This document shows positions 1 to 64,000 of a DNA stretch of 64,000 nt, in pieces. The notes under the pieces were generated by a model. The model did not search any database, was not told where the DNA came from, and saw only the letters and a list, made by a program, of their open reading frames with translations. Source of the DNA: Cavenderia fasciculata (Eukaryota; Evosea; Eumycetozoa; Acytosteliales; Cavenderiaceae); assembly GCF_000203815.1 (NCBI RefSeq), contig NW_004457736.1:1364001-1428000 (forward strand), given 5' to 3'. The translations under genes and the position numbers were made by a program. Numbering within the stretch: position 1 is the first letter of the stretch; every line of letters starts with the position of its first letter.

Positions 1-603
1 TCCATATTGATTTGATCTCTACAAAACAAAAAAAAAGAGTAAATCAAATATAAAGAAGAAGAAGAAGAAGAAGAAGAAGAATCATATTAGTTATCTCTAT
101 CTTTATCTTTTATCTATTTTTATATTTCTCTTTACTTACAACAACAAATTGAGAGGTCAATCTTAAAGTGGATGGTGAGAAAATCTTTGTTGAAATGTAA
201 TTCATCTTCTACCTCTATATATTATATATATATATATATATATATTATGTATTATTAATAAATAATTATTTTGAAACAAACTATGTATATAGTGCTTTGA
301 AAAAAAACGAGTTGGCTCAGCTGAGAGAGGGATGATCACCGCACCCTGGAATGAAAAAAAATTAAATTAAAAAAAATTAAATTTCACTCAAACGAACGAA
401 TTACGAATGTGCACTCAAACTGGCTTGCTCTCTCCCCAGGACCTATATACTAGTATGTGCATACAAATAACAAATAACAAATAACAAATAACAAATAACA
501 AATAACAAATAACAAATATATATATCTATTCTATCTATCTCATCATCTCTTGATTGAAATGACTGATTAATCAATCAATCAAGATGTTTTTAGAGAGTTT
601 AGT
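1..603. other. Intergenic, simple repeats
   Basis: No gene is visible upstream of the hydrolase gene. The stretch holds a GAA run near 53-80, a TA run near 224-246 and a clean 7-bp tandem repeat at 463-518. A slightly more GC-rich patch lies at about 300-450. No tRNA or conserved RNA motif was recognised. Confidence 0.7.
463..518. repeat. 7-bp tandem repeat, 8 copies
   Basis: The unit ACAAATA is repeated eight times without mismatch (56 bp). It is a perfect minisatellite in the spacer downstream of the hydrolase gene, with no spacers between units. Confidence 0.9.
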
Positions 604-1326
604 TTATTGTTGTGGTTTATTTGAAATGACAGAGTGACCAGCTTCAATGATGAATTGACCGACTTGTTTGAAATGAGCCATACCTGCGACATGACTGGCT
701 GGAAGTGACAAGACTTTGGCATTCATACGCTTGGCAAAGAACTTTTGAAGTTCTGGAGGAACGACTCTATCATTTTCTGAAATTTGATACCACGTTGGCA
801 TATTCTTCCAGGCACAGTGAGGTTGCATGTCGTCGAAACAACGTGCTAGGAATGGTTTCTGACAGGCGTCTAGGATCAACTTTTCTTGTTCACCTCCATC
901 TTGACACATGTATTCAGAGAATTGGTTGCATGGCATACAGAGGTAGCCATTGTTATCAATGCTAGCTGGAATACCCTTTGATGGGAACTTGGCGAGTAGA
1001 CCATTGACAGTCTCGTCATTGTCTGGTGCAAGTGCTGCCATGTACACCAATCCTCTGACCTTGGGACACGAGTAAGCAGCTTCGGTAATGATACTACCAC
1101 CATAACTGTGACCAACCAACAGTACTGGACCATCCAACTTTTCAATAAGATTAACCAACAACTTTGCATCTTCGGCCAAACTAATATTGGTAAATTGCAT
1201 ACCATAGAAATTGAATCCAGCTTCCTTTAACATTGGCATAATCTTACCCCATGAACTTGATGCATCCAACCATGCTCCATGACACAATACTACATTTAAT
1301 CCGTTCTTATTTCCACAACAAGTCAT
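604..1326 (-). CDS. Alpha/beta-fold hydrolase (AB_hydrolase_6-like esterase)
   Basis: A single-exon protein of 240 residues. The oxyanion HG motif is in VVLCHGAW (residues 12-19). The nucleophile elbow is GHSYGG with Ser74, the acid is probably Asp186 in SENDRVVPP, and the base is His212 in ASHVAGMAH. This order and spacing match small cytosolic esterases of the AB_hydrolase_6 group, such as plant methyl esterase and salicylate-binding relatives. It has no signal peptide or membrane segment. The substrate cannot be told from sequence. The ATG at 1326 is the first in frame. The gene is head to head with csl4, whose ATG is 347 bp away, so the two may share a promoter region. The fold and triad are firm; the reaction is inferred as ester or lactone hydrolysis. 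Confidence 0.85.
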   Translation of the reverse strand: MTCCGNKNGLNVVLCHGAWLDASSSWGKIMPMLKEAGFNFYGMQFTNISLAEDAKLLVNLIEKLDGPVLLVGHSYGGSIITEAAYSCPKVRGLVYMAALAPDNDETVNGLLAKFPSKGIPASIDNNGYLCMPCNQFSEYMCQDGGEQEKLILDACQKPFLARCFDDMQPHCAWKNMPTWYQISENDRVVPPELQKFFAKRMNAKVLSLPASHVAGMAHFKQVGQFIIEAGHSVISNKPQQ

Positions 1327-1672
1327 CTTGATTTAATTATTAATATTATTTAATTTAACAAACAAACAAATAAATTTGAAATTTAAATTTAATCCTCTCT
1401 TTTATTTATAACCTTCAAGTTTCATTTGAAATTGAACCATCCATCCATCCATGAATATAATTTATATATATATAATCCACTTTACATTTCAATTTCATTG
1501 ACTTTGTTTAACAAAATATATTCTCCAAAGTACAAACTACAAAAAATAATAAAATATGTGTGTTGTAAAAAACCGAGCGACACATTCATTCAAACATACT
1601 CCATAGATCATAGCATAGTGATAGATCATCATTCGCACATATATACATATACATACATATACATTAACAACA

Positions 1673-2575
1673 ATGAATACAATAGTAACACCAGGTCAAA
1701 AACTATGTAAAGATACAGAATACATATCTTCGGAGGGTACCTATGTACACAAAGGGTCGATATACTCCTCAGTATTGGGTTTCTCTCACACTATCAAAAG
1801 AAATATAAATACAGATAATAATAATGAAACTACTACTACAAGTAGTAGTGGTAGTAGTAGTAGTATACCATCAGAATATAATAATAGTACTTCAGAAGAC
1901 AAAGTATGTGTATACTAAAAAAAAGACAAGAAGAAGAATTATTAAATTGACACATCAATCTTATCTTCAAATTTGAATTTGATTAGAGAGATTATATAGT
2001 AGTATTAAAAGAAAAAGAACCAGGAATAGTACCAGAGATTGGTAATGTAGTAACAGTACAAGTATTGAGAATCAATCCTCGTTTGGCAAGTTGTGCTATT
2101 CTTTGTGTTGGAACTAAAGCGCTAAAGGAGACTTTTAATGGTGTCATTCGTGTTCAAGATGTTAGAGCTACAGAAATTGATAAAGTAGAGATTTATAAAT
2201 CATTTAGACCTGGTGATATTGTATCTGCTGAAGTTGTATGTAAATTACAGTAAATCAAGTTTGATCTACTTTCCTCTCTAATCTTTTTGTTTATCTATCT
2301 ATCTCTCTATTTAGATTTCATTGGGTGATTCAAGATCATATTATTTATCAACTGCAAAGAATGAATTGGGAGTTGTATTTGCACAAAGTGTTGTTGGAGC
2401 AACTATGATTCCAGTTAGTTGGAATCAAATGCAATGTCCAAAGACTAAAACAAAGGAATATAGAAAGGTGGCTAAAATGGATATCGCTGGCACAGACCAA
2501 GACGACGACAACGATACTGAAAATGGTCATGAAAATGAAAAGGAAGACAATAACAATGAAAGTGATCAAGAGTAA
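1673..2575 (+). CDS. exosc1: Exosome cap subunit Csl4 (EXOSC1)
   Basis: Three exons, 1673-1903, 1987-2235 and 2315-2575, give 246 residues. Introns of 83 and 79 bp have GTATGT donors and TTAG acceptors, and the frame is continuous across both. The N-terminal Csl4 region holds the motif GQKLC and a Ser/Thr-rich insertion. The S1 RNA-binding domain follows, with VLRINPRLASCAIL and IRVQDVRATEIDKVEIYKSF, then the SAEV-ISLGDSRSYYLSTA segment typical of Csl4. The C-terminal region is short and ends in an acidic Asp/Glu/Asn tail. The protein is a cap subunit of the nuclear and cytoplasmic RNA exosome that helps thread RNA into the 3'-5' exonuclease core. The protein is somewhat longer than human EXOSC1 because of the insertion and the tail. 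Identification is strong. Confidence 0.9.
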
Positions 2576-2715
2576 AGTAGATATAGATAGATAGATATAG
2601 ATATAGATCGAGAGATTATTTTGTAAATAAATCCCCCATCCCTCCGCAACCAATAACAACAACAAACAACGAACAACAATGGTATCAATGGATAATAATA
2701 ATTATGATTTATGAT

Positions 2716-3594
2716 TTATTCATCAATTAAATTAGAAATGATAGAGAAACAATAAGAAGAGCTCGTGGAATGTAAAGGTGGAGTGGTGGAAGAGAGGGAA
2801 TTGGAGAGAATATCAATTAATTGATTATATGATTTGTTTTTAAAATGGATACCTCTATGATACGATATATCTTGTAGCTCTTCAATTGATAGTTTGTCAA
2901 TTCCTTCACCTATAATTAATTGGTTGTCTTTTATGATTTCCTTTTCCCAATCCTTTAATTTTTGTTTTAATTGTTTTGTACTCTTCAATTCTATACATTT
3001 AATACCAATACATCTTGATAATAATATTAATTGTGTTCTATTTAAATCTTGTATTCTAATTCCATTCATTATTTCATCTTGTTGTTGTCTTGAAAATAAT
3101 CCAAGTAATATCTTTGCCAATTTAACTCTATATTTTTGAGTAGTTAACATTCTATCAACAATCATTTGTCTGGTAGAGAATGTTGATGGAAGTATAGAAG
3201 ACAGATATTTAACATAGATTGGTAATCCAAAAGCTGAGAATGGAATGAATGAATATAATCCCAATGGTATCCAATACAATGAATCGGTTTCTAAAAAAGA
3301 AAGAAAATCATAACATTAATAACTCTTTCAATTGTTTCTTTGTACATATATACAATACAAATACATACTAAATGTTTTCAAATGAATGATATCTTTTCTA
3401 GGGAGGGTAATACCAGCATTTCTTTTTGGTTTGATTACATCTTGAATATATCTCCAATTTCTATAATAGGATACAATACCAGCTTTGGTTTGTTGTCCCA
3501 ATTCATATGACAGTCTTTTCATCTTTGTAAAAAATGATTCCTCTACTTTATCTTTACCATTATTATCATCATCATGATTCTTTATCTCTTCCAT
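2716..3594 (-). CDS. LETM1-domain protein, short paralog without leader
   Basis: Two exons on the minus strand, 3594-3369 and 3290-2716, encode 266 residues. The donor is A|GTATGT and the acceptor TTTTTTAG; intron phase and position match the neighbouring paralog. The protein shows the LETM1 core: KMKRLSYELGQQTKAG, a membrane segment around WIPLGLYSFIPFSAFGLPIY, then LPSTFSTRQMI and the helical ribosome-binding-like domain ending in LSIEELQDISYHRGIHF. LETM1 proteins sit in the mitochondrial inner membrane and affect K+/H+ and Ca2+ exchange and ribosome binding. This copy starts only about 25 residues before the conserved core with an acidic, Asp/Asn/Lys-rich leader, so it lacks an obvious mitochondrial presequence. 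It may therefore be mislocalised, use internal targeting, or have an unseen 5' exon. Confidence 0.8.
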
Positions 3595-3905
3595 CTTTAT
3601 TTATGTTCCTAATATTAATAATCTATCAACCAACAAACCAACCAACTATTATTAGATAGATATAGTGTGTAGAATAATAATACTAATAATAACCTGACAT
3701 CATCATCACGTTTCCATTACTATTATTATTATTATTATTTTTATCTCCTTTGACACAACGATCGTTGATTGATCATTGTGATTCACCTGACACTTACAAC
3801 GAAATGATGACACAATGATTATAATCTTTTTTCAATTTTGGTTTAAGCGAAATAAAGATTATTTATTAATTTAAATCATGATTGATTAGTTTATAGTTAT
3901 AGGTT

Positions 3906-5392
3906 TTAATCATCATCAGTTTCAATATGATCATCTTGAATTAAACTTGAAATGACAGAGAAACAATAAGAGGAGTGTGAAGGTGGTGAAGCAGATATGG
4001 AGAGGGATTTGGAGAGAATGAAAAGTAATTGATCGTATGTCTTGTTTTTGAAATGGATACCTCTCTGATACGATATATCTTGTAGATCTTCGATAGACAA
4101 TTTTTGTATGCCTTCACGAAGAATTAATCGGTTGTCTTGAATCACTTCCTTTTCCCAATCCTTTAATTTTTGTTGTAATTGACTTGGACTCATAAATATT
4201 GCCCATTTAATACCAATACATCTTGATAATAATACTAAATGTGATCTATTCAAATCTTGAATTCTAATTATAATTCTTTCATCTTCTTGATTTGTAGTAG
4301 TAGTAGTATTATTATTATTATTATTTTGTTGAAGTTGTTCTGATTGTTGATCTGGTGTATTATTACTATTACTATTATTATTGTTATTATTATGTTGATT
4401 TTGTTGATTCTTACTATATTTATCAGTTAAACTTTTAAATAATTTCTTTGCTAATTTGGTTCTGTGTTTTTGATTGGATAGTTTTCTTTTAACAATCATT
4501 TGTCTTGTTGAGAATGTTGATGGGAGTATAGCAGACAAATACTTAATATAGATTGGTAATCCAAAGGTTGAGAATGGAATGAGTAAATATACTCCCAATG
4601 GTATCCAATACAATGAATCAATTTCTAAATACAATCATCAATCAATCAATTAATTAATAACATTAATAACATTCAATTATTTAATAATTAGATATACTAT
4701 ATGATATGATACATACTAAATGTTTTTAAATGAATGATATCTTTTCTGAGGAGAGCCATACCAGCATTTTGTTTTGGTTTGATTACCTCTTGAATATATC
4801 TCCAATTTTGATAGTATGATACAATACCAGTCTTGGTTTGTTGTCCCAATTCATAAGACATCTTTTTCATCTTGTCAATAAATGATTCTTCTTCTTCTTC
4901 TTCTTTACCATTGTCTTTATCATTCTTGTCATCTTTATCTTTCTTTTTCTTGATGCTCTTTTCATCTTGATCTTTATCGTTGTTGTCGTCTTTTTTGTTC
5001 TTGGTCCTGTCCAACTTGTCAAGTATCATCTTTTTCTCTTCAGCTATCTTGTTTCTTATTTCTTGTTCCTTGGTCATAGATGTAGTAGAAGAAGTAGTTG
5101 TAGATTGGTTGATCGCTGGCTGCTCTCTAATCTTTTGATTGCCACCATGATTGTTGATTGGTGATTGTAATGATTGTTGTGTAGTTGATGAAGATGAAGA
5201 AGTACTCGTGCTAGTTGAAGAATAATAACTAAACTGTGATCTAGATCTGTTACTACTTTGGAAATAGTCGTTGACGATCAATGCTCCAATCACCAAACCA
5301 TGTCTACTACTACTAACACCACTGACAGTGGTGTTCATAGATGTAGTGCAGACCAATCTAGACATTGATGTCATCATCATTATGTTTGACAT
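3906..5392 (-). CDS. LETM1-domain protein with mitochondrial-type leader
   Basis: Two exons, 5392-4717 and 4624-3906, encode 464 residues. The A|GTATGT donor and ATTTAG acceptor fall at the same codon as in the tandem paralog downstream. Residues 1-60 are Met/Ser/Thr-rich with scattered Arg and no acidic residues, consistent with a mitochondrial presequence. A low-complexity Ser/Thr, Lys/Asp and Glu stretch follows to about residue 165. The LETM1 core then begins with DKMKKMSYELGQQTKTG, with one membrane helix (WIPLGVYLLIPFSTFGLPIY) and LPSTFSTRQM. The soluble domain is split by an Asn/Gln/Thr-rich insertion of about 55 residues. The predicted role is at the inner mitochondrial membrane, in cation homeostasis or ribosome association. 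It lies in direct tandem with the shorter copy (about 310 bp apart), which points to local duplication. Confidence 0.85.
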
Positions 5393-6779
5393 TATCTATA
5401 CTATCTCTTCGCTATCTTGAACAATTGAACAATTGTCGATCATTTCAATGACCCGACACCAACAACCAGATTTTCGTGAATAACAAAACACTAAAAGATA
5501 TTTTACATAACACAAAAGAAGAAAGGATTGATACACGTTACGTTCGCATGTGTCTGAATATAAATATTGATAATATGATTTGGGAAAGCCTGATGGTGTT
5601 CTTTAGTTTAAACCATGACAATAATAATAATAATATAATCATGTGACTGGGATTTTGGAAATAATAATAATAATCCAAATATATTATAATAGTCTCTGTA
5701 TGTAAGAAGGATCCTGTGGCCACAGTATTTGTTAATTGATTGTACAAGTTCAGGACAAATGGTTATTTATTGATTATGGAAAGGTCCAGTTTTTTTTTTT
5801 TATAGTTTTATAGAAATTTTCTTATCCCTTAGTAGTTTGAACGACACGAGGACACTGCGCGGAGTTTCTTATCCCTTAGTAGTTTGAACGGCACGATGGG
5901 CACTGAGCGCTGTTGCCAGATGGTGGACTTTGGCCAGTAGAAAGGGATCTAGATCAGATTGATTGAATTTGATTTGATTAACATTTGACTGATTTGATTC
6001 TTGACAATTTTGATCTTGTTTGAATTTCTTCTTGTTCATTTCATTTCCTTTCCTTTCCTATCCTTGATTCATATCTTCTTGCCTTCCTTCTTCTTCTTCT
6101 ACTTCTTTTTCTTCTTGCCGTTTTTGAATCACTTGTTCCTCTTTCATCCTGCTACTACTTTTTGTTTTCATTTCTTTTTGTTTAAACATACCTTGAGCAT
6201 CCCTTGCATAACTTATGACCGCATGACTTGCAAGACTTGGAATCGGAGGTACCACAACCAGCTGAGTATTTGCACATTTTATATTATTTGTTTGTTTGTT
6301 TGGTTTAAATTAAATTAAATCTATTTGATGATTGAATTGGGTTTCAGCTGATGTGCTTATAAAGATACTGTATTTCTTGTGTTTTACTCTACTCCTCTAA
6401 AATAAATAAATTTAAACTAGATTTTTTAATTTCCATGAAACAAGCAATGAGAGAGATATTTACAATCAGATCAGAAACTCTCTAAATTTCCCGCCCAACC
6501 GAACCAGTTAAACACGAAAAAAAAGGCAAAGATCTGATGAAATTTCGGTAAACTCGGAAAAAATTAGACACCCGAGAAAGTCGAGCGTGACGTGGCCTGC
6601 GAGAATGACGCCGAGTCCTATGAAAGTTGAGAATAAATGACTTGGACTAAATCGGTTGACATCAATCCCTCCTGAAAAAGTCGATCATGACGTGGATTAA
6701 TTAGGTTGGCTTAAATCGTCTCTATCCCTCAAATCCCACCTATATTAAAACAACCAAGGGATTATTGTTGGTTGTTTTA
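5393..6779. other. Intergenic, short degenerate duplications
   Basis: No supportable gene. It holds a 47-48 bp tandem duplication at 5818-5912, a CT-rich tract at 6030-6180, and a block at about 6540-6740 where related words recur (AAGTCGAGCGTGACGTGG near 6577 and AAGTCGATCATGACGTGG near 6679). Open frames here are short and low in complexity. Confidence 0.6.
5818..5912. repeat. 47-48 bp tandem duplication
   Basis: Two adjacent units (5818-5864 and 5865-5912) share CTTATCCCTTAGTAGTTT followed by GAACG, then diverge slightly around an alternating GC-rich tail. They are more GC-rich than the surrounding spacer. Function unknown. Confidence 0.75.
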
Positions 6780-8036
6780 TTAATATTTTCTTGTAATTAC
6801 TCTTGCTCCTTGATCATCATATTCACTTTTATTGATCCAAAGTTGGTCAGCTCTTTAAATAATAATAAAAGGTTAATAAATAAATAAGATAATTAATTTT
6901 TTGTTGCTTGTTTTAAACTTACAATGATGACTCTGCAATCTGGCAACCTCCATCCCATGCCAAATGTTGACGGTTTTCAAGACAGAATATTTGTATGTTT
7001 GAATTGGATGGTCCACCCACAAACTCTTTCTTTACTCTTTCTTCAAATCCTTTCATCATTGTTGTTGCTCCACAAAATACAACTTTTGATATCTCACTTT
7101 GTATATCTTTGTCACACTAAATAAATAAATGTTAAATGTTTGTTGCGTAAGTATGATATATGTATACATTTTTGTTATCAAACATACCTTTTTAATTGAA
7201 TCACGAATACCAACTTGAAAACTAGTGTCTGGGCGACCCATCAATTGAGGATTGAATAGAGCTTCACCACAATTGGATAATAATTGATGACTGATATTTA
7301 CCAATTGTCCATCGGGTAGTTCATATGATTGTGTGTCTTTATCTTTGTCAGTAGTGAGAGACACATAGACAAGTTTCTCTTTGATATCTCTAACGATTTG
7401 ACGATCACGACTAGATACATTTAAAGAAAGACCATCTTGTTTGAGCAACTCTAAAAGGTATCTAGTCAGATGATCACCTCCAAAATCCAATCTAGTGCTT
7501 GCTTTTGGTATGTCTTTACCCTCGTTGATTGGGACTATATGAGTAACACTCTCACCTATATCCACTACGGTTCCGTAAGAATACCAGCTGCGTAAAGTGA
7601 TAAAGTAGACTGTTGAGCAAATGACAGTTGGGGACATTTAAATTTCTCAAACATCATTTCAGCCTCTTTTTCACGACCAACCTTTGAATTGTCAGGTGAC
7701 TCTGTCAAAAGGATTGGATGTTGAGATGGTTCAATACACATTAAATCTTTGAAACAATATTGTCTGAATTTTTCCAAATCATCAATATTTACAATTAATC
7801 CATGTTGTATTGGGTATCTAAGAGTATCTCTAAAAAAAATATATTAGTATTTATAATTACCTCTCTCTCTTAACTCTAGGTTAATTTACATACGATTTAT
7901 ATAATGCATCCAGGCCTATATTGCCAGCAGAACCCTAACAAGATGGAATGATATGTTGAGGACAACCATCTTGAGACGAACCCAATTTGCACCATCCCGA
8001 TCCATTGTCAATTATAATTGGTGTATCTAAATCCAT
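6780..8036 (-). pseudogene. Divergent actin-related gene with in-frame stop and 1-nt frameshift
   Basis: Four exons can be traced on the minus strand: 8036-7894, 7829-7188, 7116-6923 and 6852-6780, each with GT/AG ends and compatible phases. The product is actin-like throughout: IIIDNGSGWCKLGS at the start, LRYPIQHGLIVNIDDLEKF, HPILLTE, VVDIGESVTHIVPINEG (phosphate loop 2), [19 protein letters not shown], then LWINKSEYDDQGARVITRKY in place of the usual HRKCF end. It is much more diverged than the three actins downstream. A TAG stop (7937-7935) follows IIPSC in exon 1. About 17 residues of the D-loop region are missing there. A single base is lost between 7575 and 7574, after AAGILT. Splice sites remain good, so decay is recent, or splicing or sequence error masks it. 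I call it a pseudogene with that caveat. Confidence 0.75.
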
Positions 8037-9212
8037 ATAAATAAATAAATATATAAATCAAATGTAAATATGTTTTATGAATATGAAATGATGATGATGG
8101 TAAACATTGCATTTGTGATCACATGATGCAATTTCACAACAAACATATTTTTTGTAGAATGGTTTGGTTGCATTAATGGTTATGGTTGGTGTGTGTGTGG
8201 TAAGTATGTACCCACTGTTTTGCGTGTGTTGGTCAGGTCAATGAATGAATGTGCCAAGTGGGTAGTTTGTTTATATGGTCAATGATTGATGGCGATTCTT
8301 CAATTTGACTAGAAATCATTAGGCCAAATAAACAAACTACCCATTACCCATATTTCTCGATGGTCTTTGCACCACTATTGGAGATTGAGGTCAGAGTCCC
8401 AAATGAATTCTACGAACTACCCATCCTTATCACAGAGAGACTTGACGATCCTGCCATGAGAAAAGAGAATCTGATTTTGGGTTGAAAAAGGATACCAAAC
8501 GATTTCAACAAACAACACCTATGATTAATAAATAACATAGTTTTATTATTTAATAATTATATATATATACCTACAAAGAATACTTCTAAACTTTTTTATG
8601 ACTAATTTTGTCTCTCACTTTATTGAGTACCACAAAATTTTTTTTTCTTTTTCTTTTCTCTGCAGATAATTAAAAGAGATAGATAGAAATAACAATAGGT
8701 CATAACGTACATGATTAGGTCAACCTTTGTTTTATATAGAACAATTGATCATTCATTCATTATCAAAAATGATGATAAAGAACTGTTAGTGACTTGTGTC
8801 ATCAACCACCCTGTACTATGTAATCACACCGTGATCAATTTAAAGACAACATGCACTCAAAAGGCAGAGCTAGGTGGATAGGTTTGACAGATGGATGAAG
8901 AATCAAGTAACAAACCGACTTCTACATTAAATTTCAATCATTCATTAGAAGGTATTATTATTATTATTATATTATAATCATACTTGCTGGTCTAGTGTAG
9001 GTAGTATGGTAAATAATTGGTGGTAAATTCGTTGAACAAGACTCGAAAAAAAAATCATATGACATAATGATGGAAATTACAAGACGAAAGAAAACCTATA
9101 AAAGAGGTTTGAATATCAACCATTATTATCAAACAAACAAACAAACAAACAAACAAATATTTATATATATATATTTTAAAGGTAATAATAATAATAATTT
9201 TAAAAAATAATA
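8037..9212. other. Divergent spacer between actin-family genes
   Basis: No gene is seen. The spacer separates the minus-strand actin-related gene from the first plus-strand actin, and so should carry both promoters. A long imperfect hairpin lies at 8260-8342. Immediately before the actin ATG are A-rich and TA-rich runs (about 9130-9210), as is usual for dictyostelid leaders. Confidence 0.6.
8260..8342. repeat. Imperfect inverted repeat (hairpin), arms about 29 nt
   Basis: The left arm starts GGGTAGTTTGTTTAT at 8260. The reverse complement of the right arm, ending at 8342, starts with the same 15 bases and continues to match through TGG and AATGATT with three mismatches or indels. The loop is about 25 nt. 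It could be a cruciform, a remnant of a small palindromic element, or a transcript hairpin. Confidence 0.7.
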
Positions 9213-10444
9213 ATGGAAGAAATTCAAGCACTAGTAATTGACAATGGATCTGGTATGTGCAAAGCTGGGTTTGCAGGTGATGATGCTCCACGTGCTGTAT
9301 TCCCGAGTGTTGTCGGTAGACCAAGATACTCTTCAGTTATGGTTGGCATGGGCCAAAAGGATTCATTTATTGGTGATGAAGCTCAATCAAAGAGGTATGA
9401 ATAATGTGACACATAATATTCTGGTCATCAAAAAATATTTATATTAATATTTATTTATTTATTTATTTATTTATTAAATTATTTAATTATTTAATTTGTA
9501 GAGGAATTCTTACAATGAAATATCCAATTGAACATGGTATTGTAACCAATTGGGATGATATGGAAAAGATATGGCATCATACATTCTACAATGAATTACG
9601 TGTTGCTCCTGAAGAACATCCAGTATTGTTAACCGAACCACCACTCAATCCAAAGGCAAATCGTGAAAAGATGACTCAAATCATGTTTGAAACATTCAAT
9701 ACCCCGGCAATGTACGTATCGATTCAAGCAGTACTATCATTGTATGCATCGGGTCGTACTACTGGTATTGTACTCGATTGTGGTGATGGTGTCTCTCACA
9801 CTGTACCCATCTACGAAGGGTATTCTTTACCACACGCTATTCTACGTCTTGATCTTGCAGGTCGTGACCTTACCGATTACATGACAAAGATCCTCACTGA
9901 ACGTGGATACTCATTTACCACAACCGCCGAACGTGAAATTGTTCGTGACATTAAAGAAAAGTTGGCCTATGTCGCTCAAGACTTTGACGTTGAAATGCAA
10001 GTAGCTGCCAACTCTTCGCAGCTGGAAAAGTCGTATGAACTACCCGATGGACAAGTCATCACGATTGGCAATGAACGATTCCGTTGTCCAGAGGCACTGT
10101 TCCGTCCATCATTCCTTGGTATGGAGTCTGACGGTATCCACGAAATCACCTACAACTCGATCATGAAGTGTGACATTGACATTAGACGTGAGCTTTACAA
10201 CAATATCGTACTCAGTGGTGGATCGACAATGTTCCCAGGAATGGCCGATAGAATGCACAAGGAAATATTCGCACTTGCACCAAGTACAATGAAAGTTAAA
10301 GTCGTTGCTCCACCAGAACGTAAATACTCTGTCTGGATTGGTGGTTCCATCCTAGCATCACTCTCCACTTTCCAACAAATGTGGATCTCTAGAGATGAAT
10401 ACGATGAATGTGGTCCATCCATCGTACATAGAAAGTGTTTCTAG
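9213..10444 (+). CDS. Actin (conventional-like), first of tandem cluster
   Basis: Two exons, 9213-9394 and 9502-10444, encode 374 residues, the normal actin length. The intron splits the codon for Arg in SKRG. The sequence is close to conventional actin: [35 protein letters not shown], phosphate loop [11 protein letters not shown] and the [10 protein letters not shown] end. Residues that serve ATP hydrolysis (Gln137, Asp154 and His161 in muscle numbering) are all kept, and the D-loop keeps the VMVGMGQ core with its two methionines. Changes such as Tyr-Ser-Ser for His-Gln-Gly at the start of the D-loop set it apart from major actins. Its role is a filament-forming cytoskeletal ATPase. It leads a head-to-tail cluster of three; the next copy starts 571 bp downstream. 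The leader is A-rich. Confidence 0.95.
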
Positions 10445-10689
10445 AAGAATATTCAAATTAAATAACAAATAATAATTAAATAATAATAACAAATAATAAC
10501 AAACAAACAAATAATAATTAAATTATAATAATAATAATAATAATAATAACGATCAATTACAGGCGATATAACCTACACCAAATTACAACCCTAAATCATT
10601 TGTACATAATTATCATGGTTCACACAATCCAAAACCAACACAGAAGATGCTTTATAGGGGAAAGTTGATTTTATCCTTTCCAACTCTTG

Positions 10690-10739
<50 letters not shown>

Positions 10740-11015
10740 CTATCTTTTTTTAATAAATATTTTTAATTAAAAATGATTTATATATATATTAGATATATAT
10801 AATATATAAATATTATTTCATAACCAACAAGTATTATTTATTTTTTCCTTTTTATTTTTGTTTTCTTTCAAAAAAAAACAAAAGATATTTGTAATCATAG
10901 GATGATGAGTTAGTTAATATCAAAAGATGATAAAGATCTATCATCAATTATCTCATCAAGTACATTAAATAGATAGTATTAATAATAATCATAATCATAA
11001 CTATAATAATTTATA
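10445..11015. other. Spacer between actin genes, (TATC)12 microsatellite
   Basis: No gene. A (TATC)12 run at 10691-10738 follows AT-rich sequence downstream of the first actin. TA-rich and A-rich stretches precede the next ATG at 11016. Confidence 0.75.
10691..10738. repeat. (TATC)12 microsatellite
   Basis: Twelve uninterrupted TATC units in the spacer between the first and second actin genes. Confidence 0.95.
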
Positions 11016-12259
11016 ATGGAAGATATTCAAACTATTGTGATTGACAATGGATCAAATATGTGCAAGGCTGGTTTTGCAGGTGATGATGCTCCTCAAGCTG
11101 TATTCCCTTCTATAGTAGGTAGACTAAAATACTCTGAAGTTATGGTTGGCATGGAGTTGATAGATACATTTGTTGGTGATGAAGCACGATTAAAGAGGTA
11201 TAAAATTATGCAATGTGATCACATCACATGACACTTGATGATATCATCATTTTTGAAGAAATAAAAGATATCTAACAACATCTTTATTTTAATCTTTATT
11301 TATTTTAAAATAGAGCTCCACTTACAATAAAGAATCCAATTGAACGTGGATTTATAACTAATTGGGATGATATGGAAAAGATATGGCATCATATATTCTA
11401 TAAAGAGTTACATGTTGCTCCAGAGGAACACCCTGTATTGTTAACAGAACCACCCTTCAATCCAAAGTTTAATAGAGAAAAGATGACTCAAATCATGTTT
11501 GAAACATTCAATACCCCATCTCTCTATGTGTCTATACAAGCAGTACTATCATTATATTCATCTGGTCGTACTACTGGTATGGTACTAGACTGTGGAGACG
11601 GTATGACCTATTCGGTACCCATCTACGAGGGTCATGCTCTACAACACGCTATTCAACGTCTTGATATAGGTGGTCGTGACCTTACCGATTATATGACAAA
11701 GATACTCAATCAACGTGGATACTCGTTTACAACAACTACCGATCGTGAAATGGCATGTGATATTAAAGAGAAACTAGGTTATGTTGCATTAGACTTTGAC
11801 GAGGAAATGCAGGTAGCTACCAATAATTCGACGCAATTAGAAAAGTCCTATGAATTGGTTGATGGACAAGTCATCACGGTTGGTAAGGAAAGGTTCAGTT
11901 GTCCAGAGACATTATTCAATCCATCATTAATATGCAACGAATCTGATGGTATCCACCAAATGACCTACAACTCGATCATAAAGTGTGATGTTGATATTAG
12001 ACGCCAACTTTACAAAAATATCGTACTTGGCGGCGGTGGATCGACAATGTTCCCAGGAATGGCCGATAGAATGCAAAAGGAGATATTAGGACTTGCACCA
12101 AGTGCAACGAAAATAAATGTCATTCCTCCAGCACACAAATACTCTGTCTGGGTTGGTGGTTCCATCCAAGCGTCACTCTCCACCTTTAGACAAATGTTAA
12201 TTACCAAGGAAGATTACGATGAATTTGGTCCATCCATCATACATAGAAAGTGTTTCTAG
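11016..12259 (+). CDS. Divergent actin, second of cluster
   Basis: Exons 11016-11197 and 11314-12259 encode 375 residues. The intron is at the same Arg codon as in the other two actins. The reading frame is full length and ends [10 protein letters not shown]. It differs at normally fixed places. The first phosphate loop reads DNGSNMC (Asn for Gly15). The second reads [10 protein letters not shown] (Tyr for His161). The D-loop ends MELID in place of MGQKD. The helix after the intron reads [13 protein letters not shown]. The P-loop-adjacent strand has one extra Gly in LGGGGSTMF. Gln137 and Asp154 are kept. An altered nucleotide cycle is likely, though folding should be preserved. The open frame with many substitutions argues for a retained, specialised actin rather than a pseudogene. 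Confidence 0.9.
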
Positions 12260-13028
12260 AAATAAAACTTGTTCATTTATTTATTTATTTATTATTTCTT
12301 TTATTCTTCTTTTCTAAATATGCAATTTGACCAGATTCCATTCGAAGTCTATTAAAACTACCTAGGTAATCACTTTTGCACCACGTTTTTTATCAAACCA
12401 AACATTATAGCCTGGTACAACAAAAACGGAATTATAATCACTGTCCAATGTGAAATTAGAGGTGCCGAATCAACAACAACTACTGGAACTTCTACGACGA
12501 CTGGAACATCCACGACGACTGGAACGACAACAGGTACATCAACGACAACAGGTACCTCAACGACAACCGGAGTATCAACAACAGGATGTGTAACACATTG
12601 TGCAGTACTTTACAGTCAACCAGAGTTTAAGGGAGAACATGAAGAAATGAAAGAAGGAATGAAACAAGCAAATAGGGATTGGTGGTCTATCTTCCTTGGT
12701 GATCCCAAAGATGAATTTGCAGAAGGACCAAGCCCATTAGAAATGGAGAGTGTAAAACCAAGTGACTTCCATAAGCACCACATTGCAAATGGAAACAATC
12801 AGATGCAAATTAATCAACCTTTCAAAAACATAAAATAAACAAGTAAAAAGATTGTGTTTTTTTTCTAATTTTCAACGAAACGAACAAGAAAAAAAACTAT
12901 TGGGATACTTTCAAATTTGTTGATCATTAATAGATTGTATACATTTGATCATACATGTAATTTGTAGTCACTCAATCTATTATATATATTATATATATTA
13001 TAATAGTAACCTATAGTTTCTAGTAATA
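12260..13028. other. Spacer between second and third actin genes
   Basis: Apart from the decayed Thr-rich reading frame described separately (12320-12838), the spacer holds AT-rich sequence and TATAT runs just before the next actin ATG. No functional gene is supported. Confidence 0.6.
12320..12838 (+). pseudogene. Decayed ORF with Thr/Ser/Gly repeat linker
   Basis: From ATG 12320 to TAA 12838 one frame is open over 172 codons except for a single TAA at 12353-12355. After the stop come a hydrophobic and aromatic patch (NIIAWYNKNGIIITV), an acidic Cys, then about 40 residues of STTTGT-type repeats. A C-terminal part follows with two Cys (CVTHC), NRDWWSIFLGDPKDEF and a hydrophilic tail. Thr-rich linkers of this kind join modules in secreted and matrix proteins of dictyostelids. 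I do not recognise the family. The most likely reading is the 3' remnant of an extracellular or cellulose-binding-type protein whose 5' part was lost when the actin copies were inserted. A short functional ORF from ATG 12647 (63 residues) cannot be excluded. Confidence 0.45.
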
Positions 13029-14266
13029 ATGGAAGATATACAAACTATTGTCATTGACAATGGATCGGGTACATGCAAGGTTGGGTTTGCAGGTGATGAT
13101 GATCCACGTGCTGTATTCCCGAGTGTTGTTGGTAGACCGAAAAACTATGATGCTGTCATTGGCAAGTTTAAAAAGGATTCATTTGTTGGTGATGAAGCTC
13201 AATCAAAGAGGTACATATATGCAATCAATGATCATCAATAATCGTTTCAGATAACTTTTATTAATACTTTAATCTTTACTCTGTTTTAAATGGTCGATTT
13301 CAATTTGTGTATAGAGGATATCTTACTATAAAGTATCCAATTGAACGTGGTATTATAACCAATTGGGATGATATGGAAAAGATATGGCATCATACATTCT
13401 ATAAAGAGTTGGGTGTTGCTCCTGAAGAACATCCAGTATTGTTAACAGAACCACCACTCAATCCAAAGGCAAACCGTGAAAAGATGACTCAAATCATGTT
13501 TGAAACATTCAATACACCATCTATCTATATATCAATTGATGCAGTACTTTCATTATATTCATCGGGTCGTACAACAGGTATGGTACTCAGTTGTGGTGAT
13601 GGTGTGACGCACACAGTACCCATCTACGAGGGTCATGCTTTACAACACTCTATTCAACGTCTTGATATAAGTGGTCGTGACCTAACAGATTACATGGCAA
13701 AGATGCTCAATGATAGAGGACATGATCAAATCAAGTTTACTGCACCTGCCGAACTAGCGATTGCACATGATATTAAAGAGAAGCTTTGTTATGTTGCAAC
13801 AGACTTTGACCAGGAAATGGAGACATCGATCAACTCTACACAGTTGGATAGACACTATGAACTACCTGATGGACGTACATTGACTGTTGGTAATGAACGG
13901 TCCAGGTGTCCCGAGGCACTCTTCCATCCATCACTACTTTGTAACGAATCTGATGGTATTCATGAAATGACCTACAACTCGATCATGAAGTGTGATGTTG
14001 ATATTAGAAGAGATCTTTACAACAACATCGTACTCAGTGGTGGATCGACAATGTTCCCAGGAATGGCCGATAGAATGCACAAGGAAATATTCGCACTTGC
14101 ACCATGTGCAACGAGAATAAAGATCATAGCTCCTCCAGACCGCAGAGATTCTGTCTGGATTGGTGGTTCCGTCCTCGGCTCACTCTCCACCTTTCAACAA
14201 ATGGTAATCACCAAGAATGAACACGATGAAATTGGTCCATCCATCATACATAGAAAGTGTTTCTAG
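13029..14266 (+). CDS. Actin-like protein with altered catalytic residues, third of cluster
   Basis: Exons 13029-13210 and 13315-14266 encode 377 residues. The intron is at the shared Arg codon, with a GTACAT donor. The frame is intact to [10 protein letters not shown]. The D-loop is rewritten ([12 protein letters not shown]), losing both methionines of VMVGMG. Gln137 is Asp ([12 protein letters not shown]) and Asp154 is Ser ([12 protein letters not shown]), while His161 is kept. A two-residue insertion lies in the loop [20 protein letters not shown]. In conventional actin Gln137 and Asp154 position the water and Mg2+ for ATP hydrolysis, so this protein is predicted to be a poor ATPase. Whether it polymerises is unknown. 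A pseudo-enzymatic actin with a regulatory or capping role is an inference. Its 3' end is 118 bp from the broken F-box/LRR copy. Confidence 0.9.
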
Positions 14267-14383
14267 AAATAAAATGTGGGTCATAATAAAAAGTTAATCT
14301 TCATCCAAAATATAAAAATAACAATATTATTTTAAAGATTAATAAATTTAAATATAAATCTTTGAATATAGTTTAAATATTAC

Positions 14384-16851
14384 AGATTCGTTGGTAGATC
14401 ACTCCTCACTTCAAACGGATGGAAAGAGAGACCCTCTTTACAAGTAAGAACTCACCTTCAAATGGCACAGAAATTCCAAGATGAACAATTAAAAAGAGAT
14501 GAGATGTGCCCACTCCACCAATTTATCACAGACATCAAGAAAAGACCTTCATTCAATTTAAAGGTAGGCATGCGTACCAATTCTACAAGGTATCTCGGGT
14601 TGGTTGATGACAGCAATATATGGAAACTATCTTTAGCTCTCGTCTCCAAGAGACTATTCAACTTGGTGTCGACTAGTCTATTGACCAAAATCACTGTATT
14701 CCCCACCATTGAAACGAGCAGACATATTCTAAATCCATTTTGTGTCATCAAGAGAGCCAATCATCTTACTCTTCTACCATCAAATAGAGGTTATATGGCA
14801 GGATTCTCCAATTCCAAAGATGTTGTGCGGTTTGCAAATAGTGTACCAAGTCTTTTTAATGCAACCAAGATCGACCTCCAAGGAACAACTTTATCTGATT
14901 CTAATGTTTATCAATACTTTAATTTCGACTATTCCACCATCCCCTTTTTAATATCCAACTTTATCCACCTCACTTCAATCAACCTTTTAAATTCATACAT
15001 AACCAATCAATATCTTGACTCCCTACCACTTTTGTTAACGTCATACACTTCCATTAAAAAAATTCTTTTACCAATCTATTTTGATTGAAATGTACTGGAT
15101 CCAATTGTCAAAAAAAGGGTAGAAGTTTTATCATTTTTTGGAGATGGATCTCTTCAATTATTACAACAACTTGACAATATTGTCTACTTTTCAAGTCTCA
15201 GACATATAGTAATTGATGCTCAGATCGATTTGGATGAATGGAATGATATAAAATTAGCAAATAGTGTTGTCAAGGTGACACTTATTAAATGTCCAAAGAA
15301 TATTTTATTGTTTCAAAAGAATACTCAAATTAAAACAATTCGATTTCTAAATAATGTTTCCCAATTTGATTCAAATCAATTCATTAGAATGATATTGGAA
15401 GATTTAAGTTGTCTCCCATTCAATGAAATCCAATCAAATGTAGAGAATATTATTATTCATTCACCAACCTCTATTTTGGAAAGTGATGTAAATCAATTTC
15501 AAAAAAATGGGTATCAATATATTGGATCAACATTTACCAAAAATTCAAATTACAAATTACAATTTAAAAGAATCCAAGAATCTTTTGGAAATTCAATCAA
15601 TCAATCTATTCAACAACCAACATTTCAAGATGATAAAATGAAATTGGATAATAATAATATTATTAGTATTATTAATAACAATCACCAGGTACTCCCAAAT
15701 TATATTCTCTTTAATATTATTAGATTGGTTTGGGATTCAAGAGGCAATTGTACATGTCTTTATGATCAGAGTATCAGGGAAAGAATTAAAAATGATGGTT
15801 TAAAATTATTGGACAATCAAGAATTTATGACAAAGCTAAACAATATCAAATCCAATTGCCAAGTACATTTTTCAACAAAATCTGCCTATCATCCAGCTGG
15901 ATTAAATGCCAAACATGTCAATCGATCAAGACTACAACTATCACTCATATCAAAGTCATTTTTTAGATTCATCCAATCAAACTATTTCAACCAATTTGTG
16001 CTCAAATCATATTCAAACGACGACGATCATTTGGAAAACAAAAATTGTTTGTTAAACCATTTCACATCACTCTTTATTTATGATAATAGCCAGTTACATT
16101 CTAAAAAAATGACTTGTCTTAATTTTGATCAAGATAAAATTCTCAATATGACTGAAATGTCAATTAGACGTGGATTCTTTCCAAAAGGATATCTAGCACA
16201 ATTTATAAATCTCCAATCTCTGACAGTCCATTCAAACAATAATCCCATCCCATTTGAATGTTTTCAAAATCTAAGAAAATTGGATATTGGTAATTTCGAT
16301 TTACGTCATCTCAGATATTTTACATTAGATAAAGATCTATCAGAAAGTTTAAATGGAAACCACTAGAAAAACTATATCTCCATGTTGACATTAGAGAACA
16401 AGTCTATCTATCATTATCAGATGATATCAAAATGTCAATGAAATCGATTTTGATCAATCTCAACTCAACCAAAGATATAACTTTATTGAACCAATTTCCA
16501 AATATCAAAGAGTTACATATAGATAATTCAGATTCTTTTCCAAACCGTGTTGTTCCTCCAACAAGAATCAAAAAACTGATTGGATGTCTTTCAGAAAAGA
16601 TTTCCTTTTTCCTAAAGATCAATCAATCAATTGAAACTTTTAAATCTCTGCTCCTGGATGACCATACAGACCCCAATTCAATGGTTTGTGATTTAACTGA
16701 TGCAAACCATATTAGAAATCTAATCCTTCAAACTAGTTTAAATACTTCCAATAATTTATTATCTTATCCAAATTATAAACTTGAATCTAGTGTCTCTAAA
16801 TTTTCTTACCAAGAATTTACTACATTATATCTAAAAAGAATAAAACAATAA
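14384..16851 (+). pseudogene. Broken copy of two-module F-box/LRR-like gene
   Basis: Homology to the intact gene at 17061-19712 begins near 14384 and runs to the terminal LYLKRIKQ at 16851. The first 55 or so codons are missing. The early part (14384-14460) has drifted, and a stop breaks it before the first usable ATG at 14462. A TGA at 15086-15088 replaces the Trp codon of the sibling's YYDWNLLDP. A one-base loss at about 16355-16360 shifts the frame where the sibling reads LKGKPIEKLY; downstream sequence then matches again in a new frame (MSMKSILINLN). The second module (YILFNIIRLVWDSRGNCTC, LSLISKSFFRFIQSNYF) is intact. Three lesions point to a pseudogene. Fragments of 208, 378 and 139 codons remain open and might be mistaken for genes. 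Confidence 0.8.
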
Positions 16852-17060
16852 AAAGAAGAGAGAGAGAGAGATTCAAGATAAAAATATTTCTAATAATAAA
16901 TTTAATTATTTTTGAAAAAAGGTCTAGAAAACAAACAAAACTCACCTCTTTTTTATTTTTTATTTTGGTATCTCTATTTACTTACTAGTAACAAACATCC
17001 TTCTCTCTCTTATTTACAATTTATATTTATAAAATATATATCTATATATATATAACAAAA

Positions 17061-19712
17061 ATGAATAACTTTGAAAACACATTCAATCAAGTAGATGACC
17101 AATCAAGTAAAAGGACACTTCCTTGGTTATTAATCACAAAAATCATTAGATATGCATATGATTTTAGTAGTATATGTACATGTGTCAACACAAACCGGTT
17201 AAGAGGTGTATATAATGAACATAATCGATTCGTTTGGGATACACGATCTAAACTAGAGAATTTAGAAAAAATAAGGGATGATGGCACTTGCTTGAGAGTA
17301 ACAGCTCACCTTCAAATGGAACAGAGATTCAAAGAAGAACAATTAAATAGAGATGACATGTGTCCAATTCACCAATACATCATTGACATTAAGAAAAGAC
17401 CTTCATTTAATTTCGTTGGTGATTTTCCTTCAAACAAGTATCTCGGGTTGGTTGATGACAGCAACATAAGGAAACTATCTTTAGCGCTCGTCTCCAAGAG
17501 TCTATTCAACTTTGTGTCTACTCGTCTCTTTACCAAAATCAAGATAATGCCCACCATTGAATCGCAGACACATATCCAAAACCCATTTTGTGTCATCAAG
17601 AGAGCCACCCATCTTTCTCTATTACCACTAAATAGATACGGTGGAGGAGCTTCAATCTTGGATTATCAAGATATTCAAAGGTTTATCAAAGATGTCCCTA
17701 GTCTATGTTGTGATGTGGAAGAACTCATCTTTAAAGGTCAAACCTTTTTAGACTCTGAAACTCTCCTAATCATCACTGCCAATCTTCCCAACATCACATG
17801 CATCCATCACCACCGAAAGACCGACGGAACAACCATCAATGAATTATTCACCAACTTTACCAAAGTTACATCTTGGGATCTTTCAAATGTATCCATTAAC
17901 AACTCTAAGAGTCTTGATCAACTACCACTGTTGATTAAATCAGACTCCCCGATTAGAAAGATAATTTTACCAAACTATTATGATTGGAATTTACTGGATC
18001 CAGCGGTCAAACAAAACCTAGAGGTTTTATCATTTCAAGAAAAAAAATCATATCATCTATTACTTGACCTGCAGGATGATCATTCCTCATTTCCAAGTCT
18101 TAGACATATAATACTTGATGGTTATTATTTAAAGGAATGGATAGATTTAAAATTACCAACCACAGTTGTAAAGGTTACACTTTTATCATGTCGAAAAAAG
18201 AAATCACTTTTATTCTTTAAAGAAAACCCACAAATCAAAACAATTAGATTTCTAAATATTTTTTACCAATTGGATACATTTTGTAATCATTCTTTACAAT
18301 TGGATGATATAAGTTGTCTCCCATTCAATGAAATCCAATCAAGTGTAGAGAATATTATCATTCATTCACCAACCTCTATTTTGGAGAGTGATGTAAGACA
18401 ATTTCAAAAAAATGGTTATCAATTTATTGGATCAACAGCTGCAAGAAATTCAAATTTTAAATTACAATTTAAAAGAATGGAGGATTCTGAATACGAATCT
18501 TTAAATCAACTTATTCAACCACCATGTACATTTCAAGTTAAAAACAAGAAATTTTATAAAGACTATTGTGGTAGTAGTAGTCAAAATATACTCCCAAATT
18601 TCATTCTATTCAAGATTATTGGAATGGTTTGGAATTTAAGAGGTAGTTGTACATGTTGTCATAATCAGAGTATCAAAGATAGAATTAAAAATGATGGTAT
18701 TAAATTATTGGACAATCAAGAATTTATGAAAGAATTGGAAAATATTAAATCAAATTGTGCGGTTCATTTTTCAACCAAAACTGCCTATCATCCAGGTGGA
18801 TTCAATTCAATACACATCAATCGATCAAGATTTCAACTGTCTCTTTTATCAAAAGCTACATTTGGATTTATTCAATCAAATTATTTCAACACCTTTATTC
18901 CCCCTTTAGAGTCAGCCTCAATGTCTGTTCATTTGGAAAACAATTATTGTTTGTTGAACCATTTCACCTCACTGGAATTGTTTCATGACCGTCCTTATGA
19001 ATCATCTTTGGATTACTTTCTAGGTAAATCTCTTACGATTACTGAGATATCATTCAATGTAATAGATATTCTTGATAAATACAGTGATACCTACAACTTT
19101 TATCAGAAAACGGCCAAATCTTTTATCCCACTGGATATTCGATATTTGGAGAACCGTGGAGCTTATCATATAATCGACCACCAACTATCAGAACAATTAA
19201 AAGGAAAACCAATAGAGAAACTATATATCCATGAAGATCAACGTAAAAGTGTTTATGAATCATTATCAGATGATACCAAGATGTCAATGAAATCAATATT
19301 GATCAATCTAAACGAAGATCAAGATCTTGTACTTTTAAACCTCTTTCCAAATGTAACACAGTTGCATATTGACAAATCAGATATAATCCAAAATATCATT
19401 CTCCCATCTAAAAGAATTAAGAAAGTGATTGGATACGCTTACCAAAAGATTACTAGTTTTCTAAAGATCAATCAATCAATCGTAACTTTTAAAACACTCT
19501 TTAAAAGTTTTAATGAGATTGGGTATCTAGAATCTCTAGTAAAAGATAATGATTTAGTAGATGCAATACATATTAGAAATCTAGTCTTTCAAATTAGTTC
19601 AACACCTTCTAAAAATCTATTATCTAATCCCTACTTTCAGCTTGTATCTAGTATCTCCAAGTTTTCAAACATTGAATTGACAACTTTATATCTAAATAGA
19701 ATAAAACAATAA
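17061..19712 (+). CDS. Two-module F-box/LRR-like protein of a dictyostelid family
   Basis: A single exon of 883 residues. It consists of two related modules. Module 1 opens with an F-box-like helix pair (LPWLLITKIIRYAYD, then a CTC motif) and later LALVSKSLFNFVSTRLFTKI. Module 2, from about residue 510, opens ILPNFILFKIIGMVWNLRGS with CTC again and LSLLSKATFGFIQSNYF. Each head is followed by irregular leucine-rich repeats with Ser/Thr and Asn-rich loops. No signal peptide or membrane segment is seen. Proteins of this build are numerous in dictyostelids; by analogy the F-box-like part would bind Skp1 and the LRR part a substrate, but neither is shown here. The gene is in direct tandem with its broken copy upstream. 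The terminal motif TLYLNRIKQ is shared. Family resemblance is firm; function is inferred and weak. Confidence 0.75.
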   Translation: MNNFENTFNQVDDQSSKRTLPWLLITKIIRYAYDFSSICTCVNTNRLRGVYNEHNRFVWDTRSKLENLEKIRDDGTCLRVTAHLQMEQRFKEEQLNRDDMCPIHQYIIDIKKRPSFNFVGDFPSNKYLGLVDDSNIRKLSLALVSKSLFNFVSTRLFTKIKIMPTIESQTHIQNPFCVIKRATHLSLLPLNRYGGGASILDYQDIQRFIKDVPSLCCDVEELIFKGQTFLDSETLLIITANLPNITCIHHHRKTDGTTINELFTNFTKVTSWDLSNVSINNSKSLDQLPLLIKSDSPIRKIILPNYYDWNLLDPAVKQNLEVLSFQEKKSYHLLLDLQDDHSSFPSLRHIILDGYYLKEWIDLKLPTTVVKVTLLSCRKKKSLLFFKENPQIKTIRFLNIFYQLDTFCNHSLQLDDISCLPFNEIQSSVENIIIHSPTSILESDVRQFQKNGYQFIGSTAARNSNFKLQFKRMEDSEYESLNQLIQPPCTFQVKNKKFYKDYCGSSSQNILPNFILFKIIGMVWNLRGSCTCCHNQSIKDRIKNDGIKLLDNQEFMKELENIKSNCAVHFSTKTAYHPGGFNSIHINRSRFQLSLLSKATFGFIQSNYFNTFIPPLESASMSVHLENNYCLLNHFTSLELFHDRPYESSLDYFLGKSLTITEISFNVIDILDKYSDTYNFYQKTAKSFIPLDIRYLENRGAYHIIDHQLSEQLKGKPIEKLYIHEDQRKSVYESLSDDTKMSMKSILINLNEDQDLVLLNLFPNVTQLHIDKSDIIQNIILPSKRIKKVIGYAYQKITSFLKINQSIVTFKTLFKSFNEIGYLESLVKDNDLVDAIHIRNLVFQISSTPSKNLLSNPYFQLVSSISKFSNIELTTLYLNRIKQ

Positions 19713-19980
19713 ACTCTTAAACTATTATTCAAATAAATAATACAAATTAAAGTAAAACTATTATTTGTTCAATTCAAGAAGAACCAGGACAAAAGATCCT
19801 CTTCATAAAAATTTAATTTAATTAATTATTTTAAAAAGATCAAACTAACTTGCTACAATCCCACCCTCGACGCGTCATTCAATTTCATTTCACGTAGATA
19901 TTTATTATTATTTATTTATTTGTTGTATTTTATTCATTATTCATTTCATTCACATTCACATTCACATTATTATATAATAT

Positions 19981-21456
19981 ATGCAAGAGAGTAGTAGAAT
20001 GGAAGGTACAGTTAAACCAAAGCAAATTGAAAGTGTAGAATCAATCCTTGAAAAGTATATCCCAGAGGATGAGTTAAAGGAAGTAAAGAGAATCTTGTTT
20101 GGTCAAAACAGAGGTACATCTGTATCAGTTCAACCAGTCAATCAAGAAGCTACCGATATTGCTAATGCAAATAACTTTCAAGTACTCTTTTCAAAGTATG
20201 ATCATATACAATCATGATTGCTGTAATATAAACGATACTAACTTAATTGTTCTCTTCATCTATATCTATCTCTATCTTTATCTATTTAGAATATTAGCTG
20301 AAAAGGAACAATTGAGACAACCAAGAATTGTTCGTATTGGTATCATTCAAAATAGTATTGGTGCACCAACCAACGCACCCATTCACGATCAATACATGGC
20401 TATTCAAAACAAGATTGAAAAGATGATCGATGCTGCTGGTGCTATGGGTGTCAACGTACTCTGTCTTCAAGAGACTTGGCACATGCCATTTGCTTTCTGT
20501 ACCAGAGAAAGATATCCGTATGTATCAATCAATCATCTCAATGCGAGAGAGAAAGTAATCTACTATAATCTAATCAAATACTAACTCTTTCTTTCTTTCT
20601 TTCTCTTTCTCATCTATAAGATGGGTTGAATTTGCTCAACCGGTAACTGGTGAGGCTACCCAATTCATTCAAAGAGTAAGTATCAATATAATATAATATT
20701 AATATTAATATTATAATCACTAACATATATGTTTTATTTTAGATGGCACGTAAATATAATATGGTGATTGTATCACCAATGCTTGAAAGAGATGAAGTTC
20801 ACGGCTCGACCATTCACAACACTGCCGTGGTCGTTGGCAACAATGGTAATATTATCGGAAAGAGTAGAAAGAACCATATCCCCAGAACCGGTGATTTCAA
20901 CGAATCGACCTATTACATGGAGAGTACACTTGGACACCCAGTATTCGAGACTGTGTTTGGCAAGATTGGTATTAACATTTGCTACGGTCGTCACCATAAC
21001 CTCAACTGGTTGGCCTATGGTCTCAACGGCTCAGAGATTGTTTTTAACCCATCGGCCACTGTAACAGGTCTCTCTGAACCAATGTGGGGTGTCGAAGCTA
21101 GAAACGCTGCCATGACCAACAACTACTTTGTCGGCTCGATCAACCGTGTCGGCACTGAACACTTCCCCAACGAATTCACCTCTGGTGACGGCAAGCCTGC
21201 CCACAAGGACTTTGGCCACTTTTACGGTAGCTCTTACTTTAGCTCGCCCGACAATTGTCGTTCACCAGGTCTCAGCAGAGTCCAGGACGGCTTAAACATT
21301 GCAGAGGTCGACCTCAACCTCTGTCAACAGGTAAAGGACAAATGGAACTTCCAAATGACCGCCCGTTATGAAATGTACGCCAAGTTCTTGACTGATTACA
21401 TCGATCCAAACTATCAACCACAAATCGTTCGTGATCCATCCATTAAAAAGAATTAA
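19981..21456 (+). CDS. pyd3: Beta-ureidopropionase (N-carbamoyl-beta-alanine amidohydrolase)
   Basis: Four exons, 19981-20195, 20290-20517, 20621-20675 and 20743-21456, give 403 residues, or 397 if the second ATG at 19999 is used. All junctions keep frame. The nitrilase-fold catalytic triad is present: Glu133 in [10 protein letters not shown], Lys209 in KSRKNHIPR and Cys246 in [13 protein letters not shown], with spacings of 76 and 37 residues like the animal enzyme. It also has [15 protein letters not shown] and the N-terminal helical extension typical of the eukaryotic enzyme. It hydrolyses N-carbamoyl-beta-alanine to beta-alanine, CO2 and NH3 in the last step of uracil and thymine breakdown in the cytosol. 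The gene stands alone; remains of a retroelement follow. Identification is strong. Confidence 0.95.
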
Positions 21457-22738
21457 TTAATGCTCCAAGAATAATAAATAAATTAAATAATTAACTATAA
21501 TTAACATCCATCTCTGACAATGATCTAGATGAGATTGTTACCCATCTCTTTGAGTATGGTATCGAGGGTGCAAACAGTCAGAACCAAACAGTCGCTCAGT
21601 TAAAGGGACAAGTCCGAACCCTTATTCTACAAATGGAGGTCTAGATCTACACAACACTGGTCAATTTTATTTGTTTGGTGCTTGGCAAACAATGGTCCTA
21701 TGTATGAACCAGTTCCATACCAACCCAGCCATGTCATGGATACGTCACAATGCCCACCAACATGGTGTTGATGCTTGCCATGTCTACGTGATTAACAGAG
21801 CAGACACTGTTAGTCCATTGATGGGCGATACGTTTTCGAGTCCTTTTAATATCTAATGCAACAAGGTCCTTTTCTCATATGAATAAATAAATACCTATTT
21901 TTTAAATTCCAAACTAACTCTAAAAAAGATTAAATAAATTAATAATTATTAATAATATTGTTCCAAAGTAGTAGCATTGCTTATTGATAGTATAGTTACT
22001 TTTAGATACTATTAATCAGGTGGTTGATGTTTGGCTGGTTGCTTGACACGCAACCTCGGAATGGATGGAATTGCTCTTCTTGTTTCGACACCTTGGCTTT
22101 TTGACAATCTCGCCAAGATGCAGACACCAGAAGAATAATTCCATCATAGAAGAATATTAATATCAACACTAGTACTGGCTATACACCCAATCAAGTCGTA
22201 ATGGGGTATGAACCCATTATGCCATGGAATGCATTTGAGCATGCCATTCAGCGACTACCGTCGTAATATAGAAACCTACCGTCAAATGGCTAAATCAAAC
22301 ATGTTGGAAGCACAGATTAGAAACCAAATACAACATGATAAAGGAAAATGGGCCAAATCATGCGATCTTGTAAAAGTCAAACGTGCGGTTTTAGATACAC
22401 ATAAAACAGAGCAAAGGAAAATGACAAAAATTGCGACCAAAGTACGCTGGTGGTCCTTGATTGTGCTCTTCCACTCGAGATGTATTAAATGATTCTGCCC
22501 TGATCATTCCATTTCTTCTTTTATGTATACTTTTGAGTTTGTTTGCAAGTAATCATCCCTCCCTCAGCCCATAAAAACGGCAATGTCGCTGAAATTACAC
22601 AATTTTTTTTTTTTTTTTTATTTAAATCGAACTTCAAAGTTTCAAATTTGGCGCCTCAAACACATTTAAAAAGTAAGCTCAACTCTTTTTAAGTCTTATT
22701 GATAATTAATTATCTATATATATATAATTAATTATAGA
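21457..22738. other. Spacer with decayed mobile-element sequence
   Basis: There is no intact gene. At 21510-21860 the sequence is less AT-rich and shows broken frames (for example an open stretch ending at 21856 with GAWQTMVLCMNQFHTNPAMS) that I cannot assign. At 22020-22500 a Ty3/gypsy-type integrase fragment is recognisable. A poly-T run (22602-22619) and AT repeats precede the NASP gene. Confidence 0.6.
22020..22500 (+). mobile_element. Decayed Ty3/gypsy-like integrase C-terminal fragment
   Basis: The frame at about 22162-22260 reads TSTGYTPNQVVMGYEP followed by IMPWNAFEHAIQRL, the motif that follows the integrase catalytic core in Ty3/gypsy elements (TG-SP-----G-EP--P). After a stop the match continues in another frame at 22255-22450: a basic helix (RNIETYRQMAKSNMLEAQIR), DLVKVKRAVLD, then RKMTKIATK before a shifted KYAG, like the GPF/Y-type module with DLV-VK and K--KY-GP. 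Several stops and frame changes show it is dead. No long terminal repeats or reverse transcriptase were found nearby. The element class is inferred from motif order only. Confidence 0.6.
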
Positions 22739-24329
22739 ATGGAAGAATCAACATCTACTACTAGTACTACCTCTACTACCTCTACTAGTACAACTAATCA
22801 AAGTTCACCAGAACGTAAAGAGATTGATGCAAAGGACCAAGAGATTATAGACAATGCTATGGGTAAAGTCAAGGCTGCAAAGGCATTGTTGGATGATCAA
22901 GACTATCTTTCTGCTTGTGAACTTTTAGGTAGCAGTTTATCTGCATTGTCAGTATTTACACATACTACTATAGTAGTAGTAAACACGCTCAAGACAACAA
23001 GTGACTAATCACAGTAATTTATCATTTTACTATATATTTATAGGTCCCCAATCTATGGAGAATTAGCAATTGAATTGGCACCAATTTACATTAAATATGG
23101 TAGAGCATTGTTGTTTTCATACAAGGTAAATGAATCTGATGTATTGGGTTCGAAATTGGATAACAACAAAGAAGGTGCACAAGAGGGTGAACCTGATGAA
23201 GCAGGTGAAGATGAATTAGACAAGAAAGAAGCTGCTAGTAGCAGTGATGGTGAGGATACTAGTACTAGTACAAGTAATGCAACCACTTCAACCACTACAA
23301 CTACTGGAGAGAAAAAGGAAGAAGGTGACAAGGCAGAGACACTAGAGGTGGCATGGGACGTATTAGAGTTGGCTCGTGTCATTTATGAAAAAAATGGAAC
23401 CAAGGAATTGGAATTATCAGATGTACACATGCTTCTCGGAGATCTCAATGTCGAATTGGAAAATCATCAAGATGCTCTCGAAGAATACAATATTGCTCTT
23501 CAATTAAGAAAGAAACAAAATAAGAAAAATGATAGAGAAGTTGCTGAAGTGTAAGTTAAATAATAATAATAATAATAATAAGTTTATAATTTATTATTTA
23601 TTTATTTATTAATAATAATTATTAATTTCATTTTAGATATTATTATATTGGTATGGTTTATCAAATTAAAAATGATGCAAAGTTTGCAGAAGATAGTTAT
23701 AAAAAGGCAATTGAAATATTGACAGGTGCATTGGGTGATTTACAATCAGATCCTACCTCTACATCTGATGATATTCAAGATTTAAAGAATGTCATTGCTG
23801 ATCTTCAAATGAGAGTATGTTAAATACATTTATAAATTATTTAAAGGATATAGGATTTTAATTCTTTTTTTTTTTTTTATTCTTTTTAGTTGGATGAAGT
23901 TATACCATTAGATACATCAATGGAGAATATTCCAGCATTTTTAAAAGAGGAATTAATTAAACATTTGATTTCAACATCTGCTCCACCTGCAAACTCATCC
24001 TCCTCTACAGCTACTGTAGAAGCTCCAGCAGTACCTGAAAATAATGCACCAGTTAAAAGATTTGGAAATTTAGGAAAGGCTGCTAAAAGAGCTGCTGAAC
24101 AAAAACAACAACAACAACAACAAGAGCAATCAACCAATTCAACTAGTTCAACAACTTTAGATACTTCAACTACACAACAAGAAAAACCAAAAAGAAGATT
24201 ACAAGATTTAATGGGAGGAGAAGCACCACCCATTTCATTTTCTACTTCATCATCGAAACCATCCACTACTACTACAACAAAACCAGTTGAAGAAATTATA
24301 AAACAAGAAGAAAAAAAGAAAAAGGTTGA

Positions 24330-24333
<4 letters not shown>
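22739..24333 (+). CDS. NASP/Hif1-type histone chaperone (SHNi-TPR)
   Basis: Four exons, 22739-22947, 23044-23550, 23637-23814 and 23890-24333, give 445 residues. The first donor is the less usual GTCAGT; the others are GTAAGT and GTATGT. A Ser/Thr-rich start is followed by TPR helices: AKALLDDQDYLSACELLGSS, then PIYGELAIELAPIYIKYGRALL. An acidic Glu/Asp/Ser/Thr insertion (about residues 105-165) interrupts the repeat, as in NASP. Further TPRs follow (VHMLLGDLNVELENHQDAL; YYYIGMVYQIKNDAKFAEDS). The tail is Ser/Thr/Gln-rich with basic GNLGKAAKRAAEQ, possibly a nuclear signal. NASP-family proteins bind H3-H4 or H1 and protect or deliver histones in the nucleus. The split TPR with acidic loop makes this assignment good; a different TPR chaperone is the alternative. 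Confidence 0.8.
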
Positions 24334-24362
<29 letters not shown>

Positions 24363-24511
24363 TATAGATAAAAGAAGAAGAAAAAGGATATATATATAAT
24401 TTTGGTTTGGGTATAGAGAAATCTAACCTAGAATATTTTATTATCTTGTTACAAATTTGTATGTATACAAGTTAAAATACAGTGATTGGTAGTACATTTG
24501 ACTATATATGT

Positions 24512-24817
24512 TTAGGCATCAACGACAGCGTTGGCTTGGGTTGTTGCTTGGACAGAGGTATTTGGTACATTTATGGTGCTACTGTGATTGGCAGAGATAG
24601 TAGTAGACAAGGCAATCTTGTTGAAACCTTGACCGGTCATTGAACCTTGACCAGCATTGAAAAAGTTGTTGGATGAGGATGATGACTTTTGGAATCCGAT
24701 TTTAGAGATGGCAGCTAAGAGGAAGAAAAAAAAAGAAAAAAAAAGTAATTTGTTTGTTAGTTGGTTTGGTCAATCTTGTATGTTCAAAGCAAATAGATGC
24801 TTACAGAGGATAGACAT
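24512..24817 (-). CDS. Small 71-residue protein, MSIL family (twin A)
   Basis: Two exons on the minus strand: a 13-nt exon 24817-24805 (ATG plus MSIL) and 24714-24512. The donor is GTAAGC and the acceptor CTTAG. The product has 71 residues: MSILSAISKIGFQ, a Ser/Asn run, FFNAGQGSMTGQGFNKIALS, then a Thr/Ser/Ala-rich end. It has no signal peptide or Cys. The start and build recall the very short, developmentally expressed families of dictyostelids (sigN, hssA-like), but I cannot assign it to one. A twin with the same exon lengths lies about 1.6 kb further on the same strand (26421-26722), so the two are a tandem duplicate pair. Confidence 0.7.
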
Positions 24818-26420
24818 TTTAGATTATTTGTTTGTTGTTGGGTATTATTAGTTTAGTAATTAACTTTTTAATTGTTGATTTAACTGATGATGATTAGAAT
24901 GATGATTCAAGTTCTCTTTAAATAGTTTTTTTTTGTCTCTGGATTCACGTCATCATCTCTGCCATGAAACTTTTTTGGTATCCCATCCATGCATCCATGT
25001 ATCAATCCCACCTACACCACGCTAGATTTCGAAAAACAAAGCAAATGTAAACTATTGATTTGAGGTTCAATGAATTTTTTTCTTCTAGGTCAAAGTGTCA
25101 CTGACTGACCGAGGTCAATCTACCACCCAAGGTAACTAATTTGGCTTGTCACAACTCACCTATACTGCATATTAATTCGCCAAGTGATGATGAGATTTAA
25201 TAAAACTTGAATTCAATCGAAACCAGAATTCATTAACATTTCATACAAAATGAATCAATAAATGTGGTAAGGATGAAAAGTAGCAGAAATAATCGGATGA
25301 TAGCACAGCCGATACTTCATGTATACGTGGTGTGGTACAAGTGGTGGTTGATGAGGGATAACATCCAACTATTCTACTCCTCCCCCTCACGTTCATAGGA
25401 TAGGGTAGTGACTGTCAAACGAATAATTACCCAACTTGGCATTTACGTAAATGTTGTGTACAACCTTTGTCTAAAAATGGATTGATTTTATCCCTTTGAT
25501 CCACTCATTATCACCCAAATCCCTCACTCATACACATAAATACTTTGTTGAGACAATAATTATATTCATCCAAATTAATCTATACATAGCATCATGTTTA
25601 TACATTATAATTAATCTACCCCTTATCGTCGTCGTTTATCTAATATCTTGTATGATTCTTCAAAAATGGAATCAATCATTTCAACCCTCACCAACCAACT
25701 GGGAAATAACAGTAAACCGTACCCTATTGCCACCTCTCTCATCACATTTTGAATGTCGATATCCAATTTATTTTTAACCCTGTCTATTCACTACTCTATG
25801 AATCTCCTATCCTTTTGATAAATGTAGATTCAAACAATTATTATTGGATATATCAAATAATCATCATTCGTTTTTTTAGCACAAGAGTGTTGGGGTGAGG
25901 TTAAATAAATAAATATTTTTTTTTTAATTATTTGTAGTATACTTTTTTTCAAAAATGATTTCCAAAACAGTGTCTTTTCGAAAATTTAAAAATATTAATT
26001 AATAAATCTATTTGTATATGTTTTTTAATCAACTATGAATAAAATTTGAGGGGTTAAAATTATAATCAACAACTGTCAAATATACACTGTTTTTGGTTTG
26101 AAGATCGTGATTCTGATTTTAAATCTCATTGATGACTTGATTTAGAATTTAAAAAAATAAAATTATAATCATTGATTCCCTATTTAGCCGTTGATGATGA
26201 ACCTCTCCCCCTCACCTTTTAATTTCGATTGGTCAATGGAAATATAAAAAAACAATTTTGGAAAAGAAAGAAAAGATACAAGACTATTTTTGGATTTGAA
26301 TTGATTTGAATTGAAACAATGATGTTTACATTGTTTATTAAATTAAATAATATGGAACGATATCATTTTAAAATGTTAGTTGTGATCGTTGGTGGTGGTA
26401 GTACAATGATCATATAGAGC
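24818..26420. other. Intergenic between the twin small genes
   Basis: About 1.6 kb without a supportable gene. It includes the promoter of twin A (a T-run and a GTTGATTTAACTG stretch near 24870). The 93-codon open frame at 25496-25777 is compositionally random. No RNA gene was recognised. Confidence 0.6.
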
Positions 26421-26722
26421 TTAGAGTCTGACCAAAAGGTTTGTGGCAGCATCAACGTTGGCTTGGACATTGGTGTTGGTGTCAACGGTGGCATTAGCCT
26501 TGGTGGTACTGGTAACAGTGGTTCCACTAACAAAGTTCATTCCTTGCATTGAAGATGAACCCATTGACTTGAAACTTGAAGTGCTCTTTGAGACAGATGA
26601 GGTACCGAAAGATGAGATGATTGCTATTAAAAAATGAAAGAAAAATAAACATATTAAAATTAGGATTTCATTTGATTGATTATTAAAGGTTTCATTATAA
26701 TGAACATACAGAGGATAGACAT
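26421..26722 (-). CDS. Small 71-residue protein, MSIL family (twin B)
   Basis: Exon 1 is 26722-26710 (13 nt, same as twin A) and exon 2 is 26623-26421 (203 nt, same as twin A). The donor is GTATGT and the acceptor AATAG. The product has 71 residues: MSILSIISSFGTSSVSKS, a Ser-rich stretch, GSSSMQGMNFVSGTTVTSTT, then an Ala/Asn/Thr-rich end TNLLVRL. Exon lengths, intron phase, first four residues and the central S-M-G motif are shared with twin A, but the rest has diverged. Expression and role are unknown. The tiny first exon makes such genes easy to miss in automated annotation. Confidence 0.7.
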
Positions 26723-28176
26723 TTTAGTAGTAGTTTTTTTGGTTGGTTGGATTAAATTAATTAAATTTAGATAATTGATTGATTTGATGAATTGAAATGA
26801 ACCAAATTGATGGATATTTATAGTTTTCCAAACTTCCCAAGTTTTGATAATTCTAGACGACAACGACGATATATGGGTGGATGGATGGGACGGACAGTGT
26901 ACACCTGCTACCATGATTCCAACCACAACCACCCGAGTTTGTAGTATTGACATAAATTCTAACAAATCAAAGATAGATACCCCAAAAATATAATTACGTA
27001 TTCATTAAATTAAAATATTATTAATTCATAAGATATAAATTGAAAATCAAGGAATTCAATTCAATTGATTCACCACCTCTGCATTTTGGTTTCCAAGAGT
27101 AGTAGCGATTGAATTCATTGATAAATACGATAAACAGATTTTGGTTGGTTAGGGTTAGAATGAAATAGATAAGATGTCATAAATAACTTCATCGAATCCT
27201 TTTTCCCCCATTATACATGCATGTCATCCAATAACCCTAGTCTACCCATTTATGCTTTCTCTCTTTCTGTCTATCTTTGGTCATCTCAACAATGGATAAA
27301 TTAAAAAATTAATCAAATTTGGGAAAAAAGGGATCATCGACCACTAAACTAAACTAAAATGCCCGGAATGAACTGTTTACAATCATCTAAAGATAGATTG
27401 AATGAATAAATATTAATTATTAGCTGTATGATTTTATGATATCATTTTTAATAAACCAATCTTTTTTTCCTTTTGACGTCAATTTTTGTGTGTGAGTAGA
27501 AAACAACAAATACTTTTGTTTTACCCCTTTACTTCAACGTTTCAACACACACAATAATTTCAAACTACATTTTTTGATCTAATCTACATCATCCATTATC
27601 CAACCCATTATTATAAAATATTCAATCATCTTTGATTCATAGATATCTATCTACCTAATCAAAGATTTGAAATTGGGCACACATTGATGAATACAAACAT
27701 TTAGTAAATGGTGGCGCACATTGTTCCCATTACCATTCATTACATGTTTTTTAATATTAATTGTCAGAGTTGCAATGAATGAATAATCGATCATTAATCA
27801 ATCGTTGATTATCTTCTTACTTTTTGCCCATTAAAAAAGAGATTGGATTAGTAATATGAATGATTGAATTGATTGAATATGATTCAGTAAATTATTAATA
27901 GTATTAATATTCATATTATCCTCTCGAGTACCGTACCAACCAGACCATGATTAAATTTATATTTCAAATCATAATAATTTAATTTAATTTGCCATCTTGC
28001 ATCTTCATCTTTATCTTGATTATTATTATTTTTTATACAAATATATTTGAAACTAATTTATTCCTTTTTTTTTTCAAATTTAAATAATTATTTTTAAGCA
28101 GATGGGTTTCTATAGAAATAAATAAAATATTAATAATTGATTCATCTAAATTATTTTCTTTTTCTCTCATTCTTAT
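26723..28176. other. Intergenic upstream of twin B and downstream of enolase
   Basis: About 1.45 kb of AT-rich DNA with no supportable reading frame. Minus-strand open frames near 26760-26965 overlap the leader of twin B and have random composition. No RNA gene or repeat of note was seen. Confidence 0.6.
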
Positions 28177-29620
28177 TTACCTGAACTTTTCACCAACAAA
28201 AACGGCATCCTTGCCCAACTCTTCTTCAATTCTCAAGAGTTGATTGTATTTGGCTAATCTCTCTGAACGACATGGAGCACCAGTCTTGATTTGACCGGTT
28301 TGCAAACCAACAACGAGGTCAGCAATAAAGGTGTCTTCGGTTTCACCGGATCTGTGTGAGACCATGACACCCCAACCAGCAGATTGGGCCAACAAACAGG
28401 CTTGGATCGATTCAGTGACGGTACCGATTTGGTTGAGCTTGAGAAGGAGGGCATTGCAAGCCTTCTTGTCAATACCTTCTTGAACCTTCTTTGGGTTGGT
28501 TACCAACAAATCATCACCAACAATTTGGACATGAGTTGATGATGTCAACTTGGTGTATGATTCCCAATCATCCTAAACGCAAAACAAAAAAAAATTAATT
28601 AATTAAATTAAAAAAAGAAATATATTTGTTTGTTTGTGTGACATACTTGATCAAATGGATCTTCAATTGATACGATTGGATATTCAGCAACAAAGTCCTT
28701 GTACAATTGACCGAGAGCTTCACCAGAGATGACTTGTGAACCGTCATTGTTCTTGGTCTTAAAGTCGAGATCGTAACCCTTATCAGTCTTGAATTCAGAG
28801 GCAGCACAATCCATACCAATCTTTACCTTTCCAGTGTGACCAGCTAAACAATCAAACAAACAAAATATATGTTAGCATTCTGGCTCTATTGATTAATATT
28901 TGTTATATATATACCCTTTTCAATGGCAAGTTTAAGGAGTTCAAGACCTTCCTTGTTACTGAGGATTGGTGGAGCAAAACCACCTTCATCACCGACGTTG
29001 ACGGCATCTTGACCATAACGACCTTGGATGACACCCTTGAGACTGTGGTAGACTTCAGCACCCAAACGGACAGCTTCAGAGAAGCTCGAGGCACCAACAG
29101 GGAGGATCATAAACTCTTGCATGGCAAGACGGTTACCAGCATGCGAACCACCATTGATGACGTTGAAGGCTGGAACGGGCATGACGACCTTCTTTGGGTC
29201 CTTGCCAGCAAGAGTGGCGATGTAACGGTAGAGTGGGACACCCTTGGCGGCAGCACCAGCACGAGCGATAGCCATAGAGACACCGAGGATGGCGTTGGCA
29301 CCGAGATTACCCTTGTTTTCAGTGCCGTCGAGCTTGTTCATGAGATCGTCGAGTTCCTTTTGTTGGGTGACGTCCTTGCCGATGAGTGCTGGTGCAAGAA
29401 TCGACTTGACGTTGTTGATGGCCTTGAGAACACCCTTTCCACCATACACCTTGCTGTCCTTGTCTCTGAGTTCGACAGCTTCGTAGGCACCGGTTGATGC
29501 ACCTGATGGCACGGCAGCTCTGAACAACTGACCATTGTCTGTCACTACATCTACTTCAACGGTTGGGTTGCCTCTAGAGTCGAGGATTTGACGTGCATGA
29601 ACTGATTTAATAGTACTCAT
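28177..29620 (-). CDS. enoA: Enolase (2-phosphoglycerate dehydratase)
   Basis: Three exons, 29620-28915, 28843-28647 and 28572-28177, encode 432 residues, the normal enolase length. Diagnostic parts are intact: the N-terminal loop [19 protein letters not shown], the flexible [10 protein letters not shown] loop with the Ser that closes over Mg2+, NGGSHAGN with the catalytic His, metal ligands in [10 protein letters not shown] and SIEDPFDQ, the signature [13 protein letters not shown] with the catalytic Lys, and [10 protein letters not shown]. It interconverts 2-phosphoglycerate and phosphoenolpyruvate in cytosolic glycolysis. Codon use and GC content are high relative to neighbours, as expected for a highly expressed gene. 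The ATG is 293 bp from the divergently transcribed ankyrin gene. Confidence 0.97.
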
Positions 29621-29913
29621 TATATAATAATAATAATAATATAATTAATAAAAAATATCTATGTAATTATCTAAAAAGATGAAAAGAAAACTATGAGAGA
29701 TGATAATCATGAGGCACTAGTTACTGAACGGTGAACTTCTCACCAACATGCGAAAAAAATTTAATTTAATTTTTGTTTTTTTTTTTTTGATCATCCCACC
29801 CCTTTGTCCCAAACCACACCACATTTTAATTTAATTTATTTTCAATTTTTTTACGACTTTGAAGTAGTACTAGTTTGCAAAGATAGAGATAGGAGTAGTC
29901 GTATTATTATATA

Positions 29914-32241
29914 ATGCAAAATAATACGACTACAGATAAACATGTACAAATAATAGAAGTAGAAACCCTAACATTTCTAACAATATTTAAAAATCAATAT
30001 ATTAGAAATATTATATTCAATCAAATAGATCAATTACCAAAGAGCATTGGTGGTAGTTGCAACTTTGTCAAAGGAAAGGAGTTGATTGCACTTGAAGCAC
30101 CACTATCATGTTTGATTGCCAAATATGCTATGCCATGGGACTTTATTAGACACTATCTACCACCCAAGATGGACGGTGACCATTATCTGAGGACGTATGC
30201 AATCAACCAATACTGTCAACATCGAAATGCAACACTGCACACACTCAAACATCTCATAGAATGGTCACCGGAATACCAAAACAAAGATCCAGAGGTATTG
30301 AGGATAGTTTGTGATAATGGTCATTTATATATCCTTAGGTATCCTCTTTCCAAATGTACCATGTTCAAACTTTATGGGTGACAAGGCAATTAGAGATGGA
30401 AATATAGAAATGGTAGATTATTTGGTCAACCATCGTATTGCCAATATAGTTGAACATATTGGTCTAAGATTTCATTTTATTTCTCGAAACGATGCAGCTA
30501 TGGTCAAATTGTTTCTTGATTATTTCCACAACAACAAATCTAAATATAAAATAGATACACTGGCATATATATTACCATCGATAGCAGGGTATTTTGAAAT
30601 GTTCAAATCTCTCTATCAACAACTATCATTGCCACAGGCCGACTATTATCTTCAATTAGCAGTGAAAACTGCTCTAGAAGGTGGATTCCTAGACACTATC
30701 GAATTCCTCCACTCGAATAATCAACAATTCCCTGATAATCCTCTTGCTCACGTATGTATTATTTAATTAGTAATTGTAACTATTATTAACCATTATTATT
30801 ATTATTTATTATTATTTAGGCAGCAGAAAAAGGACATTTAAAAATTGTACAATTCCTAACCACTCAACGACCAACTGAAAATAGTACAACCTATTCAATG
30901 GACAATGTATGTTAATAATTTAAATTATTATTTAAAGTATCTAATCTAATATAATATCTCTGATTATTTATTTATTTATTTTTAGGCAGCTAAAAACGGA
31001 CATTTTGAAGTTGTTCAATATCTTGATCAGAACAGAACTGAGGGATGTACAACCAATGCAATGGATGAGGTAAATTGATCAATCTTTAACAATCATTATT
31101 CATGAATAGAATACTAACATTTATTTATTTAATTAATTTATTTATTTATTTTTAGGCAGCTAAAAACGGACATTTTGAAATTGTTATGTATCTTGATCAA
31201 CATAGAAGTGAGGGATGCACAACCAATGCAATGGATAATGCATCATTGAATGGTCATCTTTCTATAGTAGAGTACCTAGATCAACACCGATCAGAAGGAT
31301 GTACACAAAAAGCATTAAATAATGCATCGGAGAACGGACACCTTCCTATTGTCAAATACCTTTGTCAACATAGATCTGAAGGAGATATTCGAAGTGCGAG
31401 AAACATTTCTAAAACAAAGGTTGATGCAAGTCTCTTTCATTACCTTTGTCAAGAGATTCAAAAACGAGAAGGTACAACTATTGCAGACTTTGCTAATAGT
31501 TATCAAGAGTTTATGAATAACTTGGTTTTTTCTGGACAAGTAGATGGTCTCAAATATTGTTATGCCAACACACCATTTAGATGCAAAGTAAAGGATTTAC
31601 AAGATGCTTTGCAATACAACTATCGGGAGGCTGCACAATTTATTTTGGACCGTGGAATAGAGTTGAATGAAAATGACCGAGTCAATTTAATTGGTTATGC
31701 AGCTTTGGGAGGTTACTTGGATCTAGTCAAGCTTTATCACAGTGGTTGCAATGATCGAAACAGTTGTACAAAGACTGGTATCGATTATGCAGCACAGAGA
31801 GGTCATTTATCGATTGTTGAATACCTCCATTTCAACTGCCGACATGGAGGTGGGTGCACAACAGAGGCAATGAATCGAGCTGCACAGTATGGTAAATTAT
31901 CGGTTGTACAATTTCTCGATACCCATCGCACTGAAGGGTGCACGCCGAGTGCCATGAACTTTGCAAGTGAAAGTGGCCAACTAGCAGTTGTCAAATACCT
32001 TCATCGAGTTGGAAAGAAATGTACTGTCGATGCAATGACCAAAGCACAAGTATATCGAAAATTTGAAGTCATATCATTCCTCCACTACAATCGAACCGAA
32101 GGTTGTGTCAAAAGAGTAAAACAATCAGACTGTGTTGAAATTATGCAATTCCTCGTTCATCATAAAAGAGTTGTCAATTATCCAGAAGATTTATTATTTT
32201 ATGATTGGGAAATTGAACAAAAAAGAAGAAATCAATACTAG
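29914..32241 (+). CDS. Ankyrin-repeat protein with frame break, dictyostelid family
   Basis: This gene is a sibling of the intact one at 47467-49666. The N-terminal domain (TFLTIFKNQYIRNIIFNQID, MPWDFIRHYLPPK, LKHLIEWSPEYQNKDPE) is followed by ankyrin repeats (NGHFEIVMYLDQHRSEGCTT type). Exons after the first are 30820-30906, 30986-31069 and 31156-32241, each starting with Ala-Ala at a repeat boundary. The first exon shifts frame near 30340-30350: a C seems inserted compared with the sibling. Removing a 55-nt GTATCC...TTAG segment (30339-30393) would restore frame. It would give 679 residues, against 678 in the sibling, but lose half a repeat. It is thus either a rescued gene, a young pseudogene or a sequence error. 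Ankyrin repeats bind proteins; the partner is unknown. Confidence 0.65.
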
Positions 32242-32294
32242 GTAGAAATAATAATAAATTGGAAATTAGACAAAAAGAGGGGAGATTTATTTAT

Positions 32295-34928
32295 TTAATT
32301 TTCCAAACAACTATCATTACAATTATTATTATTGGTATCTTCAAAATTTGGATGATGGTGTAAAGGTGTATTAATATCAATGTAACAAGTCGAATCTTGG
32401 TGGTCTTGATTTCTTGGTGTTGTTAGTTCATCTTCATCAAATTGTTTTAAAATATGGCTCGTATCAGCACCTACACCTGCACCACCACATTCAATATCTT
32501 TAAGGTTCTCGAGATCGGTTATAATGTCATCTTCATTGGGTGTGATGGAAGAGCTGGCAGGGGTGTTTGGCATAGTTGTTGCTGCGGTCTCCTTGATACC
32601 TCCTTGTCCAAGATTATTTTCGTCATCCTTTCTAAAGAGGGTGTTTCTCAACTTGGTGGCCTTGATAAAGATGGTGAGGACAAAGCTGAGGATGGCAAAG
32701 GGTGTGGCGGTGAGGAATACAAGTGCAAGGGCCGATGCGTAGGCGTCGACCAAGTACTCCTTGTAGAGCGGGTCGTACTGGTAGCTCTGGATCATATCTG
32801 CCTCAAACTGGGTGGCGCTGAGTCCGTTGGGCAGGATATCCGGGTACATTGCAACAAGACCGTGTAGGTTGTTTTGGAATTGGTAGTTGAGGATCGTCGA
32901 GAAGAGTGATACTCCGACAACACCGCCAATTGTTCTAAAGAAGGATATGGTGGCTGTCGCGATCGAGATGTACTTGACATCGACGCTGTTTTGGGTGATC
33001 ATGACTAGGATCTGCATGGTGAATCCAATACCGCAACCAATGAATGCTTGGTAGCCGAGATACTGCACTTGGGTGGTATTGGTGTTCCAGAAAGAGAGGA
33101 AGAGTGTGCCGACGGCCATAAGGATCGAGCCGACGATGGGGTACGACTTGTAATGACCGAAACGCGTGATGAGCAGACCCGAGATGGCACCCATGGCGAC
33201 GATGCCCAGCATGGTGGGGAGCAGCTGCAGACCGGATAGTGTGGCGCTCATACCCTCGACCATTTGGAAATAGATGGGTACATAGTAGATGACGCCAAAC
33301 ATGATGAACCCAAGAATAAAGCTGCACAGACTACAGATAACATAGTTTCTATTTCTAAACAGCTCCATGGGTATGATTGGGTTTTTAGCGAACCGTTTCT
33401 CATTGACTATAAAGAGGGCGAGGAATATCAAACTACCGAAAAACAGAGATAGGATAACAGGTGATTGCCAAGAGTAATTGACACCACCCCAACTGAGAGC
33501 GAGGAGGAATCCAATGACACTAACAACCAATGAGATGGTACCGACGAAATCGATGCATTTGAATCCTTGACGAACCGATATGACGTCTTGTGGAAGACGT
33601 AATGCAAAAAACACGACGCATAGTGCGATGGCTCCGAGTGGTAGATTGATCCAGAATGCCCATCTCCAAGTGACATTATCGGTAAAGCTACCACCAATCA
33701 ATGGTCCGATAACCGATGACACTGCATAGACTGCGCCAATCAATCCTTGGTATTTACCGCGTTGTCGGAGTGGTACAATCTCGGCCATAACAATCATGAC
33801 TGCCGACATTAACCCACCGCCTCCCAAACCTTGGATAGCACGTGCTGCAATCAGCATGGTCATAGTATACGATGTGGCACACAACAAGGAGCCTATTAAA
33901 AAGGCGACCAGTGAAAAGAGCAGCATAGCCTTTTTACCAAAGATATCACTAAACTTGCCAAATAGTGGAGCAGATGAAGTACTGGTCAGCAGGTATATAG
34001 TCACTACCCAAGACAACTTGTCAAATCCACCCAAATCATTTACAATGGCTGGCAGAGCAGTAGCTACAATAGTCAAATCCAAAGATGATAATGATAGAGA
34101 TACCATTAACCCAGAAAATATTATTAATATTTGTCTTTGTGTTAATTCTGTTTTTGGTGTTATATTATTATTATTATTATTATTAATGTTTACAATTTGT
34201 TGTTGGTGATGTTGAGAATAATCGGAACCTGCTCTTGAAACAGGAGATGAAGTTGAATCTATATTGGATGAATCGCAATACTCGATAAACGAGGTTGCGG
34301 GTGAAGAGAGTGGTGTTTCGTTTAAATGGATGGTCAATTGTTGCTCGTCAACAATGGTCGTCGATGGTTTACTCAACGTCGACTTTACTAGTACTAGTTT
34401 TTCGTCACTAATCTGTTTGACAATCGATTTAATCATGGAACCAGTCGGTGAAGGTGGTGTGTTGTTATTACTTGATAAATAGTCTGACGTCGATTCTTGT
34501 TCATGAACGACACTATCATTATCGTGATGATGATTGGATCGGTTAATCAATCGAAGATCCATTTTCATAGGTGTCGACATTCCCGAGCATTGTTGCCCAA
34601 GACTATTAGTATTAGTATTAATATTATTATTTGTTGTTGGATTATTATTAATATTATTAATATTACAATTATTATTATTTAAATTATTTTCCTCAGCAGA
34701 AGGAGTAGGAGAAGGAGATGGAGATGAATTGGTAAATTGTTGTTGAGATTGATGGTGTTGTTCTTGTTGGAATTTTTGAAGACTTGAACTTTTGGAAACA
34801 ACAAATAATTCAACTTCTTCAAATTCTTCGTCGGATGAAAAATCCTCTGTATTATTGGCACTACGCGAAATGGAAGTTGTCCTTGATCTTTTTAAACTAC
34901 AGTCTTGAATAATATCTGGTTTATCCAT
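32295..34928 (-). CDS. MFS drug:H+ antiporter, DHA2 (14-TM) type
   Basis: A single exon of 877 residues. A long Ser/Asn/Gln-rich cytosolic N-terminus (1 to about 260) precedes the membrane region (about 262-757). The first helix has SGLMVSLSLSSLDLTIVATALP, typical of EmrB/QacA-type carriers. MFS motif A is GKFSDIFGKKAML after TM2. The antiporter motif C is GAVYAVSSVIGPLIGG in TM5, with RWAFWINLPLGAIAL following. About 14 hydrophobic segments are seen, ending IFIKATKLRNTLF. The C-terminal tail is acidic and His/Asn-rich. The predicted role is export of hydrophobic or cationic compounds driven by proton exchange, at the plasma membrane or a vesicle. The substrate is not deducible. It is convergent with the ankyrin gene (53 bp between stops). 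Confidence 0.9.
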   Translation of the reverse strand: MDKPDIIQDCSLKRSRTTSISRSANNTEDFSSDEEFEEVELFVVSKSSSLQKFQQEQHHQSQQQFTNSSPSPSPTPSAEENNLNNNNCNINNINNNPTTNNNINTNTNSLGQQCSGMSTPMKMDLRLINRSNHHHDNDSVVHEQESTSDYLSSNNNTPPSPTGSMIKSIVKQISDEKLVLVKSTLSKPSTTIVDEQQLTIHLNETPLSSPATSFIEYCDSSNIDSTSSPVSRAGSDYSQHHQQQIVNINNNNNNNITPKTELTQRQILIIFSGLMVSLSLSSLDLTIVATALPAIVNDLGGFDKLSWVVTIYLLTSTSSAPLFGKFSDIFGKKAMLLFSLVAFLIGSLLCATSYTMTMLIAARAIQGLGGGGLMSAVMIVMAEIVPLRQRGKYQGLIGAVYAVSSVIGPLIGGSFTDNVTWRWAFWINLPLGAIALCVVFFALRLPQDVISVRQGFKCIDFVGTISLVVSVIGFLLALSWGGVNYSWQSPVILSLFFGSLIFLALFIVNEKRFAKNPIIPMELFRNRNYVICSLCSFILGFIMFGVIYYVPIYFQMVEGMSATLSGLQLLPTMLGIVAMGAISGLLITRFGHYKSYPIVGSILMAVGTLFLSFWNTNTTQVQYLGYQAFIGCGIGFTMQILVMITQNSVDVKYISIATATISFFRTIGGVVGVSLFSTILNYQFQNNLHGLVAMYPDILPNGLSATQFEADMIQSYQYDPLYKEYLVDAYASALALVFLTATPFAILSFVLTIFIKATKLRNTLFRKDDENNLGQGGIKETAATTMPNTPASSSITPNEDDIITDLENLKDIECGGAGVGADTSHILKQFDEDELTTPRNQDHQDSTCYIDINTPLHHHPNFEDTNNNNCNDSCLEN

Positions 34929-37829
34929 TTTTTTTTCAAAAGATAATTAAAAGTAAAAAGAATAAATAAATTTTTTACAAAGAAAAAAATAAATTAAATT
35001 AATAAATAATTATTGGGGGATCCTAAATAAATAAATAAATTAATAAATTGATTTGTGGGGAAAAAAGAAGAGGAGGTTAGATAAATCGTTAATCAATAGG
35101 TAGATTAGAGGAAGAGGAGTTTCAAAACAATTACTTGAAATGGGCAAGGAATCTATTTAATTTTAATGAATTCACAAAAGCAAGAGCCTTTTTTTTTTGA
35201 TATTCGCCAAACACAATATTGGAATGTTTGCTAGTGCTGATGATGATAAATGATGATGGTGTTGGCTATATATATTTAAATATATATATATATTGGATTA
35301 ATTAATTGACGGAATGGTTTGAGCCGGATAGAAATTTTTATCCAAAAAACACAAAAATAATACTAAGTATACAACAAATTTAAGAAACAAGTGTAAATAC
35401 ACAACTAAAGCAAACTAAACAACAACAACAACAACAATCAGTAGAAGAGTAAAATAAGAAGAAGAAGGAGTAGTCGACGGTAACGACTGATGAAGCTGGC
35501 ATAAGAGTCGTTTCCCAAAACAAAAATTGGTGGTACTAGCTAGTGGTGTAGGTGGTGGTGGTCGTGATGTCAGAGAAACAGGCAGTCAGGCAATTTGGAT
35601 ATGGATATCCAACACCACCACCAATACCACCCTCTACCATTCACAACTCTTTTTTTTTTTTTTCCAGATGGAATTACAAGTAAAATGAAAGAGTAAGGAA
35701 TTAATCGTCGTGTCGATGATAATATTGATGATGCTGATGATGATGAAATTTATTAATTGAGCACAAGACCCATTATGCGCTCATTCATTCAACAACAGAA
35801 CAATTTCCATAATTGGCAAAAAGGATTGAACAAAATGTTATGAATGGTATGTATTGTGTTATCCATTCACCAATAACAACGAGAGAGATAGAAACAATAA
35901 TAATATGAGCTGTTGCCAATATGAATGACTTTTCAACATAATTTCAAGAGAATGCACTGATTCTTGAAAAGAAAAAGGTAGGTGGGTAAATGAATGAATG
36001 AATGAATGAATGAATGAATGAGAGAGAGAGGTGAGGAGTTGATTCCAAGAGGATAGAGGGAGGAGAGAAATAGGGTGAGGTGGCATCTGCAGATAATATT
36101 ATATATAAATGATGATGATGATGATGATGAGGGTGATGTGTATTTTAAGATAAGTGGTTTTGGAAAGTTTGGATAGATGCATAGACAGATATACACACAT
36201 TTTGGATGGTGGGTAGTGGTGAGTGGTTATGGTGCAAGGCAGCAAAAAAATGATCAAACTACTACTACTGCTCTTGATAATTCAATGATACATACCTACA
36301 TATTATATTATATATCTGTTTACTTTGATTTTTTTTGTCTGTCGGTCGGTCGGTCTTCCAAGAGGCAGTCCAACTTTGGCATACATCAAGAATCAATCCG
36401 TCCATATGCCACTGACTGACTGACTGCCTGACTGAGATTTCCATTTCATCCAGTACTGGAAATTAAAAAAAAGTAGTAGAGAGTGTGTAATTTGAATACA
36501 AACCGTTTGGAAAACTAAACAATCATTTAATTAATTCCTTTAATCAAACTGTCCTGTCTTTGTCGTAAAATCAAGAATTTATATGTTTTTGTTGGTATCG
36601 TCTCTTTTTCTCTCTGCTCTACACCAAGATACACTCACTTCCTTCCTTCTTGTTGCAACAGAGTTGTGTTTGTTACAACCAACCGGTCGTTCCAATCGAC
36701 ATTCCAATTATCATCGACCCAACCCTCTTGCATCCATCCGTTCATCCATCCACCATACTATCATCCCCCCAGATAATAATAATAATAATAATAATTAGAA
36801 TTCTACCTACCCACCAATTAATTGGTATGTAGTAGTAGTATGTAGTGGTCAGTAGAAGAAGTAAGGAAGTGAGAGAGAGAGTAGTAGGACTTTTGAAAGA
36901 TCTTGTTTTATCGCCAACAATGCGTGTGTGAGAGATAGAGAGCAAGCATTATTGTTAATTATTTGATATCACACTCCATATTATATTATGTTTTATCATT
37001 CATATCTTACCCCAAATCTTCACAATCATCATCCAGATACTGGTCGAAAACATATCATATAAAACCACAACACAACACACAACGCAACTCACAACACCAT
37101 GTGAGTTTGTTTGTTGCATTGTGTGTGTTATTGTTATTGTTTAAACAACACCATCTGTGCAAACAAAACTTTGGTTTTAGATTAAAAGTGTGCAGTGGAG
37201 GAGGAGAAGGGAGGGTTGTTGTGTTTTATATACGATCGTATCTTGTTGTTGGGGACAGACTACATTGCACGAATGTTCCAACCCTCATTCTCTCGATTGT
37301 ATACAATCTTGAAATCATCACTAGATGATCGACATTGATCAATTCACCTTGGTTGTTGTTTTTAATATTCGTTTGATGGTGCTTGATGATGCTTTGATGA
37401 TGATTCTCCCAATTGTGTTGTTGTTGTTGTTGTTGGTGATTGTTCTATATTTGAAAGATATAAGGTTGTAGCGATCGATTAAAACTAATTCTAAATCCTT
37501 TTAATTTTTTTGATCAGATCTCTTCTATGCAGCCAACCACCCACATCACATTGATTTATTAAAAACAAATAATAATATTAATTGTGGATTTGTTCAATTA
37601 ATATTTGGAAATGAATGGAAATGATCATCATGTTCAAATAATTAATTCTAAAATATAATGATTCATTATAAGTGTGATGGTGTACGCAATGAATGGTATA
37701 GGTATATTTATTGAATTAGTTGTTATTAATATTTGTTGAGTTTGTTATTTGATCATGTATGTTTGTTGTTATTTGTTTTTTTTTTGGTTGTTGTCTCTTT
37801 TGTCATGTACCGTGTCGTTGTTTCCAAAT
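34929..37829. other. 2.9-kb spacer without a supportable gene
   Basis: This is the longest gene-free stretch. It contains TA palindromes near 35270-35295, a GTAGTGG-rich patch near 35540, an (ATGA)n run at about 35990-36020, a (GTCG)n run near 36340, and (AAT)n near 36775. Open frames such as 36963-37328 have no recognisable motif or coding-like composition. It may hold regulatory DNA of the MFS gene and the 3' side of the MEKK gene. Confidence 0.55.
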
Positions 37830-40800
37830 TTATGATAATTTGGTTGAAGATATTTGCCTGGATAAAAAGTTAAAGGGATTGTGATGGTGATTGTGATTAT
37901 GATGAGGAATATTATTATTGTTTACAGAATTGTCGTTGTTATTGGGAAAAGTACTATTATTATTATTATTATTATTATTATTAGTATGTGGTGAAGATGG
38001 TACGTTGTTGGAATGATGACTATTATTATTATTATTATTATTATTATGATTATTGTTATTATTTGAAAAAGATGATGAAGTTGAATTTTGAATATTATTA
38101 AAATGACCACCACTAGATGAGATGGAGGAAGATGAAGATGATAGTTCGTCAAATGACCAAACTTTGATGAGTTTGTCTTTGGAGCTGGTGACTAGTTTGC
38201 TGTCCTTAAAGTTGAGTGAAAAGATGGTTTCGTGGTGTCCGCCAAGTGTACGTACACCTGCTGCCGAGTCGTTGGTGTAGGGATCCCAAATACGAATGAC
38301 ACCACCCTTGCCCGACGAGATGATCTTTTGTTGGTCGTATTGCACGGTCCACACCCAACAGGCCGAGTGGTTGTGCGTCTCCATCGGTACAAATGTGCGG
38401 ATGGTGCGGCCAGTAGCAATGTCCCACATGCTGATCGAGCCGTCGGTCGAGCCGCTAACCACCGTGTTGTCATAGACTGACAGACAAGTGGCATCGTCGT
38501 TGTGTCGGTATGTTCGCACACACGTCGATGTACGTGTGTCCCATACTTTACACGACCAGTCTGCACTAGCACTCACAACCGTTCCATTGTAGTTGGATGC
38601 AGGGTTATCATTGATCTTGACGCTGTAGATACCCTTGGTGTGGCCAGTTAGCTGAGATAGCGTCGACCCCGTCTCGACATCCCACAAATGAATCTGCGAG
38701 TCTAGCGACGAGGTGACGATCTTGCCCTCCACGTCACCCAAATAGTTGATGCTCGTCACAGCCTCTTTGTGACCACCATACACACGTAACGTCTTTTTAG
38801 TCTTGGGATGCCACACACGTGCTGTGAAATCGGCCGAACTTGTAAATATGCGGTGTATCTCATTGCCTTGTAGTTGGTAGTCTACGCCTTTGACCGTGCC
38901 CGTATGTCCCTTTAGACTATACAAATACTTTGTCTTTTTCATATCCCATACCTTTAGTTTCTTGTCCTCTCCTCCCGACAATATATAATCTCCACATATT
39001 TTAATACAAAAGATACATTTACTATGTCCCTTTAATGTAGTTTGATTGATTTTACTACCAAACCATGGTTTTTGTTGTCTAAAATTAAAATAGAAAAAGA
39101 AAAAGAAAATTAATACATATACACAATATATATCTTTATCTTTGTTTTGTTTGTTTGACATACTTTATATTATTAATTAAAGTTGATTTCCAAGTTGATT
39201 CAATTGATAATTTTTTAGTGATACCACTATTATTACAATATTTTAACCATAATGCTTCGTCATCAAATTTCTGCTTCCAAGCTTTACAAACTAATGCCAA
39301 AGATTTGACTTGTTTAATAGGCATAAAACTAAACAAATGTGTCATCAATGCCTTTGGCAATGATAGAATAGATGTTGGAGGTGATTTATGTATTGCAGTC
39401 GACACCCCCAATTCTCCATTTGTTGGATTAAACTTTGGTGGAGTTAAAATTGACAAATCACTAAATATTAAATAAATATTAATTAGTATATCTATATATA
39501 TTTTAATAAATTAGGATCTACTACACGTACTGTTGTTGAGAAGGATTATTATCAACTATATTTGAAATGAATGGATGTTTGAGGAGGGCAGATGCATCAG
39601 GACGTTCTCTTGGATCACGATTAAAACAAAGAGTTAGGAAATCGATGGCATCTTGTGAGAGAGTGTTGGGTAGTTCAGGCATTGAATTGGATGATGCAAT
39701 GTGATACATGACGGCTGCAATCTCATTGATGTTTGACCATGGTGGTGCGGCAGTTGCCATTTCAACAATGACACAACCGAGTGACCAAATGTCAGATGAT
39801 CGTCCATGTCCAGTTTGTTTGATGACTTCGGGCGCCATCCAAAACGGTGTGCCGTGCATCGACTTGAATTGTGACACTAACCCTGAAAAGATCTTGCTGC
39901 ATCCGAAATCACTCAGTTTGACAGTACCCTTGGTATCGATCAATATGTTGGCACCTTTGATATCGCGATGTATGATTTGATGGTGATGCAAAAATTGTAA
40001 TCCCAAAAGAATCTGTTTGGTGTACACTTTGATCACGTTTTCACTGAACGGTCCGAATCTACTCAATAGCGAGCTGATCGATCCTCCAGGTATATACTCT
40101 AAAAATACATTTAAATGTGTACTATCCAAACACGACCCCAAATATCTAACTATATTTTCATGTTTTAAATATTTTAATACTTCAATATCTTTACTAAATG
40201 ATAATAACATCTAAAATTTTAAAAAAAAAGGTATATTAATATTATCATTATTATTTCATTGATTATACTTTGTCTACATACCGATTTATATTTGCTATCC
40301 ATAACTTCCATTAATTCTAATTGTTTGACAGCTATTAATTCTCCATTGTCAACATTTAAACCCAAGTAAACTGAACCGTATCCACCTCTTCCCAACAGTT
40401 GTCCTTTGGACCATTTGATGGGTTGTAAAGTTGTCAATTCTTCATGTTCGTTGATAATCAGTGTTGGGAAATTAGTAAACTTTGATAAATCAGCACTATT
40501 TCTATTTCCTGATCCATTACTAGCATTATTATTATTACTACCATTTGGACTTCCTCCATTATTATTATTATTATTATTACCACTACCTCCACCAAACAAT
40601 TGATTGATTAATGGTGAAGAAGGTCTTGGTAAATTATTACCATAACTTTCTTTTCTAAATTGTATTAATCCTCCTACACCATTATTATTATTATTATTGC
40701 CACCAGAATTATTTGAATTCATAAAATTAATATTATTATTATTATTGCCATTTGAATTATTACTTGTTGGGGTGGTTGGTCGACCATCAGATATTGTAAA

Positions 40801-40899
40801 TGGGTATGGTTTAAAATCTGCATCAATTGAACTATGATTACTTCCACTACCACCACCACCTCCACCATTATTATTATTATTATTATAATGTTGAACAAA

Positions 40900-40931
<32 letters not shown>

Positions 40932-41928
40932 GATTATTATTTGTTTCCATTACTCTAAACCCTCTTTCCATTTCATCATCTAAATTAAATTCTCCAATGT
41001 TGTTGTTGTAATTATTGAGATAGGCGGAACCTTTGGGTGGAGAAGGTGGTGGTGATGGAGGAGGTGTTCGTAATGGTGGAGGATGTTTTGGGGATCCAGG
41101 GGGTGTTCTGAGAGGCGGAGTAGTGTCTTTGGGTAGATTATTCGCATGGTTATTATATTGTAATAGCGTAGGTGAAGGTGGAGATATATTGTTGTTGTTG
41201 TTATTGTTGATTGTTACAGGCAGAGGTTGAGGTGATGCTACTACGACTACACCACCGCCACCATTTTTAGGAGGTGAAGGGGGAGGTGTTCTCAATGGAG
41301 GAGGTGGATTACTTCCCTTTCTAATTGACGTTGCCGATATTGGAATGGATTGTGAACTACTAGTTGGTGATAATGAATTTAAATTGACACCATTATTTTG
41401 ATTATTATTATTTTGATAGAGAAACGAGTTGGATGGTGATACAGTTATTTGAAACCCAGTCGTTGATGTTGTTGAAGGGTTACTACTATTATTACTAATG
41501 TGACTAATGTTGCTCGCATTACTGCTTGTCAGTGTCGAAGAAGTTGGTTTTAAAAAGAACTTGAATTGTACAATCTTGGATGGATACATTGAGCGAAACT
41601 CGTCAAACATGTTGATGGCGTCGATAATGTCGTTCTTGCCACGCACAGTGACTCTGTCACCTTCGTGATCCTCGAATTGGTGTACGGCCACCGGCTGTCC
41701 AAAATCCTCTTCCAACTGATCCATCAACTCGACGTAAGTCACCGTCGAAGGTACTTTTATAATTCTAATATCATCTTCTCCTAATTTACACTTTATTCTT
41801 ATCTGCTGCTGCTGTGCACTCTAAACAAAATGTGTAGATACATATATATAAATATAATGTTTGTAAGTATATAATCAAATCTTTGCTTGACCCCTTAACC
41901 TGTCTGTCCGCCCGTCTTGAATTACCAT
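37830..41928 (-). CDS. mkkA: MEKK-alpha: PB1, STE11-type kinase, F-box and WD40 repeats
   Basis: Five coding exons: 41928-41926 (ATG only), 41820-40282, 40210-39531, 39460-39164 and 39078-37830, giving 1255 residues. Phases agree at every junction. A PB1-like domain (about 6-85, IRIKCKLGEDDIRIIKVP) is followed by long Pro/Asn/Gly/Ser linkers. The kinase domain follows, with GRGGYGSVYLG, AVKQLEL, IHRDIKGANIL, DFGCSK and GTPFWMAPEV. An F-box (ILSLPKALMTHLFSFMPIKQ) comes next, then about seven WD40 repeats (LKGHSKCIFCIK, LSGGEDKKLKVWD), and an Asn/His-rich tail. This order is that of Dictyostelium MEKK-alpha, a MAP3K whose stability is set through its F-box/WD40 part and which controls cell-type patterning. 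The alternative of two genes (kinase and F-box/WD40) is unlikely, because exon 4 lacks a start codon. Spt20 lies head to head. Confidence 0.88.
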
Positions 41929-42626
41929 TGTTGTGCCTAGAATATATAAATGATCTTCTTTTCCTCTCTTTCTACTTTCTATCTGATAATATTATCGTGT
42001 GTTGTTGTTGTTGTTGTTGGGTCATATGAGGAATAATACAATATAAATAAATGATAATACAATACTACGCCTAAAGAGTGAGATAAAGATAACACCTCCC
42101 TCACTTAACTGATTCACCTTTCATCGCAAGCTGGGGTTGGACAAAACAGTTTTGAGCTAAAAAAAAAAAACAAAAAATCTTTGATACAAAAACATTTTAG
42201 TTTAAGTTTTTAAAAAATGGAGGAGGATCAGATAATCTTTTTTTATTTATTTTATATTTATAAATAAATCTTTAATATTCCAATGATCAATGAAATATTT
42301 ATTATTTGGAAAAACTCTCCACCACAAATAATAATAATTTTTGAAATTAATTTCAAAGTGAACATAAATTTTTGCAACGGTCAAATTTTTACTCTGACAC
42401 ATTGGGTTTGATCAGACATCATCAGTTTTAGTTTTAGTTTTTATTTATTTATATTTTAGGCAAAATCTCTCTAAATTGAATATTTCATTTATTCATTCAT
42501 TCATTCATTGCAGAGATACAACTACAACTCCAACTCCAACCACCACCTTTCATCATCATCTATTCAATATTAATATAGTAGTAGCTTGTTTGTTGTGCTG
42601 ATCAGTTCTAGAAGATAGATATATAG
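41929..42626. other. Divergent promoter region of mkkA and spt20
   Basis: About 700 bp between the two start codons. It contains a (GTT)n run near 42005, long A and T runs (42160-42260) and (ATTC)n near 42485. No gene is seen. Confidence 0.6.
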
Positions 42627-45600
42627 ATGAGTACTGACAAGAAACGAAAGAAAAAGAGTACTACAACAACAACAACAGCAGCGGCAGCAACAGCAACAAC
42701 TACAAATGAACATAACGAGGCAGCAGACGTAGACACTACGACGACGACGGTCACCAAGCAGAGAGGTAGGAGGAAAAAGACGACAAATGGTGCGGCTGCC
42801 ACTACACCACCACCTGCTGCAGATGAACATCAAGATAATGATCATGAGGAGGAAGAGGAAGAGGAAGAGGAAGAAGAAGATTCACCAAATGGTACAAGTA
42901 GCGGTACCATTAGCAATGAAGATGGTGATGAAGAAGAAGAAGAAGAGGAACAAGAAGTAGCAAACCAAGTCAAAGATATAGGTGGTAGTAGTACAAGTAG
43001 GCAAAAGAAAGAAGATAATCAAATAACTCCAAATAATAATAATAATAATAATAATATAAACAATAGCAATGAACATAATCATCTTCATGAAGATAAACAA
43101 GAAGAAGATGAAGATAAATATAAAGATACTACTCCTACAACCACCACCAAAAAACAACAAGCAGATACAGATGAATCTAATCATTATCTAAATGATAGTA
43201 ATACGAGTAATAATATATCAACATCAATGGATTTAGATTCAAGCAATAATAACAATAATAATAGTGACAGTACATATACTTTTGATCTCTTACCAAATGA
43301 CAATAACAACAATCACAATCATCTAAATAATAATAATAATCATAAAGGAGAAGAGGAAGGAGAGACAACAACAACTTTAGAATCAATGGATATTGATACA
43401 GCTACGACGACGACTATACAACAACAACAACAATCACTACCATCACCAATCCTAATATCACAAAAGGATATTACTAAAGATCGACCAGACAATGATGGTG
43501 ATGATCCAACAACAAATGAAACAACCATCAAAAGAAAGAGTAGTCTTGAAGATATGGAGAAAAGGTTCTCTCCAATGGAAGATATAAGTCAATTGTTAAG
43601 GAACCATTTCGATCCAAGTCAATTGAAACCATCATTATTTATCAACTTGTATTCAAATGGTTATTCTTTTGATAATATTAATAGAGTATGAAATATATAT
43701 ATGGATCCTACTATTATACAATTTGATTATTAATAATAACCTTTTGGTTTAATTTAGCAAAAGATCTATCCTTATGATAGAACATCAAAGGAATTTTTGG
43801 GATCGATTGGACAAGGGAAATTAGTACCCGATTTAATTGATATATTGGATGAAGTACAATGTCATTATTACGATGGATGTATCATTGCTGAGATTAGAGA
43901 TTATCGTGGTATTTCAAATAAGTTATCAACTACTTCAACTACTGCTTCAACTACATCTTCAACTACAACTACAACTTCTACTTCAAATGATGCAACATCA
44001 CAACAATTATTATTGTCACCTGGATCATCAATAACAACAAATGCAGTACATCAAAAGAAAGTGGTATTAAAGCCAGATATGGATTCATTATTATTTGATA
44101 TTAAAAAGAATACAATGTTGTTGCGAAACACGGGCAACGAGGAATACCTATTGATGTTTGAAAAGAGGTTGTTGCAAGTTACCTCCTCCAAACTCTATCT
44201 TGACCCAACACTTGATCTCGGTCGAATGGACAATTACTACAACATGCAAAAGTTTAGTGTGACAAAGCGACCTCGATCCAATCTAGCATTTAGATATAAC
44301 CAACATATGAATATGCTTGCCAAGGGAAAGGATATAACAAAAGAGGAGAATGTGAATGGGTTGGACGACACGATTAAATATTCGAGCAAGTTTGGTGATT
44401 TTAATCGACCGTCTACACTACTATCTCCATTTCACAAACGGATCAATAGTAATAATAACAATCAATCGTTGGATGGTCGATTCAACCTATTCAAATTCCT
44501 GACGTCCAACGGACACTGGGACGACGAGCGTAAAAAGGTGTTGGATTTCTACTACCCCATCGTTAATCCCAAGACCTATCCGTACTGCTTTCAGCACCCT
44601 CAGCAGCAGCCCATGCACAACTTGCAGCCTGCTCAGACACCGCCGGCCATCAACCCAGACGTCTCACAAAAGTTGTCGACCGAGGCCGAGATGGTCAAGG
44701 ACCGTCTGCTGCAGTACCTTTCGTCCAACAGTCTGTGCGTGCTCACGTACGAGTGCAGACAGCGTGGATCCACCTTTGAACTCTTACTCTTTTTCAGCGA
44801 CACTATGGCCAACTCTAAAATCGACCAACACAAACAACAACAATATAAATTGCTTCAAGCCAAACAATTAAAATTACAAGCTCATATTCAAGCTCAACAA
44901 CAACAACAGCAACAACAACAATTACAACTTCAACAACAGCAACAGCAGCAACAACAACAACAATTGCAGCAGCAACAACTTAATAATAATAATAGTAATA
45001 ATAATGTATCGACGAATAATAATCTTAATCCAAATCCAAATAATTCTAATCAAGGACAGGCAGTACCAGTGCCAGTGACGGCACCACAGCAGTTGACTGC
45101 TCCCACTCCTCCTGCTCCTACTGCTGCACCAACACAAGCAAATCCTACGGCGGGTGCCAATTCCACACCCACACCCAATCCCAATTCAAATATCACTCAG
45201 ACAGCCACTACTACCATGGCTCCTCCTCCTCCAACTCCTACTACTACCACCACCTATGTCACTACACCTCCAACATCAACCACCGCGCCATTATCATCAT
45301 CATCTACTCAATCACAACCACAACAACCTCAACCAACACAAGCCAAACCAGCTCAACAACAACAACAACCACAGCAATCACAACAACAACAACAACAATC
45401 CCAACAACAACAACATATACAACAAACATTCTTTCAAGCGACAGATTCTCCCGTGCCGCTCTATTTATCGTTTCCGGTTGGTACTGCAACACAGGCCAAT
45501 TTTTTCATTACCCATCTCAAGAATTCCTTTGAGAGAGATAAATCGTTTACGCTGGCATACGACTCGATTCTACCACTCCAGCAACAACAGACTCTAACCG

Positions 45601-46286
45601 CTCAAACAGCCGAACTCAGAAGACGTATAGAACAAACATACATCCAAAACCGTCAATCCTATTATCAACCACAGCAACCACCACAACAACAACAACAGCA
45701 GCAACAGCAGCAGCAGCAACAACAGCAACAACTAACACCCCAACAAACACAAGCGATCCTACAACAACAACAGCAACAAGCACAATTACAACAATTGCAA
45801 ATACAACAATTACAATTACAACAACAGCAAGCTCAACAACAACAACAACAACAACAACAAGCTCAGCAGCAACAGCAAGCTCAACAACAACAACAACAAC
45901 AAGGACAAGGACAACAATTAAATATAGCTCAACAAACTCAAATGATTCAACCATCTGCACAACAAATTGTGCAACCATTTAATATTGCCAATTTGACACC
46001 TCAACAATTACAACAATTGCAACAAATTCAACAACAACATAATATGCAACAAAGACTTTTACAACAACAACAACAATTAGGGCAACAACAACAAGGGCAA
46101 GGACAAGGACAATTAAATTTAGCTCAACAACAGTTCCAACAATTACAACAACAACAACAAATGCAGCAGCAATTACAACAGCAACAACAAATGCAACAAC
46201 AATTACAATTACAACAACAACAACAAATGCAACAACAATTACAACAACATCAACAATTACAACAACAACAACAACAACCAAGATAA
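42627..46286 (+). CDS. spt20: SAGA complex subunit Spt20
   Basis: Two exons, 42627-43685 and 43758-46286, encode 1195 residues; the GTATGA donor and TTTAG acceptor keep phase 0. The first 300 residues are Lys/Thr/Glu/Asn-rich, with a basic KKRKKKS start. The Spt20 domain follows: SQLLRNHFDPSQLKPSLFINLYSNGYSF, KLVPDLIDILDEVQCHYYDGCIIAEIRDYRG and EEYLLMFEKRLLQVTSSKLYLDP, then further conserved stretches to about residue 730. From about 730 to the end it is mostly Gln, with a Pro/Thr patch and one conserved insert (VPLYLSFPVGTATQANFFI). Spt20 holds together the SAGA transcription co-activator in the nucleus. The YDGCII-E-RDYR motif is diagnostic. The Gln tract is longer than in most orthologs. 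Confidence 0.92.
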
Positions 46287-46655
46287 CATTTAAATGTTGT
46301 AATTTTAAAAAACACATTGAGAGAATCAATCATTTAATTGATGGATTAGAAAATAATAAATTGCCAAACAAAATGGAAGGTGTGTTGAATGAATGAATGG
46401 TATACCATTTTCATTCCATCATCATCATTTTCCATTTTAAAAATATTGTACATCTTTAAAAAATAATAATAACTTAGTATAATTATTATATATATCGACC
46501 ATCCATTCAATTAGTGAATCCATCAATCCAAAATAGTTAAGAATTGTGTTGTTGATCAACCCAAATATTTGTGTCATTGATTGATTGATTGATTGTTTGT
46601 TTGTTTGTTTGTTGATTAAATATTTTGTTGTAGGTTTTCTTGTTTGTTTGTTGAT
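46287..46655. other. Spacer between spt20 and the mitoribosomal gene
   Basis: A convergent 3'-3' spacer of about 370 bp. It contains (ATTG)n and (TTTG)n runs near 46580-46612. No gene is seen. Confidence 0.7.
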
Positions 46656-47237
46656 TTATTTCTTTCCTTTCTTCTTTGATGCAGCAGCAATAAAGTCGAC
46701 CTTTTTCTTTTCCTTTTCAATAGCAGCTTGTTTCTTGAGTCTTGCAACTTCAGCAGAATAATGATGTTTGTATGGACCACCTGGTTGATAACCATCCATC
46801 AAATTGATAATTGAATTGTCTTTTTCCTTTCTCTTCTTTTCTCTCTCTGCCTTCATCTTGTCTGCAAGTAATTTTGGCATATTGGCCATAGCTTCTCTAA
46901 TTTTCTTTTCTCTATATATAATATAAATGATCAAATCGATTGTTGAGTATATATATTCAGTCATCATGATGAATATTGAATGTTGTTTAGTTTACCTAAG
47001 TGGAGCTTCTCTAGTATGTAAAGATAATTTGCTTGGTCTCTCTGGAATGATCTTTTCTTCCTTTGCAGGGATTGGCCATTCTACAGCTTGATCACCTCTT
47101 TCAACAGTCTTTTGAAGTACGTTGAATTGACGAGACGATAGCTTTGGACGTCTCCATCCATTAGCTGATCTCTGTGGTAATGAGTGTTTAAGCAATGCTT
47201 CAGCATTGATCTTTATAATGTTTCCCAATGTTGACAT
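46656..47237 (-). CDS. Mitochondrial large-subunit ribosomal protein, mL59/mL64 type
   Basis: Two exons, 47237-46996 and 46911-46656, encode 165 residues; the codon for Arg is split. The protein is very basic. It has LPQRSANGWRRPKLSSRQFNV near the start, a VEWP motif, then REKKIREAMANMPKLLADKM followed by a charged helix (KAEREKKRKEKD) and a Lys-rich C-terminus KKKGKK. The pattern W(R)RPKLS-R, then an EAMA-MP helix, recalls the mL59/mL64 (CRIF1/GADD45GIP1-like) family of mitochondrial ribosomal proteins. The N-terminal 20 residues lack acids apart from one Glu and could aid mitochondrial import. The match is by motif only; another basic mitochondrial or nucleolar protein is possible. Confidence 0.55.
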
Positions 47238-47466
47238 CTCTCTCCTTCTATATATCTATATTACACTCCTTCTAAACTCTAAACTACTCTACCTCTACTC
47301 TATCTTCGCTTCATCTGATGACAATGATCGCATTCGTCTCAAAAACTTTATTTGATTTTTTTTGTATTTTTTCGAATTATTTTTGACGACAGCCCAAGTT
47401 TTGATGATGATCAGAGTCTTTGTAATGATTAATATACATATATGTTATAATATACAATTTATTTAT

Positions 47467-49666
47467 TTATTTGTTTAAGAACTTATCTACAAATGAACCC
47501 CATACACTTTTGTTGTTGTGTGTGATAGTATTATTGGGTTGATCAGGGACGATATGGTTGAGGATAAGGAATTGGTTGATATCAACTTCATTTTTTCGTA
47601 AAGGGTCGTTGATAAAGACATTGCAACCTTCGGTACGATTGTAATGTAGGAATGATACAATTTCAAAATGTGATCCCCAAACTGCCAAGTCCATCGCAGC
47701 CGTAGTGCATCCTTCAGTGCGATGACGATGAAGAAATTGAACGATCGAATGATGACTTTTACCAGACGCGCGGTCCATAGCTGCAGTTGTGCAGCCTTCA
47801 GTGCGGTGGTTATGAAGAAATTGAACGATTTTTAAATGACCATTGGCCGCTGCTCGGTCCATTGCAACCTTTGAACATGGACCACTACCACCATGTCTAC
47901 AATTAAAATGTAAATATTCAACCATTGAAAGATACCCATTTTCAGCAGCCAAATCAATTCCATTGTCCAAACATTTACTTCTATTATGACACCCTTCATG
48001 AAAAAGTTTTAATAATTCTAAATCATTTCCATAGATTGATGATCTAATGCAATCTATTTGTTCGTTTTCATCTAGTTTCATTCCACCATCGATCATTATA
48101 TACCGAGACATCTCCAAATTCATTCTACCCATATCTCTTGGCTCCAATCTAAAAGGAGTATTTTCATAACAATATTTGATACCTTCAAGATCGCCATGAG
48201 AAGACATTGAACTCATCAATTGGGCATACCATCGCGCAATGATTTTAGAATCTGTAAGTTTTGTTTTTTCCTGTTCTAAAAGAAATTGAAATACTTTAAA
48301 TCTACCATGTTCAGATGATGATTCAAGAGCATCAACAATTTCACTTTCAGGTCGTCGTTGTTGATGATGGTAGAGATATTTTACAACATCTAAATGTCCA
48401 AAAGTAGATGCAAAATGCATTGCATTATTTGTACATCCTTCTGTTCTATTTTCCATTAAATATTTTACAGTTTCAATATACCCATTTTCAGCAGCCTACA
48501 AAATACAAATACAAATACAAATTAATTAATTATTTTTAAATATTAATTAAATTAAATTGAATCAATCCGACTTACCTTATCCATTGCTTCTGTTGTACAT
48601 CCTTCTTTTCTATTTTCCGTCAGGTATTTTACAATATCTAAATATCCATTTAGTGCAGCTTTATCAATAGCATCAGTAGTACACCGTTCAGTTCTATTTG
48701 TATTTAAGAATTGAACTATTTTTAATTGATTATATTCTGCTGCCTAAATTTAATTAATTAAATAAATCAAATATATTAGTATTTATATTTATACATTTAA
48801 ATGTTGATTGAATTGGATGCACATACATTATCAATAGCATCTTTTGGAAATTGATGATTTTTCTCATGAAAGAATTGTACAATATTCAGGTATCCACACA
48901 TCGATGCATTTGACACCATTTCAACCGACTCTGATGAATTCAAAGGTTTTGAAAGTTGTTGATATATAAATTGAAATGTATCAAAGTGTCTTAGAGATTG
49001 TCTCATTGCTTTAACAAGACATTTGTCAATTGACATATCCGACGAACCTCTCTTTTTATGATGTTTGATGAGTAATTTGAGAATATCGATTCGACCACGA
49101 TACCCAGCTTTCTCATAGGCTGTAACATCGTATCCTTCTGAACGATGGTTGATCAAGTACTCGACCACCTGTAAGTGTTGACCATCGATAGCATTGGTGA
49201 CGGCTTTAGTTGTACATGGAGCCTTTGGATTGAGACTACTATCAAGATAGACGAGTATATCTAGATGACCATTACGACACACCATATCCAATACTCTATC
49301 ATCTTTGTTTTGGTATTCTGGTGACCATTCTATTAGATGTTTGAGTGTCTGTAGTGTTGCCCTTTTATTTTGACAGTATCGGTTGATTGCATACGTCCTA
49401 AGAGGATGATCACCATCTCTCTTTAGTGGTAGATAGTGTCTAATAAAATCCCATGGCAATGCATACTTTACAACCAAACATGATAGTGGGGATTCTATTA
49501 ATTCACGTCCCTTTACATAATCATTACCTATATGATTAGTCTTCTTTGGTAATTGATCTAATTGATTGAATATTGTCTTTCTAACGAGTATCGATCTAAA
49601 TATTGTTATAAATGTTGTTGTTTGACTATTATTATTGATAGTTGTATCTGTACGGTTGTTGTTCAT
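47467..49666 (-). CDS. Ankyrin-repeat protein of dictyostelid family, intact sibling
   Basis: Three exons, 49666-48827, 48743-48576 and 48495-47467, encode 678 residues with all junctions in phase 0 and each later exon starting with Ala-Ala at a repeat boundary. The N-terminal domain (TFITIFRSILVRKTIFNQLD, LPWDFIRHYLPLK, LKHLIEWSPEYQNKD) is shared with the gene at 29914-32241. Ankyrin repeats follow of the type NGYLDIVKYLTENRKEGCTT, plus a mid-protein segment (LEGIKYCYENTPFR) and YLHFNCRHGG. No membrane segment or signal peptide is seen. Such repeat proteins are expanded in some dictyostelids. The binding partner is unknown. The sibling lies 17.5 kb away in opposite orientation, so the pair forms a large inverted duplication around unrelated genes. 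Confidence 0.8.
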
Positions 49667-50258
49667 TCTTTAAAAGATATCTCTTTGAAAGAATAAAAGT
49701 AACCAGTTTTTGATATCATGCAATTGTAATTATTTTTGATGGGAGGGTAGATATTTATTTATATATAATCAAAGGTTTAAAATAGAATTGGTTTTCGGGT
49801 ACTTAAAAATGTGCATCTACGATAATTCTATGCCATTTCAAAATTGATTATTAAATAGCACACCTCAGAAGGTGCTATTATTCGGAGTGTATCATGATAA
49901 CATTATAATTAAGTAATTTAATTCCTAGTAAAATAGACTGGTTGTCGTTAAATATATTAAAATTAACAATAAAAATAAAATAATAAATTGGTAACAAAGT
50001 AACCACGTCAATGAGAGAACCATGCACAAAATTCGATTATTTCGTCTAGAACTTCGAACAGGTTGAAAGCTGGTGAATCATTCATTCGTGTGGAGTCATC
50101 AATCAAAGAATGAATCAAGTAGGTAATGAATGAATGAATGAATCATTCTTTTGGTTTAGTTAGTTATAACTACACCTGAACAAGTGATCACTCTTCTCCT
50201 TACATTTCACAAAAAATTAGATTAGCAAAGAAAGAGAGCAATAATTAGTACTTTGATT
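49667..50258. other. Divergent spacer, ankyrin and surface-protein genes
   Basis: About 590 bp with no gene. A short perfect hairpin (8-bp stem AATAGCAC, 10-nt loop) lies at 49854-49879, and (GAAT)n repeats near 50128-50145. Confidence 0.6.
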
Positions 50259-51295
50259 ATGTACAATATTAATATTAATAGTAATAGTAGTGGTGGTAGT
50301 AATAATGCTAAATACACAAGTCATTTATTAAGATTGATTATCTTTGGAATTACCATATTACTTGGTATGTACATTAAATGAATGAATGAATCAATGTTGT
50401 GATAAAAGAAAATTAATTAACTTCTTTCTTTATTTAGGTATGGGACAAGAACTTGAAGCAGATTGTATTTATGATGATGGAAATCTATTTAGTTTTTGTC
50501 AACCTCCAAAGACTAATCAATATTATAGTGTCAAGGAAATGGCCAACAACGGTCTAAGGATTCGATACGAGTTTTGGTCATCACTAACACCTCTTCCAAA
50601 CGTCATCCTAAATGGATCAGTTTGCTACAAGACCGATGGATCACATAAAATAGATGAGTTTGTTAGAGATGCTATCTACTCGACTCAATACAACCCAAAC
50701 CTATTTGTTAAAAGAGATATGCCTCGTATAGTCATTCAACAAGATGCAAGACATTGTATAGATTTATTATCAAAGCGACTTTGTAGTTCTTTATTTAAAA
50801 GTATGTAAATTAATAATTAAGTAATTACATATTATTTATTAATTATCTCTCTCTTTATTTTTAGCATACCCAAAAGAGAATACAATATGTAATATTTGTG
50901 ATGATATTTACGAGTCTTGTTATTCAAGTGTTTATCCAGTTGAATATCAAGATTTACATATTCTACCACGTAATCCAACTGAATGTTTGATTGGAACTAC
51001 TGCTACGACTACAATACCATCACCACAATCACAATCACCATCAATTATAGAACCTGGTCAAGATAATAATAATAATGATAATAATAATGATAATAATAAT
51101 GATAATAATAATGATAATCAAGTTGATGGAAATTGTGCACTTTTCGATAACAGTTTGATACCCTATTTATACACTTACAATCCAGATTTTTGGGAATCTT
51201 CTTCACCACCTTCCATCTTTACACCATCTTCTATTGTATCAGTGGCTACAACTACAGCTTTTACTCTTTTCTCCTTTTTATTCTTTCAATCTTGA
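50259..51295 (+). CDS. Cys-rich secreted, probably GPI-anchored protein
   Basis: Three exons, 50259-50364, 50438-50800 and 50865-51295, give 299 residues with matching phases. Residues 1-37 contain a hydrophobic segment (LLRLIIFGITILLG) that ends just before GQELEADC, consistent with a signal peptide or anchor of an exported protein. The middle part carries about ten Cys, including ICNICDDIYESC, but matches no domain I know. A Thr/Ser/Pro and Asn/Asp repeat linker follows, with (DNNN)n codons, then a hydrophobic C-terminus (VSVATTTAFTLFSFLFF) that fits a GPI-attachment signal. The likely place is the cell surface; the role is unknown. Its stop is only 128 bp from the convergent ABC transporter stop. 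Confidence 0.7.
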
Positions 51296-51423
51296 CAACT
51301 TTTACAAACAATCAAACAAAAAGATAGAGAGAGATAATAAAAAAAGAAAAAGATAATAATTTATTAAAAGTAAAACAAAAATTTATTTAATTATTTAATT
51401 AATTGTTTCCTTTTCTTTTCTTT

Positions 51424-54400
51424 TTATCTTTTTGGTTTTCTAGAGATATAAACAAAGATACCAATTAAAAAGACATTAAATAACCAATAACAACTCACGA
51501 TGATTAAATTTCTTAGACGATTAGAGTCTTTCCATCCGAGTGTAGAGTAGAATTCCTCACCGGTGCTGTAGAGACAATAGCCACAGTCGTTGGGAGAGGA
51601 ATCCAATTGTTGGACGTATCCAGTACTGTACATACTGAATAACCAAGTGTATTCTTCACATGTTGATCCTTCGGGTGAATGGAATTTAACGAGGTCGGCA
51701 GTGGTACATTTGATATTGACGTCTTTGAGAATAGTTGTAACGACACCTTCCATAAAGTATCGGGTGGGCATGACACGGTACACCCATTCTCTCCAGAACC
51801 TTGGTATTTGCGATTCAGGTATCATGACGCCGCTAAAGAGAAAGAGGAATACTAGGATGACTGGAACGACAAAGTTGGCAAGAAACATGGTTTCGCAAAT
51901 CGCTCCGATTGCTTGCCCGAGGGACACACAAAAAAAGAGAAAGATGACAAAGTATGCCCAGAAATAGAGATTCATCACCACTTCGAATCCAAAACCAGCC
52001 AACCAGAATGTGCAAATGTAAAAGAGCGATGATGTAAAGATGAGGTAGGGTAGTTGGACAGAAACCATCGCCACAGTGAATGACATGCATCCATAGTAGC
52101 GACTGGCATACTCTCTTCTAAAATAAATCTTTTGTTGGAATACTTGAGGTAGTGCAACAAAGATGAGTAGGATACCGATAAACAGAGCTTGAAAGATAAA
52201 GAATATTCTCTGGTACATGTCGGAAGATGAGTTTTTTAAATTGTAAAAGGTCAGTCCGACCAAAGTGCCAATCATCATACTCTGCATAAACGATCCAAAC
52301 GAATAGTATGGGTCACGCCAAAAGATGATGTTCATGCGTTTGTAAACCTCCCAAATTTGGTACCACAGCGGTGTAGCAAACTCGCGTGGTTTTCTATGCA
52401 TGTCGTCGGGGTCCATAATAGTGATGGTATTTTCAATCTTTTCCAACTCATCCAACGTTGCCTTGTACTCTGGCGACGACTTCCACAATGATGACCAGTC
52501 ATACCCATGACCATTTGACTTGTTGCCATGGAATCCTGCACCCGTTGCCTCCAAGATATACTCTGCTGGATTCTCAGACTCGAGACACGGACGAATCCCA
52601 TGACGTGTGAAATAATTGATCAACGTACTAGATCGATGTCCAATATCACCAAAATACACCGTCTTACCTCCCTTTGCCAACAATAACAATCGATCGAAAT
52701 ATTCAAACAATACAGACGACGGTTGATGTATCGTGCAAACCAATGGCATTCCACTATCAGCCAATTTACGTATAAATTTAATTATATTATATGATGATTG
52801 TGAATCTAAAAAGGAAATAAATAGATATTAATATTAATATTTAAATAATTATTCAATATTTTCTTTTCTATTTACCTAACCCAGATGTAGGTTCATCCAA
52901 GAAAAGGATATGAGGTTTAGCAACCAATTCAATACCAATATTTAAACGTTTACGTTCTTCAATTGAAATACCAACACCAGATTCTAGACAACCGACTAGT
53001 GCATCACCTAAATGTTTCATTTCCATCATTTCCAATACTCGTTCGACATATTCGAATTTCTCTTCCAAGGGGACATGAGGATCTTGTCTTAACTTTGCCG
53101 AGAAACGTAGTGCTTCACGAACTGTCAAGTTTGGGTTGAAAATATCCATTTGTTCGACATAACCAGTGATACGTTCAAAGTCAATGCCAAGTGGTCTTCC
53201 ATTGAGTCGAATGTCACCCGACAATGCACCAATGGTCTTTCTCTTGGCCAATACATCGAGTAGTGTTGTTTTACCTGCACCAGTGCTACCAACCAATGCT
53301 GTCATTTGCCCAGGTCTGATCCAACCCTCGACATCATCCAAAATCAACCGTTTCTCTCCTTTGACAGGTACAGTATATTTAATATTCTTCCATGAAAATA
53401 CACCACCATGAAACTCTAGCGTTTTGCCAACATTTTCATTTGCCTCTTTTACAATCTTGGCTTGACTCTTTTCTTCTTCCAAATCATTAATCTTTGGTGC
53501 TTTACCTTGTTTATATACTTTTTTTGTATATCCTCCTCTAAACATAAAAATAAAATAAACAAAGTAAATAAATAAAGTAAATAAATAAATTATTAATTTG
53601 TTTTTGTTTTTTTTTTGTTTTTGACTTACTTGGTCCAATCAAAAAATTCAATTGCAAACATGTTTAGGATAGTTAAAGAAATCCACCAAATGTAGACAAT
53701 GACTGTATTATAACTAATGTCATCAGCTCGGAATGAGTAACCGGCTTGGAGATAGGCTTCACCTGATACTTGGAGTATGCCAGGGGTGGCACCTGGGATG
53801 GCACAGGTACGATATCGCGGGTCATTGTATGCACCGTAGGGAATTGCAGTTTGGTAGCATTCAAAGAGTACATCTTTGAATTCATTGGCCATCAATGCTT
53901 TGTATCCATAGGACAGAGGATTGAACCAAAAGAACCATTGTAGCCACGGATGCATCTTTTGGTATGGTACAGAGTACCCAGTGTAACATAAAAGCAACAA
54001 TAGATACACTACCATCACGTGTTGGGATACATAGAGTGATGGTGAAAAGAATCCAAGTGCACGAAAGAAATTGCAAATACCAAGTGTCAGTCCCACCATA
54101 ACGACAATCCAAATGATAAATTGTGATACTCCATACTGAAACCCAAACATAAAATAGGCTATGACACTGTACAACACAACTTGTGCAAATACGACTGGGA
54201 TATCATTGAGTACTTGTGCAATGTGGAATGCCGACGGGCGATACATGGCATATGACTTTTGTTTTTGTAGTGCGCGACGACCCACAAATGTGGCGGTCAA
54301 CTCTCCCTGCGACAAGAATGCATTGAATAGGATGGATCCAAATATCGCACCACCACGAGTAAACAGGCCAGATAGATCGTGTTTTTGAAGATAGAATAGT

Positions 54401-56483
54401 GATCCATACACAAATGACTGTACCAACACTGAAATGTAACGTGATGCAAGTGCAGGACGATCACCCCAAATCAACTGTGCCTGACGCAATGTGAGTGCAC
54501 GTACTTGAGTCAGAAAAGAGGTGGTGTATGGATTAGAGTTGGATGCAGTTCTTGACTTTTGATCACGCACCTCTTCCGCAAACACGAGGTGTGGTTGCTC
54601 GCTCTCTAGTTGCACGTCATATTTATGCTGTTCTGCCAACACGCGTGCACACTGCTCAGAACGTAGCCACGCCTGCTCGTACTCACTGCTGATCTGTGGT
54701 GCCGTCTCTTCGAACCCTTCGCGAACAATTCGTTCTTGGGGATTGGTAATCCCGGTCAAAAAGTCGGGTGTTGATTTACGTGGCTCACAACCGAATCCCA
54801 AAGACTGAAAGTATGGCTTGGCATCGGCAATGCCACCAAAGTAAATGCATCGACCCTTCTCGAGCACCAACACCTTGTCAAACAACTGGTAGATCGACTC
54901 GCTCGCCTGGTAGAATGTGGCGACCGTCGTCTTGTGCAACGTGTCGGTCATGATACGCAGCGACTTTGCATAGTCGAGTGCCGACGCGGCATCCAATCCA
55001 CGAGTCGAGCAATCCCAACAATTGATGGGTGCACCCGATACAGTAGCCTCGGTAATGGTCGCACGTTTGCGTTCACCGCCCGACAACCCACGCACAATCT
55101 CGTTGCCGACCATTGTGTGACTCTGTGCCGTCAATCCATACATATTGGCCAACAAGTCATAGACCTTTTGTCGAAATGTGCGTTTGGCGTCGTATGGCAC
55201 ACGGTTACCTGGTGTCTTGCACTTTAAAGCAAAGTCAATGGTTTGCTTCAACGTTAGTGTTGGGTAGTGACTGTCTTCCTCTGGCACGTAAATAGCCTCA
55301 CCGCGGTACTTGCTAGCCCACTCTTTAGAGTCCAATCCACCATACGACACCTTTCCACCAACATTAACATACGTGTCACGTTGATTGGCAATCACCCGAA
55401 GCAATGTACTACACCCTGCACCCGGTCTACCCAACACCAGCACCATCTCACCATCTCTACAAAACATATTAATATTATTTAAAATATTAAATGTTGTTCC
55501 ATTATTTCTTTTCCTTTTAAAAAAAAAAATTAAAGTATAATACAAATATTAATAAATAATTAATAATATAATATAATATAATATATTGTAACATACCATT
55601 TAAAAGGATTAAATATGAATTTAATTGGTGTAAATAAATCTTCAATAATTGATATGTCAGCTCCTACAAAATTAAATAATTAGTTAATAATCATTCCAAA
55701 ATAATATTAATTAATTAATATATTTAATGTTTAATGTTTGTGTGTTATGCATTTACCTTTTCCAACGACAGTTAAATCAGTTACACTGATACCCATCTTT
55801 TTAGGTTTATTTCCATTGGAAAGTGCCATTCTTTGTGAATTTTCAAAATATTGTCTTAGTTGGAAATCAGACTCTGATTCTCTTCCAGCTCCATTGTTGT
55901 TGTTGTTGTTGTTGTTGTTGATACTGTAGTTTAATTGTTTTTTTCCACCACCAACTTCCAAATCTATTGAATCATGTAGTTTTTTTTGATTATCAAATCT
56001 AAATTGTTGTTCGGATAATTCCTCTGCCAAACTAACTGAAGTAGTATTAAATAGATTGGTACTTTTTTGTAAATCAACCAAACTATTATTATCGGGTGGA
56101 TCAATCACACCATCACTACTACTACTACTACTACCATTTCCACTTCCAATACTAATATTACTTGAATTACTTTTACCACCACTATAACTTCCACCAACCA
56201 ATACTGGATGATGATCATCAACTATATTATTATTATCAATATTATTATTACCATTATCAACACTGGCATCTTGATCTTGATAATCTTCAATACAAGGTTG
56301 AAGTTGATCAACATCAATTTGATGAATTTCATTATTATTTATACTTTGGATATTATCATTATTGCCAAGATCATGATGAACATCTTGATAATTTTCAATG
56401 ATGCAAGGTTGATCATCACTTTGATTTGGTTTCATATCATTGGACATTTGCTCCTCCTCCAAGCAATCAATATCCTTTTCCAT
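51424..56483 (-). CDS. ABCG-family full transporter, PDR type
   Basis: Five exons, 56483-55757, 55663-55597, 55513-53630, 53537-52876 and 52805-51424, encode 1573 residues. Order: an Asn/Ser-rich N-terminus, NBD1, TMD1, NBD2, TMD2. NBD1 has Walker [10 protein letters not shown] (Cys for Lys), signature [11 protein letters not shown] and Walker B region [18 protein letters not shown]2 has Walker [10 protein letters not shown] and Walker [17 protein letters not shown], but a changed signature GISIEERKR. Such asymmetry is usual in PDR pumps: one ATP site is degenerate. Each TMD has about six helices, the second ending [16 protein letters not shown]. The predicted role is ATP-driven efflux or lipid movement at the plasma membrane or contractile vacuole; the substrate is unknown. 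The 5' leader carries an (AAT)n run directly before the ATG. Confidence 0.93.
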
Positions 56484-56488
56484 AATAA

Positions 56489-56545
<57 letters not shown>

Positions 56546-57588
56546 TAATTATAATTTTTTGATTAATCTTATTATTATTATTATTATTTGTTATTTGTTT
56601 AATTATTATTATAATTATTACTATTATCAGTTTTAAAGTTATTAATAGAATAGAATGAATGAATGATTATTAAATGATGTATTAGTGATATTATTATTAA
56701 TACCAATATAAATATCCTGATTGAAAGGAAAGAGGAGAGTGCATGAGTGCGCGCGTGCGTGATCATATATTGATATATGCATGTACATAAATGATGAGAG
56801 TTCTTGTCAGTGATGAACAGTCAGTGTCCTCACTCTCTCTCACTCACTCACACACTCACTCTTACTCTCCATCATGATATATAGACAGATCTCTTGTACT
56901 TTTGTATGCTGCATCGCTGATCTCTTTGATGTCAAGAATGGCAATTAGTAGTATCAATCAATCAAGTATACTACTATACTTAATGAGGTGCATCTATGTC
57001 CATAATTATGTTGTATGTGTGTGTTTGTTTTGAACAAAGATGATTGGAAGAGAGAGTGTGGGTTCGAATGACCTATACAAAAATACAAATACAAATACTA
57101 ATTTTGGAGCGCAGAGCAAGAATCGCTTTACAGTTAATTCTATTTTTAATTATATTTATATTTATATTTATTAATTTATTAAAAAAAGACAGAAGTTCAT
57201 TCAAAACATGTAGTTCGTCACTCAAATAATAAATAATGAAAGTAGAGAAAAAGAAGAAGAGTTATTATTGATTATTATTATTCGAGGTTAAAAAGTGAGA
57301 TTAAAATCACATCACATCTTTCTTTCTTCTTTCATCTCATTTAACATGAACCCTTGTTTGTTTGGGTGGTATGTGAGATGGCTATCTAGACTAGACTACT
57401 CACTAATGAATGGATAGATGAAAGAGAATGAATGATCTACCCTCTTCTACTCACTTGCATTCATCTCGTGGGTTTAATAAGAATACTGATAACTATAAGA
57501 ATGAATGGATAGATGAAAGAGAACCATTCATTCTTTCATTCAAACTCGATCAAAGTTATAATTATTATACTACAGAATAGATATATCA
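56484..57588. other. Spacer upstream of the ABC transporter
   Basis: No gene. It opens with an (ATT)n run (about 56490-56544) that becomes (AAT)n in the transporter leader. Two copies of GAATGGATAGATGAAAGAGA (57409-57428 and 57502-57521) and CT-rich and AC-rich patches near 56830-56880 are the other marks. A T-loop-like GGTTCGAATG near 57060 has no tRNA around it. Confidence 0.6.
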
Positions 57589-60216
57589 ATGTTTACAACA
57601 TTAATATATTATATAACCATACTGTTGTTGTTTTCTTTTAATAATAATGGAATCTTTGGGTTGATGGATTCACGTGAATGTATGTATTATTTCACATTAG
57701 TCTTTTATTTTATTGTTGTTAATATTAATAAGCATTATTTATTTATACATATAACTATACTACTATTATTATTATTATTATAGTAGAATCATGGAAATGG
57801 ATTAAATATCAATACAATGTAGACTGGAATTTAAATGATTGTTTTGATCCTTTTAATCTTGGTATATCGTGTCAAATCATTGATGGAATAGACCATCTAA
57901 CAGAAATGTAAGTAAATGTAAACTGATTGATTACACATACGTGTATGTATATTAATTAATTTATTTTATTATTGTTTTATTCGGAACAATTTAAAGTGAT
58001 TTATCAAAAGCGGCAATTGGAATCGGGATCCCGAAAACAGAAGAGCTACCACAAATCGAATCCTCCTTTTATTTCCCGTATTTAACAAGATTAAAGGTTA
58101 CACAATTAATTGGTGGACATGTGTTGTTTGATTTATCTGTTCAAGATTCTACCGTGTCATTATTGACTTTTTTAAACATAGTGACAAGGGATAATGGGGT
58201 GGTGAACAGTCGTGGTGGTAAAGGTGTTGGAGGTGGAGATCTCGGGCATCTCCAATTTTTACATATTTCAAGAGAACCAACAACAAATATTATCCCAACT
58301 TTATTCTCAGTCCCTACTCTACTAGTATTGTACGTTAAACAAATGAATGAATGAATGAATAAGAATATGTTCATTGTAATTAGAACTGATTTTAAATAAT
58401 ATTATTAGGGAAATATATACATCTAAATTCATACCATTTACAAATAACCACCAAACTATTGTAATGAACAATATACTATTTCCAAATTTAAAATCATTGA
58501 CCTTTGAAATTGGAAATGGTGGTGATATCGACAACAACAACAATAACAACAACAAAAATAACAACTCATTATTCACCAGTTGTTCAGGTTTACAACACTT
58601 GTATCTATCAAATATACCAAATATTGATTTCAAAGGCAGTCGTAATCTTGTCAGTCTATCTCTATACAATCCAACCAATTATATTCCAAATGATCTATCA
58701 TTATGGCGAAACTTGGAAACATTGTAAGATTAAATCATTTTAAATCATCCATCCAACAAACATACATTAATTAATTAGTTATTTTTATATATATTTTTTT
58801 AGAATTGTAAAAGGTAGGAAATCAAATAAATTAGCATTTATTGGATTCTCTGATTTATTAAATACAATGTATGATAGTGATAGTGAGATGGTGAACGCAC
58901 CATCCAATGCATTGTTAAAGTGGAATACAAGATTAAAGAATGTGTCATTTGCAAACAACCAAATATTCAAGGCAGTAGATTATACACTTGAAAATGCTTA
59001 TATAGATATGTCGGGAAATGAAATCAACAACTCTTTGGCAGGTTTCAATGGTTATTGCATGGCTCACACAATCAACTTTACAAACAATGTCAATCTCACA
59101 CATGTCTCAGATTGTTTCTATTGTTCTTGGCCATACGTATCATCATGGTTTACAAATACAAATGTTTCAAAACCATTAAACTTTAATTGTCGTATGTATT
59201 ATTTATAAATAAAAAGAAAGAAAAAGAAATGAATATTAATTGGTTGATTAATATTGATAGCAATAAAATTGGATAAAATCAATTATGTGGTTGGTGTGGG
59301 ATCACCTATTGTAACAATAAAAGGAGAGAATTTGGGGTTTGTTGGTAATGAAGATTATACAATACCATATATTCCAAATACTTTGGTTGGGTATAGGATG
59401 GATCCACCGTTATCAAGAAATGAAAAGAGTCGATTAGTGCACATCCCATTTTATAGTGACGGCAGTATTGCAGCTGCAGTCCCATTGACAGTGGTACGTG
59501 GTACGCCTATTGTTACAAATGCACATACTATGCATACCCAAGATGACGACGACTGTATCGAGATTCAAGTGACAGGAGAATTTTCAAGTGAGGTTGGTCA
59601 ACTCGGTCACACTGTAGAGTATGGTGATGAATTGAACGGGTACTATCCATGTCACATTGAATCATTCAACGAGTCACATATCGCATGCAAGACTATGCCA
59701 ATAGACCTTCCAAGTGGATTCCACCATTTAACTGTATCAACAGCCCAGTATGGTTCGTCGACTTTAAATCTTGTTGATTTCAACAAGAGGATTGATCCTC
59801 CCAAAATTACAATTGATTCAATCAAACCTGTATGTCATCATCATCGTAATCATTTTCTGGAAGGAGAGTCAGTAGAGATTAGTGGGTCATTCTCATCGCT
59901 GGGTCATTTCAATCAAACCAATATCAATATTGATAATGTTGGATGTACTATAGATCGCTCCTCCTCCAACACCAATTCCATCGTTTGCACTCCAACTCGA
60001 CCTATGATCGCAAGCACCGGTGTCAAAAACCTCACCATTGTCACCAATCATTGGACAACGTCCGTGTCGATCACTGTGATTGACTGTACACCCAATCTCG
60101 TCCAAACGTCGTCTTGGCTATTTGTATTATTTATTTCTCTCCTACTTGTATTCTTTCATCAATTCATCGTTTATTACAACCATCCCGATGAAACGATCAA
60201 CATCTATCCAGATTAA
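57589..60216 (+). CDS. LRR and IPT/TIG-domain type I membrane protein
   Basis: Six exons, 57589-57679, 57784-57907, 57997-58329, 58409-58723, 58803-59191 and 59261-60216, encode 735 residues. A signal peptide (LIYYITILLLFSF) is followed by a motif WKWIKYQYNVDWNLNDCFD, then leucine-rich repeats whose units end near exon ends (PNLKSLTFEIGNG, LVSLSLYNPTNYIPNDLSL). The membrane-proximal half has IPT/TIG-like Ig folds: INYVVGVGSPIVTIKGENLG and PPKITIDSIKPVCHHHRNHF. One transmembrane helix (LFVLFISLLLVFFHQFIVYY) and a tail of about 15 residues end the protein. Several introns fall in the same phase within LRR units. Dictyostelids have many such LRR/TIG surface proteins; adhesion or recognition is the family-level guess. 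It has no kinase or ITAM-like tail. Confidence 0.8.
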
Positions 60217-60690
60217 TCTATGCTATTAATAATAATAATAATAATAATAATATATTTATTTGGTTCAAAGTTGACCAAAATTTCTAGAGCTAGATAAACT
60301 ATTTAAACTAGTTTCCAATGATGGTCGATTACTCCGATCATAATAAAAAATCTACTTTGAGAAAAAAAAAAAAAGTTCTGTGTGTGTTGTGGGTGGGAGC
60401 TGCAGAGAGAATGCACTAAACTTTGGGACTAGTCATTCATTCATTCATTCAATTAATTATAACTACTCTCAGAGAGCATTCTATATCTATATTCTCATCT
60501 TCTATTTTATATATATTATTATATATACATATCTATATATATATATATACATAATTGTAATTTTATTCATAAGAAAGAAGAAGAATACTTTTTCAGAAAT
60601 TATCAGGAGAAAGAGAGAACAAGATAGAGTTAGATAGATAGATAGATAGATAGATAGAGATAGTTAGTAGAAAAAGTTAAAGAAAGAATC
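60217..60690. other. Spacer and leader of the PH-domain gene
   Basis: About 470 bp of AT-rich DNA with (AAT)n near 60228, TA runs near 60520-60550 and (GATA)n at about 60633-60660, just before the ATG at 60691. No gene is seen. Confidence 0.7.
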
Positions 60691-62739
60691 ATGGATGGAA
60701 CAAAAGCTGCAACAACTACACCAATAGCAGCAGCCACGACATCATCATCGTCGTCATCTTCAAGTCATGCATCATCATCACCATTGATAACACCATTCAT
60801 GTTGATGCATAATGCATATATGGATGAATGGTTGACTATATCATTCTTACCATACATCAAGCCAACGTTCAACACTGACAATCACTACTATGACATTGGC
60901 AAGTTGAATCTGAAAAAGGTCAACTTTCACCTGCTACCCATCAACGAGTCGATCATGGCAATGGACAGACAATACCAACACGTGCGCAATGCATTCGATC
61001 GTATTCTGCAAGACACCGAGTCAGAGCGATCCTTACAGATCGAGACCTATGTCTCTTCGTTTGCAACGTTTATAGAGTCTGAAAAGATGCTCATCGAACA
61101 GGCTATCACTGACATTGGTGGTATTCCCCCCTGTCTTGGTGGTACTGCCAACTCTACATTATTATCTTCTTCCCCTTCATCATCATCCTCATCCTCTTCA
61201 TCATCTTCCTCTTCATCTTCACCAACATCGACCATGTCAGCGTCATATATTACATCAATACAACAACAACAGGGAGCTGGAAAGTTTATGGCGTCTGCAA
61301 GGTCACGTGTCACTGGTAACATGCATTACCTCAATTACTCGGGACCGATCACATTGCTGTGGACCGAGTTTATGTCGTTGTTGTCCAAGTTGGCCGACCC
61401 CTCTGAACGCGAGTTCTACTATGAGAGCACCATCACCAACATTGCACCATCCATCTTTGAATGGCGTATCATGTTATTCAACTCTCAGAAAATCATCAAC
61501 GACGACAAACAATCTCGAAAGAATCCATTTGTCAGTTCATCCTATTACGATCATTACTCTTCTTCATTTATTACAAATCAACCCAATACTACATCCTCAA
61601 ATACAAGTGTTGGAGTTGGTATAAACAATACATCACCAAGAAATTCATCATCTTCTTTGATTTCTGATATCTCTGATTTGGCAATCAACGAAGATTATAA
61701 TCAAATTCAAAATCAAAATCAAAATCAATTGGATCAACAACATCAACAAACAGGATCACATATGTCTGAACATATTCCACCTCCTAAACCACTTCCTATT
61801 CCACCTCCTAAACCATCTCAACAACAACAATCAATACAAAACCAACCGATGAACAACTCTCCCTCACCTACTACTACACATACATCTATTCTTTTACAAC
61901 AGTCTCATATGCCACCTCCAAAACCATTACCTCAAACACCAGGTAAAGATGGAGGAGGTGGATGGCACAAGGCAGTGGTGTCGGCCAAACCAGCACCAAC
62001 ACAACCACCCATTTCCCTCACCTCTCATGTAAATAATCAACACCACCAACTACAAATCACAACACCAAACAACAGCAATGTATCGAATAGTTTGAACAAC
62101 TCTACTTCTTCTATCAATACTTCTTCTACTTCCATTATTATAGATGATCCATCATTATTAAAGGGTATTCCAAATGGAGGAATATTAAAACAAGGATGGA
62201 TGAAGAAACGTGGCAACAAAGTTAAACGATGGAAAAAGAGATACTTTATATTGGACGTTAAACGAAACTTGTTATACTATCAATACAAAAAAGATAAAGA
62301 TAGTAGTAGAGACAGTAAAGAAATTGATGATCTAGTTATATCAAGTCCAAATACTGGTATCATAAATCTACATAATAATAATACAGATGATGAAAATAAT
62401 CATAATAATCATAATAATAATCATAATAATCAAAATAGTCATACCAACAAGATTGAAGATGATTTATACAATAATAATAATATACAGTCATTACAAAATC
62501 TAAGATTTAAAGGATCGATTGAATTACATACAGCCATTGCAGTGGCCATTAAACCAAATACATGTAATATTAATGTCAATCTCGATGATGCAAACCTAGA
62601 GAAATTGGCAACTGCAAAGGATGATTCAAGTAGTTACTTTGGTATAGACATTATTACACCAAAGAGAAATTGGCATCTATGTTGTCAAAATTCAAAAGTT
62701 ACCGATGATTGGTTATTAGCATTAAAAGGTCATAGATAG
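60691..62739 (+). CDS. PH-domain protein with proline-rich linker
   Basis: A single exon of 682 residues. The N-terminus is Thr/Ser/Ala-rich. A conserved-looking helical region (about 35-290) begins NAYMDEWLTISFLPYIKP and includes RNAFDRILQDTESERSLQIE and LWTEFMSLLSKLADPSER. It resembles a BAR-like or coiled helical bundle, but I cannot assign it. A Pro-rich linker (about 365-420) carries PPPKPLPIPPPKPS-type SH3-binding motifs. The PH domain (about 497-681) starts ILKQGWMKKRGNKVKRWKKR with YFILDVKRNLLYYQ and ends NWHLCCQNSKVTDDWLLALK; an Asn/His-rich insertion sits in a loop. The basic first strand suggests phosphoinositide binding at a membrane. The role is likely signalling or membrane traffic; the family is not identified. 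Confidence 0.8.
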   Translation: MDGTKAATTTPIAAATTSSSSSSSSHASSSPLITPFMLMHNAYMDEWLTISFLPYIKPTFNTDNHYYDIGKLNLKKVNFHLLPINESIMAMDRQYQHVRNAFDRILQDTESERSLQIETYVSSFATFIESEKMLIEQAITDIGGIPPCLGGTANSTLLSSSPSSSSSSSSSSSSSSSPTSTMSASYITSIQQQQGAGKFMASARSRVTGNMHYLNYSGPITLLWTEFMSLLSKLADPSEREFYYESTITNIAPSIFEWRIMLFNSQKIINDDKQSRKNPFVSSSYYDHYSSSFITNQPNTTSSNTSVGVGINNTSPRNSSSSLISDISDLAINEDYNQIQNQNQNQLDQQHQQTGSHMSEHIPPPKPLPIPPPKPSQQQQSIQNQPMNNSPSPTTTHTSILLQQSHMPPPKPLPQTPGKDGGGGWHKAVVSAKPAPTQPPISLTSHVNNQHHQLQITTPNNSNVSNSLNNSTSSINTSSTSIIIDDPSLLKGIPNGGILKQGWMKKRGNKVKRWKKRYFILDVKRNLLYYQYKKDKDSSRDSKEIDDLVISSPNTGIINLHNNNTDDENNHNNHNNNHNNQNSHTNKIEDDLYNNNNIQSLQNLRFKGSIELHTAIAVAIKPNTCNINVNLDDANLEKLATAKDDSSSYFGIDIITPKRNWHLCCQNSKVTDDWLLALKGHR

Positions 62740-63115
62740 ATAGATAGATAAAGATAAAGATAAAGAATAACTAATAACTAATAACTAATAACTAATAATA
62801 ATTTAATAGATAAATAATAATAATAATCATAATAATTACTTAACTAACCAAAAATCGACCATAATAACAAATAATATAACAGAGAGAGAGAGAGAAAATA
62901 ATAAAACCATCTTTAATGATTCCAAAAGTTTCCAGAATTCCAACCATCTACCATGTCACATTCATTCAATCATTGTTATCCAAGTTTGTTTGGTGCATTT
63001 ATAATCAATAATAATTATCGTAACAAAGACAATATTCCAATACTTTCTTTCTGTTTTGTTTTGGGTTTAAGCGTTAATTTATATATATTGTAAAAAAGGT
63101 ATTCGATTCTATGTT
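62740..63115. other. Convergent spacer, PH-domain gene and mL41
   Basis: No gene. GATA and AAGATA repeats run on from the PH gene stop, then AAT and GA runs. Confidence 0.7.
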
Positions 63116-63702
63116 TTAAAGTTGTTCTAATTTCTTTTGTCTTTGTTGTCTCTTGGTATCTTGTATTTCTTTGACTTCTTCTGGTGAATTAAAATAATAA
63201 TGTCTTGATACATATGGTTTAAGCTATATTACATCGATGGTTGATGTGATTGATTTGATAGTTAGTATTATTATTATTATTAGTATTATTATTAGATTCG
63301 TGATTTATATCTATCTTTCAATCTGTCTGCCAATCACTATATAGTGATTGATCAATCGATAGTATTATGATTGAGAGGTTGACCGAGAAGTATTAATGAA
63401 TACCTACATCGCAATCTGTAAGATCTGGAGCATTGATTATTTGTACTTTGCTTTGTTCTACTTTGAAACGAGCTATAAAGTATATCGAAATAGTAGAATA
63501 GTAATAATAATGATCATTAGTTATATATTTATCTATTGATTGATACATATGTGATCTGATGTATAACATCGATCATCCATCAATAAACAAACAACATACC
63601 AGTAGACGAAATGGTACCAACGTTTCTTACACCTCTACCCTTGTAGTAATTCTTGTTACCCATCTTTGGAGTAAGGTTACCTATTAAATTTCTGAATACC
63701 AT
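63116..63702 (-). CDS. Mitochondrial ribosomal protein mL41
   Basis: Three exons, 63702-63600, 63472-63408 and 63223-63116, encode 91 residues, with phases 1 and 0 at the junctions. The last intron is 184 bp, long for this window. The sequence MVFRNLIGNLTPKMGNKNYY followed by KGRGVRNVGTIS, then RFKVEQSKVQIINAPDLTDCDLKPYVS has the GNK-(F/Y)YKGRG start and PDL---LKPYV core of mL41 (MRPL41, fungal MRPL27). The rest is a charged Gln/Lys helix. It belongs to the large subunit of the mitochondrial ribosome. The protein is short and its exons are all under 110 bp, so gene finders could miss it. Confidence 0.85.
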
Positions 63703-64000
63703 CTTGATCGATATCTATATATATATAAAATCAAACTGTAACTTGACTACTACTCTTCTACTACTCTATGCAATGATCATACTTAATTGCAGTGAGTTTT
63801 GAAAACGAAAAAAAAAAAAAAAATCATCCCAATCACAAGTATTATTTATATTGTAAGACAATATTTCTTCCATATGATGTGAACGCGTCAACGTTGAAAG
63901 TGTGACATTGGGTAGTCTAGAAGATAGATGACGAAATAGATTAACAAAAAAAAAGTAGAAAGAAAGTGAGACGTATTCATTTCAAAAAAGAGAATAAGAA
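63703..64000. other. Upstream region of mL41 to window end
   Basis: AT-rich DNA with TA and A runs (63810-63824). No gene start is seen before the window ends. Confidence 0.6.

Follow-up and report, generated by a model that had tools for sequence, protein, structure and literature searches.

Three intact, spliced actin genes, A1, A2 and A3, lie in tandem on the forward strand at 9213–14266 of a 64,000-nucleotide stretch of Cavenderia fasciculata DNA (hereafter the window), and two of them, A2 and A3, have lost residues that are otherwise fixed in actins, members of the ATPase triad among them, while both remain under purifying selection. We tentatively read A2 and A3 as low-abundance actin isoforms that are still selected as actins and in which the normal ATP-hydrolysis step may be lost or changed. 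The role of ATP hydrolysis by actin has so far been probed with engineered mutants; if our reading is true, a selected natural actin lacking these residues would suggest that cells make use of non-ageing filaments and would provide a test system in an amoeba. If the copies are decaying instead, they would offer a measure of how much of the constraint on actin stems from its ATPase cycle.

The actin cluster and its surroundings

The elements discussed here are listed by window position.
6786..8018, minus strand (opposite to A1–A3): A0, an old broken actin copy, 38–48% identical to A1 in three pieces at 7146–8018
9213..10444, plus strand: A1 actin gene, exons 9213–9394 and 9502–10444, 374 aa, ATPase residues intact
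9395..9501, plus strand: A1 intron, 107 nt, GT..AG, phase 2 of codon 62
11016..12259, plus strand: A2 actin gene, exons 11016–11197 and 11314–12259, 375 aa
11198..11313, plus strand: A2 intron, 116 nt, GT..AG, site as in A1
12356..12838, plus strand: Thr-rich open frame, not an actin, between A2 and A3
13029..14266, plus strand: A3 actin gene, exons 13029–13210 and 13315–14266, 377 aa
13211..13314, plus strand: A3 intron, 104 nt, GT..AG, site as in A1

As the preliminary description had it, these are full-length tandem actins with a common intron site. Their frames of 374–377 codons contain no internal stop and end in HRKCF, and the Pfam Actin domain (PF00022) matches all three proteins from residue 2 through their last residue, with scores of 430–495 bits. 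Each gene has a single intron, in phase 2 within the Arg62 codon, of a length not divisible by three; because the intron of another actin of the genome (L014) lies one codon after this site, the shared position is only partial proof of a single origin. Large insertions are absent: relative to Act8, A1 has no inserted residues, A2 has two (an Asn after 231 and a Gly after 299, close to the second phosphate loop) and lacks residue 331, and A3 has three, all after 198. A1 is 89% identical to Act8 and 89.7% identical in amino acids to the genome's conventional actin L001; A2 and A3 are each 73% identical to Act8 and nearer to actin than to Arp (51–52% to the genome's Arp1 part).

The first exon of the broken copy A0 is interrupted by two in-frame stops; A0 also has a frame change near 7574 and a 31-nt intron-like gap (7830–7860) near the A1–A3 intron site, and its last piece (6786–6845) is a weak match (E 0.006). 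A further plus-strand actin fragment at about 8362–8480, spotted by eye, was dropped, as it gave no tblastn match at E 1. Elsewhere, the same genome holds five further, more divergent actin-like genes with altered ATP pockets, so that the case is less singular than first implied. One scan of viral contigs gave 151 pattern matches and no relative, and a search for dictyostelid orthologs of A2 and A3 in their own genome, genome contigs, viral contigs and PDB sequences returned solely the D. discoideum actin in the PDB.

Lost residues, ancestry and selection

Which residues have changed, and how unusual are the changes? A1 retains G15 and the complete triad of Q137, D154 and H161, and S155C and T303S are its sole changes among 26 pocket residues. 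In A2 the triad is broken by H161Y, with Q137 and D154 retained, and G15 has become Asn (GGT>AAT relative to A1); in A3 it is broken by Q137D (CAA>GAT) and D154S (GAT>AGT), with G15 and H161 retained. H73R and G268C are common to both copies, as is the loss of W356 and of R210 (Cys in A2, His in A3); V159M is a further change in A2, and M16T and K336R are further changes in A3. The D-loop (38–52) differs at 10 of 15 residues in A3, including M44V and M47K, and at 9 of 15 in A2, where both methionines are kept. The preliminary description is borne out in the changes that it lists and in placing them at residues fixed in nearly all actins; it had not listed H73R, the losses of R210 and W356, the inserted residues of A2 and A3 or the residue missing from A2. 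G15, H73, Q137, D154, H161, R210 and G268 are invariant in 47 of 47 actins of a chosen reference set (44 Asgard sequences, D. discoideum Act8 and two from the same genome, with 21 of 65 fetched rows excluded), and D154 is present in all 23 rows other than A3 of an alignment of Act8 with loci of this genome, A1 and A2 among them.

The order in which these residues were lost is a different matter. A2 and A3 are sister copies (support 97/99) in a tree that is otherwise mostly without resolution, 10 of its 14 inner branches being open and the placement relative to Arp1 among them; the grouping of A1–A3 has support of 62/84. Derived sites held in common tell the same story, 43 for A2 and A3, 10 for A1 and A3 and 6 for A1 and A2. 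The ATPase residues had been described as lost stepwise along the cluster, and this part we reject: the catalytic residues altered in A2 are not those altered in A3, each set having changed once the two sisters had split, and A3 did not pass through the A2 state. Local duplication, also proposed at the outset, is supported, and in our reading A2 and A3 would have arisen in this way from an A1-like actin. Pairwise dS within the trio is 0.45–0.61. Gene conversion was considered and set aside: a runs test on all variable sites finds an A1–A3 tract at codon columns 303–327, where 26 sites agree (a length reached in 0 of 10000 shuffles) and 69 nt are identical, and a weak tract at 308–320 for A1–A2 and for A2–A3 (p 0.04 in both cases), but a test on silent columns varying within the trio finds no tract (p 0.61–0.98).

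Are the altered copies selected rather than dead, as had been suggested from their open frames? A dN/dS near 1 would have spoken for dead copies; the branch values are 0.21 for A2 (below 1 at p 4e-10) and 0.45 for A3 (p 0.006), compared with 0.046 for conventional branches, 0.13 for A1 and 0.26 for the A2+A3 stem, and they are little altered when the near-identical A1–A3 tract is removed. Full frames of 374–377 codons combined with dN/dS below 1 go beyond what chance would produce. A2 and A3 are under purifying selection, yet selection that is relaxed relative to conventional actin (0.05), and the marks of a pseudogene, a broken frame or a dN/dS near 1, are seen in neither. Their changes overall steer clear of invariant sites, falling at 25 of 144 invariant and 54 of 141 variable sites in A2 and at 19 of 144 and 57 of 141 in A3; for A2's own recent changes, avoidance of invariant sites is not significant (14/144 vs 20/141, p 0.28). 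The ATP pocket behaves differently from that of other family members. In seven relatives it is protected (21/141 cells changed vs 817/1976 elsewhere, odds ratio 0.25, p 6e-11), whereas in A2 and A3 together it changes like the remaining protein (15/52 vs 187/693, odds ratio 1.10); the additional pocket protection typical of other actins and Arps has been lost. Selection targeting the pocket is unsupported, as the pocket changes at the average rate in each copy (A2 p 1.0, A3 p 0.52). With changed catalytic residues and a dN/dS below 1, A2 and A3 are, at the level of sequence, putative pseudo-enzymes.

What the altered copies may do

Our tentative reading draws on the intact frames, the purifying selection, the loss of invariant residues and of pocket constraint, and low codon adaptation (0.25–0.27 vs 0.75–0.80); expression, nucleotide binding, co-assembly and slow hydrolysis are what it predicts. 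A2 and A3 would still fold and act as actins, kept by selection, and would still bind nucleotide, as D11, S14, K18, D157, G158, K213, G301 and G302 are present in both. They would be able to join filaments of bulk actin, in which hydrolysis by their subunits would be slow or absent, leaving these subunits young and ATP-like, and changes in the D-loop and hydrophobic plug would alter their longitudinal contact. A3 is the stronger candidate for an ATPase-impaired actin; A2 may instead be a poor binder of nucleotide, given its G15N and the additional Gly after 299. Changes in the D-loop, plug and W356 could also block polymerisation of both entirely. Several observations count against our reading: H161 is still present in A3, where position 137 has become acidic, A2 retains Q137 and D154, a lone Q137A only slows actin, and the loss of pocket constraint fits decay as well. 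A bolder version, which we consider unlikely, is that A3, and perhaps A2, would be a natural ATPase-arrested actin under selection, a counterpart of the laboratory Q137A/D154A/H161A actin, supplying at low level non-ageing subunits that keep segments of bulk filaments ATP-like and resistant to cofilin and, in the case of A3, which has neither M44 nor M47, immune to oxidation of the Mical type.

The main rival is slow decay, which we regard as plausible but doubtful. Under such birth and death, A2 and A3 would be redundant duplicates under relaxed selection, on their way to becoming pseudogenes like A0, and their catalytic changes would be tolerated with no cellular role. The broken copy upstream of A1 shows such an outcome, seven D. 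discoideum actin genes are described as potential pseudogenes in the abstract of PMC2441452, and dN/dS in A2 and A3 exceeds the value for conventional branches about 5- to 10-fold, with a pocket that evolves like the remaining protein and low codon adaptation. However, after long divergence (dS 0.45–0.61) the terminal branches of A2 and A3 both still have a dN/dS significantly lower than 1, neither copy has acquired a stop or frameshift, the GT..AG sites are retained, and the changes overall spare invariant sites.

It is less probable still that the acid of A3 has simply moved. Q137D together with D154S leaves the number of acids across the two positions unchanged, H161 is retained, and the metal and water network might have been rebuilt around a carboxylate shifted from 154 to 137, giving a working ATPase with other kinetics, a variant enzyme rather than a pseudo-enzyme. 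Arp8, which has Glu at 137, is a tight binder of ATP whose basal ATPase activity is low, according to passages of PMC3510490, so an acid at 137 would be compatible with ATP binding. However, Asp is shorter than Gln or Glu, Arp8 itself keeps D154, as do all 23 other alignment rows, and A3 has changed R210 and K336 of the pocket as well. Read errors or collapsed repeats are a highly improbable source of the A2 and A3 changes: tandem paralogs can be misassembled, and A1 and A3 share 69 identical nt in a row, but the three complete genes have distinct introns and flanks, and for three of the four catalytic changes (G15N, Q137D and D154S) the codon departs from that of A1 at two bases while the frame stays intact, a pattern that single sequencing errors do not account for.

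Comparison with known actins

The conventional actins (the D. discoideum Act8 group, PDB 3chw_A, and L001–L005 of this genome) share with A1–A3 their family, length, HRKCF end and most phosphate-loop residues; A2 and A3 differ from them in lacking residues invariant in 47 of 47 references, in the D-loop, plug and W356, in low codon adaptation and in the codon-62 intron. The closest engineered parallel is Q137A/D154A/H161A actin. As described in passages of PMC9646518, Q137 positions the attacking water, D154 and H161 position the water thought to accept the proton, Q137A actin is slower, and the triple mutant has no measurable ATPase; as described in part of PMC6867828, the triple mutant binds nucleotide and profilin and polymerises. 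A3 alters two of these residues and A2 one, but the two copies are natural, their substitutions are Asp, Ser and Tyr, the three positions are never changed in one protein, and many extra changes accompany them.

Among natural proteins, Arp8 carries G15T, H73R, Glu at 137 and H161S (passages of PMC3510490), all at positions also changed in A2 or A3. However, Arp8 is a non-polymerising INO80 subunit with large insertions, whereas A2 and A3 are of actin length, have just two and three inserted residues, and share 73% identity with Act8. The divergent actins of the ciliate Paramecium form a large family in which several members, like A2 and A3, lack ATP-contact and contact-loop residues; they are more divergent, with identities to other actins from 80% down to 30%, and the passages on them in PMC1852557 describe no pair like A2 and A3. 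Closest to home, dictyostelids have species-specific groups of divergent actins alongside the conventional set, with proposed roles that are regulatory and not structural, and A2 and A3 resemble these minor non-Act8 actins, including the D. fasciculatum actins grouped in PMC2441452 (Fig. 8). The abstract and sections 10–12 of that paper do not describe catalytic-site loss at residue level, and A1–A3 may figure in its Fig. 8. Minor actins peculiar to one species being a recognised trait of dictyostelids, A2 and A3 look like a variant of a familiar type.

The actin cluster and its altered residues

The window belongs to a 31.0 Mb genome in 21 contigs, and its three actin genes, within 9213-14266, have the following surroundings.

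6786-8018, - strand: A0, an old broken actin copy upstream of A1-A3
9213-10444, + strand: A1, actin gene, two exons
11016-12259, + strand: A2, actin gene, two exons
12356-12838, + strand: Thr-rich open frame between A2 and A3, tail CVTHCAVLYSQPEFKGEHEEMKEG
13029-14266, + strand: A3, actin gene, two exons
14372-19712, + strand: two large open reading regions that follow the cluster immediately, mutually similar by eye

In each of A1, A2 and A3 a single GT..AG intron splits codon 62 (phase 2), the reading frame is uninterrupted up to HRKCF and a Pfam Actin match spans the whole protein, which bears out the preliminary description of three tandem full-length actins with a common intron site. The three main pieces of A0 are 38-48% identical to A1; despite the broken frame, Gln, Asp and His still stand at positions 137, 154 and 161, and close to the A1-A3 intron site there is an intron-like gap of 31 nt. 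For the Thr-rich frame, the sole Pfam match is New_glue, under the cut-off. Downstream, the first region is broken by one stop and a change of frame, and the second holds an intact 906-codon frame.

Residues are numbered after Act8, a conventional D. discoideum actin, from its PDB 3chw_A sequence. In alignment to Act8, A1 retains G15, H73, Q137, D154, H161 and R210; A2 carries G15N, H73R, V159M, H161Y and R210C; and A3 carries M16T, H73R, Q137D, D154S, R210H and K336R. The residues earlier reported at positions 137, 154 and 161 of A1, at 15 and 161 of A2 and at 137 and 154 of A3 are thus confirmed, as is an A3 D-loop lacking its two methionines: 10 of 15 D-loop positions are altered in A3, with M44 and M47 both gone, and 9 of 15 in A2, with both present. 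These methionines are described as Mical oxidation sites (PMC10705957). The hydrophobic-plug changes F266L, G268C and M269N are common to A2 and A3, and W356 is lost in each; A2 has one added Gly following residue 299, and A3 three added residues following 198.

Descent and constraint

Are these changes successive steps along one path? A2 and A3 are sisters (support 97/99, in a tree with 10 of 14 inner branches unresolved) and have 43 derived sites in common, against 10 for A1 and A3 and 6 for A1 and A2, where derived means differing from the state common to L001, a conventional actin of this genome, and L006, a near-conventional one. H73R and G268C, being common to A2 and A3, predate their split; R210 was replaced differently in the two, and the four catalytic changes (G15N, H161Y, Q137D, D154S) arose after it. 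The stepwise loss proposed in the preliminary description gives way to a history in which constraint was relaxed in the ancestor and each descendant then lost catalytic residues independently. Protein-tree support for A1-A3 as a single group is modest (62/84); silent distances (0.45-0.61 among the three, at least 0.99 to L006 and L001) and the intron are in accord with one origin.

Our own codon model, fitted to A1, A2, A3, L001 and L006 (368 codons, one dN/dS, or omega, per branch group), put omega at 0.046 on conventional branches. Among the three genes, A1 has 0.13, A2 0.21 and A3 0.45, and the A2+A3 stem has 0.26; these values are rough, since site classes are absent from the model and dS to L001 is high (1.4-2.0). 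The data reject omega = 1 on the A2 (p 4e-10), A3 (p 0.006) and stem (p 0.011) branches, which supports the earlier view that the frames look selected rather than dead. Excluding codon columns 297-331, a tract of near identity between A1 and A3, lowers the estimates to 0.19 for A2 and 0.43 for A3 and leaves the verdicts unchanged. Amino-acid changes in A2 and A3 are rarer at invariant sites overall; on its own branch A3 changed at 8/144 invariant versus 22/141 variable sites (p 0.007), and A2 at 14/144 versus 20/141, where avoidance is not significant (p 0.28).

For the nucleotide pocket we took 26 residues: 16 ATP contacts from a legend in PMC1852557 (numbering less 2; the legend says 17) and ten further pocket residues. 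Changes in A2+A3 affect 15/52 cells inside the pocket and 187/693 outside it (odds ratio 1.10), compared with 21/141 and 817/1976 (0.25, p 6e-11) in seven relatives (Arp1, Arp2, Arp3, L015, L014, L010, L011) and 42/103 and 876/1483 (0.48, with the misframed start of L022 left out) in five altered-pocket relatives (L016, L018, L019, L022, L026), the seven/five grouping having been chosen after inspection of the residue table. Restricted to residues 62 and up, the part covered by nearly all rows, the ratios are 1.47, 0.23 and 0.48. By these ratios the A2/A3 pocket is no longer specially protected, nor is it targeted.

Codon adaptation, scored against conventional actins L001-L005 (L001 itself included), is 0.25-0.33 for A1-A3 versus 0.80 for L001, 0.77 for L007 and 0.75 for L008; L006 has just 0.39 though near-conventional in sequence, and seven other frames in the window have 0.16-0.44. 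This weakly fits low or restricted expression of A1-A3, rather than a role as bulk actin. L007 (H88P and others) and L008 (S155W and others), near-conventional copies with odd single changes, are possibly decaying members of the bulk set. According to Joseph et al. 2008 (PMC2441452), Act8-type actin accounts for >95% of the actin in D. discoideum, isoforms expressed only rarely most likely serve regulation rather than structure, and the actins of D. fasciculatum fall into species-specific groups.

Rarity of the changes

Searching public prokaryote contigs with a four-actin alignment gave 65 loci. Some of these rows are partial and two are frame-broken; counted over all 65, Q stands at position 137 in 57 (other 4, gap 4), D at position 154 in 62 (H 1, gap 2) and H at position 161 in 59 (other 5, gap 1). 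The reference set of 47 (44 full-length Asgard, Act8, L001 and L006) omits 21 of these rows: 10 from contigs labelled bacterial, 10 partial Asgard rows and L088. Within it, G15, H73, Q137, D154, H161, R210 and G268 are without variation (47/47). Exceptions exist, as the removed rows show; L088, a divergent Lokiarchaeal actin outside the set, has A15, R73 and K161. Six full-length open actins lie on bacterial-labelled contigs (L031, L032, L033, L034, L035, L082); Gln137 is replaced in four of them (by G, N, A and I), and L034, on a 2.0 Mb Thiosymbion contig, has D154H in addition. Eukaryotic-type actins in bacterial genomes may have lost the catalytic Gln repeatedly, and the shorter contigs are possibly contamination.

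In a second alignment, of 24 rows (actin relatives of this genome plus Act8), D154 is present in all 23 rows besides A3; at position 137, Arp1 and L018 have P and L019 has A, and L016, L018, L019 and L026 no longer have D157. Actin relatives with altered pockets are thus a recurrent class in this genome. Five of them, more divergent than A2 and A3, have these individual changes: G15W and D157Y in L016, Q137P and D157Y in L018, Q137A and D157H in L019, G158T and V159A in L022, and D157G in L026. Their open frames are all long, although the first exon is missing from the L018, L019 and L022 readings. With 73% identity to Act8, versus 29-49% for these five, A2 and A3 are the nearest to true actin in the class. 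Word searches of open-licence papers, on natural actins without these ATPase residues and on D. fasciculatum actin genes, brought up no such actin among the titles and abstract openings listed for those terms.

Expected ATPase behaviour

In F-actin, Q137 holds the water that likely attacks, and D154 and H161 hold a second water, a possible proton acceptor; Q137A actin is slower, and a mutant with all three residues turned to alanine shows no measurable ATPase (PMC9646518). That mutant keeps nucleotide and profilin binding and polymerises into filaments that remain ATP-bound (PMC6867828). Arp8, with G15T, H73R, Q137E and H161S, binds ATP tightly and has low ATPase (PMC3510490). By analogy with the triple mutant and Arp8, A3 would be expected to bind ATP and hydrolyse it slowly or not at all; its acid at 137 may partly stand in for D154. 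For A2, which lost H161, weak nucleotide binding would be as likely, because its first phosphate loop is changed as well and a Gly is added beside the second. All four positions altered in Arp8 (G15, H73, Q137 and H161) are altered in A2 or A3: G15, H73 and H161 in A2, H73 and Q137 in A3.
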